64,000 bases of DNA. Origin: an uncultured Opitutia bacterium (GTDB taxonomy: Bacteria; Verrucomicrobiota; Verrucomicrobiia; Opitutales; UBA953). The translations under genes were made by a program, and so were the position numbers. Under the pieces are notes generated by a model. The model saw only the letters and a program-made list of their open reading frames with translations, searched no databases and had not been told where the DNA came from. Below, one piece after another: positions 1 through 64,000 of this stretch; the first letter of the stretch is position 1, and each line of letters opens with the position of its first letter. The DNA is taken from assembly GCA_903913915.1 (NCBI GenBank), contig CAIWNE010000086.1, positions 22,381 to 86,380 on the forward strand, written 5' to 3'.

Positions 1-2
1 TG

Positions 3-1937
<1,935 letters not shown>

Positions 1938-1974
1938 GGTTTGCCCTCGGCGGGCGGGATGGGTAGGGTAGGGC

Positions 1975-2550
1975 ATGGTCATCGGACTCACTGGCGGCAT
2001 CGGGTGCGGCAAGTCCGCCGCCGCCGCTTGCTTTGCGGAGTTCGGCTTCAATGTCGTCGATGCTGATCAGCTTGCCCGCCAGGTGCTGGAGTCCGCCGCC
2101 TGCGTGCATGCGTTGCGTGCTCGCTGGGGGGATGAGTGCCTCGGGGCCGATGGTCGGCCTGACCGGCGTTGGATCGCGGAGAAGGTCTTCGGCGATCCGG
2201 CAGAACTGAGCTTCCTCGAAGGCTTGACCCATCCGGAGGTGGCTCGTCGTCGGCAGGCGGCCGTCTTGGATGCCAAGCGACACCACGTGGTCGAAATCCC
2301 GCTGCTCTTCGAAAAGAACCTGACCTCCGGTTTCGCCTTCATCGTGTGCGTCGCATGCTCGGAGGAGACTCGGCGTGCACGCTTGCTCAAAAAGGGTCTG
2401 ACCGACGTGGAGATCTCCCGACGTATCGCTTCGCAAATGCCTCTGTCGGAGAAGGTTAAGCGCTCCGATGTCGTGCTTTGGAATGACGGAGAGCTTGGAT
2501 TCCTGCGCGCGCAGGTCGCCGACTTGGTCGGTCGCCTCCCGGCTCCCTGA
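1975..2550 (+). CDS. coaE: dephospho-CoA kinase
   Basis: Phosphorylates the ribose 3'-OH of dephospho-CoA, the last step of coenzyme A synthesis, in the cytoplasm. The 191-residue protein opens with the P-loop GLTGGIGCGKS and carries DADQLARQV and HPEVARR, all typical of CoaE; its length is normal for the family. The ATG at 1975 has a purine-rich leader (ggtagggtagggc), one of the few clear Shine-Dalgarno-like sites in this window. It lies between ftsH and the pilus motor block. In many proteobacteria coaE also sits beside pilB/pilC/pilD, so the neighbourhood is familiar. Confidence 0.95.
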   Translation: MVIGLTGGIGCGKSAAAACFAEFGFNVVDADQLARQVLESAACVHALRARWGDECLGADGRPDRRWIAEKVFGDPAELSFLEGLTHPEVARRRQAAVLDAKRHHVVEIPLLFEKNLTSGFAFIVCVACSEETRRARLLKKGLTDVEISRRIASQMPLSEKVKRSDVVLWNDGELGFLRAQVADLVGRLPAP

Positions 2551-2580
2551 ATCCGAGTATCTTTGGTTAATTTGCGGTTG

Positions 2581-2595
2581 CGGGCAAGGTGCCCG
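2581..2595. other. perfect inverted repeat in the leader of the pilus motor operon
   Basis: CGGGCA-AGG-TGCCCG is a perfect 6-bp inverted repeat with a 3-bp centre, 31 bp after coaE and 81 bp before the GTG of the first PilB-like gene. No uninterrupted T-run follows directly, so it is a weak terminator candidate. It could be an operator or an RNA hairpin in the leader. Confidence 0.25.
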
Positions 2596-2676
2596 GATTT
2601 AGGGTATTTTCCCCGTTGTTCACCTCTCTGAGGAACAATTTCCCTACCCCTATCTTCCGCTCCGGATTTCCCCACT

Positions 2677-4401
2677 GTGACGACCGCCGACGACTACGTC
2701 ATTCAATTCATTCAGGACAAGGGACTGGTGTCCCCTGCCGACGTGACCGAGGCCTACGCCGCGACCCAGCCCGTGCCCGAGGGCCAGAATGCTGACACCC
2801 TCGCGATCGCCAAGCTAGTCGAGACCAACAAGGTCTCCTGGGCCAAGATCACCGCGGCCCTCAGCCTTGAGTTCGACATGGAGGTCGTCGACGTAGGCCA
2901 GGTCTCCCCGGCCGACGACATCCTCAAACTCATCAGCCGCGAGCAGGCCGAGAAGCATAACATCCTGCCGTTGCAGATGGACGGCACCGAGCTGCTCGTC
3001 GCCATCTCCGACCCGCTCGACACCGAGACCATCGACTCCGTGTCGCGCGTCCTGAAGCTTGCGATCAACCCCAAGCTGGCCCCGCCCGACGCCCTCAAGG
3101 AAGCCATTTCACGCTGTTATAACGGGGGTCAGATCGGCGGCGCCAACTCTTATTCCGACATCCTGGGCAAGGATGGCGGCGATGGTCTCGCCGTCGAGCT
3201 GCCTCAGGGCGGCGAGGTCAAGGAAGACGACGCCCCGATCATCCGTTACGTCAACTCGCTGATCGTCGACGCCATCCGTCGCAAGGCTTCGGACATCCAC
3301 CTGGAGCCGCTCGAGAAGCGTTTCCGCGTCCGTTTCCGCGTCGACGGCGTGCTTCAGGAGATGAAGGGTCCGCCCAAGCGCCTGCAGCCTTCCATCATCT
3401 CCCGACTCAAGCTGATGGCGGAAGTTTCGCTCGCCGAGAAGCGCATCCCGCAGGACGGACGCATCCAGGCCCGCACCGGCGGCCGCGACATCGACTTGCG
3501 CGTCTCCGTGCTGCCCACCGTCTACGGCGAGTCCATCGTCATGCGAATCCTCGACAAGGAAGGCCTGAAGCTCGGCCTTCCCGAGCTGGGCTTCTTCGCC
3601 GACGACCAGGCCAAGTTCCAGGGCCTCATCTCCGGCTCCGACGGCGTCTTCCTGGTCACCGGTCCGACCGGTTCCGGCAAGTCGACCACGCTTTATTCCG
3701 CGCTGAACTACATCAACAAGCCGGACCGCAAGATCATCACCGTCGAAGACCCGGTCGAATACCAGATGGCCGGCATCAACCAGGTGCAGGTCAAGCGCGA
3801 CGTCGGCATGACGTTCGCCGCGGCCCTTCGCGCCATGCTCCGTCAGGCGCCGAACATCGTGATGATCGGTGAAATCCGAGATCTCGAGACCGCCGAAATC
3901 GCGATCAACGCGGCCCTCACCGGCCACATGGTGTTCTCGACCCTCCACACCAACGACTCCGTCTCCGCCGTCACCCGACTCGTCGACATCGGCGTCAAGC
4001 CGTTCCTCGTGTCCGCCGCGTTGCGCGGAGCGCTCGCGCAGCGACTCGTGCGCCGCAACTGCCAGGCTTGCGCCGCCCCGAACAAGCCCACCGCCAAGGA
4101 CCTCGAATCCATCGGCATGACCGAGCACGACCTTGCCAGCGCCACGCCGATGAAGGGCCCCGGCTGCCCCAAGTGCGGCGAACGCGGCTACAAGGGCCGT
4201 CGCGGCGTCTTCGAACTCTTCGTCATCACCGAGGAGATCCAGGAGATGATCTACGGCGGCTCCAACCTCGTCGACCTCCGCCGCAAGGCCCGCGAGGCGG
4301 GCATGCGCACCATGCGCGAGGACGGCCAGCGCAAGGTCGCCTCCGGCATGACGACCATCGAAGAGGTGCTTGGCGCCACCGTCGCGGACGACGTCATCTG
4401 A
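2677..4401 (+). CDS. pilB: type IV pilus assembly / type II secretion ATPase (PilB/GspE family), copy 1
   Basis: Hexameric cytoplasmic ATPase that powers polymerization of pilins or pseudopilins through the PilC/GspF platform. The 574 residues carry an N-terminal MshEN-type domain (to about 150), the secretion ATPase core with Walker A GPTGSGKS near 329, Asp box EDPVEY, Walker B-like [14 protein letters not shown], and His box HTLHTND. A tetracysteine zinc region follows (CQAC ... [14 protein letters not shown]). The start is GTG at 2677, preceded by a pyrimidine-rich leader (ggatttccccact) without Shine-Dalgarno. It heads a run PilB-PilT-PilB2-PilC with gaps of 4-31 bp. No pilin, pilM-Q or secretin genes are in the window, so pilus versus secretion use cannot be decided here. 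Confidence 0.93.
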
Positions 4402-4405
4402 GCCC

Positions 4406-5479
4406 ATGGCCTACGAGATGAACCAGCTCCTGGAGGCCATGCTTGAGAATGGCGCTTCGGACCTGCACATCCGCGTGGGCCGTTCCCCGAGCCTCCGTAT
4501 CAACGGTTCCGTCGTCTCCATCGACGGCCCGGCCCTGGACGAGGCCGCCGCCAAGGCCATGGTCATGGCCGTCGTGCCGCCCGCCCAGCTCGCGCGCCTC
4601 GACGCCGACGGCGGAGCCGATTTCGCCTTCTCCTATCGCCAGAAGACCCGCCTCCGCGTGAACGCCTTCCGTGGCCTCGGCGGCTACGGCATGGTGCTGC
4701 GCCTCCTGCCGTCCGCGATGTTCACCCTCGAGCAGCTCCGCCTGCCCCCGGTGATCAAGGACATGCTCAAGCGCGCCCGCGGCCTGGTCCTCGTCACGGG
4801 GCCGACCGGCTCCGGCAAGTCGACCACGCTCGCCTCGATGATCAACTGGATCAACGAGAACGAGCAGGGGCACATCATCACGATCGAGGACCCGATCGAG
4901 TACACGCACGCCCACAAGAACTGCCTGATCACCCAGCGCGAAGTCGGCGTCGACCTCCCTTCGTTCTCCGAAGGCGTCCGCGCCGCCCTCCGCCAGGATC
5001 CGGACGTCATCCTGATCGGCGAGATGCGCGACCTTGAGACCATCGAGGCCGCCGTCACCGCCGCCGAGACGGGCCACCTCGTGCTCGGCACCCTGCACAC
5101 TTCGGGCGCCACCCGTACGATCGACCGCATCATCGACGCCTTCCCGGCCACGGCCCGCGACCAGATCCGCGCCCAGCTTTCCACCTCCCTGTCCGCCGTC
5201 ATCTCGCAGTGCCTCCTGCGCACCGTCGACGACAAGCGCGTCGCCGCCTTCGAGATCATGGTCCGCACGGACAGCGTCGGCGCGAAGATCCGCGAAGGTA
5301 AGACCTACCAGCTGCTCACCGACATCGAGACCGGCGGCTCGCGCGGCATGCGTACCATCGACAGCGACCTGCTGGCGCTCTTCTTCCAAGGCCTCGTTTC
5401 CGAGGAAGAAGTCTTCAACTACTGCCAGAATCCCGAAGCCATGCGCGAGCGCATGCGCGGAGGTGCCCAGTCGCGCTGA
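4406..5479 (+). CDS. pilT: type IV pilus retraction ATPase PilT
   Basis: Hexameric ATPase that depolymerizes type IV pili (twitching, DNA uptake). The ORF track starts at 4370, but the ATG at 4406 ([12 protein letters not shown]), 4 bp after the pilB stop, gives the typical PilT length of 357 residues. Visible: N-terminal ASDLHIRVG, Walker [10 protein letters not shown] near residue 133, Asp box EDPIEY, Walker B-like [14 protein letters not shown], His box GTLHTS, and a PilT-like C-terminal segment ([21 protein letters not shown]). There is no tetracysteine zinc motif, which separates it from the two PilB-like neighbours. A retraction motor here argues that the cluster serves real type IV pili. 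Confidence 0.93.
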
Positions 5480-5510
5480 CCTTTCCCCACCCTTTCCCCA
5501 ACCCATTCCC

Positions 5511-7193
5511 ATGTTCGACGACCATAGTGACGTGATCCGTGATATCGCCCTCGAGGCCGGCCTCGTGACGCCCGCCCAGGCCGAGGAGATCTGGGAGTCC
5601 CACGCGACCACCGGCAAGTCGTTCAGCGACAGCCTCGTGGACGCAGGCCTCGCCGATCGCCCGACCATCCTGCAGGCCATCGCGGACCATCTGCACGTGC
5701 AGTACTACTCCGCCGTCCCGGCCGATCCGGGCGACGCCCTCGTCAAGCTCCTCAAGGCGCCGCAGGCCCACAAATACGTCGTGCTCCCTGTCGCCGACGA
5801 GGCCGGCAAGCTGACCCTCCTCGCGAAGGATCCGTTCAATTCGTCCGTCATCAACGAACTGGGCTTCATCCTCCAGAAGGACATCGAGCTCGCCGTCGCC
5901 GATCCTTCCCAGGTGGAAGCCGCCGTCACCCGCGTCTACGGCGAAGCCACCTCCTCCTCGATGGAGGACCTCCTCGGCGAATTCGGCGAAGTCGAAGCCG
6001 CCGCCGTCACCGATGAAGACGTCACCAAGGCCGCCAGCCAGGCGCCGATCATCCGCTTCGTCGACCTCGTCCTGCAGGAAGGCGTCAAGGCCAAGGCGTC
6101 GGACATCCACTTCGAGCCCTTCGAGACCGAGTTCCGCATCCGTCTCCGCATCGACGGCTCGCTCTACGAGATGGCGCCTCCGCCCAAGAACCTCGCCTCT
6201 GCCGTCATCGCCCGCGTCAAGGTCCTGTCCTCGCTCAACATCGCCGAACGTCGCGTGCCGCAGGACGGGCGCATCAAGACCACCATCAGCGGCCGTCAGA
6301 TCGACCTTCGCGTATCGACCTTGCCCACGCAGTTCGGGGAGTCCGTCGTGCTCCGAATCCTGGACAAGACCGTCGTCAACCTGAGCCTCGAGGCGCTCTC
6401 GATGCAGGACGACATCAAGGAGGGCATCCGCGCGATGGTCGGCCGCCCGAACGGCATCTTCATCGTCACCGGTCCCACGGGCTCCGGCAAGACCACCACG
6501 CTCTACTCCGCGCTCCGCGAAGTGAACACCGAGGACGTCAAGATCCTGACGGCCGAAGACCCGGTCGAATACGAGGTCGAAGGCATCATGCAGGTGCCGA
6601 TCAACCACCAGGTCGGCCTGACGTTCGCCGCCGCGCTGCGCTCGTTCCTCCGTCAGGATCCCGACACCATCATGGTCGGCGAAATCCGAGATCTCGAGAC
6701 CGCCCAGATCGCCGTGCAGGCCTCGCTGACCGGCCACGTCGTGCTTTCCACGCTCCACACCAACGACGCCCCCGGCGCGGTCACCCGACTCATCGACATG
6801 GGCCTGGAGCCGTTCCTCATCTCAGCCTCGCTCGAAGGCGTGCTCGCCCAGCGACTCCTGCGCCGCATCTGCAAGACCTGCCGCACCCCTTACGAGCCCG
6901 ACAAGGACGTCGTCAACATGCTCGACGTAGACGCGCTCGAGATCGCCAACAAGAAGTTCTACTTCGGCAAGGGCTGCCCGGAATGCAACCGTTCCGGCTA
7001 CAAGGGCCGCCAAGGCCTCTTCGAGCTGATGACGATCAACGACCAGCTGCGCTCGCTCATCACCCAGAAGGCGCCGACCCTCGTCCTGAAGCAGAAGGCC
7101 ATCGAATCCGGCATGCGCCCGCTCCGCGAGGACGGCCTGCGCTGCATCTTCGACGGCCACACTTCCATCGAGGAAGTCCTCAAGTACACCTAA
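5511..7193 (+). CDS. type IV pilus assembly / type II secretion ATPase (PilB/GspE family), copy 2
   Basis: Second PilB/GspE-type ATPase, 560 residues from the ATG at 5511 ([17 protein letters not shown]). The ORF-track start at 5034 lies inside pilT in another frame and is rejected. Domains: MshEN-like N-terminus, Walker A GPTGSGKT near 322, Asp box [20 protein letters not shown], His box HTLHTND, and zinc cysteines CKTC ... [14 protein letters not shown]. It is clearly paralogous to the 2677-4401 gene but diverged. The leader is strikingly C/T-rich (ctttccccaccctttccccaacccattccc). PilC follows 24 bp later. Whether the two copies drive separate machines or form a mixed motor is open. Confidence 0.92.
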
Positions 7194-7217
7194 CCTTCAA
7201 CATACCCCACCACTCCC

Positions 7218-8462
7218 ATGCCCGACTACAAGTATACCGCGATCGATCGCAACGGGGCGCAGACCTCCGGCAAGATCGAGGCCGCCAACGACGAACAGGC
7301 CCGCCAGAAGCTCATGGCGAAGGGCCTCATGGTCACCACGCTGGCCAGCGACGCCGGTTCGGCGAAGCCTGCCGCGACCGCCACGGCCCCCGCCAAGGCC
7401 GGCTTCTCGTTCGGGTCCAAGGTCTCCCAGAACGACGTGACGGTGATGACCCGTCAGCTGGCCACGCTCATCGTCGCCGGCCTGCCGCTCCTCCGCGCCC
7501 TGGAACTCATCACGAAGCAGGAGCGCAATCCGGCCTTCAAGGCCATCCTCGCCAACGTCGCCGAGAGCGTCTCGCAAGGTAACAACCTTTCCGAAGCCCT
7601 CCAGGCCCACCCGAAGGTCTTCGACAAGCTCTTCGTCAACATGATCCGCGCGGGCGAGGCGGGCGGCGTGCTGGACAAGGTCCTCGACCGTCTCGCGAAG
7701 TTCCGCGAAAAGGCCGAACGCATCCAGAAGAAGGTGAAGTCCGCGATGGTGTACCCGGGCGTCGTCATGTCGGTCGCCATCATCATCGTCTACATCCTGA
7801 TGGTGAAGGTCGTCCCTTCCTTCCAGAAGCTGCTCGACGGCCAGAAGACCCAGATGCCTCCGCTGACGCAGTTCGTCGTCGGCATCTCCAAGCTGCTCAC
7901 GGTCTACTGGTGGGCCACCCCGATCCTCATCTTCGGCATCTACGCCGGCCTGAAGAGCTGGCTGTCCACCGACAAGGGCAAGGAACTCTTCGACCGCATC
8001 ATCTTCCGCCTCCCCAAGGTCGGCGCCTTCGTGCAGATCGTCTCGGTCTCCCGCTTCGCCCGCACCTTCGGCACCCTGATGGCTTCCGGCGTACCGATCC
8101 TGCAGTCGATCTCGATCACCCGCGACACCCTCGACAACGTGGTGATCGCGAAATCCCTCGAGCGCGTGCATGATCGCGTGCGCGACGGTGAGCCGCTCTC
8201 GGTGCCGCTCGAGCAGTCCGGCGTCTTCCCGCAGATGGTGACCTCGATGATCCAGGTCGGCGAAGAGACCGGCCAGCTTCCGGAGATGCTCAACCGCGTC
8301 GCCGACATCTATGACGAAGAAGTCGACAACGCGGTGACGGCGCTGACTTCGATCATCGAGCCGGTGCTCATCGTGTTCCTCGCCGTGGTCGTCGGCACGA
8401 TCGTGCTCGCGATGTTCCTCCCGCTGATCGCGCTCATCACGAAGATGACCGGCGGCGGCTGA
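7218..8462 (+). CDS. pilC: type IV pilus / type II secretion inner-membrane platform protein (PilC/GspF)
   Basis: Polytopic inner-membrane platform on which the PilB/PilT ATPases act. The 414 residues start MPDYKYTAIDRNGAQTSGKIEA, the usual PilC/GspF opening. Two GspF domains follow (about 75-200 and 275-405), with the repeated pattern TRQLATLIVAGLPLLRALE / ARTFGTLMASGVPILQSI and membrane segments near 178-198, 235-250 and 385-405. Last gene of the motor block; a hairpin terminator starts 22 bp after the stop. The leader (ccttcaacataccccaccactccc) is pyrimidine-rich. Confidence 0.95.
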   Translation: MPDYKYTAIDRNGAQTSGKIEAANDEQARQKLMAKGLMVTTLASDAGSAKPAATATAPAKAGFSFGSKVSQNDVTVMTRQLATLIVAGLPLLRALELITKQERNPAFKAILANVAESVSQGNNLSEALQAHPKVFDKLFVNMIRAGEAGGVLDKVLDRLAKFREKAERIQKKVKSAMVYPGVVMSVAIIIVYILMVKVVPSFQKLLDGQKTQMPPLTQFVVGISKLLTVYWWATPILIFGIYAGLKSWLSTDKGKELFDRIIFRLPKVGAFVQIVSVSRFARTFGTLMASGVPILQSISITRDTLDNVVIAKSLERVHDRVRDGEPLSVPLEQSGVFPQMVTSMIQVGEETGQLPEMLNRVADIYDEEVDNAVTALTSIIEPVLIVFLAVVVGTIVLAMFLPLIALITKMTGGG

Positions 8463-8484
8463 GCCGATCTCCGCAGGCACGACG

Positions 8485-8515
8485 AAGCCCGGTCCGCAAG
8501 GAGCCGGGCTTTTTC
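8485..8515 (+). terminator. rho-independent terminator after pilC
   Basis: AAGCCCGG ... CCGGGCTT forms an 8-bp stem (8485-8492 with 8504-8511) with an 11-nt loop, followed by TTT then C. It lies 22 bp after the pilC stop and would end the pilus motor transcript. Confidence 0.8.
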
Positions 8516-8549
8516 GTGTCCAGGGAAGGGAAGTGACCCCTCAAAAAGG

Positions 8550-8588
8550 AGGCGGCTTGCATACCCCTATGCAAGCCGCCTGTTTTTT
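8550..8588. terminator. second, very strong hairpin terminator, probably bidirectional
   Basis: AGGCGGCTTGCAT / ATGCAAGCCGCCT is a perfect 13-bp stem (8550-8562 with 8569-8581) around the loop ACCCCT. It is followed on the plus strand by G and six T. On the minus strand the hairpin is followed by CCTTTTTG, so it can also stop the tRNA-fMet transcript arriving from the right. It is a tandem partner of the terminator at 8485-8515. Confidence 0.75.
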
Positions 8589-8728
8589 ACTGCTTTATCT
8601 TACTTACCCCATTGTCCAGTAGGAAAAATTTAATACCTGATACCGTGCAATTAATTCCGACCGGTTCAAGCCTAATCCTACACTTTCTGACCACTTTTTT
8701 AAGTGGCTGCCTTTCAAGGCTTTAAAAT
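8589..8728. other. AT-richer spacer between terminator and tRNA-fMet, no gene seen
   Basis: About 140 bp of clearly lower GC than the surroundings. It contains a small hairpin CCACTT-TTTT-AAGTGG near 8692-8707. ORFs crossing it (8604-8855 minus, 8747-8941 plus) run through the tRNA and have no coding features. The 138 bp to the right of the tRNA (8807-8944) likewise shows no gene. Confidence 0.4.
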
Positions 8729-8806
8729 TGGGTGCAGGGGTAGGATTTGAACCTACGACCTTCAGGTTATGAGCCTGACGAGCTAACCGGGCTGCTCCAC
8801 CCTGCA
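8729..8806 (-). tRNA. initiator tRNA-fMet (anticodon CAT)
   Basis: Read on the minus strand from 8806: acceptor TGCAGGG, D arm GAGC-loop-GCTC, anticodon arm TCAGG-CTCATAA-CCTGA, variable AGGTC, T arm GTAGG-TTCAAAT-CCTAC, acceptor CCCTGCA, discriminator C, and an encoded CCA ending at 8729. The purine-11:pyrimidine-24 pair (A11:T24) and overall match to bacterial initiator tRNAs identify it as the initiator rather than elongator Met. Two unusual points: position 1-72 is a T:A pair instead of the mismatch typical of Escherichia coli (C1/A72), and the 29-41 pair is A:T, so only two of the three hallmark G:C pairs remain in the anticodon stem. Confidence 0.93.
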
Positions 8807-8944
8807 ATAAGTGGGAGGCGAAGGAGAAAGCGGCGACGGCTGAGTCGCAAGCCATTTCTTACGCGAGTTCGGGCCTGGTTAGGCGGGCCAAAAAGGGTTG
8901 AAGCAGGCGGGGCAGGGGGGAAGATTGCCCACCCCCTTTAAGCG

Positions 8945-10924
8945 ATGAGCGAAGATACCCCTACGCCCCCTCCTGGCGACGTCCCTCCGGTTGACCTGAA
9001 AAAGGTCGAGACGGACTCCCTCGGGTCGAAGCGCATGAAACGCTCCTTGTGGAAACGCATCGGCGCCAGCGGTCTGTCCGTCTCGCTGGCGATCCACGTC
9101 CTGCTGGTCTTCATCGCCGCCGCTTACGTCGTCTCCACCGTCACCGACAACGCCAAGAAGGATCCGAACACCTTCGCCACCGGCGCGGGCGGCGGTTCCG
9201 GAGGGGACCGCGTCAAGAGCACCCAGCACAAGGTCCAGCCGAAGAACGTGAAGTCGCTCGCGAAGACGACCACCCGCATCACTTCCAAGAGCGCCTCCGC
9301 TTCGATCGCGTTGCCCGACCTGCCGAGCTCGGCCTCCGCTTCCTCGATGGTCTCCGGCGCGATGGCCGGCGGCGCGTCCAAGGGCTTCGGCGGCGGCGCC
9401 GGCGGCGGCATCGGCGCCGGCAAGGGCATGGGCGCCGGCGGCGGCAAGAACTTCGTCGCGAAGCCGGTGATGGGCGCGAACATCTTCTCGCAGCGGCTGG
9501 CGGTCTATTTCGACGCCTCGGCCTCGATGCTGCCTTACCTCGACCGCGTCGAGGCTGAGATCCGCGACAAGTTCCCCGACGCCGACGTCTACATGTACGA
9601 CGGCGTCTTCATCGACATCCATGACGCCGAAGTCGTCGGTGGCGACAAGTTCAAGGGCGAGGCCTTCCTGAACCGTCGCGTCGGCGGCGGCTCCAAGAAG
9701 AACGCGAAGGGAGACATCGTCGCGACCGAGACCAACCCGGCCAAGCTCACCAGCGCGGGGCGCAATCTTCTCAAGAAGTATAACACGAATTTCAAGAAAG
9801 GCTCCGTCGGCGCCTGGCTGGACGTCCTCAAGGACGACCGCTCCTATGACGCGTTGATCGTCTTCTCCGACTTCGAGGACGGCGTCCGTCAGATCCGCAC
9901 CAAGGCCATCGGCGGGGTCCCGGCGTACAAGCCTGACAAAGGCATGCGCGCCGACCCGCCCGTGGTCTTCAACGACCGCAACAACCAGGGCGGCGGCTTC
10001 GCCCGTTCGGTGACCTTGATCGTGACCGGCGGCGCCTCCGGCCAGACCGTCCTGCAGTGCAAGGACACCACGGGGCTCATCACCGACATGATGGCCATCG
10101 GGACGGGCATCGCCCCGGGGACCACGGTCACCGACATCAAGCCCAACGTCAGCTTCACGCTCAGCAAGCCTCTGACCGCGGCCTCCAACGGGCGCGTCAT
10201 CTGCAATAACGGCGGCGACAAGCGCTTCCCCGAAGAGAAGAAGTGGGAGGACGAGTGGGAGAAGTCCTTTGCCGGAGCCCGCGACAACAAGGGACCTCGT
10301 CTTTACCTGATCAGCACCTCCCGCGCCTACGGGAACAAGCCTGGCACGATTCTCCAGCGATGCGTCACCGCCTCCGAGGGCGCTGCGATCATGGTGAAGT
10401 TCGGCAATGCCAAGAAGGGCGCCAAGACCATCGACGACCTTCATAACTACACCGACCTCTATGTCGGCATGCCGGTCAGCGGCCGCGGTGTCCCCAAGGA
10501 CGCCGAAGTCGTGTCGCTGCCGACCTTCAAGGAGATCGTCGACCCCGAGGATCCCGAGAAGAAGCGCAAGAAGAAGGTCACGGACAAGCAGATGGTCATC
10601 TCCGCTGCGATCACCGAGGACGTGACCAACGGCGTGTTCTCCTTCACTCCCCTCATCCAGGCGGTCGGTACGCTGGCTAAGGATGCCAAGACCATCACCG
10701 AGGTCTCGGGTTCCATCGACCTCAAGGCAGGCATGACCATCATGGACGCCCGTTTCCCTGCGGACACCAGGATCGTCAGCGTCACCCCGACCAAGGGATC
10801 CGTCGGTTTCTTCACCGTCGAGATGTCCGCGCCTGCCAACGCCGCGGCTGCGAACGCGATTCTGCGTTTCCGTCCTGCCGCCTCTACCACGGGCAATTCC
10901 CGCGGCGCAGCTCCGGCTCGCTGA
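8945..10924 (+). CDS. TonB-like anchored von Willebrand A domain protein with three inserted/appended repeat modules
   Basis: A 659-residue protein of unknown function. Residues 1-40 are a Pro-rich then basic cytosolic part. Residues 41-66 form one membrane anchor containing S47-LAI-H51, the SxxxH pattern of TonB anchors. Then a Gly/Ala/Ser-rich linker (about 75-175, GGGAGGGIGAGKGMGAGGG), and a vWA domain from about 178 with a complete MIDAS start D190-A-S-A-S194 and VFSDFEDG. The domain is split near 355 by a repeat module (IGTGIAPGTTVTDI), resumes at KKWEDEWEKSFAG ... GPRLYLI, and two further modules follow (VGMPVSGRGVPKDAEVVSL; KAGMTIMDARFPADTRIVSV). Paralogous to 11073-12149, which lacks the modules. 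Predicted periplasmic with metal-dependent ligand binding; coupling to ExbB/ExbD is inference. Confidence 0.85.
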   Translation: MSEDTPTPPPGDVPPVDLKKVETDSLGSKRMKRSLWKRIGASGLSVSLAIHVLLVFIAAAYVVSTVTDNAKKDPNTFATGAGGGSGGDRVKSTQHKVQPKNVKSLAKTTTRITSKSASASIALPDLPSSASASSMVSGAMAGGASKGFGGGAGGGIGAGKGMGAGGGKNFVAKPVMGANIFSQRLAVYFDASASMLPYLDRVEAEIRDKFPDADVYMYDGVFIDIHDAEVVGGDKFKGEAFLNRRVGGGSKKNAKGDIVATETNPAKLTSAGRNLLKKYNTNFKKGSVGAWLDVLKDDRSYDALIVFSDFEDGVRQIRTKAIGGVPAYKPDKGMRADPPVVFNDRNNQGGGFARSVTLIVTGGASGQTVLQCKDTTGLITDMMAIGTGIAPGTTVTDIKPNVSFTLSKPLTAASNGRVICNNGGDKRFPEEKKWEDEWEKSFAGARDNKGPRLYLISTSRAYGNKPGTILQRCVTASEGAAIMVKFGNAKKGAKTIDDLHNYTDLYVGMPVSGRGVPKDAEVVSLPTFKEIVDPEDPEKKRKKKVTDKQMVISAAITEDVTNGVFSFTPLIQAVGTLAKDAKTITEVSGSIDLKAGMTIMDARFPADTRIVSVTPTKGSVGFFTVEMSAPANAAAANAILRFRPAASTTGNSRGAAPAR

Positions 10925-10944
10925 GCCGGCTTCCGGCGCGGCTG

Positions 10945-10976
10945 AAAAGGCGAAGCCAGGTGCTTCGCCTTTTTTG
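10945..10976 (+). terminator. rho-independent terminator after first vWA gene
   Basis: AAAAGGCGAAGC-CAGGT-GCTTCGCCTTTT is a 12-bp perfect stem with a 5-nt loop running into a T-tract (TTTTTTG). It begins 21 bp after the stop at 10924, so the two vWA paralogues are probably separate transcription units. Confidence 0.85.
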
Positions 10977-11072
10977 TCGGGACTTCATCTGGGGCGAACG
11001 TCTGGTCCGACAGCGGGGATTCTCCGACACTCCCTTCGCTTGAGCCGGATCTGCGTCGCCTAGACTGGCGTG

Positions 11073-12149
11073 ATGACCCGTTCGCAACCGATCGTCGCGC
11101 GTCGTCCCAGGGAGCGCTCGCTAGGCGGCCTGCTGCTTTCCCTGGGGCTGCACGGCCTGCTCGTCGTCGCGGCCTGTTGGGTCGTCTTTCGTACGCCTAA
11201 GGCTGGGCCGAGACAGGAGTTCGTCTCGCATGCGGTAGCCGGGGGCAGGTCGGGCGGTCCGACGGCTTCTCGCCCGATCCAGCGGAAGCCGAAGGTCGCG
11301 ACGCCGCAGCGTCGGCTGACCTCGAAGTCGGCCAGCGCGACGCTGGCTTTGCCGCCGATGAAGGCGATGACGCCGGAGATAGGGCTCGCGGGTCTGTCCG
11401 GCGGACAAGGCAAGGGTGGTTTCGGCCGCGGCCATGGATCGTTCGGCGGCGCCGGACTCGGCTCAGGCCCAGGCAGCCGCGCCGGTTTCGTCGGCCGACC
11501 CGTGATGGGCGCGTTCATCCGCGCGAAACGCGTCGCGGTCTACCTCGATTGCTCAGGATCGATGCGTGCCTATCTCCCGCGCGTCGAGGCCGAGATCCGG
11601 AAGGAGTTCCCTGATGCGGACGTCTACCGTTTTGACGGAGCAAGGGTGGTGGGGTTGGGCGACATGGTCGTCTACGGCCGTAAATTCCATGGTGTGGCGC
11701 CGAAGCTCCGGGAGGGACCGACGCAGACCTCGCTCGAGAGCCTTACGCCGACCGGAAAGTCCGTCCAAGCCAAGGTCCGTGCCGCTTGCGAGAAGGGCTC
11801 GCTTGGCGCGTGGGTGGATCGGCTGCTGGCCGAGCCGTACGATGCCTTGGTGGTTTTCTCCGACTTTCAGGATGGCGTCCGACTCTATGAGTCGAGGAAG
11901 GGCGAGCCGAAGATGGTCTACTCGGACAGCTCCTATCATAAGATCGGCGGAGCCCAGAAGGGCCACACCCGGTGGCAACGCGAATGGCTGGAAGCCTTCG
12001 GCAAGGCCCCGCAGGGCGCCGGGCCGCGGCTATACCTGTTCACCGTCCAGCAGGAGCCCCAGCCCTTCCTGCAGGCCTGCGTGGAGGCCTCCGGAGGCTC
12101 AGCCACGTCGGTCTCCTGGTTGCGTAAGGGCGGCCGGAAGGCGCCTTGA
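11073..12149 (+). CDS. TonB-like anchored von Willebrand A domain protein (paralogue without repeat modules)
   Basis: A 358-residue paralogue of the preceding gene. The ORF track uses GTG at 11070; the adjacent ATG at 11073 is equally good. A basic N-terminus (RRPRERS) precedes a membrane anchor at about 17-36 with S23-LGL-H27, again the SxxxH pattern. After a Gly-rich linker (about 105-140), the vWA domain has MIDAS D159-C-S-G-S163 and VFSDFQDG. Segments shared with the paralogue: TSKSASA, PVMGA, YLPRVEAEIRKEFPDADVYRFDG, SLGAWVDRL, and WQREWLEAFGKAP..GPRLYLF. The protein ends just after the core domain, showing what the ancestral architecture looked like. A weak TTGAGC/TAGACT pair lies directly upstream. 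Confidence 0.85.
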   Translation: MTRSQPIVARRPRERSLGGLLLSLGLHGLLVVAACWVVFRTPKAGPRQEFVSHAVAGGRSGGPTASRPIQRKPKVATPQRRLTSKSASATLALPPMKAMTPEIGLAGLSGGQGKGGFGRGHGSFGGAGLGSGPGSRAGFVGRPVMGAFIRAKRVAVYLDCSGSMRAYLPRVEAEIRKEFPDADVYRFDGARVVGLGDMVVYGRKFHGVAPKLREGPTQTSLESLTPTGKSVQAKVRAACEKGSLGAWVDRLLAEPYDALVVFSDFQDGVRLYESRKGEPKMVYSDSSYHKIGGAQKGHTRWQREWLEAFGKAPQGAGPRLYLFTVQQEPQPFLQACVEASGGSATSVSWLRKGGRKAP

Positions 12150-12186
12150 CGGTTGCGCCCCCGGGCCGGACGGCTTGGATAGGCGA

Positions 12187-12606
12187 ATGGCCCCCTTCAC
12201 GGCAGATTATCGCGCCAATTTCTCCGACACCGACGCCGCGGGCATCGTGCATTTCTCCACGGTCTTCTTCTGGGTCGAGGCGACCGAAGAGGCTCTTTTC
12301 CGCCAACTGAAGCTGCCGTTCATCCGCGCCGAAGGTTCGAAGCTGACGGGCTTTCCGCGCGTGCGCGTCGAATGCGACTTCCTTTCGCCGATCTACCGCG
12401 AAGACGTGGTGACCGTCGCGATCTCGCCGAACGAGATCGGCGACAAGAAGCTCGTCTGGGGTTTCACCGCCGCCGTCGGCGAGCGAGCCGTCGCCAAGGG
12501 CGCCCTCACGACCGTCTACGCCTGGCGCGAAGGGCAGGGGCCGATGTCGGCAGCCCTCGTCCCGCTCGAGATCAAGACGGCTCTGCAGAAGCATTTCGGG
12601 GCCTGA
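12187..12606 (+). CDS. acyl-CoA thioesterase, 4-hydroxybenzoyl-CoA thioesterase (YbgC/FadM-like) family
   Basis: Hot-dog fold hydrolase of 139 residues starting at the ATG at 12187 (MAPFTADYRANFSDTDAAGIVHFSTVFFWVEATEEALFR). The motif SDTDAAGIVHFSTVF matches the catalytic loop of 4HBT-type thioesterases, with the Asp of DxxGxVHxxxxxxW in place. The ORF-track start at 11566 lies in the vWA gene in another frame and is rejected. The substrate cannot be read from sequence. Downstream, a GT39-like membrane protein starts 3 bp after the stop. Confidence 0.88.
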   Translation: MAPFTADYRANFSDTDAAGIVHFSTVFFWVEATEEALFRQLKLPFIRAEGSKLTGFPRVRVECDFLSPIYREDVVTVAISPNEIGDKKLVWGFTAAVGERAVAKGALTTVYAWREGQGPMSAALVPLEIKTALQKHFGA

Positions 12607-12609
12607 ACG

Positions 12610-14034
12610 ATGGCCGCGGGCGACACGAAGAAGCCCTGGGCGGTGTTCGTTGCCGTGCTGCTTGGCCTCCTGTTCGTCTCGGCGGTAGGGTTGCAGGATC
12701 CGCCTCTTTTCCGTGCGCAATGGAAGCCGCAGCCGCTGCATGCGGACGAAGCCGTGCAGTGGTCCTTGGCCAAGGAGCTGTCCGAAGGCCTTCCCTACAG
12801 CTCGAATGCGGATCGCTTCCATGGTCCGACGCTCGCCCTCTCGCTCAACGCGGCTTCGAGGATCACCGGTACCCCTTTCGCGGAGATGTCCGAGTCCTAT
12901 CTCCGCAATGTCGCCGGGTTTTATCTGTTGCTGCTCTCGCTTGCGGCCCTGGCGTTGCCGGGCGTGAGCCTATGGTCGCGCCTCACCGCCGCGGCCTTCT
13001 GTCTCCTCGTCGGAGGCGGTGCGCCGTTCGGATTCTACTTCGTGCAAGAAGTGCTCCTGGTCGCGGGGCTTGCATGGGGGGTCGTGCTCTGGTTGCGTTC
13101 CGAGGCCACCGAATCTCCGGAGGGTCGCGGCCTCTGGCGCATGCTCTCCGGCCTCGCCTTCGGCTTCGCTCTGGCCTGCAAGGTCACGGCGGCGGCCTAT
13201 CTCCTCCTCTTCTTCGTCGCCTTGGTGGTCGTCCGCAAGCCGTGGGCCGACCGATACCTCGCCGGCTTCTTGTTGGGCTTGGTCGGCTCCTGGGTGATGT
13301 TCCAGGGCGTCGGCTTCACCGATGTCCACGGGCTACGTACCTGGTGGCAACAACTGGCCCGTTCGTTCGGCGTCGCGAGCGGACGCTCCGAAGATACGCT
13401 GACGGCCGTGAGCTATTGGCCATGGATCTGGGCCGCGCTCTGGTTGGCGGAGTTCTCGCTCCAGCGGTATCTGCGGGAGCGCTTTGTGCCGTTCCGCTCT
13501 AGCGCCACCGACTTCATCTTGGTCTTCGTCGGGCTGATCTTCGTCTTCCACCTTTTCCTGCCTTACAAGACCCCTTGGCTGCTCTACGGCGTCATGGCCT
13601 TGCCGCTGGTGTTGCTGGTGCCTGCTCAGCTCGGGGAGGGCTGGAGGAAGGACGGATTACTGCTGGTCGGCTTGCTGGTCTCGGCGGCCTACGCGGCGGG
13701 CGACTTCGCGAAGCATTCCGAGACGGCTATGCCAGTCCGCGAATTTGTCAGCCGTGTCGAGCGGGTCAGCGAGGCCTATAAGGAAGGTAAATTCTACATC
13801 GCCGTCGAAGGCGGGCACTATTGGCCGCTGCCTTATTACCTGCGGAAGTATCCGGTCGGCTACGGGGAATTTCCGCAGGCCTCCAAGGCGCCGCTGCGGC
13901 TGATCCCGGCGACGGACGCCAGCGAGCCGGTCATCCCGGGGTATGCGGTCGGCAGCCTCACGGTCCGCGAAGGCGGGGACCGTTATTGGGTGCTGGTTGC
14001 CAAAGGCTACGAAAGCGTTTTCATCGGCAAGTAA
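12610..14034 (+). CDS. polytopic membrane protein, GT39 / TIGR03663-like glycosyltransferase-type
   Basis: A 474-residue integral membrane protein with roughly ten hydrophobic segments and a soluble C-terminus of about 100 residues. Motifs suggest the GT-C/GT39-like family exemplified by TIGR03663 (Agl23-type): an acidic pair in the first periplasmic loop (LHADEAVQW), RFHGPTLAL shortly after, and a late YKTPWLLYG. If so it would transfer a sugar from a lipid-linked donor on the periplasmic side; donor and acceptor are unknown. Packed between a thioesterase (3-bp gap) and an ApbE-like gene (3-bp gap), so the three are probably co-transcribed. Confidence 0.6.
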   Translation: MAAGDTKKPWAVFVAVLLGLLFVSAVGLQDPPLFRAQWKPQPLHADEAVQWSLAKELSEGLPYSSNADRFHGPTLALSLNAASRITGTPFAEMSESYLRNVAGFYLLLLSLAALALPGVSLWSRLTAAAFCLLVGGGAPFGFYFVQEVLLVAGLAWGVVLWLRSEATESPEGRGLWRMLSGLAFGFALACKVTAAAYLLLFFVALVVVRKPWADRYLAGFLLGLVGSWVMFQGVGFTDVHGLRTWWQQLARSFGVASGRSEDTLTAVSYWPWIWAALWLAEFSLQRYLRERFVPFRSSATDFILVFVGLIFVFHLFLPYKTPWLLYGVMALPLVLLVPAQLGEGWRKDGLLLVGLLVSAAYAAGDFAKHSETAMPVREFVSRVERVSEAYKEGKFYIAVEGGHYWPLPYYLRKYPVGYGEFPQASKAPLRLIPATDASEPVIPGYAVGSLTVREGGDRYWVLVAKGYESVFIGK

Positions 14035-14037
14035 GCC

Positions 14038-14949
14038 ATGGAAGACACCCCGATCATCCACAATTTCTCGCACGAGGCCTTCGGCTCCCGTTTCTGGGTC
14101 CGGATCGCGTCGGAGGACGGCGTCTATGCCCGCAACGCCGCGGAGGCCCTGTTCCAGCATCTAGACGACCTTGATTTCCAGATCGACCGGCGTCACGACA
14201 GCGGACCGGTCGCGGCGATCAACCAGATGCCCGAAGGCGCGATGGTCGCGGCCTCGGAGCACGTGCAGGCCCTCTGGAATTTCTCCAAGGACGTCAGCGC
14301 CGAGACCGGCAAGGCCTTCGACGCCACCGCGGGAGCCTTGTTCGGCTACTGGAAGAACCGCGGAGACATGCCTTTCAATCCTGATGACCAGGCCTGGAAC
14401 CAGGTGATGTCGGCCTATCGCGACGGCGAATTCCGCCTCGATGGCTGCGAACTCACCTGCGTGAAGTTCGGTTGCGCCGTCGACTTCGGAGCGGTCGTCC
14501 GCGGTTATGCGTTGGATCGCATGGCGGACATGCTTGAGAGCAGCTGGGGCATCCATCGCGCCTTGCTCATGGCCTCCGGCAGCGTGACCCTCGCCCTCGA
14601 CCCTCCTGGCGAAGGAGCCGGCTGGCGCATCGGCGTCGGCGCGGATGCGGAGATCAAACTCTGCCGCTTCGCGATGGCCAGCAAGACCGCCGACACCACG
14701 CACGGCAACCTGGTGGACCCTCGCACGGGTCAGGTCGTCTCACTGCCTGGCCCGGTCCGCTCGATCGCGACCTCGGCCCTCGAGGCCGAAGGGCTCGCCA
14801 TGGCGGCTGCCGTCCTGAACGCCTCCGAGGCCGAAGAGTTCGTGAACCGCGGTTGCAGCCGCGGACTTTGGTTGCCCGACGGCACCAAGCTCGGTTCGGT
14901 GACCTATTTCGAGGTGACGGAACGTCCGAAGCCCGAAGCGGCTACCTGA
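14038..14949 (+). CDS. ApbE-like FAD:protein FMN transferase homologue with altered active-site residues
   Basis: A 303-residue homologue of ApbE, which attaches FMN covalently to Thr residues of Nqr/Rnf-type proteins. Family landmarks are recognizable: FDATAGALFGYW, VDFGAVVRGYALD, and GNLVDPRTGQVV. Several key positions are changed: the usual GGN-type motif reads LMASGSV, and the C-terminal Mg-binding stretch ADALATA reads AEGLAMA (E251, M255). There is no signal peptide, unlike exported ApbE proteins. It may be a cytosolic or non-catalytic relative. The 3' end overlaps the convergent TPR gene by 8 bp. Confidence 0.75.
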   Translation: MEDTPIIHNFSHEAFGSRFWVRIASEDGVYARNAAEALFQHLDDLDFQIDRRHDSGPVAAINQMPEGAMVAASEHVQALWNFSKDVSAETGKAFDATAGALFGYWKNRGDMPFNPDDQAWNQVMSAYRDGEFRLDGCELTCVKFGCAVDFGAVVRGYALDRMADMLESSWGIHRALLMASGSVTLALDPPGEGAGWRIGVGADAEIKLCRFAMASKTADTTHGNLVDPRTGQVVSLPGPVRSIATSALEAEGLAMAAAVLNASEAEEFVNRGCSRGLWLPDGTKLGSVTYFEVTERPKPEAAT

Positions 14950-16696
14950 GCTTCGCTTCCACGTCGCGCAGCAGCGTCTCGCGGTCGCCCGAAAAGAGGT
15001 AGACGTCCGACCCGAGACGTCGCAGGGCGGTCTGGAGGACTTCCTTGGAGGGTCGGCGATTCTGCATCAGCCGGCGAAGGTAGGTCTCCAGGTCGGCCGC
15101 GATCCGCGGGTGGTCGAGCTTGAGCTGGACGATCTGCTGGAGCACGGCCTGGTTGGTCTCGTTCTGCAGGTGCGCCTGGATCAGCACGTCGTTGGCCTCG
15201 TCGTAGCGCTGGGCGGCGATGAGCTTGCGGCTGGCCGAGATGAGCACCTGCGGCGGCACGCTGCGGTTCTGCATCAGCTTCTGGAGGTTGATCGAGCCGA
15301 TCTCCGTCTGGCCGTCGGCGAAGTACGCGATCGTGCGCAACGCCTCGAAGGCGATGCGGGTCTCGGCCACCCACTGGTCGCGTTCGGCCTGCTTGTAGAG
15401 CTCGTCGACCAGCAGGATGGTCTCCCGCGCGCGGCCGGCGTTCAGCAGGCATTCGACGTGCACGAGGTCGAAGCGCACGCGGTTGGTGAAGCGACGCTCC
15501 TTGGCGAGCTTCGCCAGGCGCGAGGTGAGGGCGACGTCGGCGGTGTCGTTGCCGAAGCGGGCCAGGTCGAGCATCGCCTGTTCCTGGTTGCCGAAGCGGG
15601 CGACGGCTTTCTCCACGACGAGCGCGCGTTGGGCGCGGTTGGCTTCGCCCGGCAGGAGGTAGAGGGATTGGGTCAGCAGTCCGGGGTTGTCGGGCATGCT
15701 GATGGCGAGCAGGTCGAGGCAATCCTTCGCGCGCGCCAGTTCGCCGGTCTCCTTGAGCCAGCGGGCCTTGATCTCGAGCAGGCGGATGCCGGCCGGATAG
15801 GCCGCCAAGGCGGCGTCGATCTCGGCGAGGGCGCCTGCCCGATCGCCGCTTTCCCAGAGAATCTGGCAGTTGAGCAGGTAGCCGTCGGCGGTCTGGTCCA
15901 GGCGGTGTTCCTTGATGATCTTCGTGGCGTCCGCGAAGTCGCCCCGCAGGAAATGGGCTTGGGCCGCGGCGATCCGCAGGTCGGCCTTGATGTCGGCGGA
16001 GACCTCCGCGTCGTCGATGAACTTGCCTGCGGTCTCGATCAGGCGCCTGTCCTGGTCCAGCATGAAGCAGCGGTAGATGTACTGGCGGAAGTACTCGCGG
16101 TCCTGTTTCGCGAAGACCAGGGATTCCTCGAGCAGCTGATAGCCGTCGAGCGGGCGTTGGAAGGCGAAGAAGAGGTCCGCGCAGAGGCGCTGGGCCTCGA
16201 GGTTGGCCGGGGTGAGCTGGGCGCCGGTGCCGATGTATTTCGCGAACTCCGCGTAGTCCTGGCGGGCGAGGGCGGCCTTGGCGACGGAGACGAAATATTC
16301 GCCTTTGCGGTAGAGGTGGGCGGCCCTGCCGTACGTGTCCTTGACCGCGAGGAGTTTCGCCCGTTCGCGTTGCCTGATCTGTTCCTTGCCGAGGAAGAGA
16401 TCCGTGGCGGAGTTCGCCAAGGTGTCCGGCAGGTAGAGATACATGTCGGCTCTTCGCGTCGTGGGGATGCCGTTCATGTACCTTTCCTTGAAGTAGTTCG
16501 CTTCCGACAGGGCTGCCCAGGCCAGCACGAGGAAGACCGGGAAGAGCATGGCGATCCGTTTCCAGTCCGGACGGTATTTCTTCTCCTTGTAGCCGATGGC
16601 CTCGACGATGACCATCCCCAGCAGGATAGAGTAGCTCGAGCGCGAGCTCTGCCCTTGGCCGTAGACGTAGTGGGGTTCGGCTGACATGCCTGCCAC
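14942..16696 (-). CDS. membrane-anchored tetratricopeptide-repeat protein
   Basis: A 584-residue protein (or 581 from the in-frame ATG at 16687). The N-terminal 40 residues are polar, one membrane segment lies near 46-65 (IAMLFPVFLVLAWAALSEA), and the rest is an alpha-helical repeat array with TPR-like units (for example GDRAGALAEIDAALAAYPAGIRLLEIKARWL and QRYDEANDVLIQAHLQNETNQAVLQQIV). No catalytic motif is visible. Likely a scaffold for an envelope complex. GTG at 16696 has a purine run (gggagcggga) upstream and is kept as start. I do not recognize a named family. Confidence 0.75.
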   Translation of the reverse strand: MAGMSAEPHYVYGQGQSSRSSYSILLGMVIVEAIGYKEKKYRPDWKRIAMLFPVFLVLAWAALSEANYFKERYMNGIPTTRRADMYLYLPDTLANSATDLFLGKEQIRQRERAKLLAVKDTYGRAAHLYRKGEYFVSVAKAALARQDYAEFAKYIGTGAQLTPANLEAQRLCADLFFAFQRPLDGYQLLEESLVFAKQDREYFRQYIYRCFMLDQDRRLIETAGKFIDDAEVSADIKADLRIAAAQAHFLRGDFADATKIIKEHRLDQTADGYLLNCQILWESGDRAGALAEIDAALAAYPAGIRLLEIKARWLKETGELARAKDCLDLLAISMPDNPGLLTQSLYLLPGEANRAQRALVVEKAVARFGNQEQAMLDLARFGNDTADVALTSRLAKLAKERRFTNRVRFDLVHVECLLNAGRARETILLVDELYKQAERDQWVAETRIAFEALRTIAYFADGQTEIGSINLQKLMQNRSVPPQVLISASRKLIAAQRYDEANDVLIQAHLQNETNQAVLQQIVQLKLDHPRIAADLETYLRRLMQNRRPSKEVLQTALRRLGSDVYLFSGDRETLLRDVEAKLR

Positions 16697-16739
16697 GATG
16701 TTCCCGCTCCCCCGGGGGCGGGCAAGAGCGGATTGCCCG

Positions 16740-18764
16740 TCAGAGGTTCTCCGCGGCCTCTGTTGCGGTCTTCACGGCCGCGAGGCAGGTCTGGCCCACG
16801 CAGACGGCGAAACCGCCGGCGCCTGGCTCCTGAAGCAGGAAGACGGGGCGATAGGGACGGGCATGCGGCGGAGTCTTATCGTCGCCGTTGAGCGCGATAC
16901 GCAATTCATCCCAGCCGCCGGCGGATTTCACGGTCGCGTACCCGATGGCGAAACGGGCGATGCCGTCCAAGGCATGGGCGACGCCGTTAGGGACGTTCTT
17001 GCAGAGTCCGCCGTATGCCGTGGAAAGGTCGGTGAATTCACGAGCCCAGCGGACATCCGATGACAACATCTGGATCTGGCCGAGGCCGTGGAGCAGGGAG
17101 GAGTTTCCGGACGGGATGGCGTTGTCGAACCAGTCTTTCTGGCGGACCGAAAGGTCTTCCCGGTCGGCCGGCACCACGAAGGAGCCGACGGAGCGGGGGT
17201 CGCCGAACAGTTCCTGGGCCGCGAGGAGGAGGTCTTCGGCACGCTTGCCGTAAGGATGCGCGATTCCCGGCCGGACCCATTCCGCGAAGGCGGCGAGCGC
17301 GCATTCCGCTTCGGCGAGCCAGGCGTAGTCGCTCAGGTTGCCGGCCAGGCCGGTCTTGTCGCCATGGGCGACCGAGAGCAGGCGGACTTCCTTCGCTTCG
17401 CGGGCGAAGCGCCGCCAGAGATTCGCTTCGATCTCGATGGCGAGCTCGAGCCAATCCCTCCGATTCAGGATCCAACCCGCCTTGGCCAGGTTGCCGATGA
17501 GCAGCGCGTTCCAACTGAGCAGGTTCTTGTCGTCGCGCGCGGGTTGCGGACGTCGGTCGCGTAAGGCGAGCAGCTTGTGTCTCGCGCCGGCGAAGCGAAG
17601 GCGCGCGTCGTGGTCGCCCTTGAGCTTGGGGATGTTCTTTCCCTCGAAGTTGCCTTTGTCCGAAAGGCCGTAGGCCTGCGCGAAGGCGAAGGCCTCGTCG
17701 CCGAGGGCGTCGGCCACTTCGGGCGCCGTCCAGACGTAGGTCGTACCTTCGTGGTGGTCCGTATCCGCGTCGAGCGAGGCGGCGAAAAGGCCGTTGGCGG
17801 TACGCATCTCGCGCAGCAGCCAGCCGACGGTCTCGACGCAGACGTCGGCGTACAGCGGGTCGCGGTAGCGGGCCCAGGCTTCGGCGTAGGTGCCGAGGAG
17901 CTGGGCGTTGTCGTACAGCATCTTTTCGAAGTGCGGCACGGTCCAGTCGCGGTCCACGCAGTAGCGATGGAAGCCGCCGCCGACCTGGTCAAACAGGCCG
18001 CCGCGGGCCATGGAACCGAGCGTGATGGTCAGCACGGCGTCGATGCGCGAGGCGAGCGCGCGGTCGGCTTCGACGACGGCGGCTCCGCGGAGGCCGAGGA
18101 GGAAGTTGAGCGTGTGCGGCGCCGGGAACTTGGGCGCGGCGCCGAAGCCGCCGAAGGCGTCGTCATGCTGCTCGCAGATGCGGCGGGCGGCGGCGACCAG
18201 GTCGTCGGGCGAAGGCGAGGTGCCGTCGGCGTCCGGCGCCCGCGTCAGGTGCGTGAGGTTCTGCGCGATGGCGTCGGCATTGGCGGCGAGCTCGGACTTG
18301 TTGCGATGGTAGAAGTCCGAGACGCGCATGATCAGCTGCGGCCAGGGGACCTGGCCGTGTCCGCGGTCTTCGGGCGGGAAATAGGTGCCGCCGAAGAAGG
18401 GCCGTCCGTCCGGCAGGCAGAAGCAGTTGAGGGGCCAGCCGCCGTGTCCCTGGATCATCTGCACGGCGTCCATCATCAGCTTGTCGACCTCGGGGCGTTC
18501 CTCGCGGTCGACCTTGATGCAGATGAAATGCTGGTTCATCAGGTCGGCGATCCACGGCTGTTCGAAGGATTCTCGGGCCATGACGTGGCACCAGTGGCAG
18601 GAGGAGTAGCCGACCGACACCAGGACGGGCTTGTCCTTGGCCTTGGCTTCCGCGAACGCTTCGGCGCACCAAGGCCACCAATGGACGGGGTTGGCCTCGT
18701 GTTGGCGGAGGTAGAGCGAGCTTTCGTGGGCCAGGCGGTTCGACACGTCTGGGAAGGTTGGCAT
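16740..18764 (-). CDS. YyaL/DUF255 thioredoxin-domain protein (spermatogenesis-associated protein 20 family)
   Basis: A 674-residue member of the widely conserved DUF255 family: an N-terminal thioredoxin-like domain followed by a glycosidase-like alpha/alpha barrel. Diagnostic segments: [22 protein letters not shown], the redox-like motif [20 protein letters not shown], and GGWPLN. The barrel part begins near 180 ([39 protein letters not shown]). Length matches the family. The biochemical role of this family is not settled. It is divergent from mutL (149 bp between starts, no obvious motif noted) and follows no tight operon. Confidence 0.92.
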
Positions 18765-18913
18765 CCTTCGGCAGGGTGCAACAAAGACCGTTTCCGAGCC
18801 GTTCGACTTGCAGGGGAGGGGGCTAAGGGCAAAGGTCTCCCGGTGCCTTCCGTCCGCCCCAGCCGCGTTCCTGGTCGTCCCTCCGGACGGCCCGCGGCTT
18901 TGCCTGCCTGACC

Positions 18914-20644
18914 ATGTCCACCATCCGTATCCTTGAGCCCACGGTGGCCAACCAGATCGCCGCCGGCGAGGTGGTGGAACGGCCGGCCGCGGTCATCAAG
19001 GAACTGCTGGAGAACTCCCTCGACGCCGGCGCGCGCCGCGTGACGGTCGATTTCTCCCGCGGCGGCAAGGCCCGGCTGATCATCGAGGACGATGGCAAGG
19101 GGATGACCGGCGACGAGGCCCTGCTGAGCCTGGAGCGTCATGCGACGAGCAAGATCCGGCTGGCGGCCGACCTCGACCGGATCGCGACCTTCGGATTCCG
19201 CGGCGAAGCGCTGCCGTCCATCGCGAGCGTGGCCCGCTTCACGATGCAGACGCGTCCGGCTTCCGCGCCTTCGGGCACGGAGATCGCCGTCAACGGGGGC
19301 AAGCTCATCCATCGCCGTGACCACGGCATGGCGCCGGGCACCCGCATCGAGGTCGCGAATCTTTTCCACCCCGTCCCGGCTCGCCTGAAGTTCCTCAAGT
19401 CCGACGAGACCGAGGCGGCGCACATCGTCCGCCTGGTCCGTCTCTACGCCATCGCCCATCCCGAGGTCGGTTTCCTGCTTCGTGAGGACGGACGCGAGAT
19501 CTTCCGTTCGCCGGGCAATGCTCCGCTGCTGGACCGCGTCCGTGAGATCTGGGGCCGCCAGGTGGCCGAGGAGGTCACGATCATGCCGGCCTTCGAGCGT
19601 CCGGGCATGCGCCTGAGCGGCCTGCTCGGCAAGCCGGGCGTGAGCCGCGGAACGCGTCAGGACCTCGTGACCGTGGTGAATGGTCGACCTGTGGACAGCC
19701 GTACGATGGCATTCGCGCTGACGGAGAGCTACCATACCCTGATCCCGAAGGGCCGTTATCCGCTGGCTTTCGTGTTCCTGGAGATGGACCCGGCCTGGGT
19801 CGACGTGAACGTGCATCCGGCCAAGCGCGAGGTGCGCTTCCGGGACGAAGCCAAGGTCCGCAACTTCCTGATCGAATCCGTCCTCGCGGTGCTCAGGGCT
19901 CGGGCGGATGACGGTCTGCCGTCCGCGACTGTCCCGTCGGTCACGCCGCCCACTCCGTTCACGGCCTCGGTCCCGAGCGTCAGCGCCACGGTGTCGCCTA
20001 CGCCTACAGCGTCCGCGATTTTCTCGCCGTCCGTTCCCGCTCCGGTGGCGCCGACGCCTGCGCCCGCGGTCCGTCTCGGTTGGCGCCTGCTTTCCCGCCT
20101 GCGCGAAGAACGCGCCGTCTTCGAGACGCCCACCGGCCTCGCCATCCTCGACCTGGGGGCCGCGCACCAGCGCGTGCTCTACGAATCGATCCTCGCCCAG
20201 TTCACCGCGCAGAAGCCGGTCAGCCAGCCGATGCTCGTGCCGCTGAGCATCGAACTGGATCCGCTGCCCGCGGCGGTGCTGAAGGAGCGCATGCCGCTGC
20301 TCGCTTCCGCCGGTTTCGACTTCGAGGAATACGGCCGAAACTTCTGGCGCATCCAGGCCTTGCCTGCGTGGCTCGAACCGGAGGAAGCCTTGGCCTTCGT
20401 GCGCGACCTGCTGGCCGAGATGGCCCGGCGCGAAGGCGATTTCGGCCGCCCTTCGCTGGCGTACGATGCGCTCGCCAAGATCGCGGTCACCAAGGCCCGC
20501 CGCAAGGGCGACAGCCTGTCGGACGCCGAACTGATGGAGCTCGTCCAGGCCCTGTTCCGCACCGTGCAGCCGGGAACCTGCCCACGTGGCCGCCGGACCT
20601 ACGTCGAGTGGACGGACGCCGACCTGGCCCGCCGCTTCGGCTGA
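18914..20644 (+). CDS. mutL: DNA mismatch repair protein MutL
   Basis: MutL links MutS mismatch recognition to strand processing. 576 residues: an N-terminal GHKL ATPase ([49 protein letters not shown]) to about 330, a Pro/Ser/Thr-rich linker about 335-390, and a C-terminal dimerization domain. The nuclease motif of endonuclease-type MutL (DQHAAHERILYE) reads D413[11 protein letters not shown]424, so the central H and first E are lost. The second zinc motif CPHGRP reads CPRGRR (C556), and the ACKxA motif is absent. It therefore looks like a nuclease-deficient MutL. The stop abuts the uvrB stop (convergent, 0 bp between). Confidence 0.95.
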
Positions 20645-22630
20645 TCAGCGGCGGCCTTTGTGGCGCTTAGGCGAAGCCGGCTTGCCGGTGCGCAAGGCTT
20701 CGATCTGGTCGCGCAGCGTGGCCGCGCGCTCGAACTGCAGCTCGTCCGCGGCCGCGAGCATCTCGGTCTCCATGTCGGAGAGCACGCGGGCGATGTCGCG
20801 GTCGTCGGTGCCTTCGGCCACCGCGAGCGCTTCGTCGGCCTCGAGCTCGACCAGGCTTTCCTCGATCTTGCGCTGGGTGCTCTTCGGCGTGATGCCGTGC
20901 TTCGTGTTGTAGGCTTCCTGGCGCTTGCGACGGTCGCCGCAGATGGTGAGGGCCCTCGTGAGCGATTTCGTCATCACGTCGGCGTAGAGCAGGACCTTGC
21001 CTTCGAGGTGTCGGGCGGCTCGTCCGGCGGTCTGGATGAGGCTCGTCTCGCTGCGGAGGAAGCCCTCCTTGTCGGCATCGAGGATGCCGACGAGCGCCAC
21101 TTCCGGCAGGTCTAGGCCTTCGCGGAGCAGGTTGACGCCCACGAGGACGTCGAAGTGGCCGGCGCGGAGGCGGCGGAGGATCTCGACGCGTTCGATCGCG
21201 TCGATGTCGGAGTGCAGGTACTCGACCTTCAGGCCGCTGTCCCGCATGAAGTTGGCGAGGTCCTCGGACATGCGCTTCGTGAGTGTCGTCACCAGCGTAC
21301 GGTAGCCGCGGGCGGCGACGGCCTTGGCTTCGCCGATGATGTCCTCGACCTGCCCGGCGATCGGACGGACCTCCATGATCGGATCGAGCAGGCCGGTCGG
21401 TCGGATGACCTGTTCGGCGATGACCGTCGAGACCTTGTATTCGTGGGGTGCCGGCGTGGCGGAGACGTAGACCGCCTGGTCGACGAGCTCGTCGAACTCC
21501 TCGGGACGCAGCGGACGGTTCTCCAGCGCGGAGGGCAGGCGGAAGCCGAACTCGACGAGGCGTTCCTTGCGGGCGCGGTCGCCGTGATACATGCCGCCGA
21601 TCTGGGAGACCGAGACGTGGCTTTCGTCGATGAACACCAGCTTGTCCTTCGGGAAGAAGTCCAGGAGGCAGTGGGGCCGTTCGCCGGGGCGGCGGCCGGA
21701 CATGTGCATCGAGTAGTTCTCGATGCCTGGGCAGAAGCCAGTCTCACGGAGCATCTCCAGGTCGTGCTCGACGCGCATACGGATGCGCTGGGCTTCCACG
21801 AGGCGGTTCGTCTTCTCGAAATGGGCGACACGTTCCTCGAGCTCGGCGCGGATGGCGGAGGTCGCGGCCTTCACGCGGCCCGGGGCCATCACGTATTGGT
21901 TGGCCGGATAGAGGTCGAACTTCTGGAGCTGCTTGCCGGGCTTCACGCTGACCGGGTCAAGTTCGCGGATGGCTTCGAGCGTGTCGCCCCAGAATTCCAG
22001 GCGGACGGCCGACTCCATGTAGGCCGGCCAGACGTCGATCGTCTCGCCGCGGGCGCGGAAGTTGCAGCGTTCGAGGATGGCGTCGTTGCGGACGTACTGG
22101 TTGGCGACGAGCTTCGCGAGGAGCTCGTCTCGGCGCATCGTCATGCCGGTCTTCAGCGCGATCATCGCCGCAAGGAAGTCTTCGGGCGAACCGAGGCCGT
22201 AGATGCAGGAGACCGAGGCGATGACCACCACGTCGCGACGGGAGAGCAGGGCGCTGCTGGCGCTGATGCGGAGGCGCTCGATGTCCTCGTTGATGGCCGA
22301 GTCCTTCTCGATGAAGGTGTCCGTCGCCGGTACGTAGGCCTCGGGCTGATAGTAGTCGTAATAGCTGACGAAGTATTCGACGGCGTTCTCGGGGAAGAAG
22401 TTCTTGAACTCCGAATAGAGCTGGGCGGCCAGCGTCTTGTTGTGGGAGATGATGAGCGCCGGGCGCTGTTGCTGCGCGATCAGGTTCGCCATCGTGAACG
22501 TCTTGCCCGACCCCGTCACGCCGAGGAGCGTCTGGCGTCCGTTGCCGGCGCGGAGGGAGGCGTCGAGCGCGGCGATCGCGGTCGGCTGGTCGCCCATCGG
22601 GCGATAGTCGGACTTGAGGCGGAACTCCAT
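20645..22630 (-). CDS. uvrB: UvrABC excinuclease subunit B
   Basis: Damage-verifying helicase-like subunit of nucleotide excision repair. 661 residues: Walker A GVTGSGKT near 38, the beta-hairpin region EYFVSYYDYYQPEAYVP, helicase motifs (FIDESHVSVSQIGGMYHGDRARK, LVTTLTKRMSEDL, VGVNLLREGLDLPEV, QTAGRAARH), and a C-terminal UVR motif (LSDMETEMLAAADELQFERAATLRDQI) for UvrC contact. Full length. Last gene of a tight run nadE-glcD-HAD-uvrB with gaps of 9, 2 and 1 bp. Confidence 0.97.
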   Translation of the reverse strand: MEFRLKSDYRPMGDQPTAIAALDASLRAGNGRQTLLGVTGSGKTFTMANLIAQQQRPALIISHNKTLAAQLYSEFKNFFPENAVEYFVSYYDYYQPEAYVPATDTFIEKDSAINEDIERLRISASSALLSRRDVVVIASVSCIYGLGSPEDFLAAMIALKTGMTMRRDELLAKLVANQYVRNDAILERCNFRARGETIDVWPAYMESAVRLEFWGDTLEAIRELDPVSVKPGKQLQKFDLYPANQYVMAPGRVKAATSAIRAELEERVAHFEKTNRLVEAQRIRMRVEHDLEMLRETGFCPGIENYSMHMSGRRPGERPHCLLDFFPKDKLVFIDESHVSVSQIGGMYHGDRARKERLVEFGFRLPSALENRPLRPEEFDELVDQAVYVSATPAPHEYKVSTVIAEQVIRPTGLLDPIMEVRPIAGQVEDIIGEAKAVAARGYRTLVTTLTKRMSEDLANFMRDSGLKVEYLHSDIDAIERVEILRRLRAGHFDVLVGVNLLREGLDLPEVALVGILDADKEGFLRSETSLIQTAGRAARHLEGKVLLYADVMTKSLTRALTICGDRRKRQEAYNTKHGITPKSTQRKIEESLVELEADEALAVAEGTDDRDIARVLSDMETEMLAAADELQFERAATLRDQIEALRTGKPASPKRHKGRR

Positions 22631-22631
22631 C

Positions 22632-23297
22632 TCAGCCCAGGCTTCCGCGGGCGAGCCACTGCGGGTCGACTTGGGAAAGGTCCTTCACGATGCGATGGGC
22701 GCCGACGGGCGTAAGCTGTTCGCGGGTGTTCGTGGTCGCGAGGGCGATCGTGATGAAGCCGCCGGAAAGGCCGGCTTGCAGGCCGGAAAAGGAATCTTCG
22801 AAGACGAAGGAGGTCGCCGGGTCGCCGCCGCCGAGGGCGCAGGCCTTGAGGAAGACCTCCGGGTCGGGCTTTCCCTTCGTGACGTCCTCGCTGGCGACCG
22901 CGCCGGCGAAGAAATGGCCGATGCCGAAGAGCTCGAAGGACAGGGCGAGATTCTCCTTGTGCGTGGACGTGCCGATCACGCAGGGGATGCCGAGGTCGTT
23001 GAGCGCGCCGCAGAGTTCGCGGACGCCGGGGAGCAGCCGTACGTGACCGGTGCGGGCGATGTCGCGGTAGAGGGCTTCCTTGCGGTTGGAGAGCCGCTTT
23101 ACCTCGGCCGGATCATGCGACCAGTTGAGGATATCGGGGATGATGAGCTCGTTGCGCTTGCCGAAGCCCCGTTTGAAATGGTCGGCGGGCAAGGGAAGGG
23201 CTTCTTCCTTGGCCAAGGCTGCCCAGGAGCGTTCATGGGCGACGGAGGAGTCGATGACGACTCCGTCCCAATCGAAGACGGCGACGGTGCGGGCCAT
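22632..23297 (-). CDS. HAD-superfamily phosphatase (phosphoglycolate phosphatase / beta-phosphoglucomutase-like)
   Basis: A 221-residue class I HAD hydrolase: motif I FDWDGVVIDS, motif II GTSTHKEN, motif III Lys in KGKPDPEVF, and motif IV FEDSFSGLQAG. The cap is alpha-helical, as in phosphoglycolate phosphatases and beta-phosphoglucomutases. Substrate is not readable from sequence. The start lies 2 bp past the stop of the GlcD-like oxidase and the stop is 1 bp before uvrB. 2-Phosphoglycolate to glycolate, then oxidation by GlcD, is the attractive reading; glycolate is also a by-product of repairing oxidized DNA ends. Confidence 0.85.
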   Translation of the reverse strand: MARTVAVFDWDGVVIDSSVAHERSWAALAKEEALPLPADHFKRGFGKRNELIIPDILNWSHDPAEVKRLSNRKEALYRDIARTGHVRLLPGVRELCGALNDLGIPCVIGTSTHKENLALSFELFGIGHFFAGAVASEDVTKGKPDPEVFLKACALGGGDPATSFVFEDSFSGLQAGLSGGFITIALATTNTREQLTPVGAHRIVKDLSQVDPQWLARGSLG

Positions 23298-23299
23298 GC

Positions 23300-24775
23300 T
23301 CAGTGCTTGTCCCAGGCCAGCGTGACCTTGACCGGGCGATGCTCCCAGACGTTGAGCGGTTCGAAGATCTGGCCCGGCGCCAGGATGCCGTTCGGGTCGA
23401 GCGCCTTCTTCACCGCGAGCATCGCGCCGATCTCGGCGGGGGTATGCTGCAGGCGGAGGAAAGGAGACTTCGCGATGCCGATGCCGTGTTCGCCCGTGAT
23501 GGCGCCGCCGAGCTCGACGACCTTGGTCATCACCTCGTAAATCGCTTTCTCGGCCTTGCGGCAGTGCTCGGGATTATCCCGGTCGTACATGATGTGCACG
23601 TGGAAGTTCCCGTCGGCGGCGTGGCCGAAGGTCGGCGTGGCGAGGCCCACGCGGTCGCGGACTTCGCGGGTGTAGCGGATGAGCTCCACGTAGGAGCGGA
23701 ACGGCACGACGATATCCTCGTTGAGCTTGGCGTTGCCCAGCGAATACATCGCCTGGGAGCAGGTGCGGCGGATGTCCCAGAGCGCCTCGGCCTCGGCTTC
23801 GACGTCGGTCTCGCGGAAGGCGACCGCATGGCGGCCGATCCAGGCGCGGACCTTGACGGCGTCTTCGGCCAGCGCGGCCGGATGGCCGTCGATCTCGACG
23901 AGCAGGATGGCGTGGGTGGCTTCCACGCCCTTGAGCTCGGCGGTGGTGAACACGCGGCTGCCGCGGCGCTTCTCGGCCGCCTCCACGGTCTGGGTGTCCA
24001 GGAATTCGAAGACCGCGGGGTTGACGCGCAGGCCCATCAGTTCCGCGGCGGCCTCCAGCGCGCCTTCGTCAGTCCGGCAGGCGATGAGGAACGTGCGGCG
24101 GGCGGCGGGCTTGTTGACGAGCTTGAGCGTGGCCTTGGTGATCACGCCGAGCGTGCCTTCGGAGCCGATCCATAGGTCGCGGAGGTTGATCCCGCTGACG
24201 AACTTGCGGAGCGGGGCGGCCCAGCGGACCTTCTCGCCGGTCGGCAGGAAGCCTTCGAGCGCATAGACATGGTCCCGGACCACGCCGTATTTCGCCGCGC
24301 GCAGTCCGCCGGCGTTGGTGGCGATGTTGCCGCCGATGCTGCAATGCTTGAGCGACGAGGGGTCGGGCGGAAAGAAGAGGCCGTGCGGGGCGGCGAGTTC
24401 GTTGATGCGCGCCGTGATGGCGCCTGGCTGGACGGTCGCCATCGCGGAGATCGGGTCGACCTCGATCTTGTCCCAGTGGTCGAGGTGAATGACCCACCCG
24501 CCGTGGATCGGGGAGCTCGCGCCGGTGTTGCCGGTGCCGCGACCGCGGACCGTGACCGGGACACGGTGCTCGTTGGCGAACTTTAGCACGACGCCGATGT
24601 CGTCCTCGACGCCCGGGCGGATGACCGCTTCGGGCATGAACGAGAGCCGCATGTTGTCGAACGACGCGGCGAAGCAGGTCGCTTCGTCCGTCAGGACTTT
24701 CTGCGGGCCTAGCCTGGCCAGGAGGGCCTGGGTGGCGGCGGGATGCGTCTTCACGAGGGAGCTCACGCCCGCCAT
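23300..24775 (-). CDS. glcD: FAD-linked 2-hydroxyacid dehydrogenase, GlcD (glycolate oxidase subunit / D-lactate dehydrogenase) family
   Basis: A 491-residue flavoprotein oxidizing a 2-hydroxyacid such as glycolate or D-lactate. The PCMH-type FAD-binding domain is evident (VTVRGRGTGNTGASSPIHGGWVI, VQPGAITARINE, PPDPSSLKHCSIGGNIATNAGG, IGSEGTLGVITKATLKL). The FAD-oxidase C-terminal domain includes GHAADGNFHVHIM and GGAITGEHGIGIAKS. No glcE or glcF is adjacent. Second gene in the nadE operon, 9 bp after nadE and 2 bp before the HAD phosphatase. The exact substrate is unproven. Confidence 0.88.
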   Translation of the reverse strand: MAGVSSLVKTHPAATQALLARLGPQKVLTDEATCFAASFDNMRLSFMPEAVIRPGVEDDIGVVLKFANEHRVPVTVRGRGTGNTGASSPIHGGWVIHLDHWDKIEVDPISAMATVQPGAITARINELAAPHGLFFPPDPSSLKHCSIGGNIATNAGGLRAAKYGVVRDHVYALEGFLPTGEKVRWAAPLRKFVSGINLRDLWIGSEGTLGVITKATLKLVNKPAARRTFLIACRTDEGALEAAAELMGLRVNPAVFEFLDTQTVEAAEKRRGSRVFTTAELKGVEATHAILLVEIDGHPAALAEDAVKVRAWIGRHAVAFRETDVEAEAEALWDIRRTCSQAMYSLGNAKLNEDIVVPFRSYVELIRYTREVRDRVGLATPTFGHAADGNFHVHIMYDRDNPEHCRKAEKAIYEVMTKVVELGGAITGEHGIGIAKSPFLRLQHTPAEIGAMLAVKKALDPNGILAPGQIFEPLNVWEHRPVKVTLAWDKH

Positions 24776-24784
24776 CGTGCAGCC

Positions 24785-26749
24785 TTAGCCCAGTTCGGCA
24801 AGCCACGCCGTCGCTTCGGCGTCGGACGGCATGCGCCAGTCGCCGCGCGGCGAAAGGGCGAGCGAGCCCACCTTGGGGCCGTCCGGCATGACCGAACGCT
24901 TGAACTGCTGGCTGAAGAAACGGTTCAGGAACGAGCGGAGCCAGTGGCGGATCTCCGTCTGGTCATATTTCCCGGCGAACGCATGCTCGGCGATCCAGAG
25001 GACCTTCGAGGGGCGGAAGCCGTTGCGGATGACGTGGTAGAGGAAAAAGTCGTGGAGCTCGTAGGGTCCGACCAGCATCTCCGTCTGTTGGGCGATCTCC
25101 CCGTCGGCCCCGGGCGGGAGCAGTTCCGGGCTGACCGGCGTCGCGACGATGTCCTCGAGGATGGTCCGCTCGTGGCCGACGTGGCGGGCGTGCGCGGCCC
25201 AGCCGACGAGGTGCTTCACCAAGGTCTTCGGCACGCCGATGTTCACGTGGTACATCGACATGTGGTCGGCGTTGAACGTGCACCAGCCGAGCGCGGCTTC
25301 CGAGAGGTCGCCGGTGCCGACGACGAAGCCGTGGCTCTGGTTGGCGACATCCATCAGGATCTGCGTGCGCTCGCGGGCCTGGGCGTTCTCGAAGGTGACG
25401 TCGTGCTTGCCGGCGGGATGCTGGAGGTCGCGCAGGTGCTGCTCGACCGCCTCGTTGATCGGGATCTCGCGGGCGGTGACGCCGAGCGTCTCCATCAGGC
25501 GCATCGCGTTGACGCGGGTGCGGGCCGAAGTGCCGGGGCCGGGCATCGTCAGGCCGATGATGCCTTTGCGGTCGAGGCCGAGGCGGTTGAAGGCCTCGAG
25601 GGTGACGAGCAGGGCGAGGGTGGAGTCGAGGCCGCCCGAGACGCCGATGACCACGTGCTTGAGGCCCGTGTGGCGGATGCGGCGGGCAAGGCCCGTCGAC
25701 TGGATCGCGAAGATCTCCTGGCAGTTCTCGTCGCGCCGGTGTGGGTCAGCAGGCACGAACGGATGCTGGCTGAAACGGCGGCGCAGCTTCGGCGTCTGGC
25801 CGGTCGGCGTGCCGAGCGTGAAACCGATGACGCGCGGGCGCACCGCGACGGGGGCGCCGAAGAAGGTGCTGTTGCGTCGGCGTTCGGCCGCGAGGCGGTC
25901 GACGTCGATCTGCGAGACGATCAGGGCGAGGTCGAAGCGGAAGCGTTCCGATTCGCCCAGGACGACGCCGTTCTCGGCGATGAGGCCGTGACCGCTGTAG
26001 ACGATATCGGTGCTCGACTCGCCGGCGCCGGCGGCGGCGTAGACGTAGGCGGCGAGGCAGCGGGCGGACTGGGACTTCACCAGGTCACGACGGTACGCGG
26101 CCTTGGTGAGCAGTTCGTCGCTGGCGGAAAGGTTGCAGAGCAGGGTGGCGCCGGCGAGGGCCTGGGCGCCGCTGGGGGGTTCGACGGCCCACAGGTCTTC
26201 GCAGATCTCGATGCCGAGCATGCAGTCCGGCATGTCCGCGGCCTGGAAGAGCAGGTCGGTGCCGAAGGGGACCCTCTGGCCGAGAAGGTCGACTTCGGCG
26301 ACCGGGGCGACCCGGGCGGAGGCGAACCAGCGCTGCTCATAGAACTCGCCCGTGTTGGGGAGGTGCGTCTTGGGGGCTACCCCGAGGATCTTCCCGCGAG
26401 AGACCGCTACGGCCACGTTGAAAAGGCGTCCGTTGACCTCCAAGGGGGTTCCGACGAGGGCGGTGAGGCCTAGCTTGGCGGTGGCCTCGCAAACCTGCCC
26501 CAGGGCCTTTACGGCCCCGTTGAGGAGGGTGCGCTGGCCGAACAGGTCGCCGCAGCTGTAGCCCGTGAGGCAGAGTTCCGGCAGGACCACGATTTCCACC
26601 CCCTCTTGGGCGGCCTTTTCCAGGGCCTGGATGATCAGGGTCGCATTGGCCGCAGGGTCCCCCAGGCGGAGGGCCGGGGAGGCGGCCGCCACGGTCACAA
26701 AACCGTTCTGGTGGATGCGGTTGGACATCAAAGGACTGTTAACGGTCAT
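24785..26749 (-). CDS. nadE: glutamine-dependent NAD+ synthetase
   Basis: Amidates nicotinic acid adenine dinucleotide to NAD+. 654 residues from the ATG at 26749 (MTVNSPLMSNRIHQNGF), which has a GGTGA a few bases upstream; ATG 26728 is the alternative. The ORF-track extension to 27871 is antisense to thrB and rejected. N-terminal nitrilase-type glutaminase: E in ALEKAAQEGVEIVVLPELCLTGYSCGDL, K in VAPKTHLPNTGEFYEQR, C in GIEICEDLW. C-terminal synthetase: SGGLDSTLALL P-loop-like motif and GTGDLSEAALGWCTFNADHMSMYHVNIGVPKTLV. Divergent from thrB with 63 bp between starts. Confidence 0.96.
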   Translation of the reverse strand: MTVNSPLMSNRIHQNGFVTVAAASPALRLGDPAANATLIIQALEKAAQEGVEIVVLPELCLTGYSCGDLFGQRTLLNGAVKALGQVCEATAKLGLTALVGTPLEVNGRLFNVAVAVSRGKILGVAPKTHLPNTGEFYEQRWFASARVAPVAEVDLLGQRVPFGTDLLFQAADMPDCMLGIEICEDLWAVEPPSGAQALAGATLLCNLSASDELLTKAAYRRDLVKSQSARCLAAYVYAAAGAGESSTDIVYSGHGLIAENGVVLGESERFRFDLALIVSQIDVDRLAAERRRNSTFFGAPVAVRPRVIGFTLGTPTGQTPKLRRRFSQHPFVPADPHRRDENCQEIFAIQSTGLARRIRHTGLKHVVIGVSGGLDSTLALLVTLEAFNRLGLDRKGIIGLTMPGPGTSARTRVNAMRLMETLGVTAREIPINEAVEQHLRDLQHPAGKHDVTFENAQARERTQILMDVANQSHGFVVGTGDLSEAALGWCTFNADHMSMYHVNIGVPKTLVKHLVGWAAHARHVGHERTILEDIVATPVSPELLPPGADGEIAQQTEMLVGPYELHDFFLYHVIRNGFRPSKVLWIAEHAFAGKYDQTEIRHWLRSFLNRFFSQQFKRSVMPDGPKVGSLALSPRGDWRMPSDAEATAWLAELG

Positions 26750-26793
26750 GTTCACCGTTGACCGAAGGGGAGGCAACCCGAAAGGTCTGCGCA

Positions 26794-26808
26794 CCCCTGT
26801 TAAAGGGG
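26794..26808 (+). promoter_or_regulatory. hairpin overlapping the thrB ribosome-binding site
   Basis: CCCCT-GTTAA-AGGGG is a 5-bp perfect stem whose right arm is the AAAGGGG Shine-Dalgarno of thrB, 4 bases before its ATG. It could mask the site and modulate thrB translation. It is short, so chance is possible. Confidence 0.3.
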
Positions 26809-26812
26809 CCAT

Positions 26813-27766
26813 ATGTCCGCTCAGCCGCTCAAAGAAGTCCGAATCTTTTCGCCTGCCACCGTGGCCAACGTGGCCTGCGGTTTCGACGTGCTTGGCTTCT
26901 GCATCGACGCCCCCGGCGACGAGATCGTGGCCCGCTTCTCGGCGACCCCCGGCCTCCGCATCACCAAGATCACCGGCGACGACGGCCGCCTGCCTCTCGA
27001 CTCGAAGAAGAACACCGCCGGCGTCTCCGCCCATGCGCTGCTCCGCCACCTCGGCAAGAGCGACGTCGGCATCGAGATGGAGATCCATAAGAAGATGCCC
27101 TTCGGCAGCGGTCTCGGCTCCAGCGCCGCGAGCGCGGTCGGAGGCGCGTTCGTCGTCAACCGCCTCCTCGGCGAACCGCTGACCCGTCGCCAGCTGCTGC
27201 CTTTCGTGGTCGCCGGCGAAGCCGCGGCCGATGGCGCCTGGCACGCCGACAACGTCGGCCCGTGCCTCCTCGGCGGCATCACCCTCATCCGGTCCAACGC
27301 CGAGCTCGACGTCATGGACGTACCGATCCCGGAACGTCTCTGGGCGGCGGTCGTGCACCCGGACATCGTCGTGCTCACCAAGGTGGCGCGCGAGATCATG
27401 CCTCGCCAGGTCCAGCTCGAGACCTCGACGCAGCAGAGCGGGAATCTCGGCGGCCTGCTGTGCGGCTTCTTCAAGAGCGACTACGCGCTCATCGGCCGTT
27501 CGCTCCACGACCTCATCGCCGAGCCGCACCGTCACCGCCTGATCCCTGAGTTCTATCGCGCCAAGGCCGCCGCCATGGCCGCCGGCGCCCTGGGCTTCTC
27601 GATCTCCGGCGCCGGTCCCAGCGTGTTCGCGCTCTGCGACGGCGAAGAGACCGCTCGCAAGGTCGCCGCCGCCGTCGCCGCCGTGTTCTCGTCGGTGCCG
27701 ATCAAGGCGACGCCTTACGTCTCGCGCATCAATCCCAAGGGTGTCCATGTCCTCTCCGAGTCCTAA
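26813..27766 (+). CDS. thrB: homoserine kinase
   Basis: ATP-dependent phosphorylation of homoserine, the committed step to threonine. A 317-residue GHMP kinase: N-terminal IFSPATVANVACGFDVLGFCID, the ATP loop PFGSGLGSSAASAVGGAF, and a C-terminal GFSISGAGPSVFALC. The ATG at 26813 has a strong AAAGGGG ribosome-binding site. thrC begins 20 bp before the thrB stop, so the pair is translationally coupled. Homoserine dehydrogenase is not in the window. Confidence 0.97.
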   Translation: MSAQPLKEVRIFSPATVANVACGFDVLGFCIDAPGDEIVARFSATPGLRITKITGDDGRLPLDSKKNTAGVSAHALLRHLGKSDVGIEMEIHKKMPFGSGLGSSAASAVGGAFVVNRLLGEPLTRRQLLPFVVAGEAAADGAWHADNVGPCLLGGITLIRSNAELDVMDVPIPERLWAAVVHPDIVVLTKVAREIMPRQVQLETSTQQSGNLGGLLCGFFKSDYALIGRSLHDLIAEPHRHRLIPEFYRAKAAAMAAGALGFSISGAGPSVFALCDGEETARKVAAAVAAVFSSVPIKATPYVSRINPKGVHVLSES

Positions 27767-29081
27767 GCTGGAATTCGTCTCCACCGCCGACGCCTCCTGT
27801 CGCGGTTCCCTGCGCGACGTGCTGCTTTCGGCCATGCCTGCCAAGGGCGGCCTCTGGGTGCCGACGCACATCCCGCAGTTCGCGCCTGATTTCGTGGAGC
27901 GCCATCGCCATGCGTCCTATGCCGACCTTGCCGAGGCCGTCGTGGCCCCCTATTTCGCCGAAGTCCTCGGTCCGGCGGTGCTGCGTCAGCTCTGCCAGGA
28001 CGCCTTCAACTTCCCGGTGCCGCTCGTGCGTCCGGAGAAGCTCAAGGGCACGCCCGCCGAACGCATCGCCGTCCTCGAGCTCTTCCATGGTCCGTCCGCG
28101 GCCTTCAAGGACTTCGCCGTCCGGACGCTCGTCCGCGTCACCGCCCGCGTCCTCGGCGACGAGTTTCCCCAGCTGACCGTGCTGGCCGCCACCTCCGGCG
28201 ACACCGGCGCCGCCGTCACCGAAGCCTGCGCCGGCGTCCCCGGCGTCCGCGCCGTGGTGCTGTACCCGCGTATCGGCGTCAGCGGCGTGCAGGAGTCGCA
28301 GATCGCCCGGGCCCGTCCCGGCGTCGTCGCGCTCTCGGTCGACGGCACCTTCGATGATTGCCAGGCGATGGTGAAGCGCGCGTTGGCCGACGAATCCCTG
28401 CGCCGCCGCCGCCCGCTCCTCACCGCCAATTCGATCAATCCGGTCCGCCTGATCGCTCAGGTGCCGTTCGCCTTCCACTCCAAGCGCCTGCTGGCGCCCG
28501 GCCGTCGCATGGGCATCGTGGTCCCTTCGGGCAACCTCGGCAATGTCGGCGCCGTGCAGCTGGCCCGCCGCATGGGCCTGGACATCGCGGCCCTCGTCGC
28601 GGCGACCAACACCAACTCGCCGCTGCCCGACCTCTTCGCCACCGGCGAGTATCGTCCGCGCCGCGCCGTGCCGACCGCTTCGAACGCCATGGACATCGGC
28701 GACCCGAACAATCTCAGCCGCCTGCTCGCCTGGCGCGAGGGCGGCCCGGCCGTCACCGCCGTGACCGTCGACGACAGGGCCACGCTGGACGCCATGCGCC
28801 GCGTCCGCGATGCCAGCGGCTACGTCCTCTGCCCGCATACCGCCGTCGGCTGGAAAGCCGCGGAGGACCTGCTGGCCCGCGATGGGGCGAAGCTCGACGA
28901 CGTCGTCGTCTTCGGCACTGCGCACCCCGCCAAGTTCCCGGATGTCCTGCAGGAGGCCTTCGGCGACGCCAACGCCTCCCGCTTCCCGGGCGAGTTGCCG
29001 GCGCCTGCTCCGATCAAGATCGGCAATGATTTCGAGGCCGTCCGCAAGGTCCTCGAATCCGAGGCCGGCTTCGGACGCTGA
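27747..29081 (+). CDS. thrC: threonine synthase
   Basis: PLP enzyme converting O-phosphohomoserine to threonine. The ATG at 27747 (MSSPSPKLEFVSTADASCRGSLRDVL) is preferred over the ORF-track GTG at 27741 because AAGG lies 6 bases upstream. 444 residues with the PLP lysine in HGPSAAFKDFAVR, the phosphate loop TSGDTGAAVTEA, and the Asn-rich VVPSGNLGNVGA. It overlaps thrB by 20 bp in another frame. The short C-terminal half is normal for bacterial ThrC. Confidence 0.96.
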   Translation: MSSPSPKLEFVSTADASCRGSLRDVLLSAMPAKGGLWVPTHIPQFAPDFVERHRHASYADLAEAVVAPYFAEVLGPAVLRQLCQDAFNFPVPLVRPEKLKGTPAERIAVLELFHGPSAAFKDFAVRTLVRVTARVLGDEFPQLTVLAATSGDTGAAVTEACAGVPGVRAVVLYPRIGVSGVQESQIARARPGVVALSVDGTFDDCQAMVKRALADESLRRRRPLLTANSINPVRLIAQVPFAFHSKRLLAPGRRMGIVVPSGNLGNVGAVQLARRMGLDIAALVAATNTNSPLPDLFATGEYRPRRAVPTASNAMDIGDPNNLSRLLAWREGGPAVTAVTVDDRATLDAMRRVRDASGYVLCPHTAVGWKAAEDLLARDGAKLDDVVVFGTAHPAKFPDVLQEAFGDANASRFPGELPAPAPIKIGNDFEAVRKVLESEAGFGR

Positions 29082-29084
29082 CGC

Positions 29085-29249
29085 TTACTTCGACGAGCTG
29101 TCCGGATTGGGCTTCGCCGCGGTCGTCTTGATCGGGGCGGCCTGGTCGGCGACCGGCGCCTTCACGGCGGGTGCCTGTTCGATCACGATGATGCAGCCCG
29201 AAAGGGCGAGGCAGGCGAGAGCGGCGGTGGTGAGCAGGACGTTCTTCAT
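29085..29249 (-). CDS. small lipoprotein, unknown function
   Basis: A 54-residue protein from the ATG at 29249 (MKNVLLTTAALACLALSGCIIVIEQ); the ORF-track start at 29345 runs through a terminator and is rejected. Signal peptide with lipobox LSGC, then a short Pro/Ala/Lys tail (VKAPVADQAAPIKTTAAKPNPDSSSK). Leader TGACCCCA fits the C-rich pattern seen elsewhere. It is convergent with thrC (3-bp gap) and separated from the ExbBD operon upstream by a terminator. Small entericidin-like lipoproteins look similar, but no specific family is recognized. Confidence 0.6.
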   Translation of the reverse strand: MKNVLLTTAALACLALSGCIIVIEQAPAVKAPVADQAAPIKTTAAKPNPDSSSK

Positions 29250-29289
29250 TGGGGTCAGCATGGGCCGGAGCGCCGCCTTGGCAAATCCG

Positions 29290-29320
29290 CAAAACAAAAA
29301 GGCCGCCCGCAGGCGGCCTT
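29290..29320 (-). terminator. rho-independent terminator of the ExbB/ExbD-TPR operon
   Basis: On the minus strand AAGGCCGCC-TGCG-GGCGGCCTT (9-bp perfect stem, 29320-29299) is followed by TTTGTTTT. It begins 22 bp after the stop of the last exbD gene (29342). Confidence 0.88.
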
Positions 29321-29341
29321 GGTCGTCCGGTCGGCCGAGGA

Positions 29342-29785
29342 TCACTCCGTGTCCGAAACCGCGAACGTGACGTTCGTGATGTTGGCCTTGGCGAGGCAGT
29401 CGAGGACGTTGATCACGCGTTCGTAGCGGGCGTTCTCCTCGGCCTGGACGGTGATGAGCAGCTTCGTCTTGGACTGCTCGGCGGCCTGTCCCATCTGCTT
29501 CATCTGGTTGTAGAGGTTCTCGAGGAGCTTGTCGCCCGGGGCGCCGACGGAGTCTTCGTTCAGGGTGATCTCGCCAGACTCGCTGACGCCGATCGTGACT
29601 TCGTCGGGCAGTTCGGTCTCCTTGGAGGTCTCGGCGTTGCCGGGGAGGGTGGTCTTCAGCTCATGTTCGACCTTCACCGCGCCGGCCATGACCATGAAGA
29701 AGAGCATGATGACGAACACCACGTCGATCATCGGGGCGATCTGGAAGCCGGGGTTCACGTCGGCCTGTTGCTCGAGTTGTTTCAT
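29342..29785 (-). CDS. exbD: biopolymer transport protein ExbD/TolR family (second of two)
   Basis: A 147-residue single-pass inner-membrane protein of the ExbB/ExbD proton channel. The short cytosolic N-terminus is followed by the signature FQIAPMIDVVFVIMLFFMVMAG, with the proton-carrying Asp in MIDV, then a periplasmic domain. Starts 3 bp after the stop of the first ExbD. Two different ExbDs with one ExbB is common outside the proteobacterial TonB system. Last gene of a five-gene operon with no tonB. Confidence 0.92.
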   Translation of the reverse strand: MKQLEQQADVNPGFQIAPMIDVVFVIMLFFMVMAGAVKVEHELKTTLPGNAETSKETELPDEVTIGVSESGEITLNEDSVGAPGDKLLENLYNQMKQMGQAAEQSKTKLLITVQAEENARYERVINVLDCLAKANITNVTFAVSDTE

Positions 29786-29788
29786 GGC

Positions 29789-30229
29789 TTATTCCTCGTG
29801 GTTGAGGCCCGAGAAGGCGATGTTGTCGATGCCGGCTTCGGCGCCCCATTCGAGGGCCTTCGAGATGTACTTGGCGTGGCACTCCTTGTCGGCGCGGATC
29901 AGCAGGCGGTACTTCTCGTTCGTGCCCTTGCGGTCGGCGAGTTCCTTGGCGATGCCTTCCTTGTCGTTCGGGTCCAGTTCGCGGTCGTCCAGCTTGTACT
30001 TCGCCTGGCCGGTGGTCTTGTCCCACGAGATGTTGATGAGGCCTGCGGCGGCCTTGTCGTCGCGCTTCACGCCGTTGGCGGCGACCGGGAGCGCGATGTT
30101 CTTGTCCACCTTGAGCACCTGGGCCGACGTGATGGACATGAAGAAGATGAGCAGGACCAGAAGCACGTCGATCATCGGCGCGACCTGGAACTCCGGTTCC
30201 CCTTCTCCGCCTCCTCCTCCGCCTGCCAT
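29789..30229 (-). CDS. exbD: biopolymer transport protein ExbD/TolR family (first of two)
   Basis: 146 residues: a Gly-rich start (MAGGGGGGEGEPEF), the anchor FQVAPMIDVLLVLLIFFMSITSA with the conserved Asp, then a periplasmic domain containing an unusually charged loop (SWDKTTGQAKYKLDDRELDPNDKEG). The family pattern of a C-terminal beta/alpha domain (RLLIRADKECHAKYISKALEWG) is kept. Starts 32 bp after exbB; the leader CCCCCTAACCCAACAGCC is C-rich without Shine-Dalgarno. Confidence 0.92.
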   Translation of the reverse strand: MAGGGGGGEGEPEFQVAPMIDVLLVLLIFFMSITSAQVLKVDKNIALPVAANGVKRDDKAAAGLINISWDKTTGQAKYKLDDRELDPNDKEGIAKELADRKGTNEKYRLLIRADKECHAKYISKALEWGAEAGIDNIAFSGLNHEE

Positions 30230-30261
30230 GGCTGTGCTGTTGGGTTAGGGGGTGGAAGGGC

Positions 30262-31059
30262 TTACGACCGGACGTTGGAAGACGCCGAGGCGTTCCAATC
30301 CGGCTTGGCGGCGTAGATCTCTTCGTCGCCGACCTTGCGACCTGCGACTTCGTCGTAGGGGACGGCCCGGAACAGGCTGGTCGCGATCTCGGTGATGTCG
30401 TGGATGCCCTTGTTGATGCGGTTGGCCAGGAGGTAGTAGGAGATGAAGGCCGGGATGGCGATGAAGAGGCCCGAGGCGGTGGCCACGAGCACCTCGCCGA
30501 TGGCGCCGGCGAGCTGGGAGGGGTCGCCCACGCCGGAGGAGCCGAGCTTGTCGAACGCCTTCATCATGCCCGTCACCGTGCCGGTGAGGCCGATCATCGG
30601 GGTGCAGACGCCGATCACGGAAAGGTAGGAAGAGCGGCCCTTGAGTTCGCCCTGGATGCGGGTGATCTCGGAGATGATCGCCTCTTCGGTCATCGTCTTG
30701 CCATCCGGAGTGAAGGCGACGCCGGCGCGGACGACTTCGGCCACGGGGGAGCCGGCGGTCTTGGCGAAGGCGTAGGCGCCGATGTAGTCGCCCTTCTTGA
30801 AGAGTTCCTGGAGCTGGGTGACGTGCTCGGTCGGGTAGAGGGCGCCGGCGCGGGTGCGGAGGAAGCCGTCGACGATGAACCAGATCATGGCCACCGAGCA
30901 GAGGGTGATGGGGTACATGACCCAGCCGCCTTCATGGAAGAGGTCCATGAGGGTCTTGTCGCCGGACTTCTTGGCGACTTCTTCGGCGGCCGAGGCGGCC
31001 ACGGTCATCAGGCCGAGCATGGCGGCGCTGAGGGAGGTAGAACGGAGGTTCATCTTCAT
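30262..31059 (-). CDS. exbB: MotA/TolQ/ExbB proton channel family protein
   Basis: The channel subunit that, with ExbD, converts proton motive force into mechanical work. 265 residues: a signal-peptide-like N-terminus (MNLRSTSLSAAMLGLMTVAASA), then three membrane segments at about 48-66, 148-172 and 190-212. The conserved ExbB core is LKGRSSYLSVIGVCTPMIGLTGTVTGMMKAF ... GDPSQLAGAIGEVLVATASGLFIAIPAF. The extra N-terminal signal is typical of extended ExbB proteins outside enterobacteria. Leader ACACCCCATCATC is C-rich. Confidence 0.93.
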   Translation of the reverse strand: MKMNLRSTSLSAAMLGLMTVAASAAEEVAKKSGDKTLMDLFHEGGWVMYPITLCSVAMIWFIVDGFLRTRAGALYPTEHVTQLQELFKKGDYIGAYAFAKTAGSPVAEVVRAGVAFTPDGKTMTEEAIISEITRIQGELKGRSSYLSVIGVCTPMIGLTGTVTGMMKAFDKLGSSGVGDPSQLAGAIGEVLVATASGLFIAIPAFISYYLLANRINKGIHDITEIATSLFRAVPYDEVAGRKVGDEEIYAAKPDWNASASSNVRS

Positions 31060-31111
31060 GATGATGGGGTGTAGGCGGTTTTTAGGTTAGGTTTTGGAAA
31101 GGGGCAAGGAC

Positions 31112-32128
31112 TCACTTGTTGCCTTCGACCTTCTCTTCGTCGGCAAGCTTGGGTTTGGCCATGATGACGCCGTCAGGCAGGGGGCCGCCGGCGGCGATCT
31201 TCTTCTGGTCGGCCTCGGCCTTGGCGCGTTCTTCCTTGGGCAGCATCTTCTTGGCTTCCTCGGCCTCCTTGGAGACCGGATACGAGACGATGATGTCGTA
31301 GAGGTAGCGATTGGAGATCGCTTCGAGCTTCTGCTCGCGGAGCGCCGGGCTGTCCATTCCGCGGAACGAGCGGGCCGCGCCGAGCAGGGCCTTGGGGACG
31401 AGTTCGGCCTCGGAGCCAAAGAACACCGGGACGCGGAGGTAGGTGGTCATCGCGGCCTCGTACTTCTTCGAGGCGAGGAGCGAGTTGCCTTTGACGATGT
31501 GGAGGCGGGCCTGGAGTTCGGCGGTGTCGACCTTGGTCAGGAGCTCGGTGGATTCCTTGATGACGGCCTCATGGTCGCCCTTGCGGGCGCGCTGCATGAG
31601 GCGGGCCAGCTGGATCTGCGTGGCGACCTCGGGCTGCTTGGCGGCGTCTTCCTTCTCGAAGGCGGTGAGGAACGCCTCCGTGGCGGCGTCGTTCTCGAGG
31701 CGGTCGAGGGCGTCGAGCTTGACGACGGCGGCCTTGGCCCACCAGGAGCCGGGGACGTTCTTGATCGGCTCGAAGAACTTCAGCACCGCTTCGACGTTGT
31801 CGAGGGCCTTGGCGGGATCCCCGCGGTTCACGTTGGCCTGCGCCTCCTTGAGGCGGGCGGGCAGGGGCCAGACCACTTCGGTGACTTCGGACAGCTTGCG
31901 GGTGAGGGTGACTTCGATGCCGCCCTGGTTGCTCACGCGGTCGATGGTGCCCTTGACCACGTTGATCGTGCCCTTCTTGGGGTCGACGAGCGGCTTGGGC
32001 GGGATGGAGTTATCCATCTTGAACGGGTCGTTGATCTCCCAGCGTTCGCCTTTGAAGACGAAGGTCTGGGCCGAGGCCGAGGCCGCGGCGAGGAGCGCGA
32101 GGGCGGGGAAGAGGAGGGAGAGTCGCAT
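31112..32128 (-). CDS. exported TPR-like protein of the ExbB/ExbD operon
   Basis: 338 residues with a cleavable signal peptide (MRLSLLFPALALLAAASASA-QT). A small N-terminal beta-rich part (TFVFKGERWEINDPF, TINVVKGTIDRVSNQGGIEVTLTRK) is followed by helical TPR-like repeats (ALDNVEAVLKFFEPI, LLASKKYEAAMTTYLRVPVFFG) and a Lys/Glu-rich tail. Between the 1111-aa TPR gene (4-bp gap) and exbB (52-bp gap). Probably a periplasmic adaptor; no named family recognized. Confidence 0.75.
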   Translation of the reverse strand: MRLSLLFPALALLAAASASAQTFVFKGERWEINDPFKMDNSIPPKPLVDPKKGTINVVKGTIDRVSNQGGIEVTLTRKLSEVTEVVWPLPARLKEAQANVNRGDPAKALDNVEAVLKFFEPIKNVPGSWWAKAAVVKLDALDRLENDAATEAFLTAFEKEDAAKQPEVATQIQLARLMQRARKGDHEAVIKESTELLTKVDTAELQARLHIVKGNSLLASKKYEAAMTTYLRVPVFFGSEAELVPKALLGAARSFRGMDSPALREQKLEAISNRYLYDIIVSYPVSKEAEEAKKMLPKEERAKAEADQKKIAAGGPLPDGVIMAKPKLADEEKVEGNK

Positions 32129-32132
32129 GGGG

Positions 32133-35100
32133 TCAGAGTCCGAGGAGATAGGCTTTGGCTTCTTGGGCTTCGCGGGTGTCCTTGATGCGTTCCTTCTCGA
32201 GCATCTCCTTCAGGAGCTGCTTGGCGGCGTCCTTCTGGTTGAGCTTCGTGGCGAACAGCTTCGCGGCGCCGAAATAGGAGCGGGCGGCCCAGACCTCATA
32301 TTTCTTCCAGGTCATGAAGCAGCGGCGGTAGTAGGCGACGGCTTCGGCGTAGCCCTTCTCGTCCGTGGCCTGGCGTTCGGCCATCAGGCCCAGCCAGTAG
32401 AGGGAGGCGGCGGTCTTCTCGCCGCGCCACTCCTTGGTCTTGGCGATCTCTTCGAACTCTTTCTTCGCCTCGGCGTACTTGGAGAGTTCGGCGAGGGAAC
32501 GGGCGCGCGTGAAGCGGAGGTCGAGCTCCTTCGCCATCAGGATGTTGTTGTCGATCGCTTCGTTGCAGAGCGAGAGGGCTTCGGCGTATTTCTTGTCCGC
32601 GAAGGCGATCTCGGCGAGGCCGGCGAAACCGTAGTCGGCGTATTCGGACGAGCGGGAGTGCTCGAGGATGTAGCCGAAGTACTCCGCCGCCTTCTTGTGG
32701 TCGCCTTTGGCGAGGAGGCTGTCGCCGACGAGCGCGAGGATCGTCGGGTTGAGTTCCTCGGCCTTGTACGTGGCGGCGATCTTCGCGAAGTTGGCGGCGG
32801 TCTTCTCCGGTTCGCGGGTGAAGACGGCGAGCTGGCCGAGTGCGAACAGGCCGCGCGCCTGGGCGATGAGGGAGTCATGGTGGTCCTCGAGGCGGAGCAG
32901 CTTGGTCAGTTCCTTCTCGGCGTCGGCGCTCGTGTAGGCGCCCGGCTCGGGCTTGGCGCCTGCCTTCACGCGCTTGATCTTGCGGGCCAGTTTCTCGGCA
33001 AGGAAGCCTGTGAGCTTCTCGGTGCCTTCCTGCGTGCGGTCGTTGATGGAATCGGCGACCGCCTCGGAAAGGATCTTCAGGGCGCGCTTCTTCTGGTCGG
33101 CGATGGAGGACTGGCGCTTGGCTTCGACCTTGGAGAGCTCGGCTTCGAGGTCGGCGGACAGCTTCTTGACCGCGGCCTTGGCGGCGTCGACGTCATCCTT
33201 GACCACCTTGTCGCGACGTTCGACCTCATCGACCTTCTTGCGGGCCTCGGCGAGCTGGGCGCTGAAGGCCTTGCGGATCTTCTCGGATTCCGCGGCGAAC
33301 TCGGGCATGTCGCCCATCCGTTCGGTGGAGCGGATGACCTCGTAGAGGTAGGTCATCGCCTTGGGGTCGTTGTGGTTCCAGTCGAAGATCTCCTTGAACA
33401 GGTCGCGCATGCGCTTGTGCTCGCCGCGGCCGGGGAGCAGCTTGCGCAGTTCGCCAAGGACGAACTCGAGGGCCTGCGGGTTGGTGCGGGCGCTCTTGGC
33501 GGCCGCTTCGTAGGCGTCGATGGCCTTGTTCGTGATGGCTTCCTTCTCCTTCTCGAGCTTGGTGCGGATCTCGACGTACTTGGCCTTGTCGGAGGATTTG
33601 GCGTTGGCGCGGACGTCCAGGTCGGCGGCCTTGACCTTCTTGTCCACCTCGTCGGCGAGGCGCATGTGGGCGTCGCCGATCAGCGTGTAGACCTCGGGGG
33701 TCTGCGCGATGACGTCGTCGGTGTTGGTCTTGGCGTAGTCCGCCAGCCAGGCTTCGCAGAGCTTGATGGTGCCTTCGATGTCGGGCGGATTGACGCCGAA
33801 ACGCACGATGGCCTGGCGGTAGCGGACGTCGGGGATGAACTGGCCCTTCGGGTATTCCTGCTCGTACTTGTCGAAGTCGACCTTGGTCTCCTTGTACTTG
33901 CCCTGGAAGAACGAGCAGAGCGCGTTCATGTAGAGCACCTGCTGGCGGACCGGCGAGCGCTCATGCTTCTTGAGGAACTCCTCGAAGGCCTTCTGGGCCG
34001 GAGCCCAGTCGACCTGCGAGAAGAGGCATGCGGCGATGCGGAAGTCGATCTCTTCCTCCACCTCGGGGGTGAGGGTCTTCACGTTGGCCTTGACCCACTT
34101 GTAGTGCTCGATCGCCTCGGGGAACTCTTCGCGCTCCTGGGAGATGTCGCCGAGGATCAGCGCGATGGCGGAGACCTGGTCGTCCTTCGGGAACTTGGAG
34201 ATGAACTCCTTGCACTTCGCCTGTGCCTCGTTGTTGCGGCCGATGCGGCGCAGGGCGAGGATGTGGTAGTAGTAGGCGCCGGAGATGCGGCTGAAGCCGG
34301 GGCTGTTCTCGAAGATGTCGAGGAAGGCGACATGGGCTTCCCATGGGCGCTTGAGCTCGAGCAGGCAGAGGCCGATGCGGTAGGAGATGAACGCGTCGTA
34401 GTCCTTGTTGGCGTTGAACTCTTCCTGGATCTTCTTGAACTGGGCGACTTCCTGCTTGGCCTTCTCGATGTTGGCGGCCTGTTCCGGGTTGGGCTTCGGG
34501 AAGTTCTTCGTCATCGTGTCCGCTTCGGCCTGCTTGGCCTCGATGGCGCGGCCGAAGGAGCTGCTCAGGTTGGCGCGGCGGAGCGTGCCCTGGTAGTTCA
34601 GGAGGGCCTGGCGGTAGAAGTCGGCGCGGAAGGTCTCGTCGGCGGCGGATTCGGCCGCGGCGAAGCGTGCGTCGCCGATCTCAAGGCGTTGGAAGTTGGA
34701 GCGAACCACTTCGACGGGCGAACCGTTGCTCCTGGCATCGATCTCGTTCTTCAGCTGCGAGGCTTCCTTGGTCAGCCCGAGCTTGGTGTACATCTCGACG
34801 AGCTTGTACGCGGCCTCGCGGCGCTCGGGGGTGTTGATGCCGTCGGCGGTCGCCTGCTTCAGCAGGGCGATGGCCTGCGAATAGGCTTCCCGCTTGGCTT
34901 CGTCCGTGCCGATCTTGGCGCGGTCGACGATGATCTGGGCGGAAAGGGTGAAGGCGTTGACGCGTTCTTCCGGGCGGGCGAGGGTGTTGGTGCGGATCTT
35001 CTCGAGGCGGCCGAGGGCGAGTTCCCATTTGCCCTGCTTGGAAAGGGCTTCGATCAGCAGCAGCTCGGCCGTCCCGCGGCGATTGTCGCCGTCGAAGAAA

Positions 35101-35468
35101 TCCTCGGTCCCCTTGGGGTATTTGTCCAGGAACGCCGTCAGTTCGGCCTGCGCGCGCGGCCAGTCCTTGATGAAGAAGTGGCAGAGCGCCTTGCGGAACA
35201 GGACGACGGCCTTGAGCTTCGGTTCGACGTCGACGGCCTTGGCGTCAAGTTGCTCATACTGCTCGAGCGCCTCCTTGTACTTCTTCTCCTCGAGGCTCTT
35301 CTCGGCGGCCTTGTAGAGGATCGAGAGCGGGTCTTCCTGCTTCTCGGCGGCGGGCGCTGCCTTCTTGGTCTGCGCGCGGAGGACGCCGGCGACCGGGGTC
35401 ACGGCGATCAGGACGGCGAGCAGGGCCGCCTTGGCCAATTTATAGGTGCGGGACTCTTGGATAAGCAT
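32133..35468 (-). CDS. very large exported TPR/coiled-coil protein of the ExbB/ExbD operon
   Basis: 1111 residues, first gene of the operon. An N-terminal hydrophobic segment (AKAALLAVLIAVTPVAGVLRAQ) is a signal peptide or anchor. The rest is a long helical solenoid with many TPR-like units (for example SLEEKKYKEALEQYEQLDAKA, EREEFPEAIEHYKWVKANVKTL, FADKKYAEALSLCNEAIDNNILMAKELDLRFTRARSL), and a charged coiled coil near 700-790 (KKVDEVERRDKVVKDDVDAAK). Similar TPR proteins accompany ExbB/ExbD in several non-proteobacterial phyla. The 1355-aa plus-strand ORF over this gene is a GC-driven shadow. Periplasmic location is inferred. Confidence 0.8.
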   Translation of the reverse strand: MLIQESRTYKLAKAALLAVLIAVTPVAGVLRAQTKKAAPAAEKQEDPLSILYKAAEKSLEEKKYKEALEQYEQLDAKAVDVEPKLKAVVLFRKALCHFFIKDWPRAQAELTAFLDKYPKGTEDFFDGDNRRGTAELLLIEALSKQGKWELALGRLEKIRTNTLARPEERVNAFTLSAQIIVDRAKIGTDEAKREAYSQAIALLKQATADGINTPERREAAYKLVEMYTKLGLTKEASQLKNEIDARSNGSPVEVVRSNFQRLEIGDARFAAAESAADETFRADFYRQALLNYQGTLRRANLSSSFGRAIEAKQAEADTMTKNFPKPNPEQAANIEKAKQEVAQFKKIQEEFNANKDYDAFISYRIGLCLLELKRPWEAHVAFLDIFENSPGFSRISGAYYYHILALRRIGRNNEAQAKCKEFISKFPKDDQVSAIALILGDISQEREEFPEAIEHYKWVKANVKTLTPEVEEEIDFRIAACLFSQVDWAPAQKAFEEFLKKHERSPVRQQVLYMNALCSFFQGKYKETKVDFDKYEQEYPKGQFIPDVRYRQAIVRFGVNPPDIEGTIKLCEAWLADYAKTNTDDVIAQTPEVYTLIGDAHMRLADEVDKKVKAADLDVRANAKSSDKAKYVEIRTKLEKEKEAITNKAIDAYEAAAKSARTNPQALEFVLGELRKLLPGRGEHKRMRDLFKEIFDWNHNDPKAMTYLYEVIRSTERMGDMPEFAAESEKIRKAFSAQLAEARKKVDEVERRDKVVKDDVDAAKAAVKKLSADLEAELSKVEAKRQSSIADQKKRALKILSEAVADSINDRTQEGTEKLTGFLAEKLARKIKRVKAGAKPEPGAYTSADAEKELTKLLRLEDHHDSLIAQARGLFALGQLAVFTREPEKTAANFAKIAATYKAEELNPTILALVGDSLLAKGDHKKAAEYFGYILEHSRSSEYADYGFAGLAEIAFADKKYAEALSLCNEAIDNNILMAKELDLRFTRARSLAELSKYAEAKKEFEEIAKTKEWRGEKTAASLYWLGLMAERQATDEKGYAEAVAYYRRCFMTWKKYEVWAARSYFGAAKLFATKLNQKDAAKQLLKEMLEKERIKDTREAQEAKAYLLGL

Positions 35469-35609
35469 CGAGGGAGGGGAGCGTTAAGCTCCGCATCGGG
35501 GGTGCGTTGAAATTGCCCATACGCCCAAGGAATGCCAAGCAATAAGCCCCCCATGCCGCCTTGGTGGTTCGCCTCGTTTACGGCTCCCGGGCCGTCCGAT
35601 GTGAATAAC

Positions 35610-36548
35610 TCAGGCCCCGGGCTTGATGCCGGTGGCAAGAAGCGTCTCGAAGCCCGGTTCCTTGACCTCCTTGGCCACCACGCGGACTTCGGATTGGCTG
35701 AAGCCAGCCTCCTCGATCCAGTCGTGGAGTTCGTTCTCTTTGAATCCGAGCCAGCGGTCGGCGTAAAGTTCGCGCGCCTTTTCGAAACGGTGCGCCCTGA
35801 GGTCCAGGATCAGCAGGCGACCGCCCGGCTTGAGGATGCGGAACGCCTCGGCGAGGGCCTGTCGGGGGTTCTCGGCGTGGTGCAGGGCTTGGCTCAGCAG
35901 GGCGAGGTCGATGCTTCGGTCCGGCAGGGGGACCTTCTCGATGTTCCCGAGGACATAGGTGAGGTTCCGTAGGTGTTCCTTCTTGGCCAGGGCGCGTCCG
36001 ACCTGGACCATGCGCGGGGAGTTGTCGACGCAGTGGACGCTTTCCGCCTGACGGGCGAGCAGGCGTGACAGCGTGCCGTCGCCGGCGCCGAGGTCGGCGA
36101 TGCGCACGCGGGGCGTGAGCAGGAAGAGCATCTGGCCGATTGCTTCCCAGGAACGGCCCGGGCAGTAGTTGCGGCCGAGGCGGTCGGCGACCAGGTTGAA
36201 GTGCTGTTCGGCCTTCTGGCGGCGCTTCTCGATGATGCGCTGCAAGGCGCGCTGGTCGGCCGCTGATTTCGGTTCGCGGGCGCTCGCTTCCAGCGCGGCT
36301 TCGACGATGCCGGCGACGCTCACCGGAAGGTCGCGGGCGAGGGCGTAGAACGACTTCTTGCCGTCGCGTCGGTCGTTCACCAGCTGGGCCTTGCGGAGCA
36401 GGGCGAGGTGGGTCGAGATGCGCGACTGGGGGAGGCCGAGGATTTCCTGCAGTTCGCCGACCGCCAGCTCGCCCCGGTGCAGCAGGTGGAGCATCCGAGA
36501 CCGGGTCGGGTCGGCCAGTAGGCGCAGGGTTTCCCAAGGGTCGGACAT
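35610..36548 (-). CDS. ArsR-family winged-helix regulator fused to a SAM-dependent methyltransferase
   Basis: 312 residues from the ATG at 36548 (MSDPWETLRLLADPTRSRMLHLLHRGELAVGELQEILG); the ORF-track start upstream would run through a terminator. Residues 1-100: ArsR wHTH with recognition helix QSRISTHLALLRKAQLV. Residues 150-312: class I methyltransferase with motif I IADLGAGDGTLSRLLA, VLGNIEKVPLPDRSID, and HAENPRQALAEAFRILKPGGRLLILDL. This architecture is known in regulators of methionine/SAM metabolism; that function here is inference. No ArsR metal cysteine motif (CVC) is present. Confidence 0.88.
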   Translation of the reverse strand: MSDPWETLRLLADPTRSRMLHLLHRGELAVGELQEILGLPQSRISTHLALLRKAQLVNDRRDGKKSFYALARDLPVSVAGIVEAALEASAREPKSAADQRALQRIIEKRRQKAEQHFNLVADRLGRNYCPGRSWEAIGQMLFLLTPRVRIADLGAGDGTLSRLLARQAESVHCVDNSPRMVQVGRALAKKEHLRNLTYVLGNIEKVPLPDRSIDLALLSQALHHAENPRQALAEAFRILKPGGRLLILDLRAHRFEKARELYADRWLGFKENELHDWIEEAGFSQSEVRVVAKEVKEPGFETLLATGIKPGA

Positions 36549-36580
36549 GCGGGCAGGTTGGACCACGTCGGTATCCTTGT

Positions 36581-36610
36581 CAAAAGAGGAAGCCCCGTTT
36601 CCGGGGCTTC
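36581..36610 (-). terminator. rho-independent terminator after the long greA
   Basis: Minus strand GAAGCCCCG-GAAA-CGGGGCTTC (9-bp perfect stem) followed by CTCTTTTG, 28 bp after the greA stop and 33 bp before the ArsR-methyltransferase start. Confidence 0.8.
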
Positions 36611-36637
36611 GACGTTGCTGGCCTGTGGGCGGGGCGC

Positions 36638-38605
36638 TTAGCGCTTGTCGACCCAGCGGGAGATGCGGACGACGGTCCACGACTCGGCCTTGCCGTTGAT
36701 GTTGGTCGTGAACGTCTCGCCGGTCCTGTGGTTGAGGAACTGCTTGGCCAGCGGGGAGATGTACGAGAGGATGTTCTGCTCGGGCTTGCCGTCCCAGGCG
36801 CCGAGCAGGTCGTAGGCGATCTCCGTCTGGTCGGAGCCGCGGCGGAGGACCACGCTGGAGCCGACGCTGATGGTGTCCGTGTTGGCTTCCTTGAAATCGG
36901 TGACCTTGGCCTTCTTCAGCAGCGCGTCGAGCTCGGCGCGGCGGGCGGAGAGGGTGTCGTGGTCCTGGCGGGCCATCTTATATTCGGAATTCTCCTTCAA
37001 GTCGCCGAGTTCCTTGGCGAGCTGGATGGCTTCCTTGACCGCGGGCAGGCGCACCTTGACGATGTCCTCGAGCTCGCGCTCCTTTTCTTCCTTGGAGGCC
37101 TTGGAGACGAGGAGTTCCTTCTCCTCGGCTTCGGAGCCGGAGTGCTTGGACTTGGCGAGGCGCTGGACGTGCGGCTCGATCTTGGCGAGGCGCGAGAGGA
37201 GGGCCTTCTTGGTCATCTCGTCGAAGCCCTGGCTGCTCATCATCGTCCGGGTGAGGTCGAAGATGGTCTCGCTGTCGGCCTTCTTGCCGGAAGCGGGGGC
37301 GAGGATGCTGGAGATGAGTTCCTTGTCCTTGATCAGCTCGTTGGCGAGCGGGATGCGGGCCGTGGAATTGGACTCGAGCGACTCGGTGTCGATGGAGGAC
37401 AGGATGGCGCCGAGGAGCGAAGGATTGATGAGGCGTCCGACGATGTCGGCGTACTTCTTGGAGTCGCGGTTCTTGATGACCCAGATGATGACCGGGGCGC
37501 GGAGTTCGCGGGTCTCGAGCCACTGGGAGAAGCGGTCGGCGACGGCGCCGCCGAGTTCCTGGTCGCAGAGGTAGGCGATGGATTCGGAGACGAGCTTGGC
37601 GGAGCCGCTCTTCGTGCCGCCGATGTCGCGGTTGCGGAGGAGGTCGAAGGCGCGTTCGGACCAGTTGTCGCCGTGGTGGGCGCGCACGAGGTCGAGCAGG
37701 CTGCGGATCTTCTCGGTGGTGTGAGGGATGTTCAGCGCCACGAGGGCGAGGTCGCTTTCGGAGCAGAGGGCGATGATCTCGGAGGCGGTGGGGCTGACGG
37801 TCTCGACGTTCTCGACGGCGGAGCGGAAGAATTTGTCGCGGTTCCAGATGCCGCCGAGGATGGCCGGGAGGTTGTCGCGCTTGCGGGCGGACTCGAGCTT
37901 CTTGATCTCCTTGGCGAGGTCGGCGGAGACCTTGTCCAGGTTGGCGGCGGTAGCGGCCGAGCGGGTCTCCGCTGCGGCGCTGGTGGCGAGCTCTTCGAGG
38001 AGGACGAGCTTACGTTCGAAATTCGGGGCGCTTTCGTACTGGGCGAACAGGTCTTCGCCGAGGTCCTTGGGGGCTTCGAGGAGGGCGTAGAGGCCTCCTT
38101 TTCGCTCAGGGACGAGGATGGCGCGGTCCTTGCGGAGGGCGGCGCGGGCCTTGGTCCACCAGGCCTTGAAGGAGGTGGCGCGGTCCTTGCCGGCAGGCAG
38201 GGAGGCGAAGTGGATGCGGTCGAGGTTGGCTTCGAGCGCGTAAGAGGTGCATTCGCCGGTCGGGTATTCGGCAAGCAGGGCCTTCACGATGCCGGCCGGA
38301 TCGTTGGCGACGAGGTTGGCGATCTCCGCCTTGGAGGACTCGGCGTAGGCCTTGGCGACGACGCCGTTGGGGTTGATGACCTCGATTTTTCCGAGGAAGA
38401 AGGCCGCATCCATGGTGTGCCCCTTCTTGTTCTGCTCCGGGAAGTCGACGGTCAGGCGCTTGGTGGCCTCGTCGTAGGTGCGGATGATGCCGATACCCCA
38501 GGCTTGGTGGAGGCAGAAGGCCGGCTGACCCGTGGCGACCAAGTCGATGGCGGCCTGCAGGGAGTTGATTTTACCACCTTGTGGGTTGGGGGCCTTGTTG
38601 CTCAT
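36638..38605 (-). CDS. greA: GreA/GreB-family transcription elongation factor with a ~480-residue N-terminal extension
   Basis: The last ~160 residues are a recognizable GreA: N-terminal coiled coil (VRLPAVKEAIQLAKELGDLKENSEYKMARQDHD, where DLKENSEY carries the acidic tip) and C-terminal FKBP-like domain (SVGSSVVLRR..., YDLLGAWDG, SPLAKQFLNHRTGETFTT). GreA rescues backtracked RNA polymerase by stimulating transcript cleavage. The preceding ~490 residues are helical and not found in proteobacterial GreA (about 158 aa). A similarly long GreA is known in Chlamydia, a relative in the PVC superphylum. The start at 38605 (MSNKAPNPQGG) is preferred over 38632; neither has a Shine-Dalgarno. 655 residues. 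Confidence 0.9.
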   Translation of the reverse strand: MSNKAPNPQGGKINSLQAAIDLVATGQPAFCLHQAWGIGIIRTYDEATKRLTVDFPEQNKKGHTMDAAFFLGKIEVINPNGVVAKAYAESSKAEIANLVANDPAGIVKALLAEYPTGECTSYALEANLDRIHFASLPAGKDRATSFKAWWTKARAALRKDRAILVPERKGGLYALLEAPKDLGEDLFAQYESAPNFERKLVLLEELATSAAAETRSAATAANLDKVSADLAKEIKKLESARKRDNLPAILGGIWNRDKFFRSAVENVETVSPTASEIIALCSESDLALVALNIPHTTEKIRSLLDLVRAHHGDNWSERAFDLLRNRDIGGTKSGSAKLVSESIAYLCDQELGGAVADRFSQWLETRELRAPVIIWVIKNRDSKKYADIVGRLINPSLLGAILSSIDTESLESNSTARIPLANELIKDKELISSILAPASGKKADSETIFDLTRTMMSSQGFDEMTKKALLSRLAKIEPHVQRLAKSKHSGSEAEEKELLVSKASKEEKERELEDIVKVRLPAVKEAIQLAKELGDLKENSEYKMARQDHDTLSARRAELDALLKKAKVTDFKEANTDTISVGSSVVLRRGSDQTEIAYDLLGAWDGKPEQNILSYISPLAKQFLNHRTGETFTTNINGKAESWTVVRISRWVDKR

Positions 38606-38705
38606 TGCAAAAGTGGGTTTTGGGCATAACAATTCTCACTTGCAAGCAGGAAGGCTGGGGGCTTTGGGGTCTATGCCTCGATGGCCCTCCCGACCTGCGT
38701 CCCAC

Positions 38706-39836
38706 ATGGCCTTTAAGCCCGAAAAACCCTCAATCCACGGCGAAACCCCCGAGACCCTCGGCGAGCGGTTGGTCGCGGACGGCCACCCCCGCTACCGGTC
38801 GGGCCAGATTTTCGAATGGCTCTACCCCCGCCGGGCCGAGACGCCGGAGGCGATGACCAATCTGCCGGCTAATCTCCGGGCTTGGCTGGCCGCCAACTAT
38901 GACTTCGAGGCCACCGGCCTGGTCCAGCGCAAGGCTTCCTCCGACGTCACCCAGAAGATCCTCCAGCGCCTCCGCGATGGCTCCTTGATCGAGACGGTCA
39001 TCATCCGCGCTCCGATGGAAGGGGTGGGCCAGGAGAAGTCCCGCCGCACGATCTGCATCTCGACCCAGGTGGGCTGCGCCTACGGCTGCAAGTTCTGCGC
39101 CTCGGGCCTCGAAGGCTGGAAGCGCGACCTCTCGGTCGGCGAAATCGTCTCCCAGCTCGTCCAGGTCTGCCGTATCGAGGACAAGGCCGACCCGGCCCGC
39201 GCCGCCGAAGGGCTGGCGTCCTTCGATAATATCGTTGTCATGGGCATGGGCGAGCCGCTGGCCAACTACGACAACCTGCTGGCCGCGCTGCGCATCGTCA
39301 ACGCGCCCTGGGGCTTCGGCTTCGGCGCCCGTCGGGTGACGATCTCCACCTCGGGCGTCGTGCCGAAGATCCTCAAGCTGGCCGAAGAGCCCCTCGGCTT
39401 CCGCCTCGCCATCAGCCTGCACGGCGCGACCAACGAGGTCCGCAACCAGATCATGCCGGTGAACAAGAAGTTCCCGCTCGAGGAACTCATCCCTGCCGCC
39501 AAGGCCTTCGCCCGCAAGCATGGCCGTATGCTGACGCTCGAATTCATCCTCATCGAGGACATCAACGACTCGCTGGAGCAGGCCAAGAAGCTCGCCGTCA
39601 TCGCCCGCGAGCTCCATGCCCACGTCAACCTGATCCCTTACAACAAGGTCGAAGGCCTGCCTTGGGTCCGCCCGTCCCTGACGCGTCAGGACCGCTTCGT
39701 GAAGGAGCTCCGCGCGCTCGGCGTGACGGCCACGTTGCGTCGCGAGAAAGGCCATGACATCGACGCGGCCTGCGGACAGCTCCGCCTCCAGAAGGAGAAG
39801 GAACTGCGGGTGGATCCGCCGCCCGCGGCGGCCTAG
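38706..39836 (+). CDS. rlmN: 23S rRNA (adenine2503-C2)/tRNA methyltransferase RlmN
   Basis: Radical-SAM methyltransferase acting on A2503 of 23S rRNA and A37 of some tRNAs. 376 residues from the ATG at 38706 (MAFKPEKPSIHGETPETLGERL); the ORF-track start at 38532 lies antisense to greA. Motifs: [4Fe-4S] CAYGCKFC, GMGEPLANYDNLLAAL, TISTSGVVPKI, SLHGATNEVRNQIMPVNKKFPLEEL, and a C-terminal catalytic Cys region DIDAACGQL. The stop overlaps the convergent rpe stop by 4 bp. Divergent from greA with about 100 bp between starts. Confidence 0.96.
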   Translation: MAFKPEKPSIHGETPETLGERLVADGHPRYRSGQIFEWLYPRRAETPEAMTNLPANLRAWLAANYDFEATGLVQRKASSDVTQKILQRLRDGSLIETVIIRAPMEGVGQEKSRRTICISTQVGCAYGCKFCASGLEGWKRDLSVGEIVSQLVQVCRIEDKADPARAAEGLASFDNIVVMGMGEPLANYDNLLAALRIVNAPWGFGFGARRVTISTSGVVPKILKLAEEPLGFRLAISLHGATNEVRNQIMPVNKKFPLEELIPAAKAFARKHGRMLTLEFILIEDINDSLEQAKKLAVIARELHAHVNLIPYNKVEGLPWVRPSLTRQDRFVKELRALGVTATLRREKGHDIDAACGQLRLQKEKELRVDPPPAAA

Positions 39837-40483
39837 GCCGTCAGCGCGGCCGCGAAGGCCTTGCGGTCCGGCGCCTTGAAGAAGGCCGTGCCGGCCACCA
39901 ATGTGTCCGCGCCTGCCTCGCGGCAGCGTCGGCCGGTCTCGACGTTGATGCCGCCGTCGACCTCGAGGCGGAAAGCCGCTCCCCGTCGGGCGCGTTCGGC
40001 GGCGATGAAGCGGATGCTGTCGAGGACGGAAGGGATGAAGGACTGCCCGCCGAAGCCGGGGAAGACCGTCATGCAGAGCACGAGGTCGACGTCGTCGAGG
40101 TAAGGCAGCACGCGACGCGGGTCGGCGTCGGGATTCATCGCGATGCCGGCGGTCAGTCCGGCGGCCTTGATCGCCGCGATGGTCTTGGCCACGTCATGGT
40201 CTGCCTCGACGTGGACCGTGAGGCGTTCGGCGCCGGCCTTGGCGAAGGCTTCGACGTAGCGGTCCGGGTGGCTGAGCATCAGGTGCACGTCGAAGTGCAG
40301 CTTGGTCAGCGGACGAAGGTCGGCGACGACCTGCGGGCCGAAGCTGATGTTGGGCACGAAGTGCCCGTCCATGATGTCGACATGCAGCCAGGTCAGGCCG
40401 GCTTCCTCCACCATACGCACGCCTTGCGCGAAGGCGCCGTGGTTGGCGGCGAGCAGCGAGGGCGCGACGACGGCGGGGTTCAT
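39833..40483 (-). CDS. rpe: ribulose-phosphate 3-epimerase
   Basis: Interconverts ribulose-5-P and xylulose-5-P (pentose phosphate pathway). 216 residues, TIM barrel, with APSLLAANH, WLHVDIMDGHFVPNISFGP (metal His/Asp), LHFDVHLMLSHPDRY, MTVFPGFGGQSFIPSVL, and LEVDGGIN. Full length. Starts 2 bp after the LptE-like stop, so it is the end of the envelope gene run from rpmF. Confidence 0.97.
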   Translation of the reverse strand: MNPAVVAPSLLAANHGAFAQGVRMVEEAGLTWLHVDIMDGHFVPNISFGPQVVADLRPLTKLHFDVHLMLSHPDRYVEAFAKAGAERLTVHVEADHDVAKTIAAIKAAGLTAGIAMNPDADPRRVLPYLDDVDLVLCMTVFPGFGGQSFIPSVLDSIRFIAAERARRGAAFRLEVDGGINVETGRRCREAGADTLVAGTAFFKAPDRKAFAAALTA

Positions 40484-40485
40484 GC

Positions 40486-40971
40486 TTACCAGGCGGTGGT
40501 CGCCGCCTCGCGGACCTGCGAGGCGATGTCGCCGAAGAGCGTGGGTCCGAGGCTGAGTTCCTCGGCGGCGGGGTCGCCGGAGATCTGGAGCGTGGCGGTG
40601 GAGCGGAACACCCGGTCCTTGAAGAGCACGTGCTTGCCTCCTTCGGTCGTGAGCGTGCAGCGCACCTCGAAGGTCACGCGGTAGCTTGTGAAAGTGTAGG
40701 CGTCGCCGGTCTTGGTCGTGAAGCCTTCGCGCTGATAGCGGGTGACCTCGGCCTCGAGGAGGGCGTCACCGGGGCCGATCTTGACGCGCGGGTCGGCCGA
40801 CAGGGCTTCGAGGAGCTTCTCGTGCAGCACGGCATGGGTGCCGGTGCGTGACGTGGAATTGCGCACGGGCGCGACGTCGATCGTGCGGAAGGCGAGCTTG
40901 GGGCCGCCGAGATGATAGGCGGAGCAGCCGGTCAGCATGGCGGCGGCGAATAGGGCGAACAGGCGCTTCAT
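40486..40971 (-). CDS. lptE: LPS-assembly lipoprotein LptE-like
   Basis: 161 residues from the ATG at 40971 (MKRLFALFAAAMLTGCSAYHLGG); the ORF-track start at 41562 is in the next gene and rejected. Signal peptide with lipobox LTGC, then the LptE-type pattern YHLGG.....FRTIDVAPVRNSTSRTGTHAVLHEKLLEALSADPRVKIG ... DALLEAEVTRYQREGFTT...YTFTSYRVTFEVRCTL. LptE plugs the LptD outer-membrane translocon. The ATG overlaps the BamD-like stop by 4 bp (ATGA). Confidence 0.78.
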   Translation of the reverse strand: MKRLFALFAAAMLTGCSAYHLGGPKLAFRTIDVAPVRNSTSRTGTHAVLHEKLLEALSADPRVKIGPGDALLEAEVTRYQREGFTTKTGDAYTFTSYRVTFEVRCTLTTEGGKHVLFKDRVFRSTATLQISGDPAAEELSLGPTLFGDIASQVREAATTAW

Positions 40972-42089
40972 CGGCGTTCTGTGTCGGTGGCGGATTTGGG
41001 GGCCTCCTTCTTGAAGCCGAGCGCGTCGAGTTCGTCGCCCACGACCTGAGGTTTGGCTTCCGTGCCGATGCGCGGACGGGGATAGGTGCCCAGGAGGCGG
41101 TCCGCGATGGTCTTCGGCGGATTCGGGTCCTTCTGGATGCGGGCGAGGAGTTCTTCGGCTTCCTTCGCGGCGGCGGATTCGGGGGCGATGTTGCGGCAGG
41201 CGTTGGCCATCAGTTTCGCTCCTTCCGGGTTGTTGCGGTCGAAGAAGTAGAACTTGGCGAGGGCCAGTCGGGCTCGGGCGGCGCGGTCGCGCAGGATCGC
41301 GATCTGTTCGATGGCCTGCTTGGCGCGAGGGTCTTTGGGGAACTGGTCGGCCAGGGTGCGCCAATGGTCGGCGGCTTCGATCGTCGTTGCCTGGTCCCAG
41401 GCCGGTCCGAGCGATTCCTTGCCGCGCAGCGTGGCGAGCATCTCGAGCGCCTCGGGGGCGAACTTCGAGCCCGGGTAGTCGCTGACGATGCGTTCGAGGG
41501 CTTCGTTCGTCTTCGCGTCGAGGGCGCGCTCCTTGGCGAGGCGGGCGGTGCGGATCAGGCATTCGTCGGCCAGCGGTCCGTTAGGGGCGAGGCGTAGGGC
41601 TTTCTGCCAGAGGGCGATGGCGCCTTCGGGGTCGCGGAACCAGGGGAACCAGCCGCCGAGTTTGCGGCGCTCTCCGTTGGCGAGGCGGTTGGCGATCTCG
41701 AACTGGAGCTGCACGGCGGCGGCGAAGCCGGCGAAGCTCGAATGGCGCGCGTAGAGGTCGTCGATGAGTTCGGTGGCCCTTTCGAACTCATGTCGGTCCG
41801 CGTGCAGGCGGGCGCGCTCGAGGAGGGACAAGGCTTCGGCTTCGGTGCCGACATTGGCTTCGCCGATGAGGGTCCATTCCTTGATGGCTGCGCCGGCGTC
41901 GCCGGTTTCGGCCTCCCGGGAGGCGTGGTTCATCGCGAGGAGCACGATCGGCAGGCGCGTTGCCGGCGTGACATCGTTGGCGCTGCCGGGCTTGACGCGC
42001 CACGAACCTTCGAAACGGACGTATTCGGCGCGGGCGATGGGGCCGAGCAGGAGCGCGACGGCGAGGAAGGATTTAGCGAGTAGGTTCAT
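40968..42089 (-). CDS. BamD/YfiO-like TPR protein, exported
   Basis: 373 residues: a signal peptide (MNLLAKSFLAVALLLGPIARA-EYV) without lipobox Cys, then TPR-like repeats of the outer-membrane lipoprotein BamD/YbgF type (ALERIVSDYPGSKFAPEALEMLATL, DHWRTLADQFPKDPRAKQAIEQIAIL, ARLALAKFYFFDRNNPEGAKLMANACRNIAPES). True BamD is a lipoprotein, so the absence of the Cys is a difference; it may be periplasmic. It overlaps fabH by 17 bp and lptE by 4 bp. Confidence 0.7.
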   Translation of the reverse strand: MNLLAKSFLAVALLLGPIARAEYVRFEGSWRVKPGSANDVTPATRLPIVLLAMNHASREAETGDAGAAIKEWTLIGEANVGTEAEALSLLERARLHADRHEFERATELIDDLYARHSSFAGFAAAVQLQFEIANRLANGERRKLGGWFPWFRDPEGAIALWQKALRLAPNGPLADECLIRTARLAKERALDAKTNEALERIVSDYPGSKFAPEALEMLATLRGKESLGPAWDQATTIEAADHWRTLADQFPKDPRAKQAIEQIAILRDRAARARLALAKFYFFDRNNPEGAKLMANACRNIAPESAAAKEAEELLARIQKDPNPPKTIADRLLGTYPRPRIGTEAKPQVVGDELDALGFKKEAPKSATDTERR

Positions 42090-43086
42090 GCCAGCGGAGT
42101 AGGGTAGCGCCCCAGGTGAGGCCGGCGCCGAAGGCGACGATCAGCACGAGGTCGCCGTGCTTGATCTTGCCGCCTTGCCAGGCTTCTTCGAGCGCGAGGG
42201 GGATCGAGGCCGCGGACGTGTTGCCGTAGCGCTCGAGATTGGAGGGGAAACGGTCCATGCCGACGTTGAGCTGGCTGGCCACGGCCTCGAGGATGCGGAT
42301 GTTGGCCTGATGGGGGATGAACCAGGCGACCTGTTCGGACTTCACGTCGCACTTCGCCAGGACGCGCTCGCAGGATTCGGCCATCACGCGCACGGCATGG
42401 CGGAAGACTTCCTTGCCGTTCATCCGGAGGAAGTGCTTGCCCTCGCGGAGGGAGTCGGGGGTCGCCGGCGCGGCGGAGCCGCCGCCGACGCAGTGGAGGA
42501 GCTCGGCGTTGTTGCCGTCCGCGCCGAGCAGGTTGCCGAGCAGGCCCACGTTCTTCTCCGTCGTCGTCTCGAGCAGCGCGGCGCCGGCGCCGTCGCCGAA
42601 GAGGACGCAGGTGGTGCGGTCGGACCAATCCACGACGCTCGAAAGTTTCTCGGCGCCGACGACGAGGGCGCGGCGGTAGGAGCCCGAGCGCATCATGTCC
42701 TTGGCCACCTGGAGGGCGTAGACGAAGCCCGAGCAGGCCGCGGAGACGTCAAAGCAGGGGATGTCGCGGCGTAGGCCGAGCTTGGCCTGGAGAAGGCAGG
42801 CCGTGGAAGGGAAGGGGACGTCAGGCGTCATCGTGGCGACGATGAGCAGGTCGACGTCGGCCGGGGTCAGCCCGGCACGATCGATGGCCTTGGCGGCGGC
42901 CTTGGCGCCCATGTCGGAGGGGTTTTCGCCAGGTCCGGCGATGCGGCGTTCGGCGATGCCGGAGCGGGTCTTGATCCACTCATCGGAGGTGTCCACCATC
43001 TTGGACAGTTCGGCATTGGTGAGCGTGCGTCCGGGGGTGTGGACCCCGATGGCCCTAATGAAGACTGAAAGCTCAGCGCTGCTCAT
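42073..43086 (-). CDS. fabH: beta-ketoacyl-ACP synthase III
   Basis: Condenses acetyl-CoA with malonyl-ACP to begin fatty acid synthesis. 337 residues with the catalytic triad visible: Cys in DVSAACSGFVYAL, His in WFIPHQANIRILEA, Asn in ERYGNTSAASIPLALEEA. Also SDEWIKTRSGIAERR, typical of KASIII. Starts 48 bp after plsX, giving the classic order rpmF-plsX-fabH. The 3' end overlaps the BamD-like gene. Confidence 0.96.
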   Translation of the reverse strand: MSSAELSVFIRAIGVHTPGRTLTNAELSKMVDTSDEWIKTRSGIAERRIAGPGENPSDMGAKAAAKAIDRAGLTPADVDLLIVATMTPDVPFPSTACLLQAKLGLRRDIPCFDVSAACSGFVYALQVAKDMMRSGSYRRALVVGAEKLSSVVDWSDRTTCVLFGDGAGAALLETTTEKNVGLLGNLLGADGNNAELLHCVGGGSAAPATPDSLREGKHFLRMNGKEVFRHAVRVMAESCERVLAKCDVKSEQVAWFIPHQANIRILEAVASQLNVGMDRFPSNLERYGNTSAASIPLALEEAWQGGKIKHGDLVLIVAFGAGLTWGATLLRWHEPTR

Positions 43087-43134
43087 CGATGCGTGAGAAA
43101 AGACCCCTTGGGCGGGGAAGGGAACACTAAAACC

Positions 43135-44205
43135 TCAGGCTTCCTCCGGGGTGGAGGAAATCACCGCATTAGCCTCGGCCAGCGAGGTCAGCATGCGATG
43201 TCCCGCGCCGTGGCCGAGGGCTTCCAAGCCGAGGCGGATGGCGCTGGCGATGCCCTGCCGGTTGCTGGAACCGTGGGCCTTCATGACGAGTCCGGTGAGG
43301 CCGAGCAGCGGGGCTCCGCCGTAACGCTCCGGCTTCAGCTTGCCCTTGAGATCGCGCAGGAGCGGGAACATGGCGATGCCGCCGGCCAGGTAGACCGGAT
43401 TGCTCTTCACCTTGCTGCCGACCATGTCGCGCACCATGTACACCAGGCCTTCGAGGGTCTTGAGGATCACGTTGCCCGTGAAGCCGTCGGTGACGACCAC
43501 GTCGCAGGCGTCGCCGAACACGTCGAAACCTTCGACCGGGCCGACGTAATTGATGCGATCGCCCATCGCCTTGAGGAGGGCGTGCGTCCGATTGATGCGG
43601 GGGCCGCCTTTGCCTTCTTCGGTCCCGACGGTCAGCAGGCCCACGCGGGGGCGGGCGATGCCGAGGGCGCTCTGCGCGTAGATGGAGCCGAGGACGGCGT
43701 TATGCACCAGCTGGGCCGGCGTGGCCTCGGGGTTGGCGCCTACGTCCAGCATGATGAAATGGCCTTCGCGGCGAGGCATGATCGCCGCGAGGGCGGGGCG
43801 TTCGGCGCCTTCCATCGGGCGGACCTTGATGGTGCCCGCGGCGACGAGCGCCTTGGTGTTGCCGGTCGAGACGACGGCATCGACTTCGCCTGACTTGAGC
43901 ATCTCGAGGGCGATCACCATCGAGGAGTCGCGCTTGGATTTCAGGACGGCCATCGGCGCGTCGTCCGAAGCCACGATGCTCGCGGCGTTGCGGTAGATGA
44001 CGCGGGTGTTCTTGAGGGAGCGATGCTCGCTCGCGAGCATGCGGAGGTTGTCCTCATGGCCGACGAGCACGAGGCTGTCGTCCGGGCCGATGATGCCTTC
44101 CTTGAAGGCGAGGGCGGCGGCGGCGACGGCTTCCGAAGGTCCCATGTCTCCGCCCATGCAATCAAGGGCGACACGGTGGCCTTTCTTCGGAGCGGCTTCG
44201 GTCAT
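43135..44205 (-). CDS. plsX: phosphate acyltransferase PlsX
   Basis: Makes acyl-phosphate from acyl-ACP for phosphatidic acid synthesis. 356 residues; hallmark VALDCMGGDMGPSEAV near the start, then VDAVVSTGNTKALVAAGTIKVRPMEGAERPALAA, MLDVGANPEATP, CDVVVTDGFTGNVILKTLEG, and GGAPLLGLTGLVMKAHGSS. Full length, 27 bp after rpmF. Confidence 0.96.
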   Translation of the reverse strand: MTEAAPKKGHRVALDCMGGDMGPSEAVAAAALAFKEGIIGPDDSLVLVGHEDNLRMLASEHRSLKNTRVIYRNAASIVASDDAPMAVLKSKRDSSMVIALEMLKSGEVDAVVSTGNTKALVAAGTIKVRPMEGAERPALAAIMPRREGHFIMLDVGANPEATPAQLVHNAVLGSIYAQSALGIARPRVGLLTVGTEEGKGGPRINRTHALLKAMGDRINYVGPVEGFDVFGDACDVVVTDGFTGNVILKTLEGLVYMVRDMVGSKVKSNPVYLAGGIAMFPLLRDLKGKLKPERYGGAPLLGLTGLVMKAHGSSNRQGIASAIRLGLEALGHGAGHRMLTSLAEANAVISSTPEEA

Positions 44206-44232
44206 GAGATCGGGCTTAGCCCGGGGTGGAGC

Positions 44233-44412
44233 TTAGGCTCCGGTGTCCAGGACCTGGCGACCGCGATACTTGCCCGTGGTCGGGTCGACGCGGTGAGAGC
44301 GGCGAAGGGCGCCGGATTCGGCGTCTTTGACGAGTTTCGGGGCGCGGAACTGGTTGGCGCCACGACGGAGTCGGCTGCGGCGTTTGGACTGTTTACGTTT
44401 CGGATTGGCCAT
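44233..44412 (-). CDS. rpmF: 50S ribosomal protein L32 (absent from ORF track)
   Basis: A 59-residue ORF translated by eye: MANPKRKQSKRRSRLRRGAN..., continuing with FRAPKLVKD, RRSHRVDPTTG and ending GRQVLDTGA. The PKRKxSKxRxxxRR opening is diagnostic of bL32. It lacks the CxxC zinc pairs found in many L32 proteins (a C-minus form). Directly upstream of plsX, as in many bacteria, which supports the call. Leader CCAAGCGTAGAACC has no Shine-Dalgarno. A sigma70-like promoter lies just upstream. Confidence 0.95.
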   Translation of the reverse strand: MANPKRKQSKRRSRLRRGANQFRAPKLVKDAESGALRRSHRVDPTTGKYRGRQVLDTGA

Positions 44413-44436
44413 GGTTCTACGCTTGGATGAGGGTCG

Positions 44437-44464
44437 GTTCTACCCCTCCAGCCCCCTCGGTCAA
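44437..44464 (-). promoter_or_regulatory. probable sigma70-type promoter for rpmF-plsX-fabH
   Basis: On the minus strand TTGACC (44464-44459), a 16-bp spacer, then TAGAAC (44442-44437), against consensus TTGACA/TATAAT. It ends 24 bp before the rpmF ATG. Good -35 and fair -10 match; not tested. Confidence 0.45.
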
Positions 44465-44515
44465 GCCCCCTTTCCATTCCCTTGCGATTGTGGGTGGGTT
44501 TGTTTGGCTGGCCCC

Positions 44516-45064
44516 ATGCCCGGCCATCCCGCCCTTTTCCTCGATCGCGACGGAAACCTCATCCGCGATCATCATCATACCTGCCGGGAGGACCAGATTG
44601 AGCTCATTCCTGGGGTCAAGCCCGCCTTGGAGGCCTGCCTGCGGGCGAGCTATCGGCTTTTCGTGCTGACGAACCAGAGCGGCATCAACCGGGGCATCTT
44701 CACTTGGGAGCAGTATGAGGCGTGCAATCGTCGCATGCTCGAACTTCTGGACCTGCCTGCTCCGGGCATCCTGGAGATCAAGGCGGCCCCTGAACGCCCT
44801 GACGAACCTTCGCTGTACCGTAAGCCGAGCCCGCGTTTCATCTTGGAGAAGATCGCCGAGCATGGGCTCGATCCGTCCCGTTGCTGGATGACCGGCGACC
44901 GTGTGTCCGACTGGGAGGCCGGGCTCAACGCCGGCATCCGTTCGTGCGCGATGCGCAGCGGGGCCGCCCGGCCTGAAGACCTTGCGCAGGCCCCCGGTCG
45001 CGGCTTCGCGGTGCATGACGATTTCCCCGCGTTCGTGCGCGCCGAGCTGAAGCTGGATTTCTGA
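44516..45064 (+). CDS. HAD-IIIA phosphatase, D-glycero-D-manno-heptose-1,7-bisphosphate 7-phosphatase (GmhB)-like
   Basis: 182 residues from the ATG at 44516 (MPGHPALFLDRDGNLIRDHHHTCRED); the ORF-track start at 44327 is antisense to rpmF. HAD-IIIA motifs: DRDGNLI, VLTNQSGINRGIFT, YRKPSPRFI, and MTGDRVSDWEAGLNAGI. This matches GmhB and HisB-N type phosphatases. The zinc-binding cysteine loop of classical GmhB is not evident, so the substrate could be another sugar or histidinol phosphate. Ends in a bidirectional terminator. Confidence 0.8.
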   Translation: MPGHPALFLDRDGNLIRDHHHTCREDQIELIPGVKPALEACLRASYRLFVLTNQSGINRGIFTWEQYEACNRRMLELLDLPAPGILEIKAAPERPDEPSLYRKPSPRFILEKIAEHGLDPSRCWMTGDRVSDWEAGLNAGIRSCAMRSGAARPEDLAQAPGRGFAVHDDFPAFVRAELKLDF

Positions 45065-45070
45065 ACCAAC

Positions 45071-45100
45071 AAAAAGGACGAACCGGGTGGTTCGTCCTTT
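45071..45100. terminator. bidirectional terminator between convergent genes
   Basis: AAAGGACGAACC-GGGT-GGTTCGTCCTTT, a 12-bp perfect stem (45073-45084 with 45089-45100). The minus-strand side continues TTTTTGTTGG, so it serves the Cys-rich repeat gene best and can also stop the GmhB-like transcript. Confidence 0.85.
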
Positions 45101-45120
45101 GATCGCCTGAAGCGGAGAGC

Positions 45121-45402
45121 TTAGGCCTTAGGCTTTTCTTTCTCGCAGGGGCAGTTCGGGCACTTGCCGTCCTTCGAGGGCTCGTCGGCGGCGACGAGGG
45201 CCTTGGGTTTCTCTTTTTCGCACGGGCACTTGCCGTCGTCCTTCTTCGGTTCTTCGGCGACGAGGGCCTTCGGCTTTTCCTTTTCGCAAGGGCAGTTCGG
45301 GCACTTGCCGTCTTCCTTCTTTTCTTCGGCGCTCACGAAAGCGGCGGAGAGGGCGAGGATGCCTGCGGTGAGAGTGAGGAGCTTGAGGAACTTGGAGTTC
45401 AT
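45121..45402 (-). CDS. exported Cys-rich mini-protein with three CPNCPCEKEKPKA repeats
   Basis: 93 residues: a signal peptide (MNSKFLKLLTLTAGILALSAAFVSA-EE), then three near-identical units, DGKCPNCPCEKEKPKALVAEEP, DGKCPCEKEKPKALVAADEP (the PNC triplet lost) and DGKCPNCPCEKEKPKA, ending exactly at the stop. The mature part has eight Cys, all in CPC or CPNCPC clusters, alternating with highly charged EKEKPK. This suggests metal binding in the periplasm or at the surface; no family is recognized. Monocistronic: terminator downstream, 72 bp upstream to the next minus-strand gene. Confidence 0.8.
   Translation of the reverse strand: MNSKFLKLLTLTAGILALSAAFVSAEEKKEDGKCPNCPCEKEKPKALVAEEPKKDDGKCPCEKEKPKALVAADEPSKDGKCPNCPCEKEKPKA
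45124..45318 (-). repeat. three tandem in-frame coding repeats in the Cys-rich protein
   Basis: About 69, 66 and 54 bp copies encoding DGKCPNCPCEKEKPKALVA-type units. The copies differ by synonymous changes, for example tcgcacgggcac versus tcgcaagggcag on the plus strand, so the amino-acid sequence is conserved more than the DNA. Confidence 0.85.
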
Positions 45403-45474
45403 GGTGGACCGATATAGTCGCTGATATTTGTCCTAAGTCAATCGGCGGGCGGTCGTTCCAACCAGTGAATCCCC

Positions 45475-46272
45475 CTACTTCTCGGTTTCTTTCCGAATGC
45501 TGATAAGGGTGTCCGAAATCTTGCTCAAGCCGCTGCCAGGCAACCAGTTGCTACCGCTATTCGCCTCGTAGATGCGCCTGTTCTTCAGGCAAGGCAGGTC
45601 TTTGATCGCGGGAATCCGGCTCATTTCCCCGATCTTTTCCTGGCTGGCCGCCGCGGGCCCGCCGACGTCCGAATTCTTGATCCAGAGCAAGGCGTCAGGA
45701 TTCGCCGCGGCTAACAGTTCCCAGTCGAACTTCACCCACGACCCCATGCTAAGCGCCGATTTCAGTCCGGCGTGAGCCAGAGGTTCGGCCAGATAACTGT
45801 CCGGCCCGGCCATGACTCCGTCCCAGATCACGATGATGGTGCGCCTGGGATCCGTCGCGCTCGGCGCTAAGCCTTCGACGAGCTTCTTCGCCGCTTCGGC
45901 GCGGCCGGTCGCCTGGCCAAGCATCAGGATGTCCTTGCTCACGGAGTCTCGGGATTCGGGGCGCAGCAAGACGACGCGCAATCCGGCCTTCGCGCATTTG
46001 TCGGCCCACAGCGGATTGGCCATGCGCGGGACGATCACGAGGTCGGGCTTCGCGTCGAGCAGTCTCTCCAGGTCCGGCAGGAAGATGTCGGCGTCGCGCG
46101 CGGCGGGGTGGGCCTTCGGCAACGGACACCACCGTGTCGCCATGACGATCTCGGCTGAGCAACCGAGATCGAGCAGGGTTTGCGTGGCGCCCGGGCTATA
46201 GCAGGCGATGCGGCGTTCGCCGGCGCTCAGCATCAGGCAGGTCGCGACCCAGAAGAGCAGCGGCCGCATCAT
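45475..46272 (-). CDS. periplasmic substrate-binding protein, BtuF-like (cobalamin/iron-siderophore ABC type)
   Basis: 265 residues with a signal peptide (MMRPLLFWVATCLMLSAGE). The type III periplasmic binding fold is suggested by RIACYSPGATQTLLDLGCSAEIVMATRWCPLP, LERLLDAKPDLVIVPRMANPLWADKCAKAGLRVVLL, and NPDALLWIKN. Similar proteins bind cobalamin or Fe-chelates for ABC import. No permease or ATPase gene is adjacent. The ATG overlaps the pdxA stop by 4 bp, so it is translationally coupled to the lpxA-pdxA operon. Confidence 0.8.
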   Translation of the reverse strand: MMRPLLFWVATCLMLSAGERRIACYSPGATQTLLDLGCSAEIVMATRWCPLPKAHPAARDADIFLPDLERLLDAKPDLVIVPRMANPLWADKCAKAGLRVVLLRPESRDSVSKDILMLGQATGRAEAAKKLVEGLAPSATDPRRTIIVIWDGVMAGPDSYLAEPLAHAGLKSALSMGSWVKFDWELLAAANPDALLWIKNSDVGGPAAASQEKIGEMSRIPAIKDLPCLKNRRIYEANSGSNWLPGSGLSKISDTLISIRKETEK

Positions 46273-47171
46273 GCCGAGAGCAGGCGGGCGAGGCGCATCG
46301 CCGAATCGAAGCTGCCGCGGTCGGCTTTGCCGAGGCCGGCGATCTCATAGGCGGTGCCGTGGTCGGGGCTGGTCCGCACGTGCTTCAGGCCGAGGCTGAG
46401 ATTGGCCGACGTCGAGAAGTCCACGGCCTTCAGCGGAGCAAGGCCTTGGTCATGGTAGATCGCGGCGACGGCGTCGAATTCTCCCTGCAGATGGCGATGG
46501 AAGACGGTGTCGCCAGGCAAAGGTCCCGAGACGTCATGGCCTTCGGCGCGCAGGGCTTCGACGGCGGGACGGATGACGGCGTCATCTTCCTTGCCGAGCA
46601 GGCCGCCTTCGCCGGCGTGAGGATTGAGTCCGCAGACGGCGATGCGCGGCCGGCGGTCGCCGAGCTTCGTGCGCAGGGCGACCAAGGCGAGCACGGTGCG
46701 CCGGATGTCGGCGCCGGTGACGGCGCGAGGCACTTCGGAGAGAGGGATGTGCCACGTGACCAGGCCGACGGTCATCTTGCCGCCGGCGAAGGCCATCACG
46801 GGCTCGCCGCTCCAGCGCGACGCGAAGAACTCCGTCTGGCCGGGGAAGACGTAGCCGACGCCGGCGAGGCCTTTCTTGTTCACCGGTCCTGTGACGACGG
46901 CGGCGAAACGATTTCCGGTGGCGCCCCGTGCGGCCATCTCCATGGCTTCGATGGCGATGAGTTGGCCGGCTTCATCCGGCTGGCCGGGGCGGGTGATGAA
47001 GTCCGCCGGGCCGACGGCGAGGCCTTGGCCGAGCTGGGCGATCCAATCGGCCGGGCCGATCGGCACGACGGCGGCGGCCTGCGCGGGATGGGATTTCAGC
47101 CAGCCGGCGATCAGCTCGGGTCCGACTCCGGCCGGATCCCCGCAGGTGACGGCGATGGGCAACGTGCTCAT
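46269..47171 (-). CDS. pdxA: 4-hydroxythreonine-4-phosphate dehydrogenase
   Basis: NAD-dependent enzyme of the DXP-dependent vitamin B6 pathway. 300 residues with VTCGDPAGVGPELI, TGPVNKKGLAGVGYVFPGQTEF, CGLNPHAGEGGLLGKED, and AIYHDQGLAPLKAVDF, containing the metal-binding His residues. Length slightly short but all motifs present. Overlaps lpxA by 4 bp and the BtuF-like gene by 4 bp. Confidence 0.95.
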   Translation of the reverse strand: MSTLPIAVTCGDPAGVGPELIAGWLKSHPAQAAAVVPIGPADWIAQLGQGLAVGPADFITRPGQPDEAGQLIAIEAMEMAARGATGNRFAAVVTGPVNKKGLAGVGYVFPGQTEFFASRWSGEPVMAFAGGKMTVGLVTWHIPLSEVPRAVTGADIRRTVLALVALRTKLGDRRPRIAVCGLNPHAGEGGLLGKEDDAVIRPAVEALRAEGHDVSGPLPGDTVFHRHLQGEFDAVAAIYHDQGLAPLKAVDFSTSANLSLGLKHVRTSPDHGTAYEIAGLGKADRGSFDSAMRLARLLSA

Positions 47172-47947
47172 TCCGGCGAGATGAAGCGTCCGCGCTTGCC
47201 GCCTAGGAAGAAGGTCAGGAAGTCGCGGCCTTCGGGCGTCTGGTATTCCCCTGAATCCAGGGCTTTCTGCGCCAACGTCGCGCAGGCGCCCTGCGTGGCA
47301 TAGACCGCATGGTAAGCCTTCTTGATCTCCGCGACGGCCGGGGGCGGCACGGCGCGTCGACGAAGTCCGATGAGGTTGAGCCCCGCGATGAGGTTGCGTC
47401 CGTGGGCCAGCGCGTTCGGGGGTACGTCTTCGGTGATGACGGCGTTGCCGGAGACGAGCGCGCCGCCGCCGATGCGGCAGAACTGGTGCACCGCGACGCC
47501 GCCGCTGACGAAGGCCTTGTCGCCGACGTGCACGTGGCCGCCGAGCATGCAGCCGTTGGCGAGGATGACATGCGCGCCGAGCACGCAGTCATGGGCGACG
47601 TGGCTGCCGGCCATCAGGAGGCAGTCCGCCCCGACGATGGTGCGTTCCCCGGCTTTGGTGGCACGGTGGATCGTGACGTGCTCGCGGATCACCGTGCGGT
47701 CGCCGATGAGCGTGCCGGAGTCCGTGGACGCGTCGAAGGAGAGGTCCTGCGGGTCTCCGCCCACGACGGCGAAGTGGTCGACGCGCACCGCGGCGCCGAG
47801 CTCGGCCCGGGCCTTGACGACCGCGTGGGCGGCGAGGCGGCAGCCGGCCCCGAGCTTCGCGTCGGCTTCGATGATCGCGAACGGGCCGACCTCGACGTCG
47901 GCGGCGAGTCGGGCGGAAGGGTGGATCTGGGCGTAAGGGTGGATCAC
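47168..47947 (-). CDS. lpxA: UDP-N-acetylglucosamine acyltransferase (lipid A biosynthesis)
   Basis: First step of lipid A synthesis. 259 residues of left-handed beta-helix hexapeptide repeats (IHPSARLAADVEVGPFAIIEADAKLGAGC...), the LpxA-specific VVGGDPQDLSF, VTIHRATKAGERTIVG, SHVAHDCVLGAHVILANGCMLGGHV containing the catalytic His, and a helical C-terminus with LIGLRRRAVPPPAVAEIKKAY. Shows that the organism makes lipid A. 4-bp ATGA overlaps on both sides. Confidence 0.96.
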   Translation of the reverse strand: MIHPYAQIHPSARLAADVEVGPFAIIEADAKLGAGCRLAAHAVVKARAELGAAVRVDHFAVVGGDPQDLSFDASTDSGTLIGDRTVIREHVTIHRATKAGERTIVGADCLLMAGSHVAHDCVLGAHVILANGCMLGGHVHVGDKAFVSGGVAVHQFCRIGGGALVSGNAVITEDVPPNALAHGRNLIAGLNLIGLRRRAVPPPAVAEIKKAYHAVYATQGACATLAQKALDSGEYQTPEGRDFLTFFLGGKRGRFISPE

Positions 47948-48555
47948 TTCGGAGGAGCGGCGGTGCCGAACAGTTCGAGCTGGGCGGCTTTCACCATATC
48001 GTAGACCCGGAGCAGGCGGAGCAACTGCAAGGTGTCGGATTTGGCGTAACTCTGGTTCGATTCGACCGCCTGGACGAGGTTCTCGAGGATGGTCCGGAAG
48101 GTCAGCACATGGTCGACGCCGCTTTCGCGGAGCAGGGTGATGCTTTCGGAGCGTTGCGGTTCCGTGGCCGGGATGCCCGGCAGGACGAGGATTTTCGCCA
48201 GTGGCTGGCCTTCCGTCGGGGTGAGGTCGGCGAAGGCTTCCTTGGCCGCTTCGACGGCTTCCTTGCGTACGAACTCCAGCAGGTCGCCCTTCTTGATCAT
48301 CGTCGGAGTGATGGCCTTGGTGGTATGCCAGGCTTTCACGGCGACGACCGCGGCGGCGATCCTCGGCAGGTCCGAGCTGAAAAGCTGGAAGGGGGCCTCT
48401 GCGCTGCGTTGCGGCGACGGGTTGATCACGAGGAGGTCGCCTTCTTCGTCGGCGCGTTTCCTTCGGGACTGGACGGCATATTTGCGCGATTGGCGCACGA
48501 AGAAGCCGTTCATCTCGAAATACTCGCGGACCAGACTGTCGTCGAAACCCGCCAT
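47944..48555 (-). CDS. conserved-looking hypothetical protein, first gene of the lpxA operon
   Basis: 203 residues, soluble, not recognized. The N-terminal part DDSLVREYFEMNGFFVRQSRKY...EEGDLLVINPSP has the helix-strand-acidic pattern seen in restriction-endonuclease-like (PD-(D/E)XK) folds, but a clear ExK is not visible. The middle has LAKILVLPGIPATEPQRSESITLLRESGVDHVLTFRTIL, a Rossmann-like rhythm. It overlaps lpxA by 4 bp. Function not inferred. Confidence 0.6.
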   Translation of the reverse strand: MAGFDDSLVREYFEMNGFFVRQSRKYAVQSRRKRADEEGDLLVINPSPQRSAEAPFQLFSSDLPRIAAAVVAVKAWHTTKAITPTMIKKGDLLEFVRKEAVEAAKEAFADLTPTEGQPLAKILVLPGIPATEPQRSESITLLRESGVDHVLTFRTILENLVQAVESNQSYAKSDTLQLLRLLRVYDMVKAAQLELFGTAAPPK

Positions 48556-48606
48556 TGGCCGGTAGGATGCGGCCGGAAGGGCGGTGTGGTCAACCCGCGA
48601 TAAGCG

Positions 48607-49335
48607 TCAGAGCACGAAGCCGCCCGGGGCGATCGCCACGGTGAACTCGCCTTTGAGCGAGCCGTTTTTCAGGGCGGGCACGAGTTCGGCCAGCGGCGCG
48701 GTGCGGATCGTCTCGTGCAGCTTGGTGAGCTCGCGTCCGACGCAGACGACGCGTCCAGGGCCGAGGATCTCCAGCATCTCGTCCAGGAAGTCGCTGATCC
48801 GATGGCAGGATTCATGCAGCACGACGGTTTCGTCGGCCTCCTTGAGGCCTTCGAGGAAGCGACGGCGGGCGGCCGACTTCGGCGCTAGGAATCCCACGAA
48901 CCGGAAGGCGTTGGTCGGCAGGCCGGAGGCGGAGAGCAGGGCCACGATCGCGCAGGGGCCGGGCAGGGGGGTGACAGTCAGTCCGCGGCGCCGGCATTCA
49001 CGGGTCACGCGGAAGCCGGGATCGCTGATGCCCGGCGTGCCCGCGTCGGTGATCAGGGCGATCTTCGCGCCGCCGGCGACCTTGTCGGCGATCAGCACCG
49101 CGGCGTCTTTCTCGTTGTGCTCGTGGTAGGCGAGCATCGGCTTCGAGATGGCCAGATGGCGAAGCAGGCCTCCCGTCACGCGCGTGTCCTCGCAGGCCAC
49201 TAGGTCGCATTCCGCGATGGCTTCGCGGGCGCGTGTGGTGATGTCGCCGAGGTTGCCCAGCGGCGTAGCCACGACCCAGAGCCGTCCGGCCGATCCTTGC
49301 GGACGGCCGGCGGCACCTGCGTCAGGATGATGCAT
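48607..49335 (-). CDS. rsmI: 16S rRNA (cytidine1402-2'-O)-methyltransferase
   Basis: 242 residues of the tetrapyrrole-methylase fold: WVVATPLGNLGDITTRAREAI, CEDTRVTGGLLRHL, ALITDAGTPGISDPGFRV, PLPGPCAIVALLSASGLPTNAFRFVGFLAPKSAARRRFLE, HESCHRISDFLDEM. All are RsmI hallmarks. The ATG shares its A with the TGA of the upstream 56-aa lipoprotein gene (TGATG), so translation is coupled. The extra ~16 N-terminal residues (HHPDAGAAGRPQGSAGR) suggest a later start is also possible. Confidence 0.95.
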   Translation of the reverse strand: MHHPDAGAAGRPQGSAGRLWVVATPLGNLGDITTRAREAIAECDLVACEDTRVTGGLLRHLAISKPMLAYHEHNEKDAAVLIADKVAGGAKIALITDAGTPGISDPGFRVTRECRRRGLTVTPLPGPCAIVALLSASGLPTNAFRFVGFLAPKSAARRRFLEGLKEADETVVLHESCHRISDFLDEMLEILGPGRVVCVGRELTKLHETIRTAPLAELVPALKNGSLKGEFTVAIAPGGFVL

Positions 49336-49505
49336 CAGTTGCGGTAGCCTGAGCCCGGCGTCGAGACGCCCGGGAGGCCGCCCTGCCAGCTGGCGGGCTG
49401 GGACTGCGGCAACATGGAGTCAGCCGGCTTCTCGACGGTCTCACAGCCTGCCAGGCCCAGGAGGCAGGCGAGGAGGGCGAGGGCGATGAGCGTGCGGTTG
49501 GACAT
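49335..49505 (-). CDS. 56-residue lipoprotein, unknown function (absent from ORF track)
   Basis: Translated by eye: MSNRTLIALALLACLLGLAGC, then ETVEKPADSMLPQSQPASW and a Gly/Pro-rich end. Strong signal peptide with lipobox LAGC. Its ATG shares one base with the stop of the coiled-coil gene (TAATG), and its stop shares one base with the rsmI start (TGATG). Such double stop-start coupling supports that it is real. The family is unknown. Confidence 0.75.
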   Translation of the reverse strand: MSNRTLIALALLACLLGLAGCETVEKPADSMLPQSQPASWQGGLPGVSTPGSGYRN

Positions 49506-50443
49506 TAGTTGCTGGCGAGCTTGAGGATGGAGGGCACCAGCGAGACCGAGCCGGCCTTGGCGATGGCGCCGATGTCCAGGTCCTTTTCAGGCTGGAGCTG
49601 GCCGAAGGAGAGGGCGCCCTTGACGGACGAGATCTGCACCTTGCCGACCTTCTTGCCGTCGACCTTCACGTCGAAGACCGCCTTATCCTTGATGCCGTTC
49701 GCTTCGCCGACCGAGAAGGCGACGATGCCGCTCTTGGTGTCGAGGGCGAGGACGTTGGTCAGGATGGCCTCGGTCGCAGGCTCGACGGTGGCGACGGCGG
49801 GCTGGGCAGCGTCACCAGGCTTGGCGGGTTCGGCGAGGGGGTCGCGGGGGAAGCCACCGGCGTTTTCGGCGATACGGGAGGCGTAATTATGGAGCGCGGC
49901 GTACTTGCCGCGGATGAGTTCGACCTTCTCTTCTGCCTTGGTGGCCTTGGCTTCGATTTCGGCGAGCTGTTCCTTGGTGAACATGCCGGCGGACTTTTCG
50001 GTGGCCTTGACGAGCTCTTCCTTGGCGCTGGCGAGGGCGGCTTCGGCGCCGTCCTTCTTGCTGTTGGCGTCGGTCAGCTGGGCGGCGAGTTCGTCGCGCT
50101 TGCGGGTGAGTTCGGCGCGTTCGCCTTCGAGGGCGGTGTTGGAGGCGGTGAGACCTTCGATCTTGGTCTTCTTGTCGGCGACGTCGGCCTGGAGGTCTTT
50201 CTTGGAGAGTTCGAGTTCTTCGATGGCCTTGCGCTTGGCGGCGAGGAGACCCTGCACGCCGGCGAGGGAGGTCATGCGGGCGTCATAGTCCTTGCCGGCT
50301 TTGATCTCGGCGTCGCTGACGGCCCAGGCGGTCTTGGTGAGGGCGGAGTCCATCTTGCCTTTCAGCAGGAAGGCGAACGCGACGGCGGCGACGGCGGCGA
50401 CGGCGGTCAGGATGCGGAGGAAGGCGTTGAGCTTCTTGTTCAT
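49505..50443 (-). CDS. membrane-anchored coiled-coil protein
   Basis: 312 residues: an N-terminal membrane anchor (LRILTAVAAVAAVAFAFLL, about 9-27), a long coiled coil about 60-190 (AIEELELSKKDLQADVADKKTKIEGLTASNTALEGERAELTRKRDELAAQL), a Pro/Ala-rich hinge, and a small beta-rich C-terminal domain (ILALDTKSGIVAFSVGEANGIKDKAVFDVKVDGKKVGKVQIS...). The C-terminal domain resembles beta-barrel domains in envelope proteins such as FlgT/MreC-like modules, weakly. Leader CCCCCCAATTCCCCTACCCC is extremely C-rich. Starts 20 bp after pgi. Confidence 0.7.
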   Translation of the reverse strand: MNKKLNAFLRILTAVAAVAAVAFAFLLKGKMDSALTKTAWAVSDAEIKAGKDYDARMTSLAGVQGLLAAKRKAIEELELSKKDLQADVADKKTKIEGLTASNTALEGERAELTRKRDELAAQLTDANSKKDGAEAALASAKEELVKATEKSAGMFTKEQLAEIEAKATKAEEKVELIRGKYAALHNYASRIAENAGGFPRDPLAEPAKPGDAAQPAVATVEPATEAILTNVLALDTKSGIVAFSVGEANGIKDKAVFDVKVDGKKVGKVQISSVKGALSFGQLQPEKDLDIGAIAKAGSVSLVPSILKLASN

Positions 50444-50463
50444 GGGGTAGGGGAATTGGGGGG

Positions 50464-52050
50464 TTAAGAATGGCTGAAGAGGGTCTTCCCGGGATCAGGA
50501 GAATCCTGACGGGAAATCGCACCGGGGTTGGACGAAACGTGCAGGAGTACTTTAAACACCAATTCTTCCTTCCCCTCAAGTGCAATTTCCCCGCAAACCT
50601 GCGAGACGGTGAGCCATTTGCCCTTGGACTTGGCCAGGGCCGCGATGGCCGCAGCCCGGACCTTCAGGGTCTCCGAAGCGGCCTTCTTGCCGGCTTCGAC
50701 CCCGGGTTGGTGGTACGCGTTGATACCAAGGAGGTTGGCGTACAGTCCGACGGCGCGTTCGAAGAGCGCGATCAGCATGCCCACGGAATGGGCGTCCACC
50801 TGATTGATTGTGATGGTGATATTGGCGCGGTCGCTGCCGGAAAGGGCTTCACGCGTGCCTAGCAGGAAGGCCTGGAGGTAGTCGCCCGAGGTGACGCCGG
50901 GCTCGACTTCGAGGGAGCTGCCTTCGCGGTCCCTGAGCACCTCGATGAAGACGGCGAAGAAGTTATTCACACCGTCGCGGAGCTGCTGGACGTAGGCGTG
51001 CTGGTCGGTCGAACCTTTGTTGCCGTAGACGGTCAGGCCTTGGAGGACCTTGCGACCCTGCAGGTCGAGTTCCTTGCCGAGCGACTCCATGACAAGCTGC
51101 TGGAGGTAGCGCGAGAAGAGCAGGAGGCGGTCCTTGTACGGAAGCACGACCATCGCCTTGGTGCCGCGGCCTTCGGTGAGGTGATGCCAGGCGAGCGCGA
51201 GGGCGGCGGCAGGATTCTTCTGGGCGTCGGGCACGCGCGTCAGGGCGTCCATGGCGCGGGCGCCTTCGAGCAGCTTGCGGATGTCGATGCCTTGCAGGGC
51301 GGCGGGCAGGAGACCGACCGGGCCGATCTCGCTGGTGCGACCGCCGACCCAATCCCACATCGGGAAACGGGCGAGCCACTTTTCGGCGACGGCGACCTTG
51401 TCGAGCTGGCTGCCTTCGCCGGTGACGGCGACGGCGTGGGCGGCGAAGGACAGGCCGGCCTGTTTCCAGCGCAGCGCGGCTTCGAGCTGTCCGTTGCGCG
51501 GTTCCGGCGTGCTGCCGGACTTCGAGGTCACGATCGCGAGCGTGCTGCCGAGGCGGCTGCCCAGCGTATCGAAGACGCGGTCGATGCCGTCAGGGTCGGT
51601 GTTGTCGATGAAGTGGACGCGGAGCCGGTCGGCCTTGCCGCCGAGCGCGTCGGCGACGAACTGCGGTCCGAGGGCCGAGCCGCCGATGCCGATGCAGAGC
51701 AGGTCGGTGAACTTGCCGGCGGAGCCTTTGACCTGGCCGGCGTGGACCTGCGCGGCGAACGCGGCGATGGCGTCGACGGCGGCCTTCACTTCAGCGGTGA
51801 TCTTCGCGTCGGGGGCGAGCTCCGGCGCGCGCAGCCAGTAGTGGCCGACCATGCGCTTCTCGTCCGGGTTGGCGACGGCGCCCTTCTCGAGCGCGGCCAT
51901 GTCGGCGAAGGCCTTGGCGATGGCCGGGGCCATCTTCTCGTCGAAGCCGGCCGGCGCGGGCGCCCGGCTGAAGTCGAGCGAGATGCCGAGTTCGGGGAAG
52001 TTCTGGAGCTGCTTCCGGAAGAGGTCGAAGGGTTGGCCACGGTAGGACAG
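50464..52050 (-). CDS. pgi: glucose-6-phosphate isomerase, probably with a CTG start
   Basis: Interconverts glucose-6-P and fructose-6-P. Core motifs: [38 protein letters not shown], and [18 protein letters not shown]. The ORF-track start at ATG 51933 cuts off family-like sequence: the frame stays open upstream and reads [20 protein letters not shown] then [19 protein letters not shown], which resembles the N-terminus of verrucomicrobial PGI as I recall it. No ATG, GTG or TTG is available in that stretch; the CTG at 52050 has a GGCGGGAA purine run 3 bases upstream. This gives 528 residues. The ilvD terminator lies just beyond, fixing the left limit. Confidence 0.88.
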
Positions 52051-52077
52051 TTTTTCCCGCCGCGACCCGTCTTGGCA

Positions 52078-52112
52078 ACAAAAAGGGCGGTTCGCCGAGG
52101 CGTCCGCCCTTT
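52078..52112 (-). terminator. rho-independent terminator of ilvD
   Basis: Minus strand AAAGGGCGG ... CCGCCCTTT (9-bp stem, 52112-52104 with 52090-52082), the apical part able to form a second small stem CGCC/GGCG, followed by TTGTTG. It begins 22 bp after the ilvD stop. Confidence 0.85.
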
Positions 52113-52134
52113 CATTTTACGTCAGTTAAAGACC

Positions 52135-53823
52135 TCAGTCGCCGTCGGTGATGGCGCCATCGGAGGCCGAGGACACGAGCTTGGCGTATTTGGCCAAGGT
52201 GCCGCGCTTCTCCTTGCAGGGAGAGGCCTTCCAGGACTTGAGGCGGGTGGCGATCTCCTCGGCCGGGACGACCAGGTTGATCTCGTTCTTCTGGGCGTCG
52301 ATGGTGATGGTGTCGCCGTTCTTCACGACGGCGAGCACGCCGCCGACGGCGGCCTCAGGGGTGATGTGGCCGACCACGAAGCCGTGGGAGCCGCCGGAGA
52401 AACGTCCGTCGGTGATGAGCGCCACGGTCTTGCCGAGGCCCTTGCCCATGACGGCGCTCGTGGGTCCGAGCATCTCGCGCATGCCGGGGCCGCCCTTGGG
52501 GCCTTCGTTGCGGATGACGATGACGTGTCCGTCCTTCACTTCTCCGTCGAGGATGCCGCGGAGCGAGGCTTCTTCGGATTCATAGACGATGGCCTTGCCG
52601 GTGAAGGCGCTGCCTTCCTTGCCGGAGATCTTGGCGACGGAACCTTCCGGGGCGAGGTTCCCGCGCAGGATGCGCAGGTGGCTGTCGGCCTTGATCGGGT
52701 TGGAGAAGGGCCGGACGACGTCCTGGTCGGCGGCGTAGCTGCCGACGTTCGCGAGGTTCTCAGCGACGGTCTTGCCGGTGACGGTCATGCAGTGGCCGTG
52801 CAGGAGGCCCTTATCGAGGAGCATCTTGAGCAGGGGCTGGAGGCCGCCGATGCGGACGAAGTGCGCCATGTTGTACTTGCCGCTCGGCTTGAGGTCGGCG
52901 AGCACCGGCACGCGGCGGCCGACGCGCTCGAAGTCCTCGAGGGTGAGCTTGATGCCCGCGGAATGGGCCATCGCGATGAGGTGGAGCACGGCGTTCGTCG
53001 AGCCGCCGAGGGCGATGACGACGGTGATGGCGTTCTCGAAGGCGTCCTTGGTGAGGATGTCGGAGGGGCGGATGTTCTTCTTCAGCAGTTCGAGCACGGC
53101 CTTGCCGGCGCGTTCGCAGTCGGCGAGCTTGTCCTTCGAATTGGCGAGCTGCGCGGAACTGTCCGGCAGGCTCAGGCCGAGGGCTTCGATCGCCGAGGCC
53201 ATGGTGTTGGCGGTGTACATGCCGCCGCACGAACCTTCGCCCGGGATGGAGCAGGCTTCGATTTCCTTGAGTTCGCCGTCGCCGATCTGCTTGCCGGCAT
53301 GCTTGCCGACGGCTTCGAAGACGGTGACGATGTCGGCCGACTGGCCGCGGTGCAGGCCGGGGACGATGGTTCCGCCGTACACGAAGACGGAAGGGCGGTT
53401 GAGGCGCGCCATGGCCATCACGCAGCCGGGCATGTTCTTATCGCAGCCGCCGATGGTGACGAGGCCGTCGAAGCCTTCGGCGCCGGTCACGGCTTCCACG
53501 GAGTCGGCGATGATCTCGCGCGAGACGAGCGAGTAGCGCATGCCGGGGGTGCCCATCGAGATGCCGTCCGAAACGGTGATGGTGCCGAAGATGATCGCCT
53601 TGCCGCCGGCGTTGTCCGCGCCCTTGGCGGCTTCGACCGCGAGGCGGTCGATGTGCATGTTGCAGGGGGTGACCATCGACCAGGTCGAGGCGACGCCCAC
53701 GACGGGCTTGCCGAAGTCGGCGTCGGTGAAGCCCACGGCCCGGAGCATGGCTCGGCTAGGGGCGCGATCGGGGCCGTCTACGACGATGGCGGAGTGTTGG
53801 CGGCAGTGGTTGGCGTCGGTCAT
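52135..53823 (-). CDS. ilvD: dihydroxy-acid dehydratase
   Basis: Fe-S dehydratase of isoleucine/valine (and pantothenate) synthesis. 562 residues from the ATG at 53823 (MTDANHCRQHSAIVVDGPDRAPSRAM); the ORF-track start far upstream is antisense to scpB. Cluster cysteines in GVASTWSMVTPCNMHID, TIGGCDKNMPGCVMAM, and IPGEGSCGGMYTANTMASA. The C-terminal domain has DGRFSGGSHGFVVGHITPEA. Leader TTTTCACACCCATC is pyrimidine-rich. Monocistronic by terminator. Confidence 0.97.
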   Translation of the reverse strand: MTDANHCRQHSAIVVDGPDRAPSRAMLRAVGFTDADFGKPVVGVASTWSMVTPCNMHIDRLAVEAAKGADNAGGKAIIFGTITVSDGISMGTPGMRYSLVSREIIADSVEAVTGAEGFDGLVTIGGCDKNMPGCVMAMARLNRPSVFVYGGTIVPGLHRGQSADIVTVFEAVGKHAGKQIGDGELKEIEACSIPGEGSCGGMYTANTMASAIEALGLSLPDSSAQLANSKDKLADCERAGKAVLELLKKNIRPSDILTKDAFENAITVVIALGGSTNAVLHLIAMAHSAGIKLTLEDFERVGRRVPVLADLKPSGKYNMAHFVRIGGLQPLLKMLLDKGLLHGHCMTVTGKTVAENLANVGSYAADQDVVRPFSNPIKADSHLRILRGNLAPEGSVAKISGKEGSAFTGKAIVYESEEASLRGILDGEVKDGHVIVIRNEGPKGGPGMREMLGPTSAVMGKGLGKTVALITDGRFSGGSHGFVVGHITPEAAVGGVLAVVKNGDTITIDAQKNEINLVVPAEEIATRLKSWKASPCKEKRGTLAKYAKLVSSASDGAITDGD

Positions 53824-53940
53824 GATGGGTGTGAAAAGTCTGCGGTTGTCAGTCGGTGAGCGCCCCCTAATAAGAGGGCAGGGAGCGGACACTGAACCGC
53901 CCCGTCGCTCCCGACAATCCGATTTAAGCCTCTCCGTCCC

Positions 53941-54726
53941 GTGGAATTCAACCTCAAGAAAATCATCAAGGCCCTCCTGTTCTCGACCTCCGAGGCGGTG
54001 TCCATCAAGGACATCCAGAAGGTCGTGCAGCGCTACCACGCCCAGGCCGCCGCCGAGCGTCAGCCCGACCTGCTCGAGGGGGCTGGCGAACCCACGCTCG
54101 CTCCGGCCACGCCTCCCGTCCAGGAGGTCATCCAGGATATCATCGATCAGGTCCCGACCCTTCTGACCGCCACCCAGATCCGCGAAGCGGTCGACGCCCT
54201 CGAGGCCGAGATGCGCGACGCCAACGACGCCTGCCGCATCCTGCAAGGTCCGGAAGGTTTCCGTTTGGTGATCTCCCCGGCCTACGCCGACTGGGTCCGT
54301 CTGCTCCGCGGCGAGCCTCGCCCGCAACGCCTCAGCCCTGCCTCGCTCGAGACGCTCTCGATCGTCGCCTACCGCCAGCCGGTCACGCGCTCCGAGATGG
54401 AAGCCATCCGCGGCGTCTCGGTCGACAGCGCCCTGACGCGTCTGCTCGAACTCGAGCTCGTCGCCGTCACGGGCCGCGCCGACCTCCCCGGCCGTCCGAT
54501 CCAGTACGGCACGACGGACAAGTTCCTCGATTTCACCGGCCTGCGTTCGCTCGGCGAACTGCCGGCTTCCGACGTGCTTTCTCCGGCCCAGATCTCCGAG
54601 TGGATCACCCGTGCTACCACCCCGGTCGAAGTCGGCGATTCCGAGGTCGGCCTGCCGCTCGAAGACCAGTCCTCCGCCGCGATCGCGACGGAGACCCCGC
54701 CCGAAGACGAGAAGCCCGCCGAATGA
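53941..54726 (+). CDS. scpB: segregation and condensation protein B
   Basis: Partner of SMC-ScpA in chromosome compaction. 261 residues with a GTG start (MEFNLKKIIKALLFSTSEAVS). Two winged-helix units: LEAEMRDANDACRILQGPEGFRLVISPAYADWV and LSPASLETLSIVAYRQPVTRSEMEAIRGVSVDSALTRLLELELVAVTGRADLPGRPIQYGTTDKFLDFTGLRSLGELP, the latter diagnostic. An Ala/Pro-rich insert (about 35-65) and an acidic tail lengthen it relative to the usual ~190. It overlaps pheA by ATGA. scpA is not in the window. Confidence 0.94.
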   Translation: MEFNLKKIIKALLFSTSEAVSIKDIQKVVQRYHAQAAAERQPDLLEGAGEPTLAPATPPVQEVIQDIIDQVPTLLTATQIREAVDALEAEMRDANDACRILQGPEGFRLVISPAYADWVRLLRGEPRPQRLSPASLETLSIVAYRQPVTRSEMEAIRGVSVDSALTRLLELELVAVTGRADLPGRPIQYGTTDKFLDFTGLRSLGELPASDVLSPAQISEWITRATTPVEVGDSEVGLPLEDQSSAAIATETPPEDEKPAE

Positions 54727-55790
54727 GCCTCGAAGAGCACCGCCGCGAGGTCGACCGCATCGACCGCGAGATCCTCAAGCTGCTCGGCGAGCGCTTGCAG
54801 GTGGCCCGTGCCATCGGCGAAGCGAAGCTGAAGACCGGCGCGCCGGTCTACGCCCCGCAGCGCGAAGAACAGCTCCTCCGCTCCATCACCGAAGCGGCTC
54901 CGGCCATTCCCGCTTCCGGCCTCCGCGCGGTCTACCGCGAGATCATCTCCCTTTCCATCGGCGCCCAGATGGCCAAGCCGGTCGCCTACCTCGGGCCCGA
55001 AGGTTCCTTCACCCAGCAGGCCCAGATCCGCGCCTTCGGCACGAGCGTGCCGTCGCTTCCGCTGCGCGCCATCGGCGACATCTTCGCCGCGGTCGAATCC
55101 GGCGAGGCTTCCTATGGCGTCGTGCCGGTCGAGAACTCCACCGAAGGCGTGGTCAGTCACTCGCTCGACCTGCTCGCCGAATCCGAACTGAAGGTCGTGG
55201 CCCAGGTTACGCTCTCCGTCGAACAATGCCTCGTCGGCCAAGGTCCCCTCGATCAGGTGAAGAAGGTCCTGTCTAAGGACATCGCCCTCGCGCAGTGCCG
55301 CGGCTGGCTCTCCCGCCATGTCCCGGGCGCCGCCCTCGTGGAGACCGACAGCACCGCCGCCGCCGTGGAGATCGTCTCGCGCGATCCTCAGGGTCAGGCC
55401 GCCGTCGCCTCCGCCACCGCCGCCGAATCGCGCGGCGTCCCCATCCTCGCCCGCGGCATCCAGGATCGCCGCGATAACGCCACGCGCTTCTTCGTCATCG
55501 CCAAGGCCGCCAACGCCGTGGGCGCCAAGGACGAGGTCACGAGCGTGGTCCTGACGCTGAAACATGAACCTGGCGCGCTCCAAGGCGCTCTGGCCGCTTT
55601 CTCCGATCGCGGCATCAACCTGATCCGCATCGAGTCGCGCCCGAGCCATCGCCGCGCCTGGGAGTACCTTTTCTTCATCGATTTCCCGGGACACTGGGAC
55701 ACCGCGGCCGTGCAGGCCGCCGTCACCGAACTCAAGGGTCGCTGCGAAGTGGTGAAGTGGTTGGGCAGCTACCCGCAGTCCGCCGGATGA
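54723..55790 (+). CDS. pheA: bifunctional chorismate mutase / prephenate dehydratase
   Basis: Phenylalanine branch enzyme. 355 residues from the ATG at 54723 (MSLEEHRREVDRIDREILKLLGERLQVARAIGEAK), in a 4-bp ATGA overlap with scpB; the ORF-track start at 54600 is rejected. AroQ mutase about 1-85; dehydratase about 88-270 (VAYLGPEGSFTQQAQIRAFG, GVVPVENSTEGVVSHSLDLL, and the catalytic DNATRFFVIAK); ACT domain about 278-355 with GALAAFSDRGINLIRIESRP, the Phe-binding ESRP motif, so feedback inhibition by Phe is expected. Confidence 0.97.
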   Translation: MSLEEHRREVDRIDREILKLLGERLQVARAIGEAKLKTGAPVYAPQREEQLLRSITEAAPAIPASGLRAVYREIISLSIGAQMAKPVAYLGPEGSFTQQAQIRAFGTSVPSLPLRAIGDIFAAVESGEASYGVVPVENSTEGVVSHSLDLLAESELKVVAQVTLSVEQCLVGQGPLDQVKKVLSKDIALAQCRGWLSRHVPGAALVETDSTAAAVEIVSRDPQGQAAVASATAAESRGVPILARGIQDRRDNATRFFVIAKAANAVGAKDEVTSVVLTLKHEPGALQGALAAFSDRGINLIRIESRPSHRRAWEYLFFIDFPGHWDTAAVQAAVTELKGRCEVVKWLGSYPQSAG

Positions 55791-56725
55791 GCCGTCGCGC
55801 CCTCGGAGGCGTGTTGCTGGCCGTCTTCGGCGTGGCGGTGCTTTGGTCCGCCTTCGCCTGGTGGCGGGCCTGGTCCGCGCCGCTCGTGCAGGTGACGGTC
55901 CGTCCTTCTTTCTCGGTCCAAGGCATCTCCTCGGGCACGCCTGTGCGCGTGCAAGGCGTCAAGGTCGGGCAGGTGACCTCCATCGGCCTCGATGCCGATC
56001 CCGAAGGGCGTCTCCGACCGGTCATCCGGCTGAGCCTCGATCCCGAGACGTTGGAGGACCGCGGCTTCGCCGACCGCCTGCGGAGCGACCGTTTGCGCGA
56101 AGAGGTCGCCAAGGGCCTGCGCGCCCGGCTGGTGGCGGTGAGTCCCGCTTCCGGGATGCTGCAGGTGGAACTCATCTGGGATGCGTCGGCTCCGGTCGCG
56201 GCCGAGGCGCTCGCGGCGGACGAGATTCCTCCCATCGGCGGCAACCTGGAGAACAAGATCGAAGGATTCGTCCAGCAGCTCGAGACGCTTTCCGAAAAAG
56301 ACCTCGTCGGGATCGCGGCCGAACTCGAACGCGACCTCGATCGCTTCTATGATTCGACCGACCCCGAGCGCGCCACGCGTTTTTCCGCCATGCTGGTCCG
56401 CCGGACCGGCGCGGTGCTCGAGGCCACCGGCGACGGCAAACTCGACGAGCAGAGCGCCCGCCTGATCGTCGCCTGTCGCCGACTCCGCGAGGCGGTCGAT
56501 AAGGCCGACCGCCAGATGGATGACGAGACGCTCGCGCTCCTGCAGGTGCGCCTCGCCGACGCCGGGGCTGCCTTGGCGTCCTTTTCCGCTTCCCTTGAAG
56601 GCTCCCAGTCCCGGATGAGCGCGGCCTCCGCGGAATTCTCCGAGTTGTTCCGGGCGGTGTCGTCCGCGGCCAAGACGTGGTCCAAGAAGGCGGCCGGCCT
56701 GACCACGGAGCCTCGCCCCCGCTGA
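55787..56725 (+). CDS. MCE/MlaD-domain lipid-transport-type protein
   Basis: 312 residues from the ATG at 55787 (MSRRALGGVLLAVFGVAVLWSAFAWW), overlapping the pheA stop by ATGA. One N-terminal membrane anchor (about 6-24), one MCE domain (about 34-135; FSVQGISSGTPVRVQGVKVGQVTSIGLD), then an alpha-helical coiled-coil tail (ENKIEGFVQQLETLSEKDLVGIAAELERDLDRF). MCE proteins form hexameric tunnels for phospholipid transport between membranes. No mlaE/mlaF genes adjoin it, so its permease must be elsewhere. Confidence 0.85.
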   Translation: MSRRALGGVLLAVFGVAVLWSAFAWWRAWSAPLVQVTVRPSFSVQGISSGTPVRVQGVKVGQVTSIGLDADPEGRLRPVIRLSLDPETLEDRGFADRLRSDRLREEVAKGLRARLVAVSPASGMLQVELIWDASAPVAAEALAADEIPPIGGNLENKIEGFVQQLETLSEKDLVGIAAELERDLDRFYDSTDPERATRFSAMLVRRTGAVLEATGDGKLDEQSARLIVACRRLREAVDKADRQMDDETLALLQVRLADAGAALASFSASLEGSQSRMSAASAEFSELFRAVSSAAKTWSKKAAGLTTEPRPR

Positions 56726-56782
56726 GGGAACAGGCTTGCGGCGGACCCTCGGAGCGGGGATAGGTGTGGGACTTTACCAGCC

Positions 56783-58285
56783 ATGGCCGACCCGACCGAC
56801 AAGATGGAATCCATCATCAACCTGTGCAAACGCCGCGGGTTCGTCTTCCCTTCCTCCGACATCTACGGCGGTTTCAACGGCTTCTTCGACTACGGCCCCC
56901 TGGGCGTCGAGCTGAAGAACAACATCAAGCAGGCCTGGTGGCAGGATTTCGTCCACCGCCGCGACGACATCGTCGGCCTGGACTCCTCGATCATCCACCA
57001 CCCGACGACCTGGAAGGCCTCGGGTCACATCGACAATTTCACCGACCCGCTCGTCGACTGCAAGGAGTCGAAGATGCGTTACCGCGCCGACCAGCTCTTC
57101 TTCGCTCCCGTGCGCGTCGCCGGCGAGACCATCGGCTACGTCTCCGTCCTCGAGGACGACGGCATGCAGGCCAAGGCCGAAGAGATGGCCAACGACATGA
57201 AGCGCAAGCTCGCCAAGCAGGGCGCGCTCGAGCCCGTCGTGCTGAAGGATTATACCGAAGCGAAGCCCGAGGAGCACGCGCTCATCCCTTCGCCCGCCAC
57301 CGGCAAGCCGGGTTCGCTCACGCCGCCCCGCTCGTTCAACATGATGTTCCAGACCTACGTCGGAGCCATGCAGGACGCCTCCGCCACGGCCTACCTCCGC
57401 CCGGAGACCGCGCAGGGCATCTTCATCAACTTCAAGAACGTCGTCGACACGGGCCGCGTGAAGCTGCCCTTCGGCATCGCCCAGGTCGGCAAGGCGTTCC
57501 GCAACGAGATCAACCCGCGGAACTTCATCTTCCGCTCCCGCGAGTTCGAGCAGATGGAGATCGAGTATTTCATCTCGCCGTCCTCCGACTGGGCCACCGC
57601 CCATAAGGATTGGATCGAAGGCTGCCTGGCTTGGTTCGAGTCCATCGGCATCCCGCGCGCCAAACTCTCCCTCTACCCGCACCCGACCGAGAAGCTCGCC
57701 CACTATTCCAAGGGCACCACGGATATCATGTTTGAGTTCCCCTTCGGCGTGCAGGAGCTCCAGGGCGTCGCCGCCCGCGGCGACTTCGACCTGACGCAGC
57801 ACAGCAACGTCTCCGGCCAGAAACTCGACTGGTTCGACGAGGTCGCCAAGGCCCGCTACATCCCGCACGTCATCGAGCCGTCCGTCGGCGTCGACCGCGT
57901 GTTCCTCGCTCTCCTCACGACGGCCTATCATGAGGATGAGGTCGAAGGCGAGAAGCGCGTCGTCCTCCGCCTGCCGGCCCGCGTCGCTCCGTTCAAGGCC
58001 GCGATCTTCCCGCTGGTGAAGAACAAGCCCGAGCTCGTCGAGCGCGCCGAGGCCCTTTACCGCCGCCTCAAGAGGCGTCACAACGTCTTCTACGACGCCG
58101 CCGGCGCCATCGGCCGCCGCTATCGCCGCCAGGACGAGATCGGCACGCCTTACGGCATCACGATCGACTTCGACACCATCGAGAAGGGCGCCGGCGTCAC
58201 GGTCCGCGACCGCGACACGCTGGAGCAGGTGCGCATGACGGAGGACGAGGTCGTCCGCTTCCTCGACGACAAGGTCAACGGCTGA
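56783..58285 (+). CDS. glyQS: glycyl-tRNA synthetase (alpha2 type)
   Basis: Class II synthetase charging tRNA-Gly. 500 residues: [31 protein letters not shown], the GlyRS hallmark [30 protein letters not shown], motif 2 [25 protein letters not shown], motif 3 [14 protein letters not shown], and the anticodon-binding domain at the C-terminus. This is the eukaryote/archaea-like single-chain form found also in many bacteria, not the alpha-beta form of E. coli. The 3' end overlaps the convergent MurU-AmgK gene by 11 bp. Confidence 0.97.
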
Positions 58286-59966
58286 CCTTCGCCGGGGCGC
58301 CCGCGAGTTCTTCCGCCAGCTTGGCGATGCGTCGCTTCCCGCAAAGGGAGGCGGCGATCGTCAGGTTGCGCAGGCCTTGCGGCAGGTGCGCGAGGTATTC
58401 CGTCCGGCCTTTCTTGTGGCCGAGGAAACCATAGGCGCCGCAGGCCTGCAGGAGGCGCTGCGTGGCGGCGACGTGGAAGAGGTGGGAGAACTCGTCGCTG
58501 GAACCCTTCCAGCCGGAGACCTCGCGCGCGTGGTCCTCGATCTCGATGCGCCACAGGTCCATGTCGGGGCGGGTGAGGTAAGGGTCGAAGGCGAGCGAGG
58601 CGTAGTCGTAGAACATGCAGCCATGGCGGAGGCCCTGCAGGTCCACGAGCCAGGCGCCCTCGTCGCGCACCATGATGTTCTGCGACTGGAAGTCCCGGTG
58701 GATCGTGACGACTGGCTGGCCCATGAGTTCCTTGGCGAGCGAGGCCATCTCGTCGGTCACGGCGCGGTCGGGCCTGCGGCCGCCGAGGGCGTTGTCCTGG
58801 AAATACTGGCGTTCCCACTGGTAGAGGTTCGGGCCGAACGCTTCCATGAGCGAGATGCCCGAGGTCGCGAAGGCGTCGACGCCCAGGCGATGGATGCCGG
58901 CGACCTGCTCGAGCGCGGAGGCCACGGGCGCCCACGGGAATTCCTTGCCCTGCGCGAGCGACCAGAGGTCGGTGTCGCCGAGGTCTTCGAGGATCAGCAC
59001 CCCGGCGGCGTTGTCTTCGGCGAGCACCTGGGGGACCTGGACGCCGATTTTGTCGCGGAGCACGCCGGCGATGGCTCCGTAGAGCTGGTTCTCGGGGCGC
59101 GAATCGTCGTAGACGCAGAGCACGGCGGATTCGCCCGAGGGCTTGCGGATGCGATGGAACTTGCGGCCGGAGCCGCCCTTGAGGACTTCGCCGCCGGCGG
59201 TGAGCTCGTAGCCATGGGCCTTGGCGGCGTCGGCGGGCGAGATCGCGCCGCGGACGGGCTTCTCGTGCTCGGCCTTCACGGCCTGGTATTCTTCGACGGT
59301 ACCGAGGTCGTGCCACATGGCCGAACCGTCGAGGAAGCCTTGGATGCTGCCGGGTTCCGTCTGGATGCGGCGGAGGAAATGTTCGACGAGCGACTCGATC
59401 GTCGCGGGCACGCCTTGGGCGAAGGCCTTGGTGACGACGCAGATGCCGGCGTACTGGTAGGCGGGGTCGGTCTTGCCGAGGCGGTCGCGCATGTCGGTGA
59501 CGAAGCCGTCGTCGGTGATGCGCACGTTGCGATTCGGGCCCTGTTCGCGGACGACGAGCGTCGCGGCGCCGCCGTTGGCGCGGTGATGGGCGAAGGCCGC
59601 GGCGATGTCGCAGCCGGAAAGGATGTCGCCGTTCCAGACGACGAGGTCCTGGTCGTCCTCGCCGAGCAGGCCGGCGATGTTCGCGAGACCGCCGCCGGTC
59701 TCGAGGAGCACGGGCTCATGCACGAGCTTCACTTCGGCGTCGCCGAATCGTCCGTCGGGGAAGGCGAGCGTCCAGGCTTCCGGGCAATGGTGCGTGTTGA
59801 TGAGGAAGCGGCGGGTGCCGGCGGCGCGAAGCTTCTCCATCGCCTGGATGACCATCGGGCGCCCTGCGATCGGCAGGAGGGGCTTGGGACAGTTTTCGGT
59901 CAACGGACGCAGGCGCGTGCCGAGGCCGGCTCCGAGGATGAAGGCGGTACGAGGGAAATCAGGCAT
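58275..59966 (-). CDS. fused sugar-1-phosphate nucleotidyltransferase (MurU-like) and sugar kinase (AmgK-like)
   Basis: 563 residues from the ATG at 59966 ([40 protein letters not shown]). Residues 1-235: nucleotidyltransferase with the GxGTRxxxxxxxxPKP signature, [12 protein letters not shown], and HDLGTVEEY. Residues 250-563: aminoglycoside-phosphotransferase/choline-kinase fold with [15 protein letters not shown] (HxDxxxxN) and [20 protein letters not shown]. The two activities match MurU and AmgK, which convert recovered MurNAc to UDP-MurNAc in the recycling route that bypasses fosfomycin-sensitive MurA. They are normally separate adjacent genes; here they are one polypeptide in the order transferase-kinase. 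Overlaps the Fur-like gene by 8 bp. Confidence 0.85.
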
Positions 59967-60435
59967 GGGAAGAGGGGGCGCAGGCCGGACAGATGCCGTA
60001 GATTTCCATGACATGGGTCAGGTCGGCATAGCCCTTGGTGCGGGCGGCGGCTTCGAGGCGCGAGGTGTCGCAGCCGGGCAGGCGGTCGATCCGGCCGCAG
60101 CGGCGGCAGATGACGTGGTGATGGTGGTGTCCGGGCGAGACGAGGGCGTAGAGGCTGCGGCCGCGCTCGAGCGGATGACGCTGGACGATGCCGGCGTCAT
60201 CCATGGCCCCGAGGCTTCGGTAGACGGTGACCAGGTCCAGTTTGTCGTCGCCGGCCGCCTCATGGATCTGCTCCGCGCTGAGGGGATGCTTGGCCGCCGC
60301 GAGCACCTGCAGCATGGCGAGGCGAGGAGAGGTGACCCGCATGGCCTTCTCCTTCATGCGGAGGACGGCCGCTTCGATGCGATCGCCGGAGCCTTCCCCG
60401 CAACAACCTTCCTCATGGCGGTGGCCTTGGGACAT
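59959..60435 (-). CDS. Fur-family metal-responsive regulator (Fur/Zur/PerR)
   Basis: 158 residues. A His/Cys-rich start (MSQGHRHEEGCCGEG), winged helix (MRVTSPRLAMLQVLAAAKHPLSAEQIHEAAGDDKLDLVTVYRSLGAMDDAGIVQRH), metal and dimerization domain with GHHHHHVICRRCGRIDRLPGC, and a C-terminal CPAC, giving the CxxC...CxxC structural zinc site. Which metal or signal it senses cannot be told. A perfect 12-bp palindrome overlaps its start codon. Upstream gene of the MurU-AmgK fusion in the same direction. Confidence 0.92.
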   Translation of the reverse strand: MSQGHRHEEGCCGEGSGDRIEAAVLRMKEKAMRVTSPRLAMLQVLAAAKHPLSAEQIHEAAGDDKLDLVTVYRSLGAMDDAGIVQRHPLERGRSLYALVSPGHHHHHVICRRCGRIDRLPGCDTSRLEAAARTKGYADLTHVMEIYGICPACAPSSHA

Positions 60436-60440
60436 GTCCC
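60429..60440. promoter_or_regulatory. perfect palindrome over the start codon of the Fur-family gene
   Basis: GGGACATGTCCC is a perfect 12-bp palindrome whose centre is the start ATG of the Fur-like regulator (60435-60433). It may be an autoregulatory operator, although it does not resemble the canonical AT-rich Fur box. Confidence 0.3.
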
Positions 60441-60522
60441 GTAGGTTTGGGGTCGTTTATGACGAGGCAACAACGAATGGCCACTTGCCTCCCGCCCGGG
60501 TCTGGTTTGGCTGGATGAGTCC

Positions 60523-61647
60523 ATGTCCGACTGTCCGGCTAACCCGACCTCCGCCCGCGAACTCTGTCCGGTCTCGTTCCGGGATTTCGTGTCGGCCGAG
60601 CCCTTCAAGCTGGAGCTGGGCGGCGAGCTCCCGGCCCTGACGTTGCGCTACGAGACCTATGGCACGTTGCTGCCCGACAAGTCCAACGCGATCCTGGTGC
60701 CGCATGCGTTGAGCGGCGACCACCACGTCGCCGGGCGCTATTCGGCCGAAGACCGCAAGGCAGGCTGGTGGGATTGCTTCGTCGGCCCGGGCAAGCCTAT
60801 CGACACCGACCGGTTCTTCGTCATCGGCGTGAATTGCATCGGCGGCTGCCGCGGTTCGACCGGCCCGCTCTCGACTGATCCCCGGACCGGCAAGCCCTAC
60901 GGCGGTTATTTCCCGGAGATCACCCTCGGCGACATCGTCCGCGCCCAGCGCCTCGTCGTACGCCATCTCGGCATCTCTAAGCTCCATGCCGTCGTCGGCG
61001 GCTCGATGGGCGGCATGCAGGCGTTGATCTGGTGCGCGGATTATCCGGCCGAAGTCGGCCGCATCGCCGTGCTCGCCGCCGGCCTCAGCCAGTCCCCGAT
61101 GGCGATCGCCCTCAACGCCGTCTCCCGCGCCTGCGTGGAGCGCGACCCGAATTTCCGCGGTGGTCATTACGCCCCCGGCGAAGGCCCGGACTCCGGTCTG
61201 GCCGTGGGTCGCATGCTGGCGCACATCAGCTACCTTTCCTCGGCTTCCTTCGAGCAGAAGTTCGGCCGCGCCAAGGTGCCCGGCGCCGGCGCCGGCGACC
61301 CCGTCCATTGGCAGGTCGAGAGCTACCTTGAGCACCAAGGGAAGGCGTTCGTCCAGCGTTTCGACGCCAACAGCTGGCTGCGCATCACCCGCGCGGTCGA
61401 CCGCTTCGACATGACCGCCCGCGCCTCCTCCGGGACCTTGTTCACGCAGGACGGCCCGGACGTGCTCGCGATCGGTTTCTCCAGCGACTGGCTCTACCCG
61501 ACGAGCGAGCTGCGCATGCTCCTCGCCGCGGCCACGGCCGTCGGCGTCAACGCCGCCTATCACGAGGTCGTGACGGATGCCGGCCATGACGGCTTCCTGC
61601 TTCCCGACACCGGGCTCGCGGTTCGCCTGCACGCCTTCCTGGGGTGA
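60523..61647 (+). CDS. metXA: homoserine O-acyltransferase (MetX family)
   Basis: Activates homoserine with an acyl group (acetyl, or succinyl in some members) as the first step of methionine synthesis. 374 residues, alpha/beta hydrolase: LTLRYETYGTLLPDKSNAILVPHALSGDHHVAG, NCIGGCRGSTGP, nucleophile elbow VVGGSMGGMQALIW, acid in IGFSSDWLYPTSELR, and His in VTDAGHDGFLLPD. Draws on the same homoserine pool as thrB in this window. It ends exactly where the convergent cls gene ends (no gap). Confidence 0.94.
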   Translation: MSDCPANPTSARELCPVSFRDFVSAEPFKLELGGELPALTLRYETYGTLLPDKSNAILVPHALSGDHHVAGRYSAEDRKAGWWDCFVGPGKPIDTDRFFVIGVNCIGGCRGSTGPLSTDPRTGKPYGGYFPEITLGDIVRAQRLVVRHLGISKLHAVVGGSMGGMQALIWCADYPAEVGRIAVLAAGLSQSPMAIALNAVSRACVERDPNFRGGHYAPGEGPDSGLAVGRMLAHISYLSSASFEQKFGRAKVPGAGAGDPVHWQVESYLEHQGKAFVQRFDANSWLRITRAVDRFDMTARASSGTLFTQDGPDVLAIGFSSDWLYPTSELRMLLAAATAVGVNAAYHEVVTDAGHDGFLLPDTGLAVRLHAFLG

Positions 61648-63093
61648 TCAGAGCAGCGGGGCGATCACCTTCGCCACCGCCTCGATCGCGCGACCGCTCA
61701 GGGTGCGGGTGCGTCGGTACAGGTCTTCGGTATAACGCGTGGATTCGGTTTCCCAGCCGAAGATCAGTGCCTTGACTTCTGCGATGGCGACGTCGTCGCG
61801 GACGACCGCGCCGATCTCGTAATTCCAGAACAACGAGCGCATGTCGAGGTTCGCCGAGCCGATCACGAGATGTTCGTCGTCGACGATCACGAGCTTGGCA
61901 TGCAGCACGTCGGGCTTGAAGAAGAGGATTTCCGCGCCCGCCTCGCGGAGCGTGCGCAGGTGCCACCGTCGCGCGAGGTCGAGCAGGCGGTGGTCGGAGC
62001 GGCGGGGTACCATGATCTTCACGTGGCGGCCGGCGTGCGCGGCGGTCACGAGCAGGGTGAAGAGGGTGCGGTCGGGGACGAAGTATGGCGTGACGACGGT
62101 GATCGACTTCTTGCAGTTGGAGAAAAACCGTTCGTACGTCTCCCAGAGCGGATCCCTTTCGCAGTCGGGGCCGGAGGAGACGACTTCGATCCGCGCCGGT
62201 CCGACGTGAGGCGAACGTTCCCGGAGCAGGGCGGCGAACCGCATCGGGGCTTCGTCCGTGGCCTGGCACCAATCGGCGATGAAGACCCGCTCGATGGCGG
62301 CCGCCGTCGGCCCTTCGATCAGGAAGGAGCAGTCGCGGAAGCGGCGATTGGAAGGCCGCTCGCCCATGTAACGTGAACCGAGGTTCTGGCCGCCGATGAT
62401 CGCGGTCGCGCCGTCGAAGACCGCGATCTTGCGGTGATTACGCCAGTTGGCGGAACCTTTGCCTTGCATGGGCAGGGCTGGATTGAAGCGCGCGACCTGT
62501 CCGCCGGCCCGACGGAGCGGCCGGCAGAGGCGCAGCGGGATTCCGAAGCTGCCGATGGCGTCGACGAGCAGACGGACCTCGATGCCTTCTTTGGCCCGGG
62601 CCGTCAGCAGGCTGACGATCTCGCGGCCGACGTCGTCGTTGCTGAGGATATACGTCGAGAGGCTGATCCGGCGCTTGGCGCCCAGGATCTGGCGGCGCAA
62701 TTCGTCGAAGGTGTCGCGACCTTGCCGGTCGCCGAGGAGGCGGAAGCGGTTGCCGCCGAAGTCGGGTTCGTCGCTGAGCCGCCAGGCGACGCGGTTCACT
62801 TCCTTCTTCGCGTCGGCGAGCGACGAATGCTTCCGGCCGCCGAAGAGGTAGACGACCAGCGCCGTGGCGAGCGGGAAGAACCAGGCCAGCGGCCCCCAGA
62901 GCAGCAGGTAGGCGGGCGAGATGCGGGCGCGCATGACGCGCAGGAGCACGTAGATCTGGCAACCGGTGCGGATCGCCAGCATGGCGTTGGCCGGCAGCAG
63001 GCTGGCCCACTCCGCCACGAGGATGACCAAGGCGGCCAGCAGCGCCAGCGTCGTGCTGCGCGTAAGTCGGCCGTATCCCTGGAACGGAACCAT
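61648..63093 (-). CDS. cls: cardiolipin synthase (phospholipase D family)
   Basis: 481 residues. Two N-terminal membrane segments (about 12-35 and 62-84), then two PLDc domains. The first HKD motif is NHRKIAVFDGATAIIGGQNLG and the second is HAKLVIVDDEHLVIGSANLD; STYILSNDDVGREI precedes the first. Condenses two phosphatidylglycerols to cardiolipin at the inner membrane. Monocistronic-looking; the rpsA terminator lies upstream. Confidence 0.94.
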   Translation of the reverse strand: MVPFQGYGRLTRSTTLALLAALVILVAEWASLLPANAMLAIRTGCQIYVLLRVMRARISPAYLLLWGPLAWFFPLATALVVYLFGGRKHSSLADAKKEVNRVAWRLSDEPDFGGNRFRLLGDRQGRDTFDELRRQILGAKRRISLSTYILSNDDVGREIVSLLTARAKEGIEVRLLVDAIGSFGIPLRLCRPLRRAGGQVARFNPALPMQGKGSANWRNHRKIAVFDGATAIIGGQNLGSRYMGERPSNRRFRDCSFLIEGPTAAAIERVFIADWCQATDEAPMRFAALLRERSPHVGPARIEVVSSGPDCERDPLWETYERFFSNCKKSITVVTPYFVPDRTLFTLLVTAAHAGRHVKIMVPRRSDHRLLDLARRWHLRTLREAGAEILFFKPDVLHAKLVIVDDEHLVIGSANLDMRSLFWNYEIGAVVRDDVAIAEVKALIFGWETESTRYTEDLYRRTRTLSGRAIEAVAKVIAPLL

Positions 63094-63127
63094 GCGCGGA
63101 TACTACGACGGATGGCGGCCGATGGGC

Positions 63128-63157
63128 ACAAAAAAAGACCCCGGTTGCCCGGGGTCT
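63128..63157 (-). terminator. rho-independent terminator of rpsA
   Basis: Minus strand AGACCCCGG-GCAA-CCGGGGTCT (9-bp perfect stem) running into a T7 tract (TTTTTTTGTG). Begins 25 bp after the rpsA stop. Confidence 0.92.
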
Positions 63158-63181
63158 GTTCTGGTTCCTGCGAAGGACGGC

Positions 63182-64000
63182 TTAGTTGCCGGCCTTGTCG
63201 AGGAGGTCGCCGAGACTGTTGAAGTCTCCGCTGCCCGAAGACGAGGAGGACGAACCGCCGGCCGAGGGGGCCGGGGCGCCGCCGGTGGACGGGCCCTTGA
63301 TGCGGTCGTAGCTGCTGATCTCGGCCTGGAGGCGTTCGGCGTCGTAGTTCGCGGCCTTGATCGAGAGACCGATGCGACGGTCTTCCTTGTCGATCTTGAT
63401 GACGCGAGCGGTGACGTCCTGGCCGACCTTGACGACGTCCTTGACGTTCTCGACGCGCTGTTCGGCGAGCTGGGAGACGTGCACGAGGCCGTCGATCTCG
63501 TCGGAGAGCTCGATGAAGGCGCCGAAGTTCGCGATCTTGGAGACCTTGCCGGTGACGAGGTCGCCGATCCGGTACTTGCGGTCGATTTCGGACCACGGAT
63601 CGGTCTGGGTCTGCTTGACGCCCAGGGAGATGCGCTGCTGGTCGACGTCGACGTCGAGCACGATGGCTTCCACGTCGTCGCCCTTCTTCATGACTTCGGC
63701 CGGGTTGTTGATGCGGCGGGTCCAGCTCATGTCGGACACGTGCACCATGCCGTCGATGCCATCTTCCAGTTCGACGAACGCGCCGTAGTTGGTGAGGTTG
63801 CGCACCTTGCCGCGGACGCGAGCGCCCACCGGGTAGTTGTGGCGGACCTTTTCCCACGGATTGGTTTCGAGCTGGCGGATACCGAGCGAGATTTTCGGTT
63901 CGTCCTTGTTGAAGTTGAGGATGACCGCGTCGACTTCCTGGCCGCCCTTGAGGATGTCAGAGGGCTTCTGGACGCGCTTGGTCCAGGAGAGCTCGGAGAC
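63182..64000 (-). CDS. rpsA: 30S ribosomal protein S1 (5'-truncated by window edge)
   Basis: The frame is open to the right edge (VSELSWTKRVQKPSDILKGGQEVDAVILNFN...), so the ORF-track start at 63829 is internal. The 272 visible residues hold the last S1/OB repeats: the end of one (SLGIRQLETNPWEKVRHNYPVG), a full one (RGKVRNLTNYGAFVELEDGIDGMVHVSDMSWTRRINNPAEVMKKGDDVEAIVLD), and another (TGKVSKIANFGAFIELSDEIDGLVHVSQL). The C-terminal tail is a low-complexity Gly/Ser segment (GGAPAPSAGGSSSSSSGSGD). S1 unfolds and recruits mRNAs with weak Shine-Dalgarno sites, which is relevant to the C/T-rich leaders in this window. Confidence 0.95.
   Translation of the reverse strand, partial: VSELSWTKRVQKPSDILKGGQEVDAVILNFNKDEPKISLGIRQLETNPWEKVRHNYPVGARVRGKVRNLTNYGAFVELEDGIDGMVHVSDMSWTRRINNPAEVMKKGDDVEAIVLDVDVDQQRISLGVKQTQTDPWSEIDRKYRIGDLVTGKVSKIANFGAFIELSDEIDGLVHVSQLAEQRVENVKDVVKVGQDVTARVIKIDKEDRRIGLSIKAANYDAERLQAEISSYDRIKGPSTGGAPAPSAGGSSSSSSGSGDFNSLGDLLDKAGN

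Follow-up and report, generated by a model that had tools for sequence, protein, structure and literature searches.

What drives two neighbouring bacterial proteins that share a TonB-type membrane anchor and end in a vWA-like domain is the question raised by this locus. TolA and TonB are the two textbook carriers of inner-membrane proton energy to the outer membrane. The two proteins, here called P1 and P2, are encoded on a stretch of DNA of 64,000 nucleotides, which was analysed as a whole (hereafter the window). The host is a freshwater member of the Verrucomicrobiota with an assembly of 2.53 Mb (94% complete), and related loci were found mostly in freshwater Opitutae/Opitutia MAGs of the same phylum. 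We consider it likely, from sequence comparisons, that P1 and P2 act as transducers of the TolA/TonB kind and that they are driven by the motor of an ExbB-ExbD-ExbD operon (hereafter the cassette) in the same window.

An earlier note on this DNA had suggested that ExbBD may move or energize the two vWA proteins, and that no system with this layout had been described. The second statement does not hold. SHLS-anchored vWA transducers (Tichowtungia family) accompanied by this operon were described by Williams-Jones et al. 2025 (Mol Biol Evol msaf138, PMC12204202), and the ExbBD-driven vWA idea is therefore an independent rediscovery. The first statement stands in part: conservation, co-occurrence and adjacency in relatives speak for it, but the layout had already been described, the absence of tonB on which the note also drew applies to the window only, and the coupling is something that we infer. 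Relative to the main text of Williams-Jones et al. 2025, in which the terms PA14, squalene, prenyl and Opitut are absent, and to the literature searched on related terms, where nothing else relevant was found, the additions made here are the diversity of the payload domains, a linker box, and the genus-level detachment of the anchored genes from the operon.

Anatomy of P1 and P2

Both open reading frames were found where the earlier note had placed them, with a GC3 pattern like that of real genes. P1 (8945-10924, forward strand) encodes 659 aa with an SLAIH anchor (S47/H51) and DASAS at residue 190. P2 (11070-12149, forward strand) encodes 359 aa with an SLGLH anchor (S24/H28), DCSGS at residue 160 and FSDF at residue 263; its anchor residues are counted from GTG at 11070 and equal S23/H27 of the earlier note when counted from ATG at 11073. 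The two proteins share one plan, in which a basic N-terminus is followed by a single membrane anchor with SxxxH, a Gly-rich linker of about 100 residues, and a DxSxS domain. The TonB-like plan that had been proposed for them was confirmed at the level of the reading frames, anchors, linkers and C-terminal domains by the sequences and by an AlphaFold2 model of P2, which has a single helix (residues 18-40), a disordered linker of about 100 residues (46-137, pLDDT <50) and a compact domain from residue 143.

Like TonB, these proteins combine a basic N-terminus, an S-x3-H anchor, a long disordered linker and a C-terminal domain that is probably periplasmic with a motor of the ExbB/ExbD type. Unlike TonB, they are without the TonB C-terminal domain (PF03544; P1 and P2 gave no Pfam match at E-values up to 1), and the motor operon has two different ExbDs and two TPR-operon proteins, while TonB_C proteins are encoded separately.

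The vWA domain with an intact MIDAS that the earlier note had read in both proteins holds in a more cautious form. DASAS and DCSGS are present, and the Asp and both Ser of DxSxS and the second Asp of the expected metal site were invariant among 66 aligned domains, but neither P1 nor P2 matched any Pfam or NCBIfam model, vWA included. The P2 domain (11496-12125, forward strand; the segment used for modelling and searches) was modelled on its own with a mean pLDDT of 95.9, and its best PDB matches in Foldseek were the vWA domains of CLCA1 (probability 0.95, E-value 0.011, TM-score <0.5). The full-length model gave noisy Foldseek results, for which the disordered linker is probably responsible; with the domain-only model the outcome was better, though still weak. 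A profile search of PDB sequences with the vWA-like domain yielded no convincing relative, and in a profile-profile comparison with cousins the alignment was limited to the last strand. Pfam VWA matches are present in these cousins. Judged by the DxSxS motif, the predicted fold and the matches in the cousins, the C-terminal domain of P1 and P2 is vWA-like and divergent, a label chosen because of the E-value and TM-score of the CLCA1 match.

P1 has additional beta-repeat-like modules (residues about 350-420 and 480-640, recognised in the sequence), which were absent from the description in the earlier note. They read GMxVxGxGIPxGTxVxSI...LSxxAT, with one module inserted within the vWA-like domain and the others at the tail. 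The inserted module resembles repeats in two giant open frames elsewhere in the genome, of 11,897 aa (contig C70) and 12,014 aa (contig C33), which read like autotransporter-type adhesins.

A conserved face of the anchor helix

The S-x-x-x-H spacing that the earlier note had pointed out in both anchors is conserved among the orthologues. The anchors of all family members were aligned via a profile without conditioning on the His, which gave 166 distinct anchors; the His was present in all of them and the Ser at -4 in 157, with Thr or Ala in the others. The only other near-fixed positions were Leu(+3), Ala(+7) and Val/Ile(+11), and most of the helix was variable. Positions +3, +7 and +11 share a helix face with the His, while -4, 0, +7 and +11 are the register of the TolA/TonB SHLS motif; the anchor helix therefore keeps a single conserved face. 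Compared with the full SHLS motif, Leu(+7) is replaced by Ala and Ser(+11) by Val/Ile, whereas Ser-x3-His is retained. The codons from S47 to H51 of P1 (9083-9097, forward strand) are, from the sequence and the anchor alignment, the proposed motor-docking motif.

In the genome of origin, 59 genes encode an N-terminal hydrophobic segment, and SxxxH was present in six of them, all belonging to this family, TolA or TonB; among relatives it was present in 31 of 175 such genes, all from this anchored family. No N-terminal membrane segment with SxxxH was found outside the anchored family, TolA and TonB in the loci examined. Of the TonB_C proteins of the phylum, some have SxxxH and others lack it.

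The net charge around the anchor is +3.5 before and +0.2 after the membrane segment, which suggests an N-in topology. Several genomes encode, between P1 and P2, an anchorless vWA sister with a signal-peptide-like start (L056:8318-9073, L057:7041-7796), a gene absent from the window. The charge bias and these sisters favour a periplasmic location of the vWA domain, where the earlier note had placed it. The apparently secreted sister also implies that the domain can act without an anchor, as would be expected if the anchor were an ordinary tether, SxxxH a trace of shared TonB ancestry without current coupling, and the vWA domain a static periplasmic binder. We regard this as highly improbable, since the invariant His in 166 distinct anchors with an otherwise mostly variable helix, and the motor adjacency described below, are hard to explain without coupling.

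In 161 of 176 distinct anchored proteins, covering every payload type, the linker carries a short box, [KR][ILVF]...x[LIMV]P, about 72 residues past the His. It occurs in 5% of shuffled linkers, a contrast that is descriptive because the pattern was derived from those very sequences. The box may or may not be the 'motor box' of Williams-Jones et al. 2025.

The motor cassette and its link to the anchored genes

The ExbB-ExbD-ExbD operon with TPR partners that had been noted in the window is present on the reverse strand at 29342-35468, about 18 kb from P1 and P2, which are not part of it. Read from 35468 to 29342, it encodes TPRb (32133-35468), a TPR protein of 1111 aa assigned by TPR families and conserved before TPRa and exbB; TPRa (31112-32128), a protein of 338 aa that is conserved directly before exbB in several families and, being without a Pfam match of its own, is named by its position; the exbB/tolQ-type motor subunit (30262-31059; PF01618, 7.7e-25; also assigned by alignment and tree); and two different ExbD/TolR-type subunits, exbD_2 (29789-30229; PF02472, 4.7e-16) and exbD_1 (29342-29785; PF02472, 1.6e-23). 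Both TPR-operon proteins have a signal-peptide-like N-terminus. In the alignments, the cassette ExbB retains the pore Thr residues and the Ser of TM1, and both ExbDs retain the membrane Asp, in each case within PMID. An aromatic residue is found at Ser+5 in the cassette ExbB, versus Trp at Ser+4 in the TolQ of the same genome, a difference that counts against the proposed coupling.

For the cassette ExbB and ExbDs, the TolQ/TolR models outscored the ExbB/ExbD models, though below cut-off. In this preference, and in the S-x3-H anchor at the same register, the system resembles that of TolA; it differs in that P1 and P2 have no TolA C-terminal domain (Pfam, NCBIfam) and in that the TolA/TonB-like gene of the genome is separate. 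This gene carries SIAVH and lies beside an exbB/exbD (tolQR-like) pair (L065:9360-10160). The absence of tonB is correct for the window, but it was rejected as an argument for coupling: TonB_C was matched three times in the genome, twice above the family cut-off, and the statement is limited to the window because these matches lie on other contigs.

Five ExbB-type genes are present in the genome, including TolQR on contig C133 and ExbBD pairs on contigs C77 and C48. In a tree with long outgroup branches, the ExbB of the window grouped with cassette ExbBs (support 90/97), separately from two further ExbB/TolQ proteins encoded in this genome (95/92). P1 and P2 might be energised by one of the other motors, with the cassette driving something else, and the presence of five ExbB-type genes, the location of P1 and P2 outside the operon and the partial complementation between the motors of the TonB and TolA systems (PMC12215075) are in line with this. 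Such a choice of motor is nevertheless unlikely. The anchors of detached genes and of genes next to the motor form a single aligned family, in which +7 is Ala/Gly and +11 is mostly Val/Ile, as opposed to Ile and Ser at these positions in the TolA-like protein of the genome, and the occurrence of anchored proteins tracks that of the cassette ExbB.

The latter was seen in a survey of 390 genomes of the phylum, in which an anchored protein was encoded in 30 of 32 genomes with a strong cassette ExbB match (E <= 1e-44, a threshold set after viewing the list) and in 25 of the 358 remaining genomes (Fisher p about 2e-27, without correction for phylogeny). In several of these 25, the anchored gene adjoins a cassette that is more divergent. 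Some ExbB-type match was present in nearly all 390 genomes, and a test for anchored genes in genomes without exbB/exbD could therefore hardly fail.

The orthologous cassette, with the same genes in the same order as in the window, was found in many other families of Verrucomicrobiota, and among 40 loci sampled elsewhere in the phylum, 20 have an exbD upstream of an anchored gene in the same orientation, mostly no more than 35 bp away. No copy of the vWA subtype of the window (VWAa) adjoined exbBD in the sampled loci, where the neighbouring vWA copies belonged to another subtype, VWAb; this is among the weakest points of the proposed coupling. In one locus, a second exbB-exbD pair lies directly behind the cassette and its anchored toroid protein (L184:9476-10747). 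The distance from P1/P2 to exbB was 17.9-19.1 kb in 16 genomes, and it was given little weight as evidence of linkage because the gene order near P1/P2 is conserved anyway.

In the genus of the host, the anchored genes are detached from the motor operon, and P1-P2 are found in a conserved block downstream of pilB, pilT, a GspE-type ATPase gene and pilC, and upstream of a gene for a 4HBT thioesterase (2677-12606 of the window), an order kept in the genus loci examined. This position would suit anchored vWA subunits of a type IV pilus or type II secretion apparatus in which SxxxH is incidental. We consider such a role very unlikely, since the same anchor proteins adjoin exbBDD in other families of the phylum, pilC and P1 have a tRNA gene between them, and a wholly conserved His would be unexpected in a plain anchor. 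Moreover, no prepilin-type cleavage site was recognised by eye in the aligned N-terminus, and there was no Pfam pilin match. A connection between the neighbouring thioesterase and the Tol-associated YbgC was rejected, its score being far below the cut-off of that family.

Payload domains and proposed mechanism

Further anchored genes are found on other contigs of the genome, namely a third vWA gene (L012:1727-2989) and a gene of the PA14 type whose product has the anchor and linker of P1 and P2 (L053:6454-7734). Among 184 distinct reading frames of the family, assignment by profile gave 156 of the vWA types, 20 of the PA14 type and eight with a squalene-hopene-cyclase-like toroid; Pfam backs VWA_3, PA14 and SQHop_cyclase in exemplars, with some matches near the cut-off.

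The transducers of Williams-Jones et al. 2025 (PMC12204202) are alike in having a conserved His in their one transmembrane helix, a disordered domain II (about 100 residues) and a C-terminal vWA domain, and their genes lie downstream of TPR, tolQ-like and two tolR-like genes. The window has the same cassette order, but 18 kb from P1/P2, whereas relatives in other families are adjacent. The vWA genes are not only detached from the motor operon here but also multiplied, P1 has the additional modules, and the same anchor and linker also bear PA14 and squalene-cyclase-like domains. The TPH-vWA family of the same paper, which comprises tolQ with paired vWA genes and no tolR, is similar in that its vWA proteins form heterologous pairs and are linked to a motor of the TolQ type. 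It has no SHLS residues, however, and its proposed role is to take the place of TolR, in contrast to the SxxxH anchors and two ExbDs found here.

We propose that P1 and P2 are periplasmic proteins tethered to the inner membrane that would work like TolA and TonB. The SxxxH helix would dock onto the outside of an ExbB-type pentamer; in a cryo-EM structure, Ser16 and His20 of TonB contact Ser34 and Trp38 of ExbB (PMC12215075), and Williams-Jones et al. 2025 (PMC12204202) obtained AF3 complexes through the conserved His. The disordered Gly-rich linker would reach into the periplasm, where the vWA-like domain (or PA14 or the alpha/alpha-toroid in sister proteins) may bind a partner at the peptidoglycan or the outer membrane. 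The most likely motor, in preference to TolQR or another ExbBD, is the complex of ExbB and two ExbDs encoded in the window (29342-31059), with both exported TPR-operon proteins as putative accessories. Proton flow would move the anchor and thereby pull on or remodel whatever the C-terminal domain grips.

More broadly, we lean towards a reading in which, in Verrucomicrobiota, a single proton-driven motor of ExbB and two ExbDs serves a modular set of TonB-like transducers, with anchor, linker and box constant, periplasmic vWA, PA14 or toroid domains interchangeable, and a cytosolic SAM domain sometimes added. In this reading, the cell could exert force on several distinct targets in the envelope or among glycans. 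Across the phylum, the anchor occurs on at least three presumably periplasmic kinds of domain, often beside the motor, which extends the class of force transmitters first predicted in 2025. If the handle is a reusable part fused to different domains, force transduction across the envelope would be a broader mechanism, not confined to nutrient uptake and division, and the binding partners to search for would be indicated by the vWA, PA14 and toroid domains. The invariant His offers a single-residue test of the whole idea.

In one locus, a vWA and a PA14 protein are encoded side by side behind the motor (L185:7229-10238). Each has a SAM domain N-terminal to the anchor, and their anchors and linkers are near-identical, a similarity suggestive of domain swapping or gene conversion. 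A C-terminal Arg is frequent in the family (86 of the distinct C-termini counted), for example in P1 and in the proteins of L053, L058 and L060.
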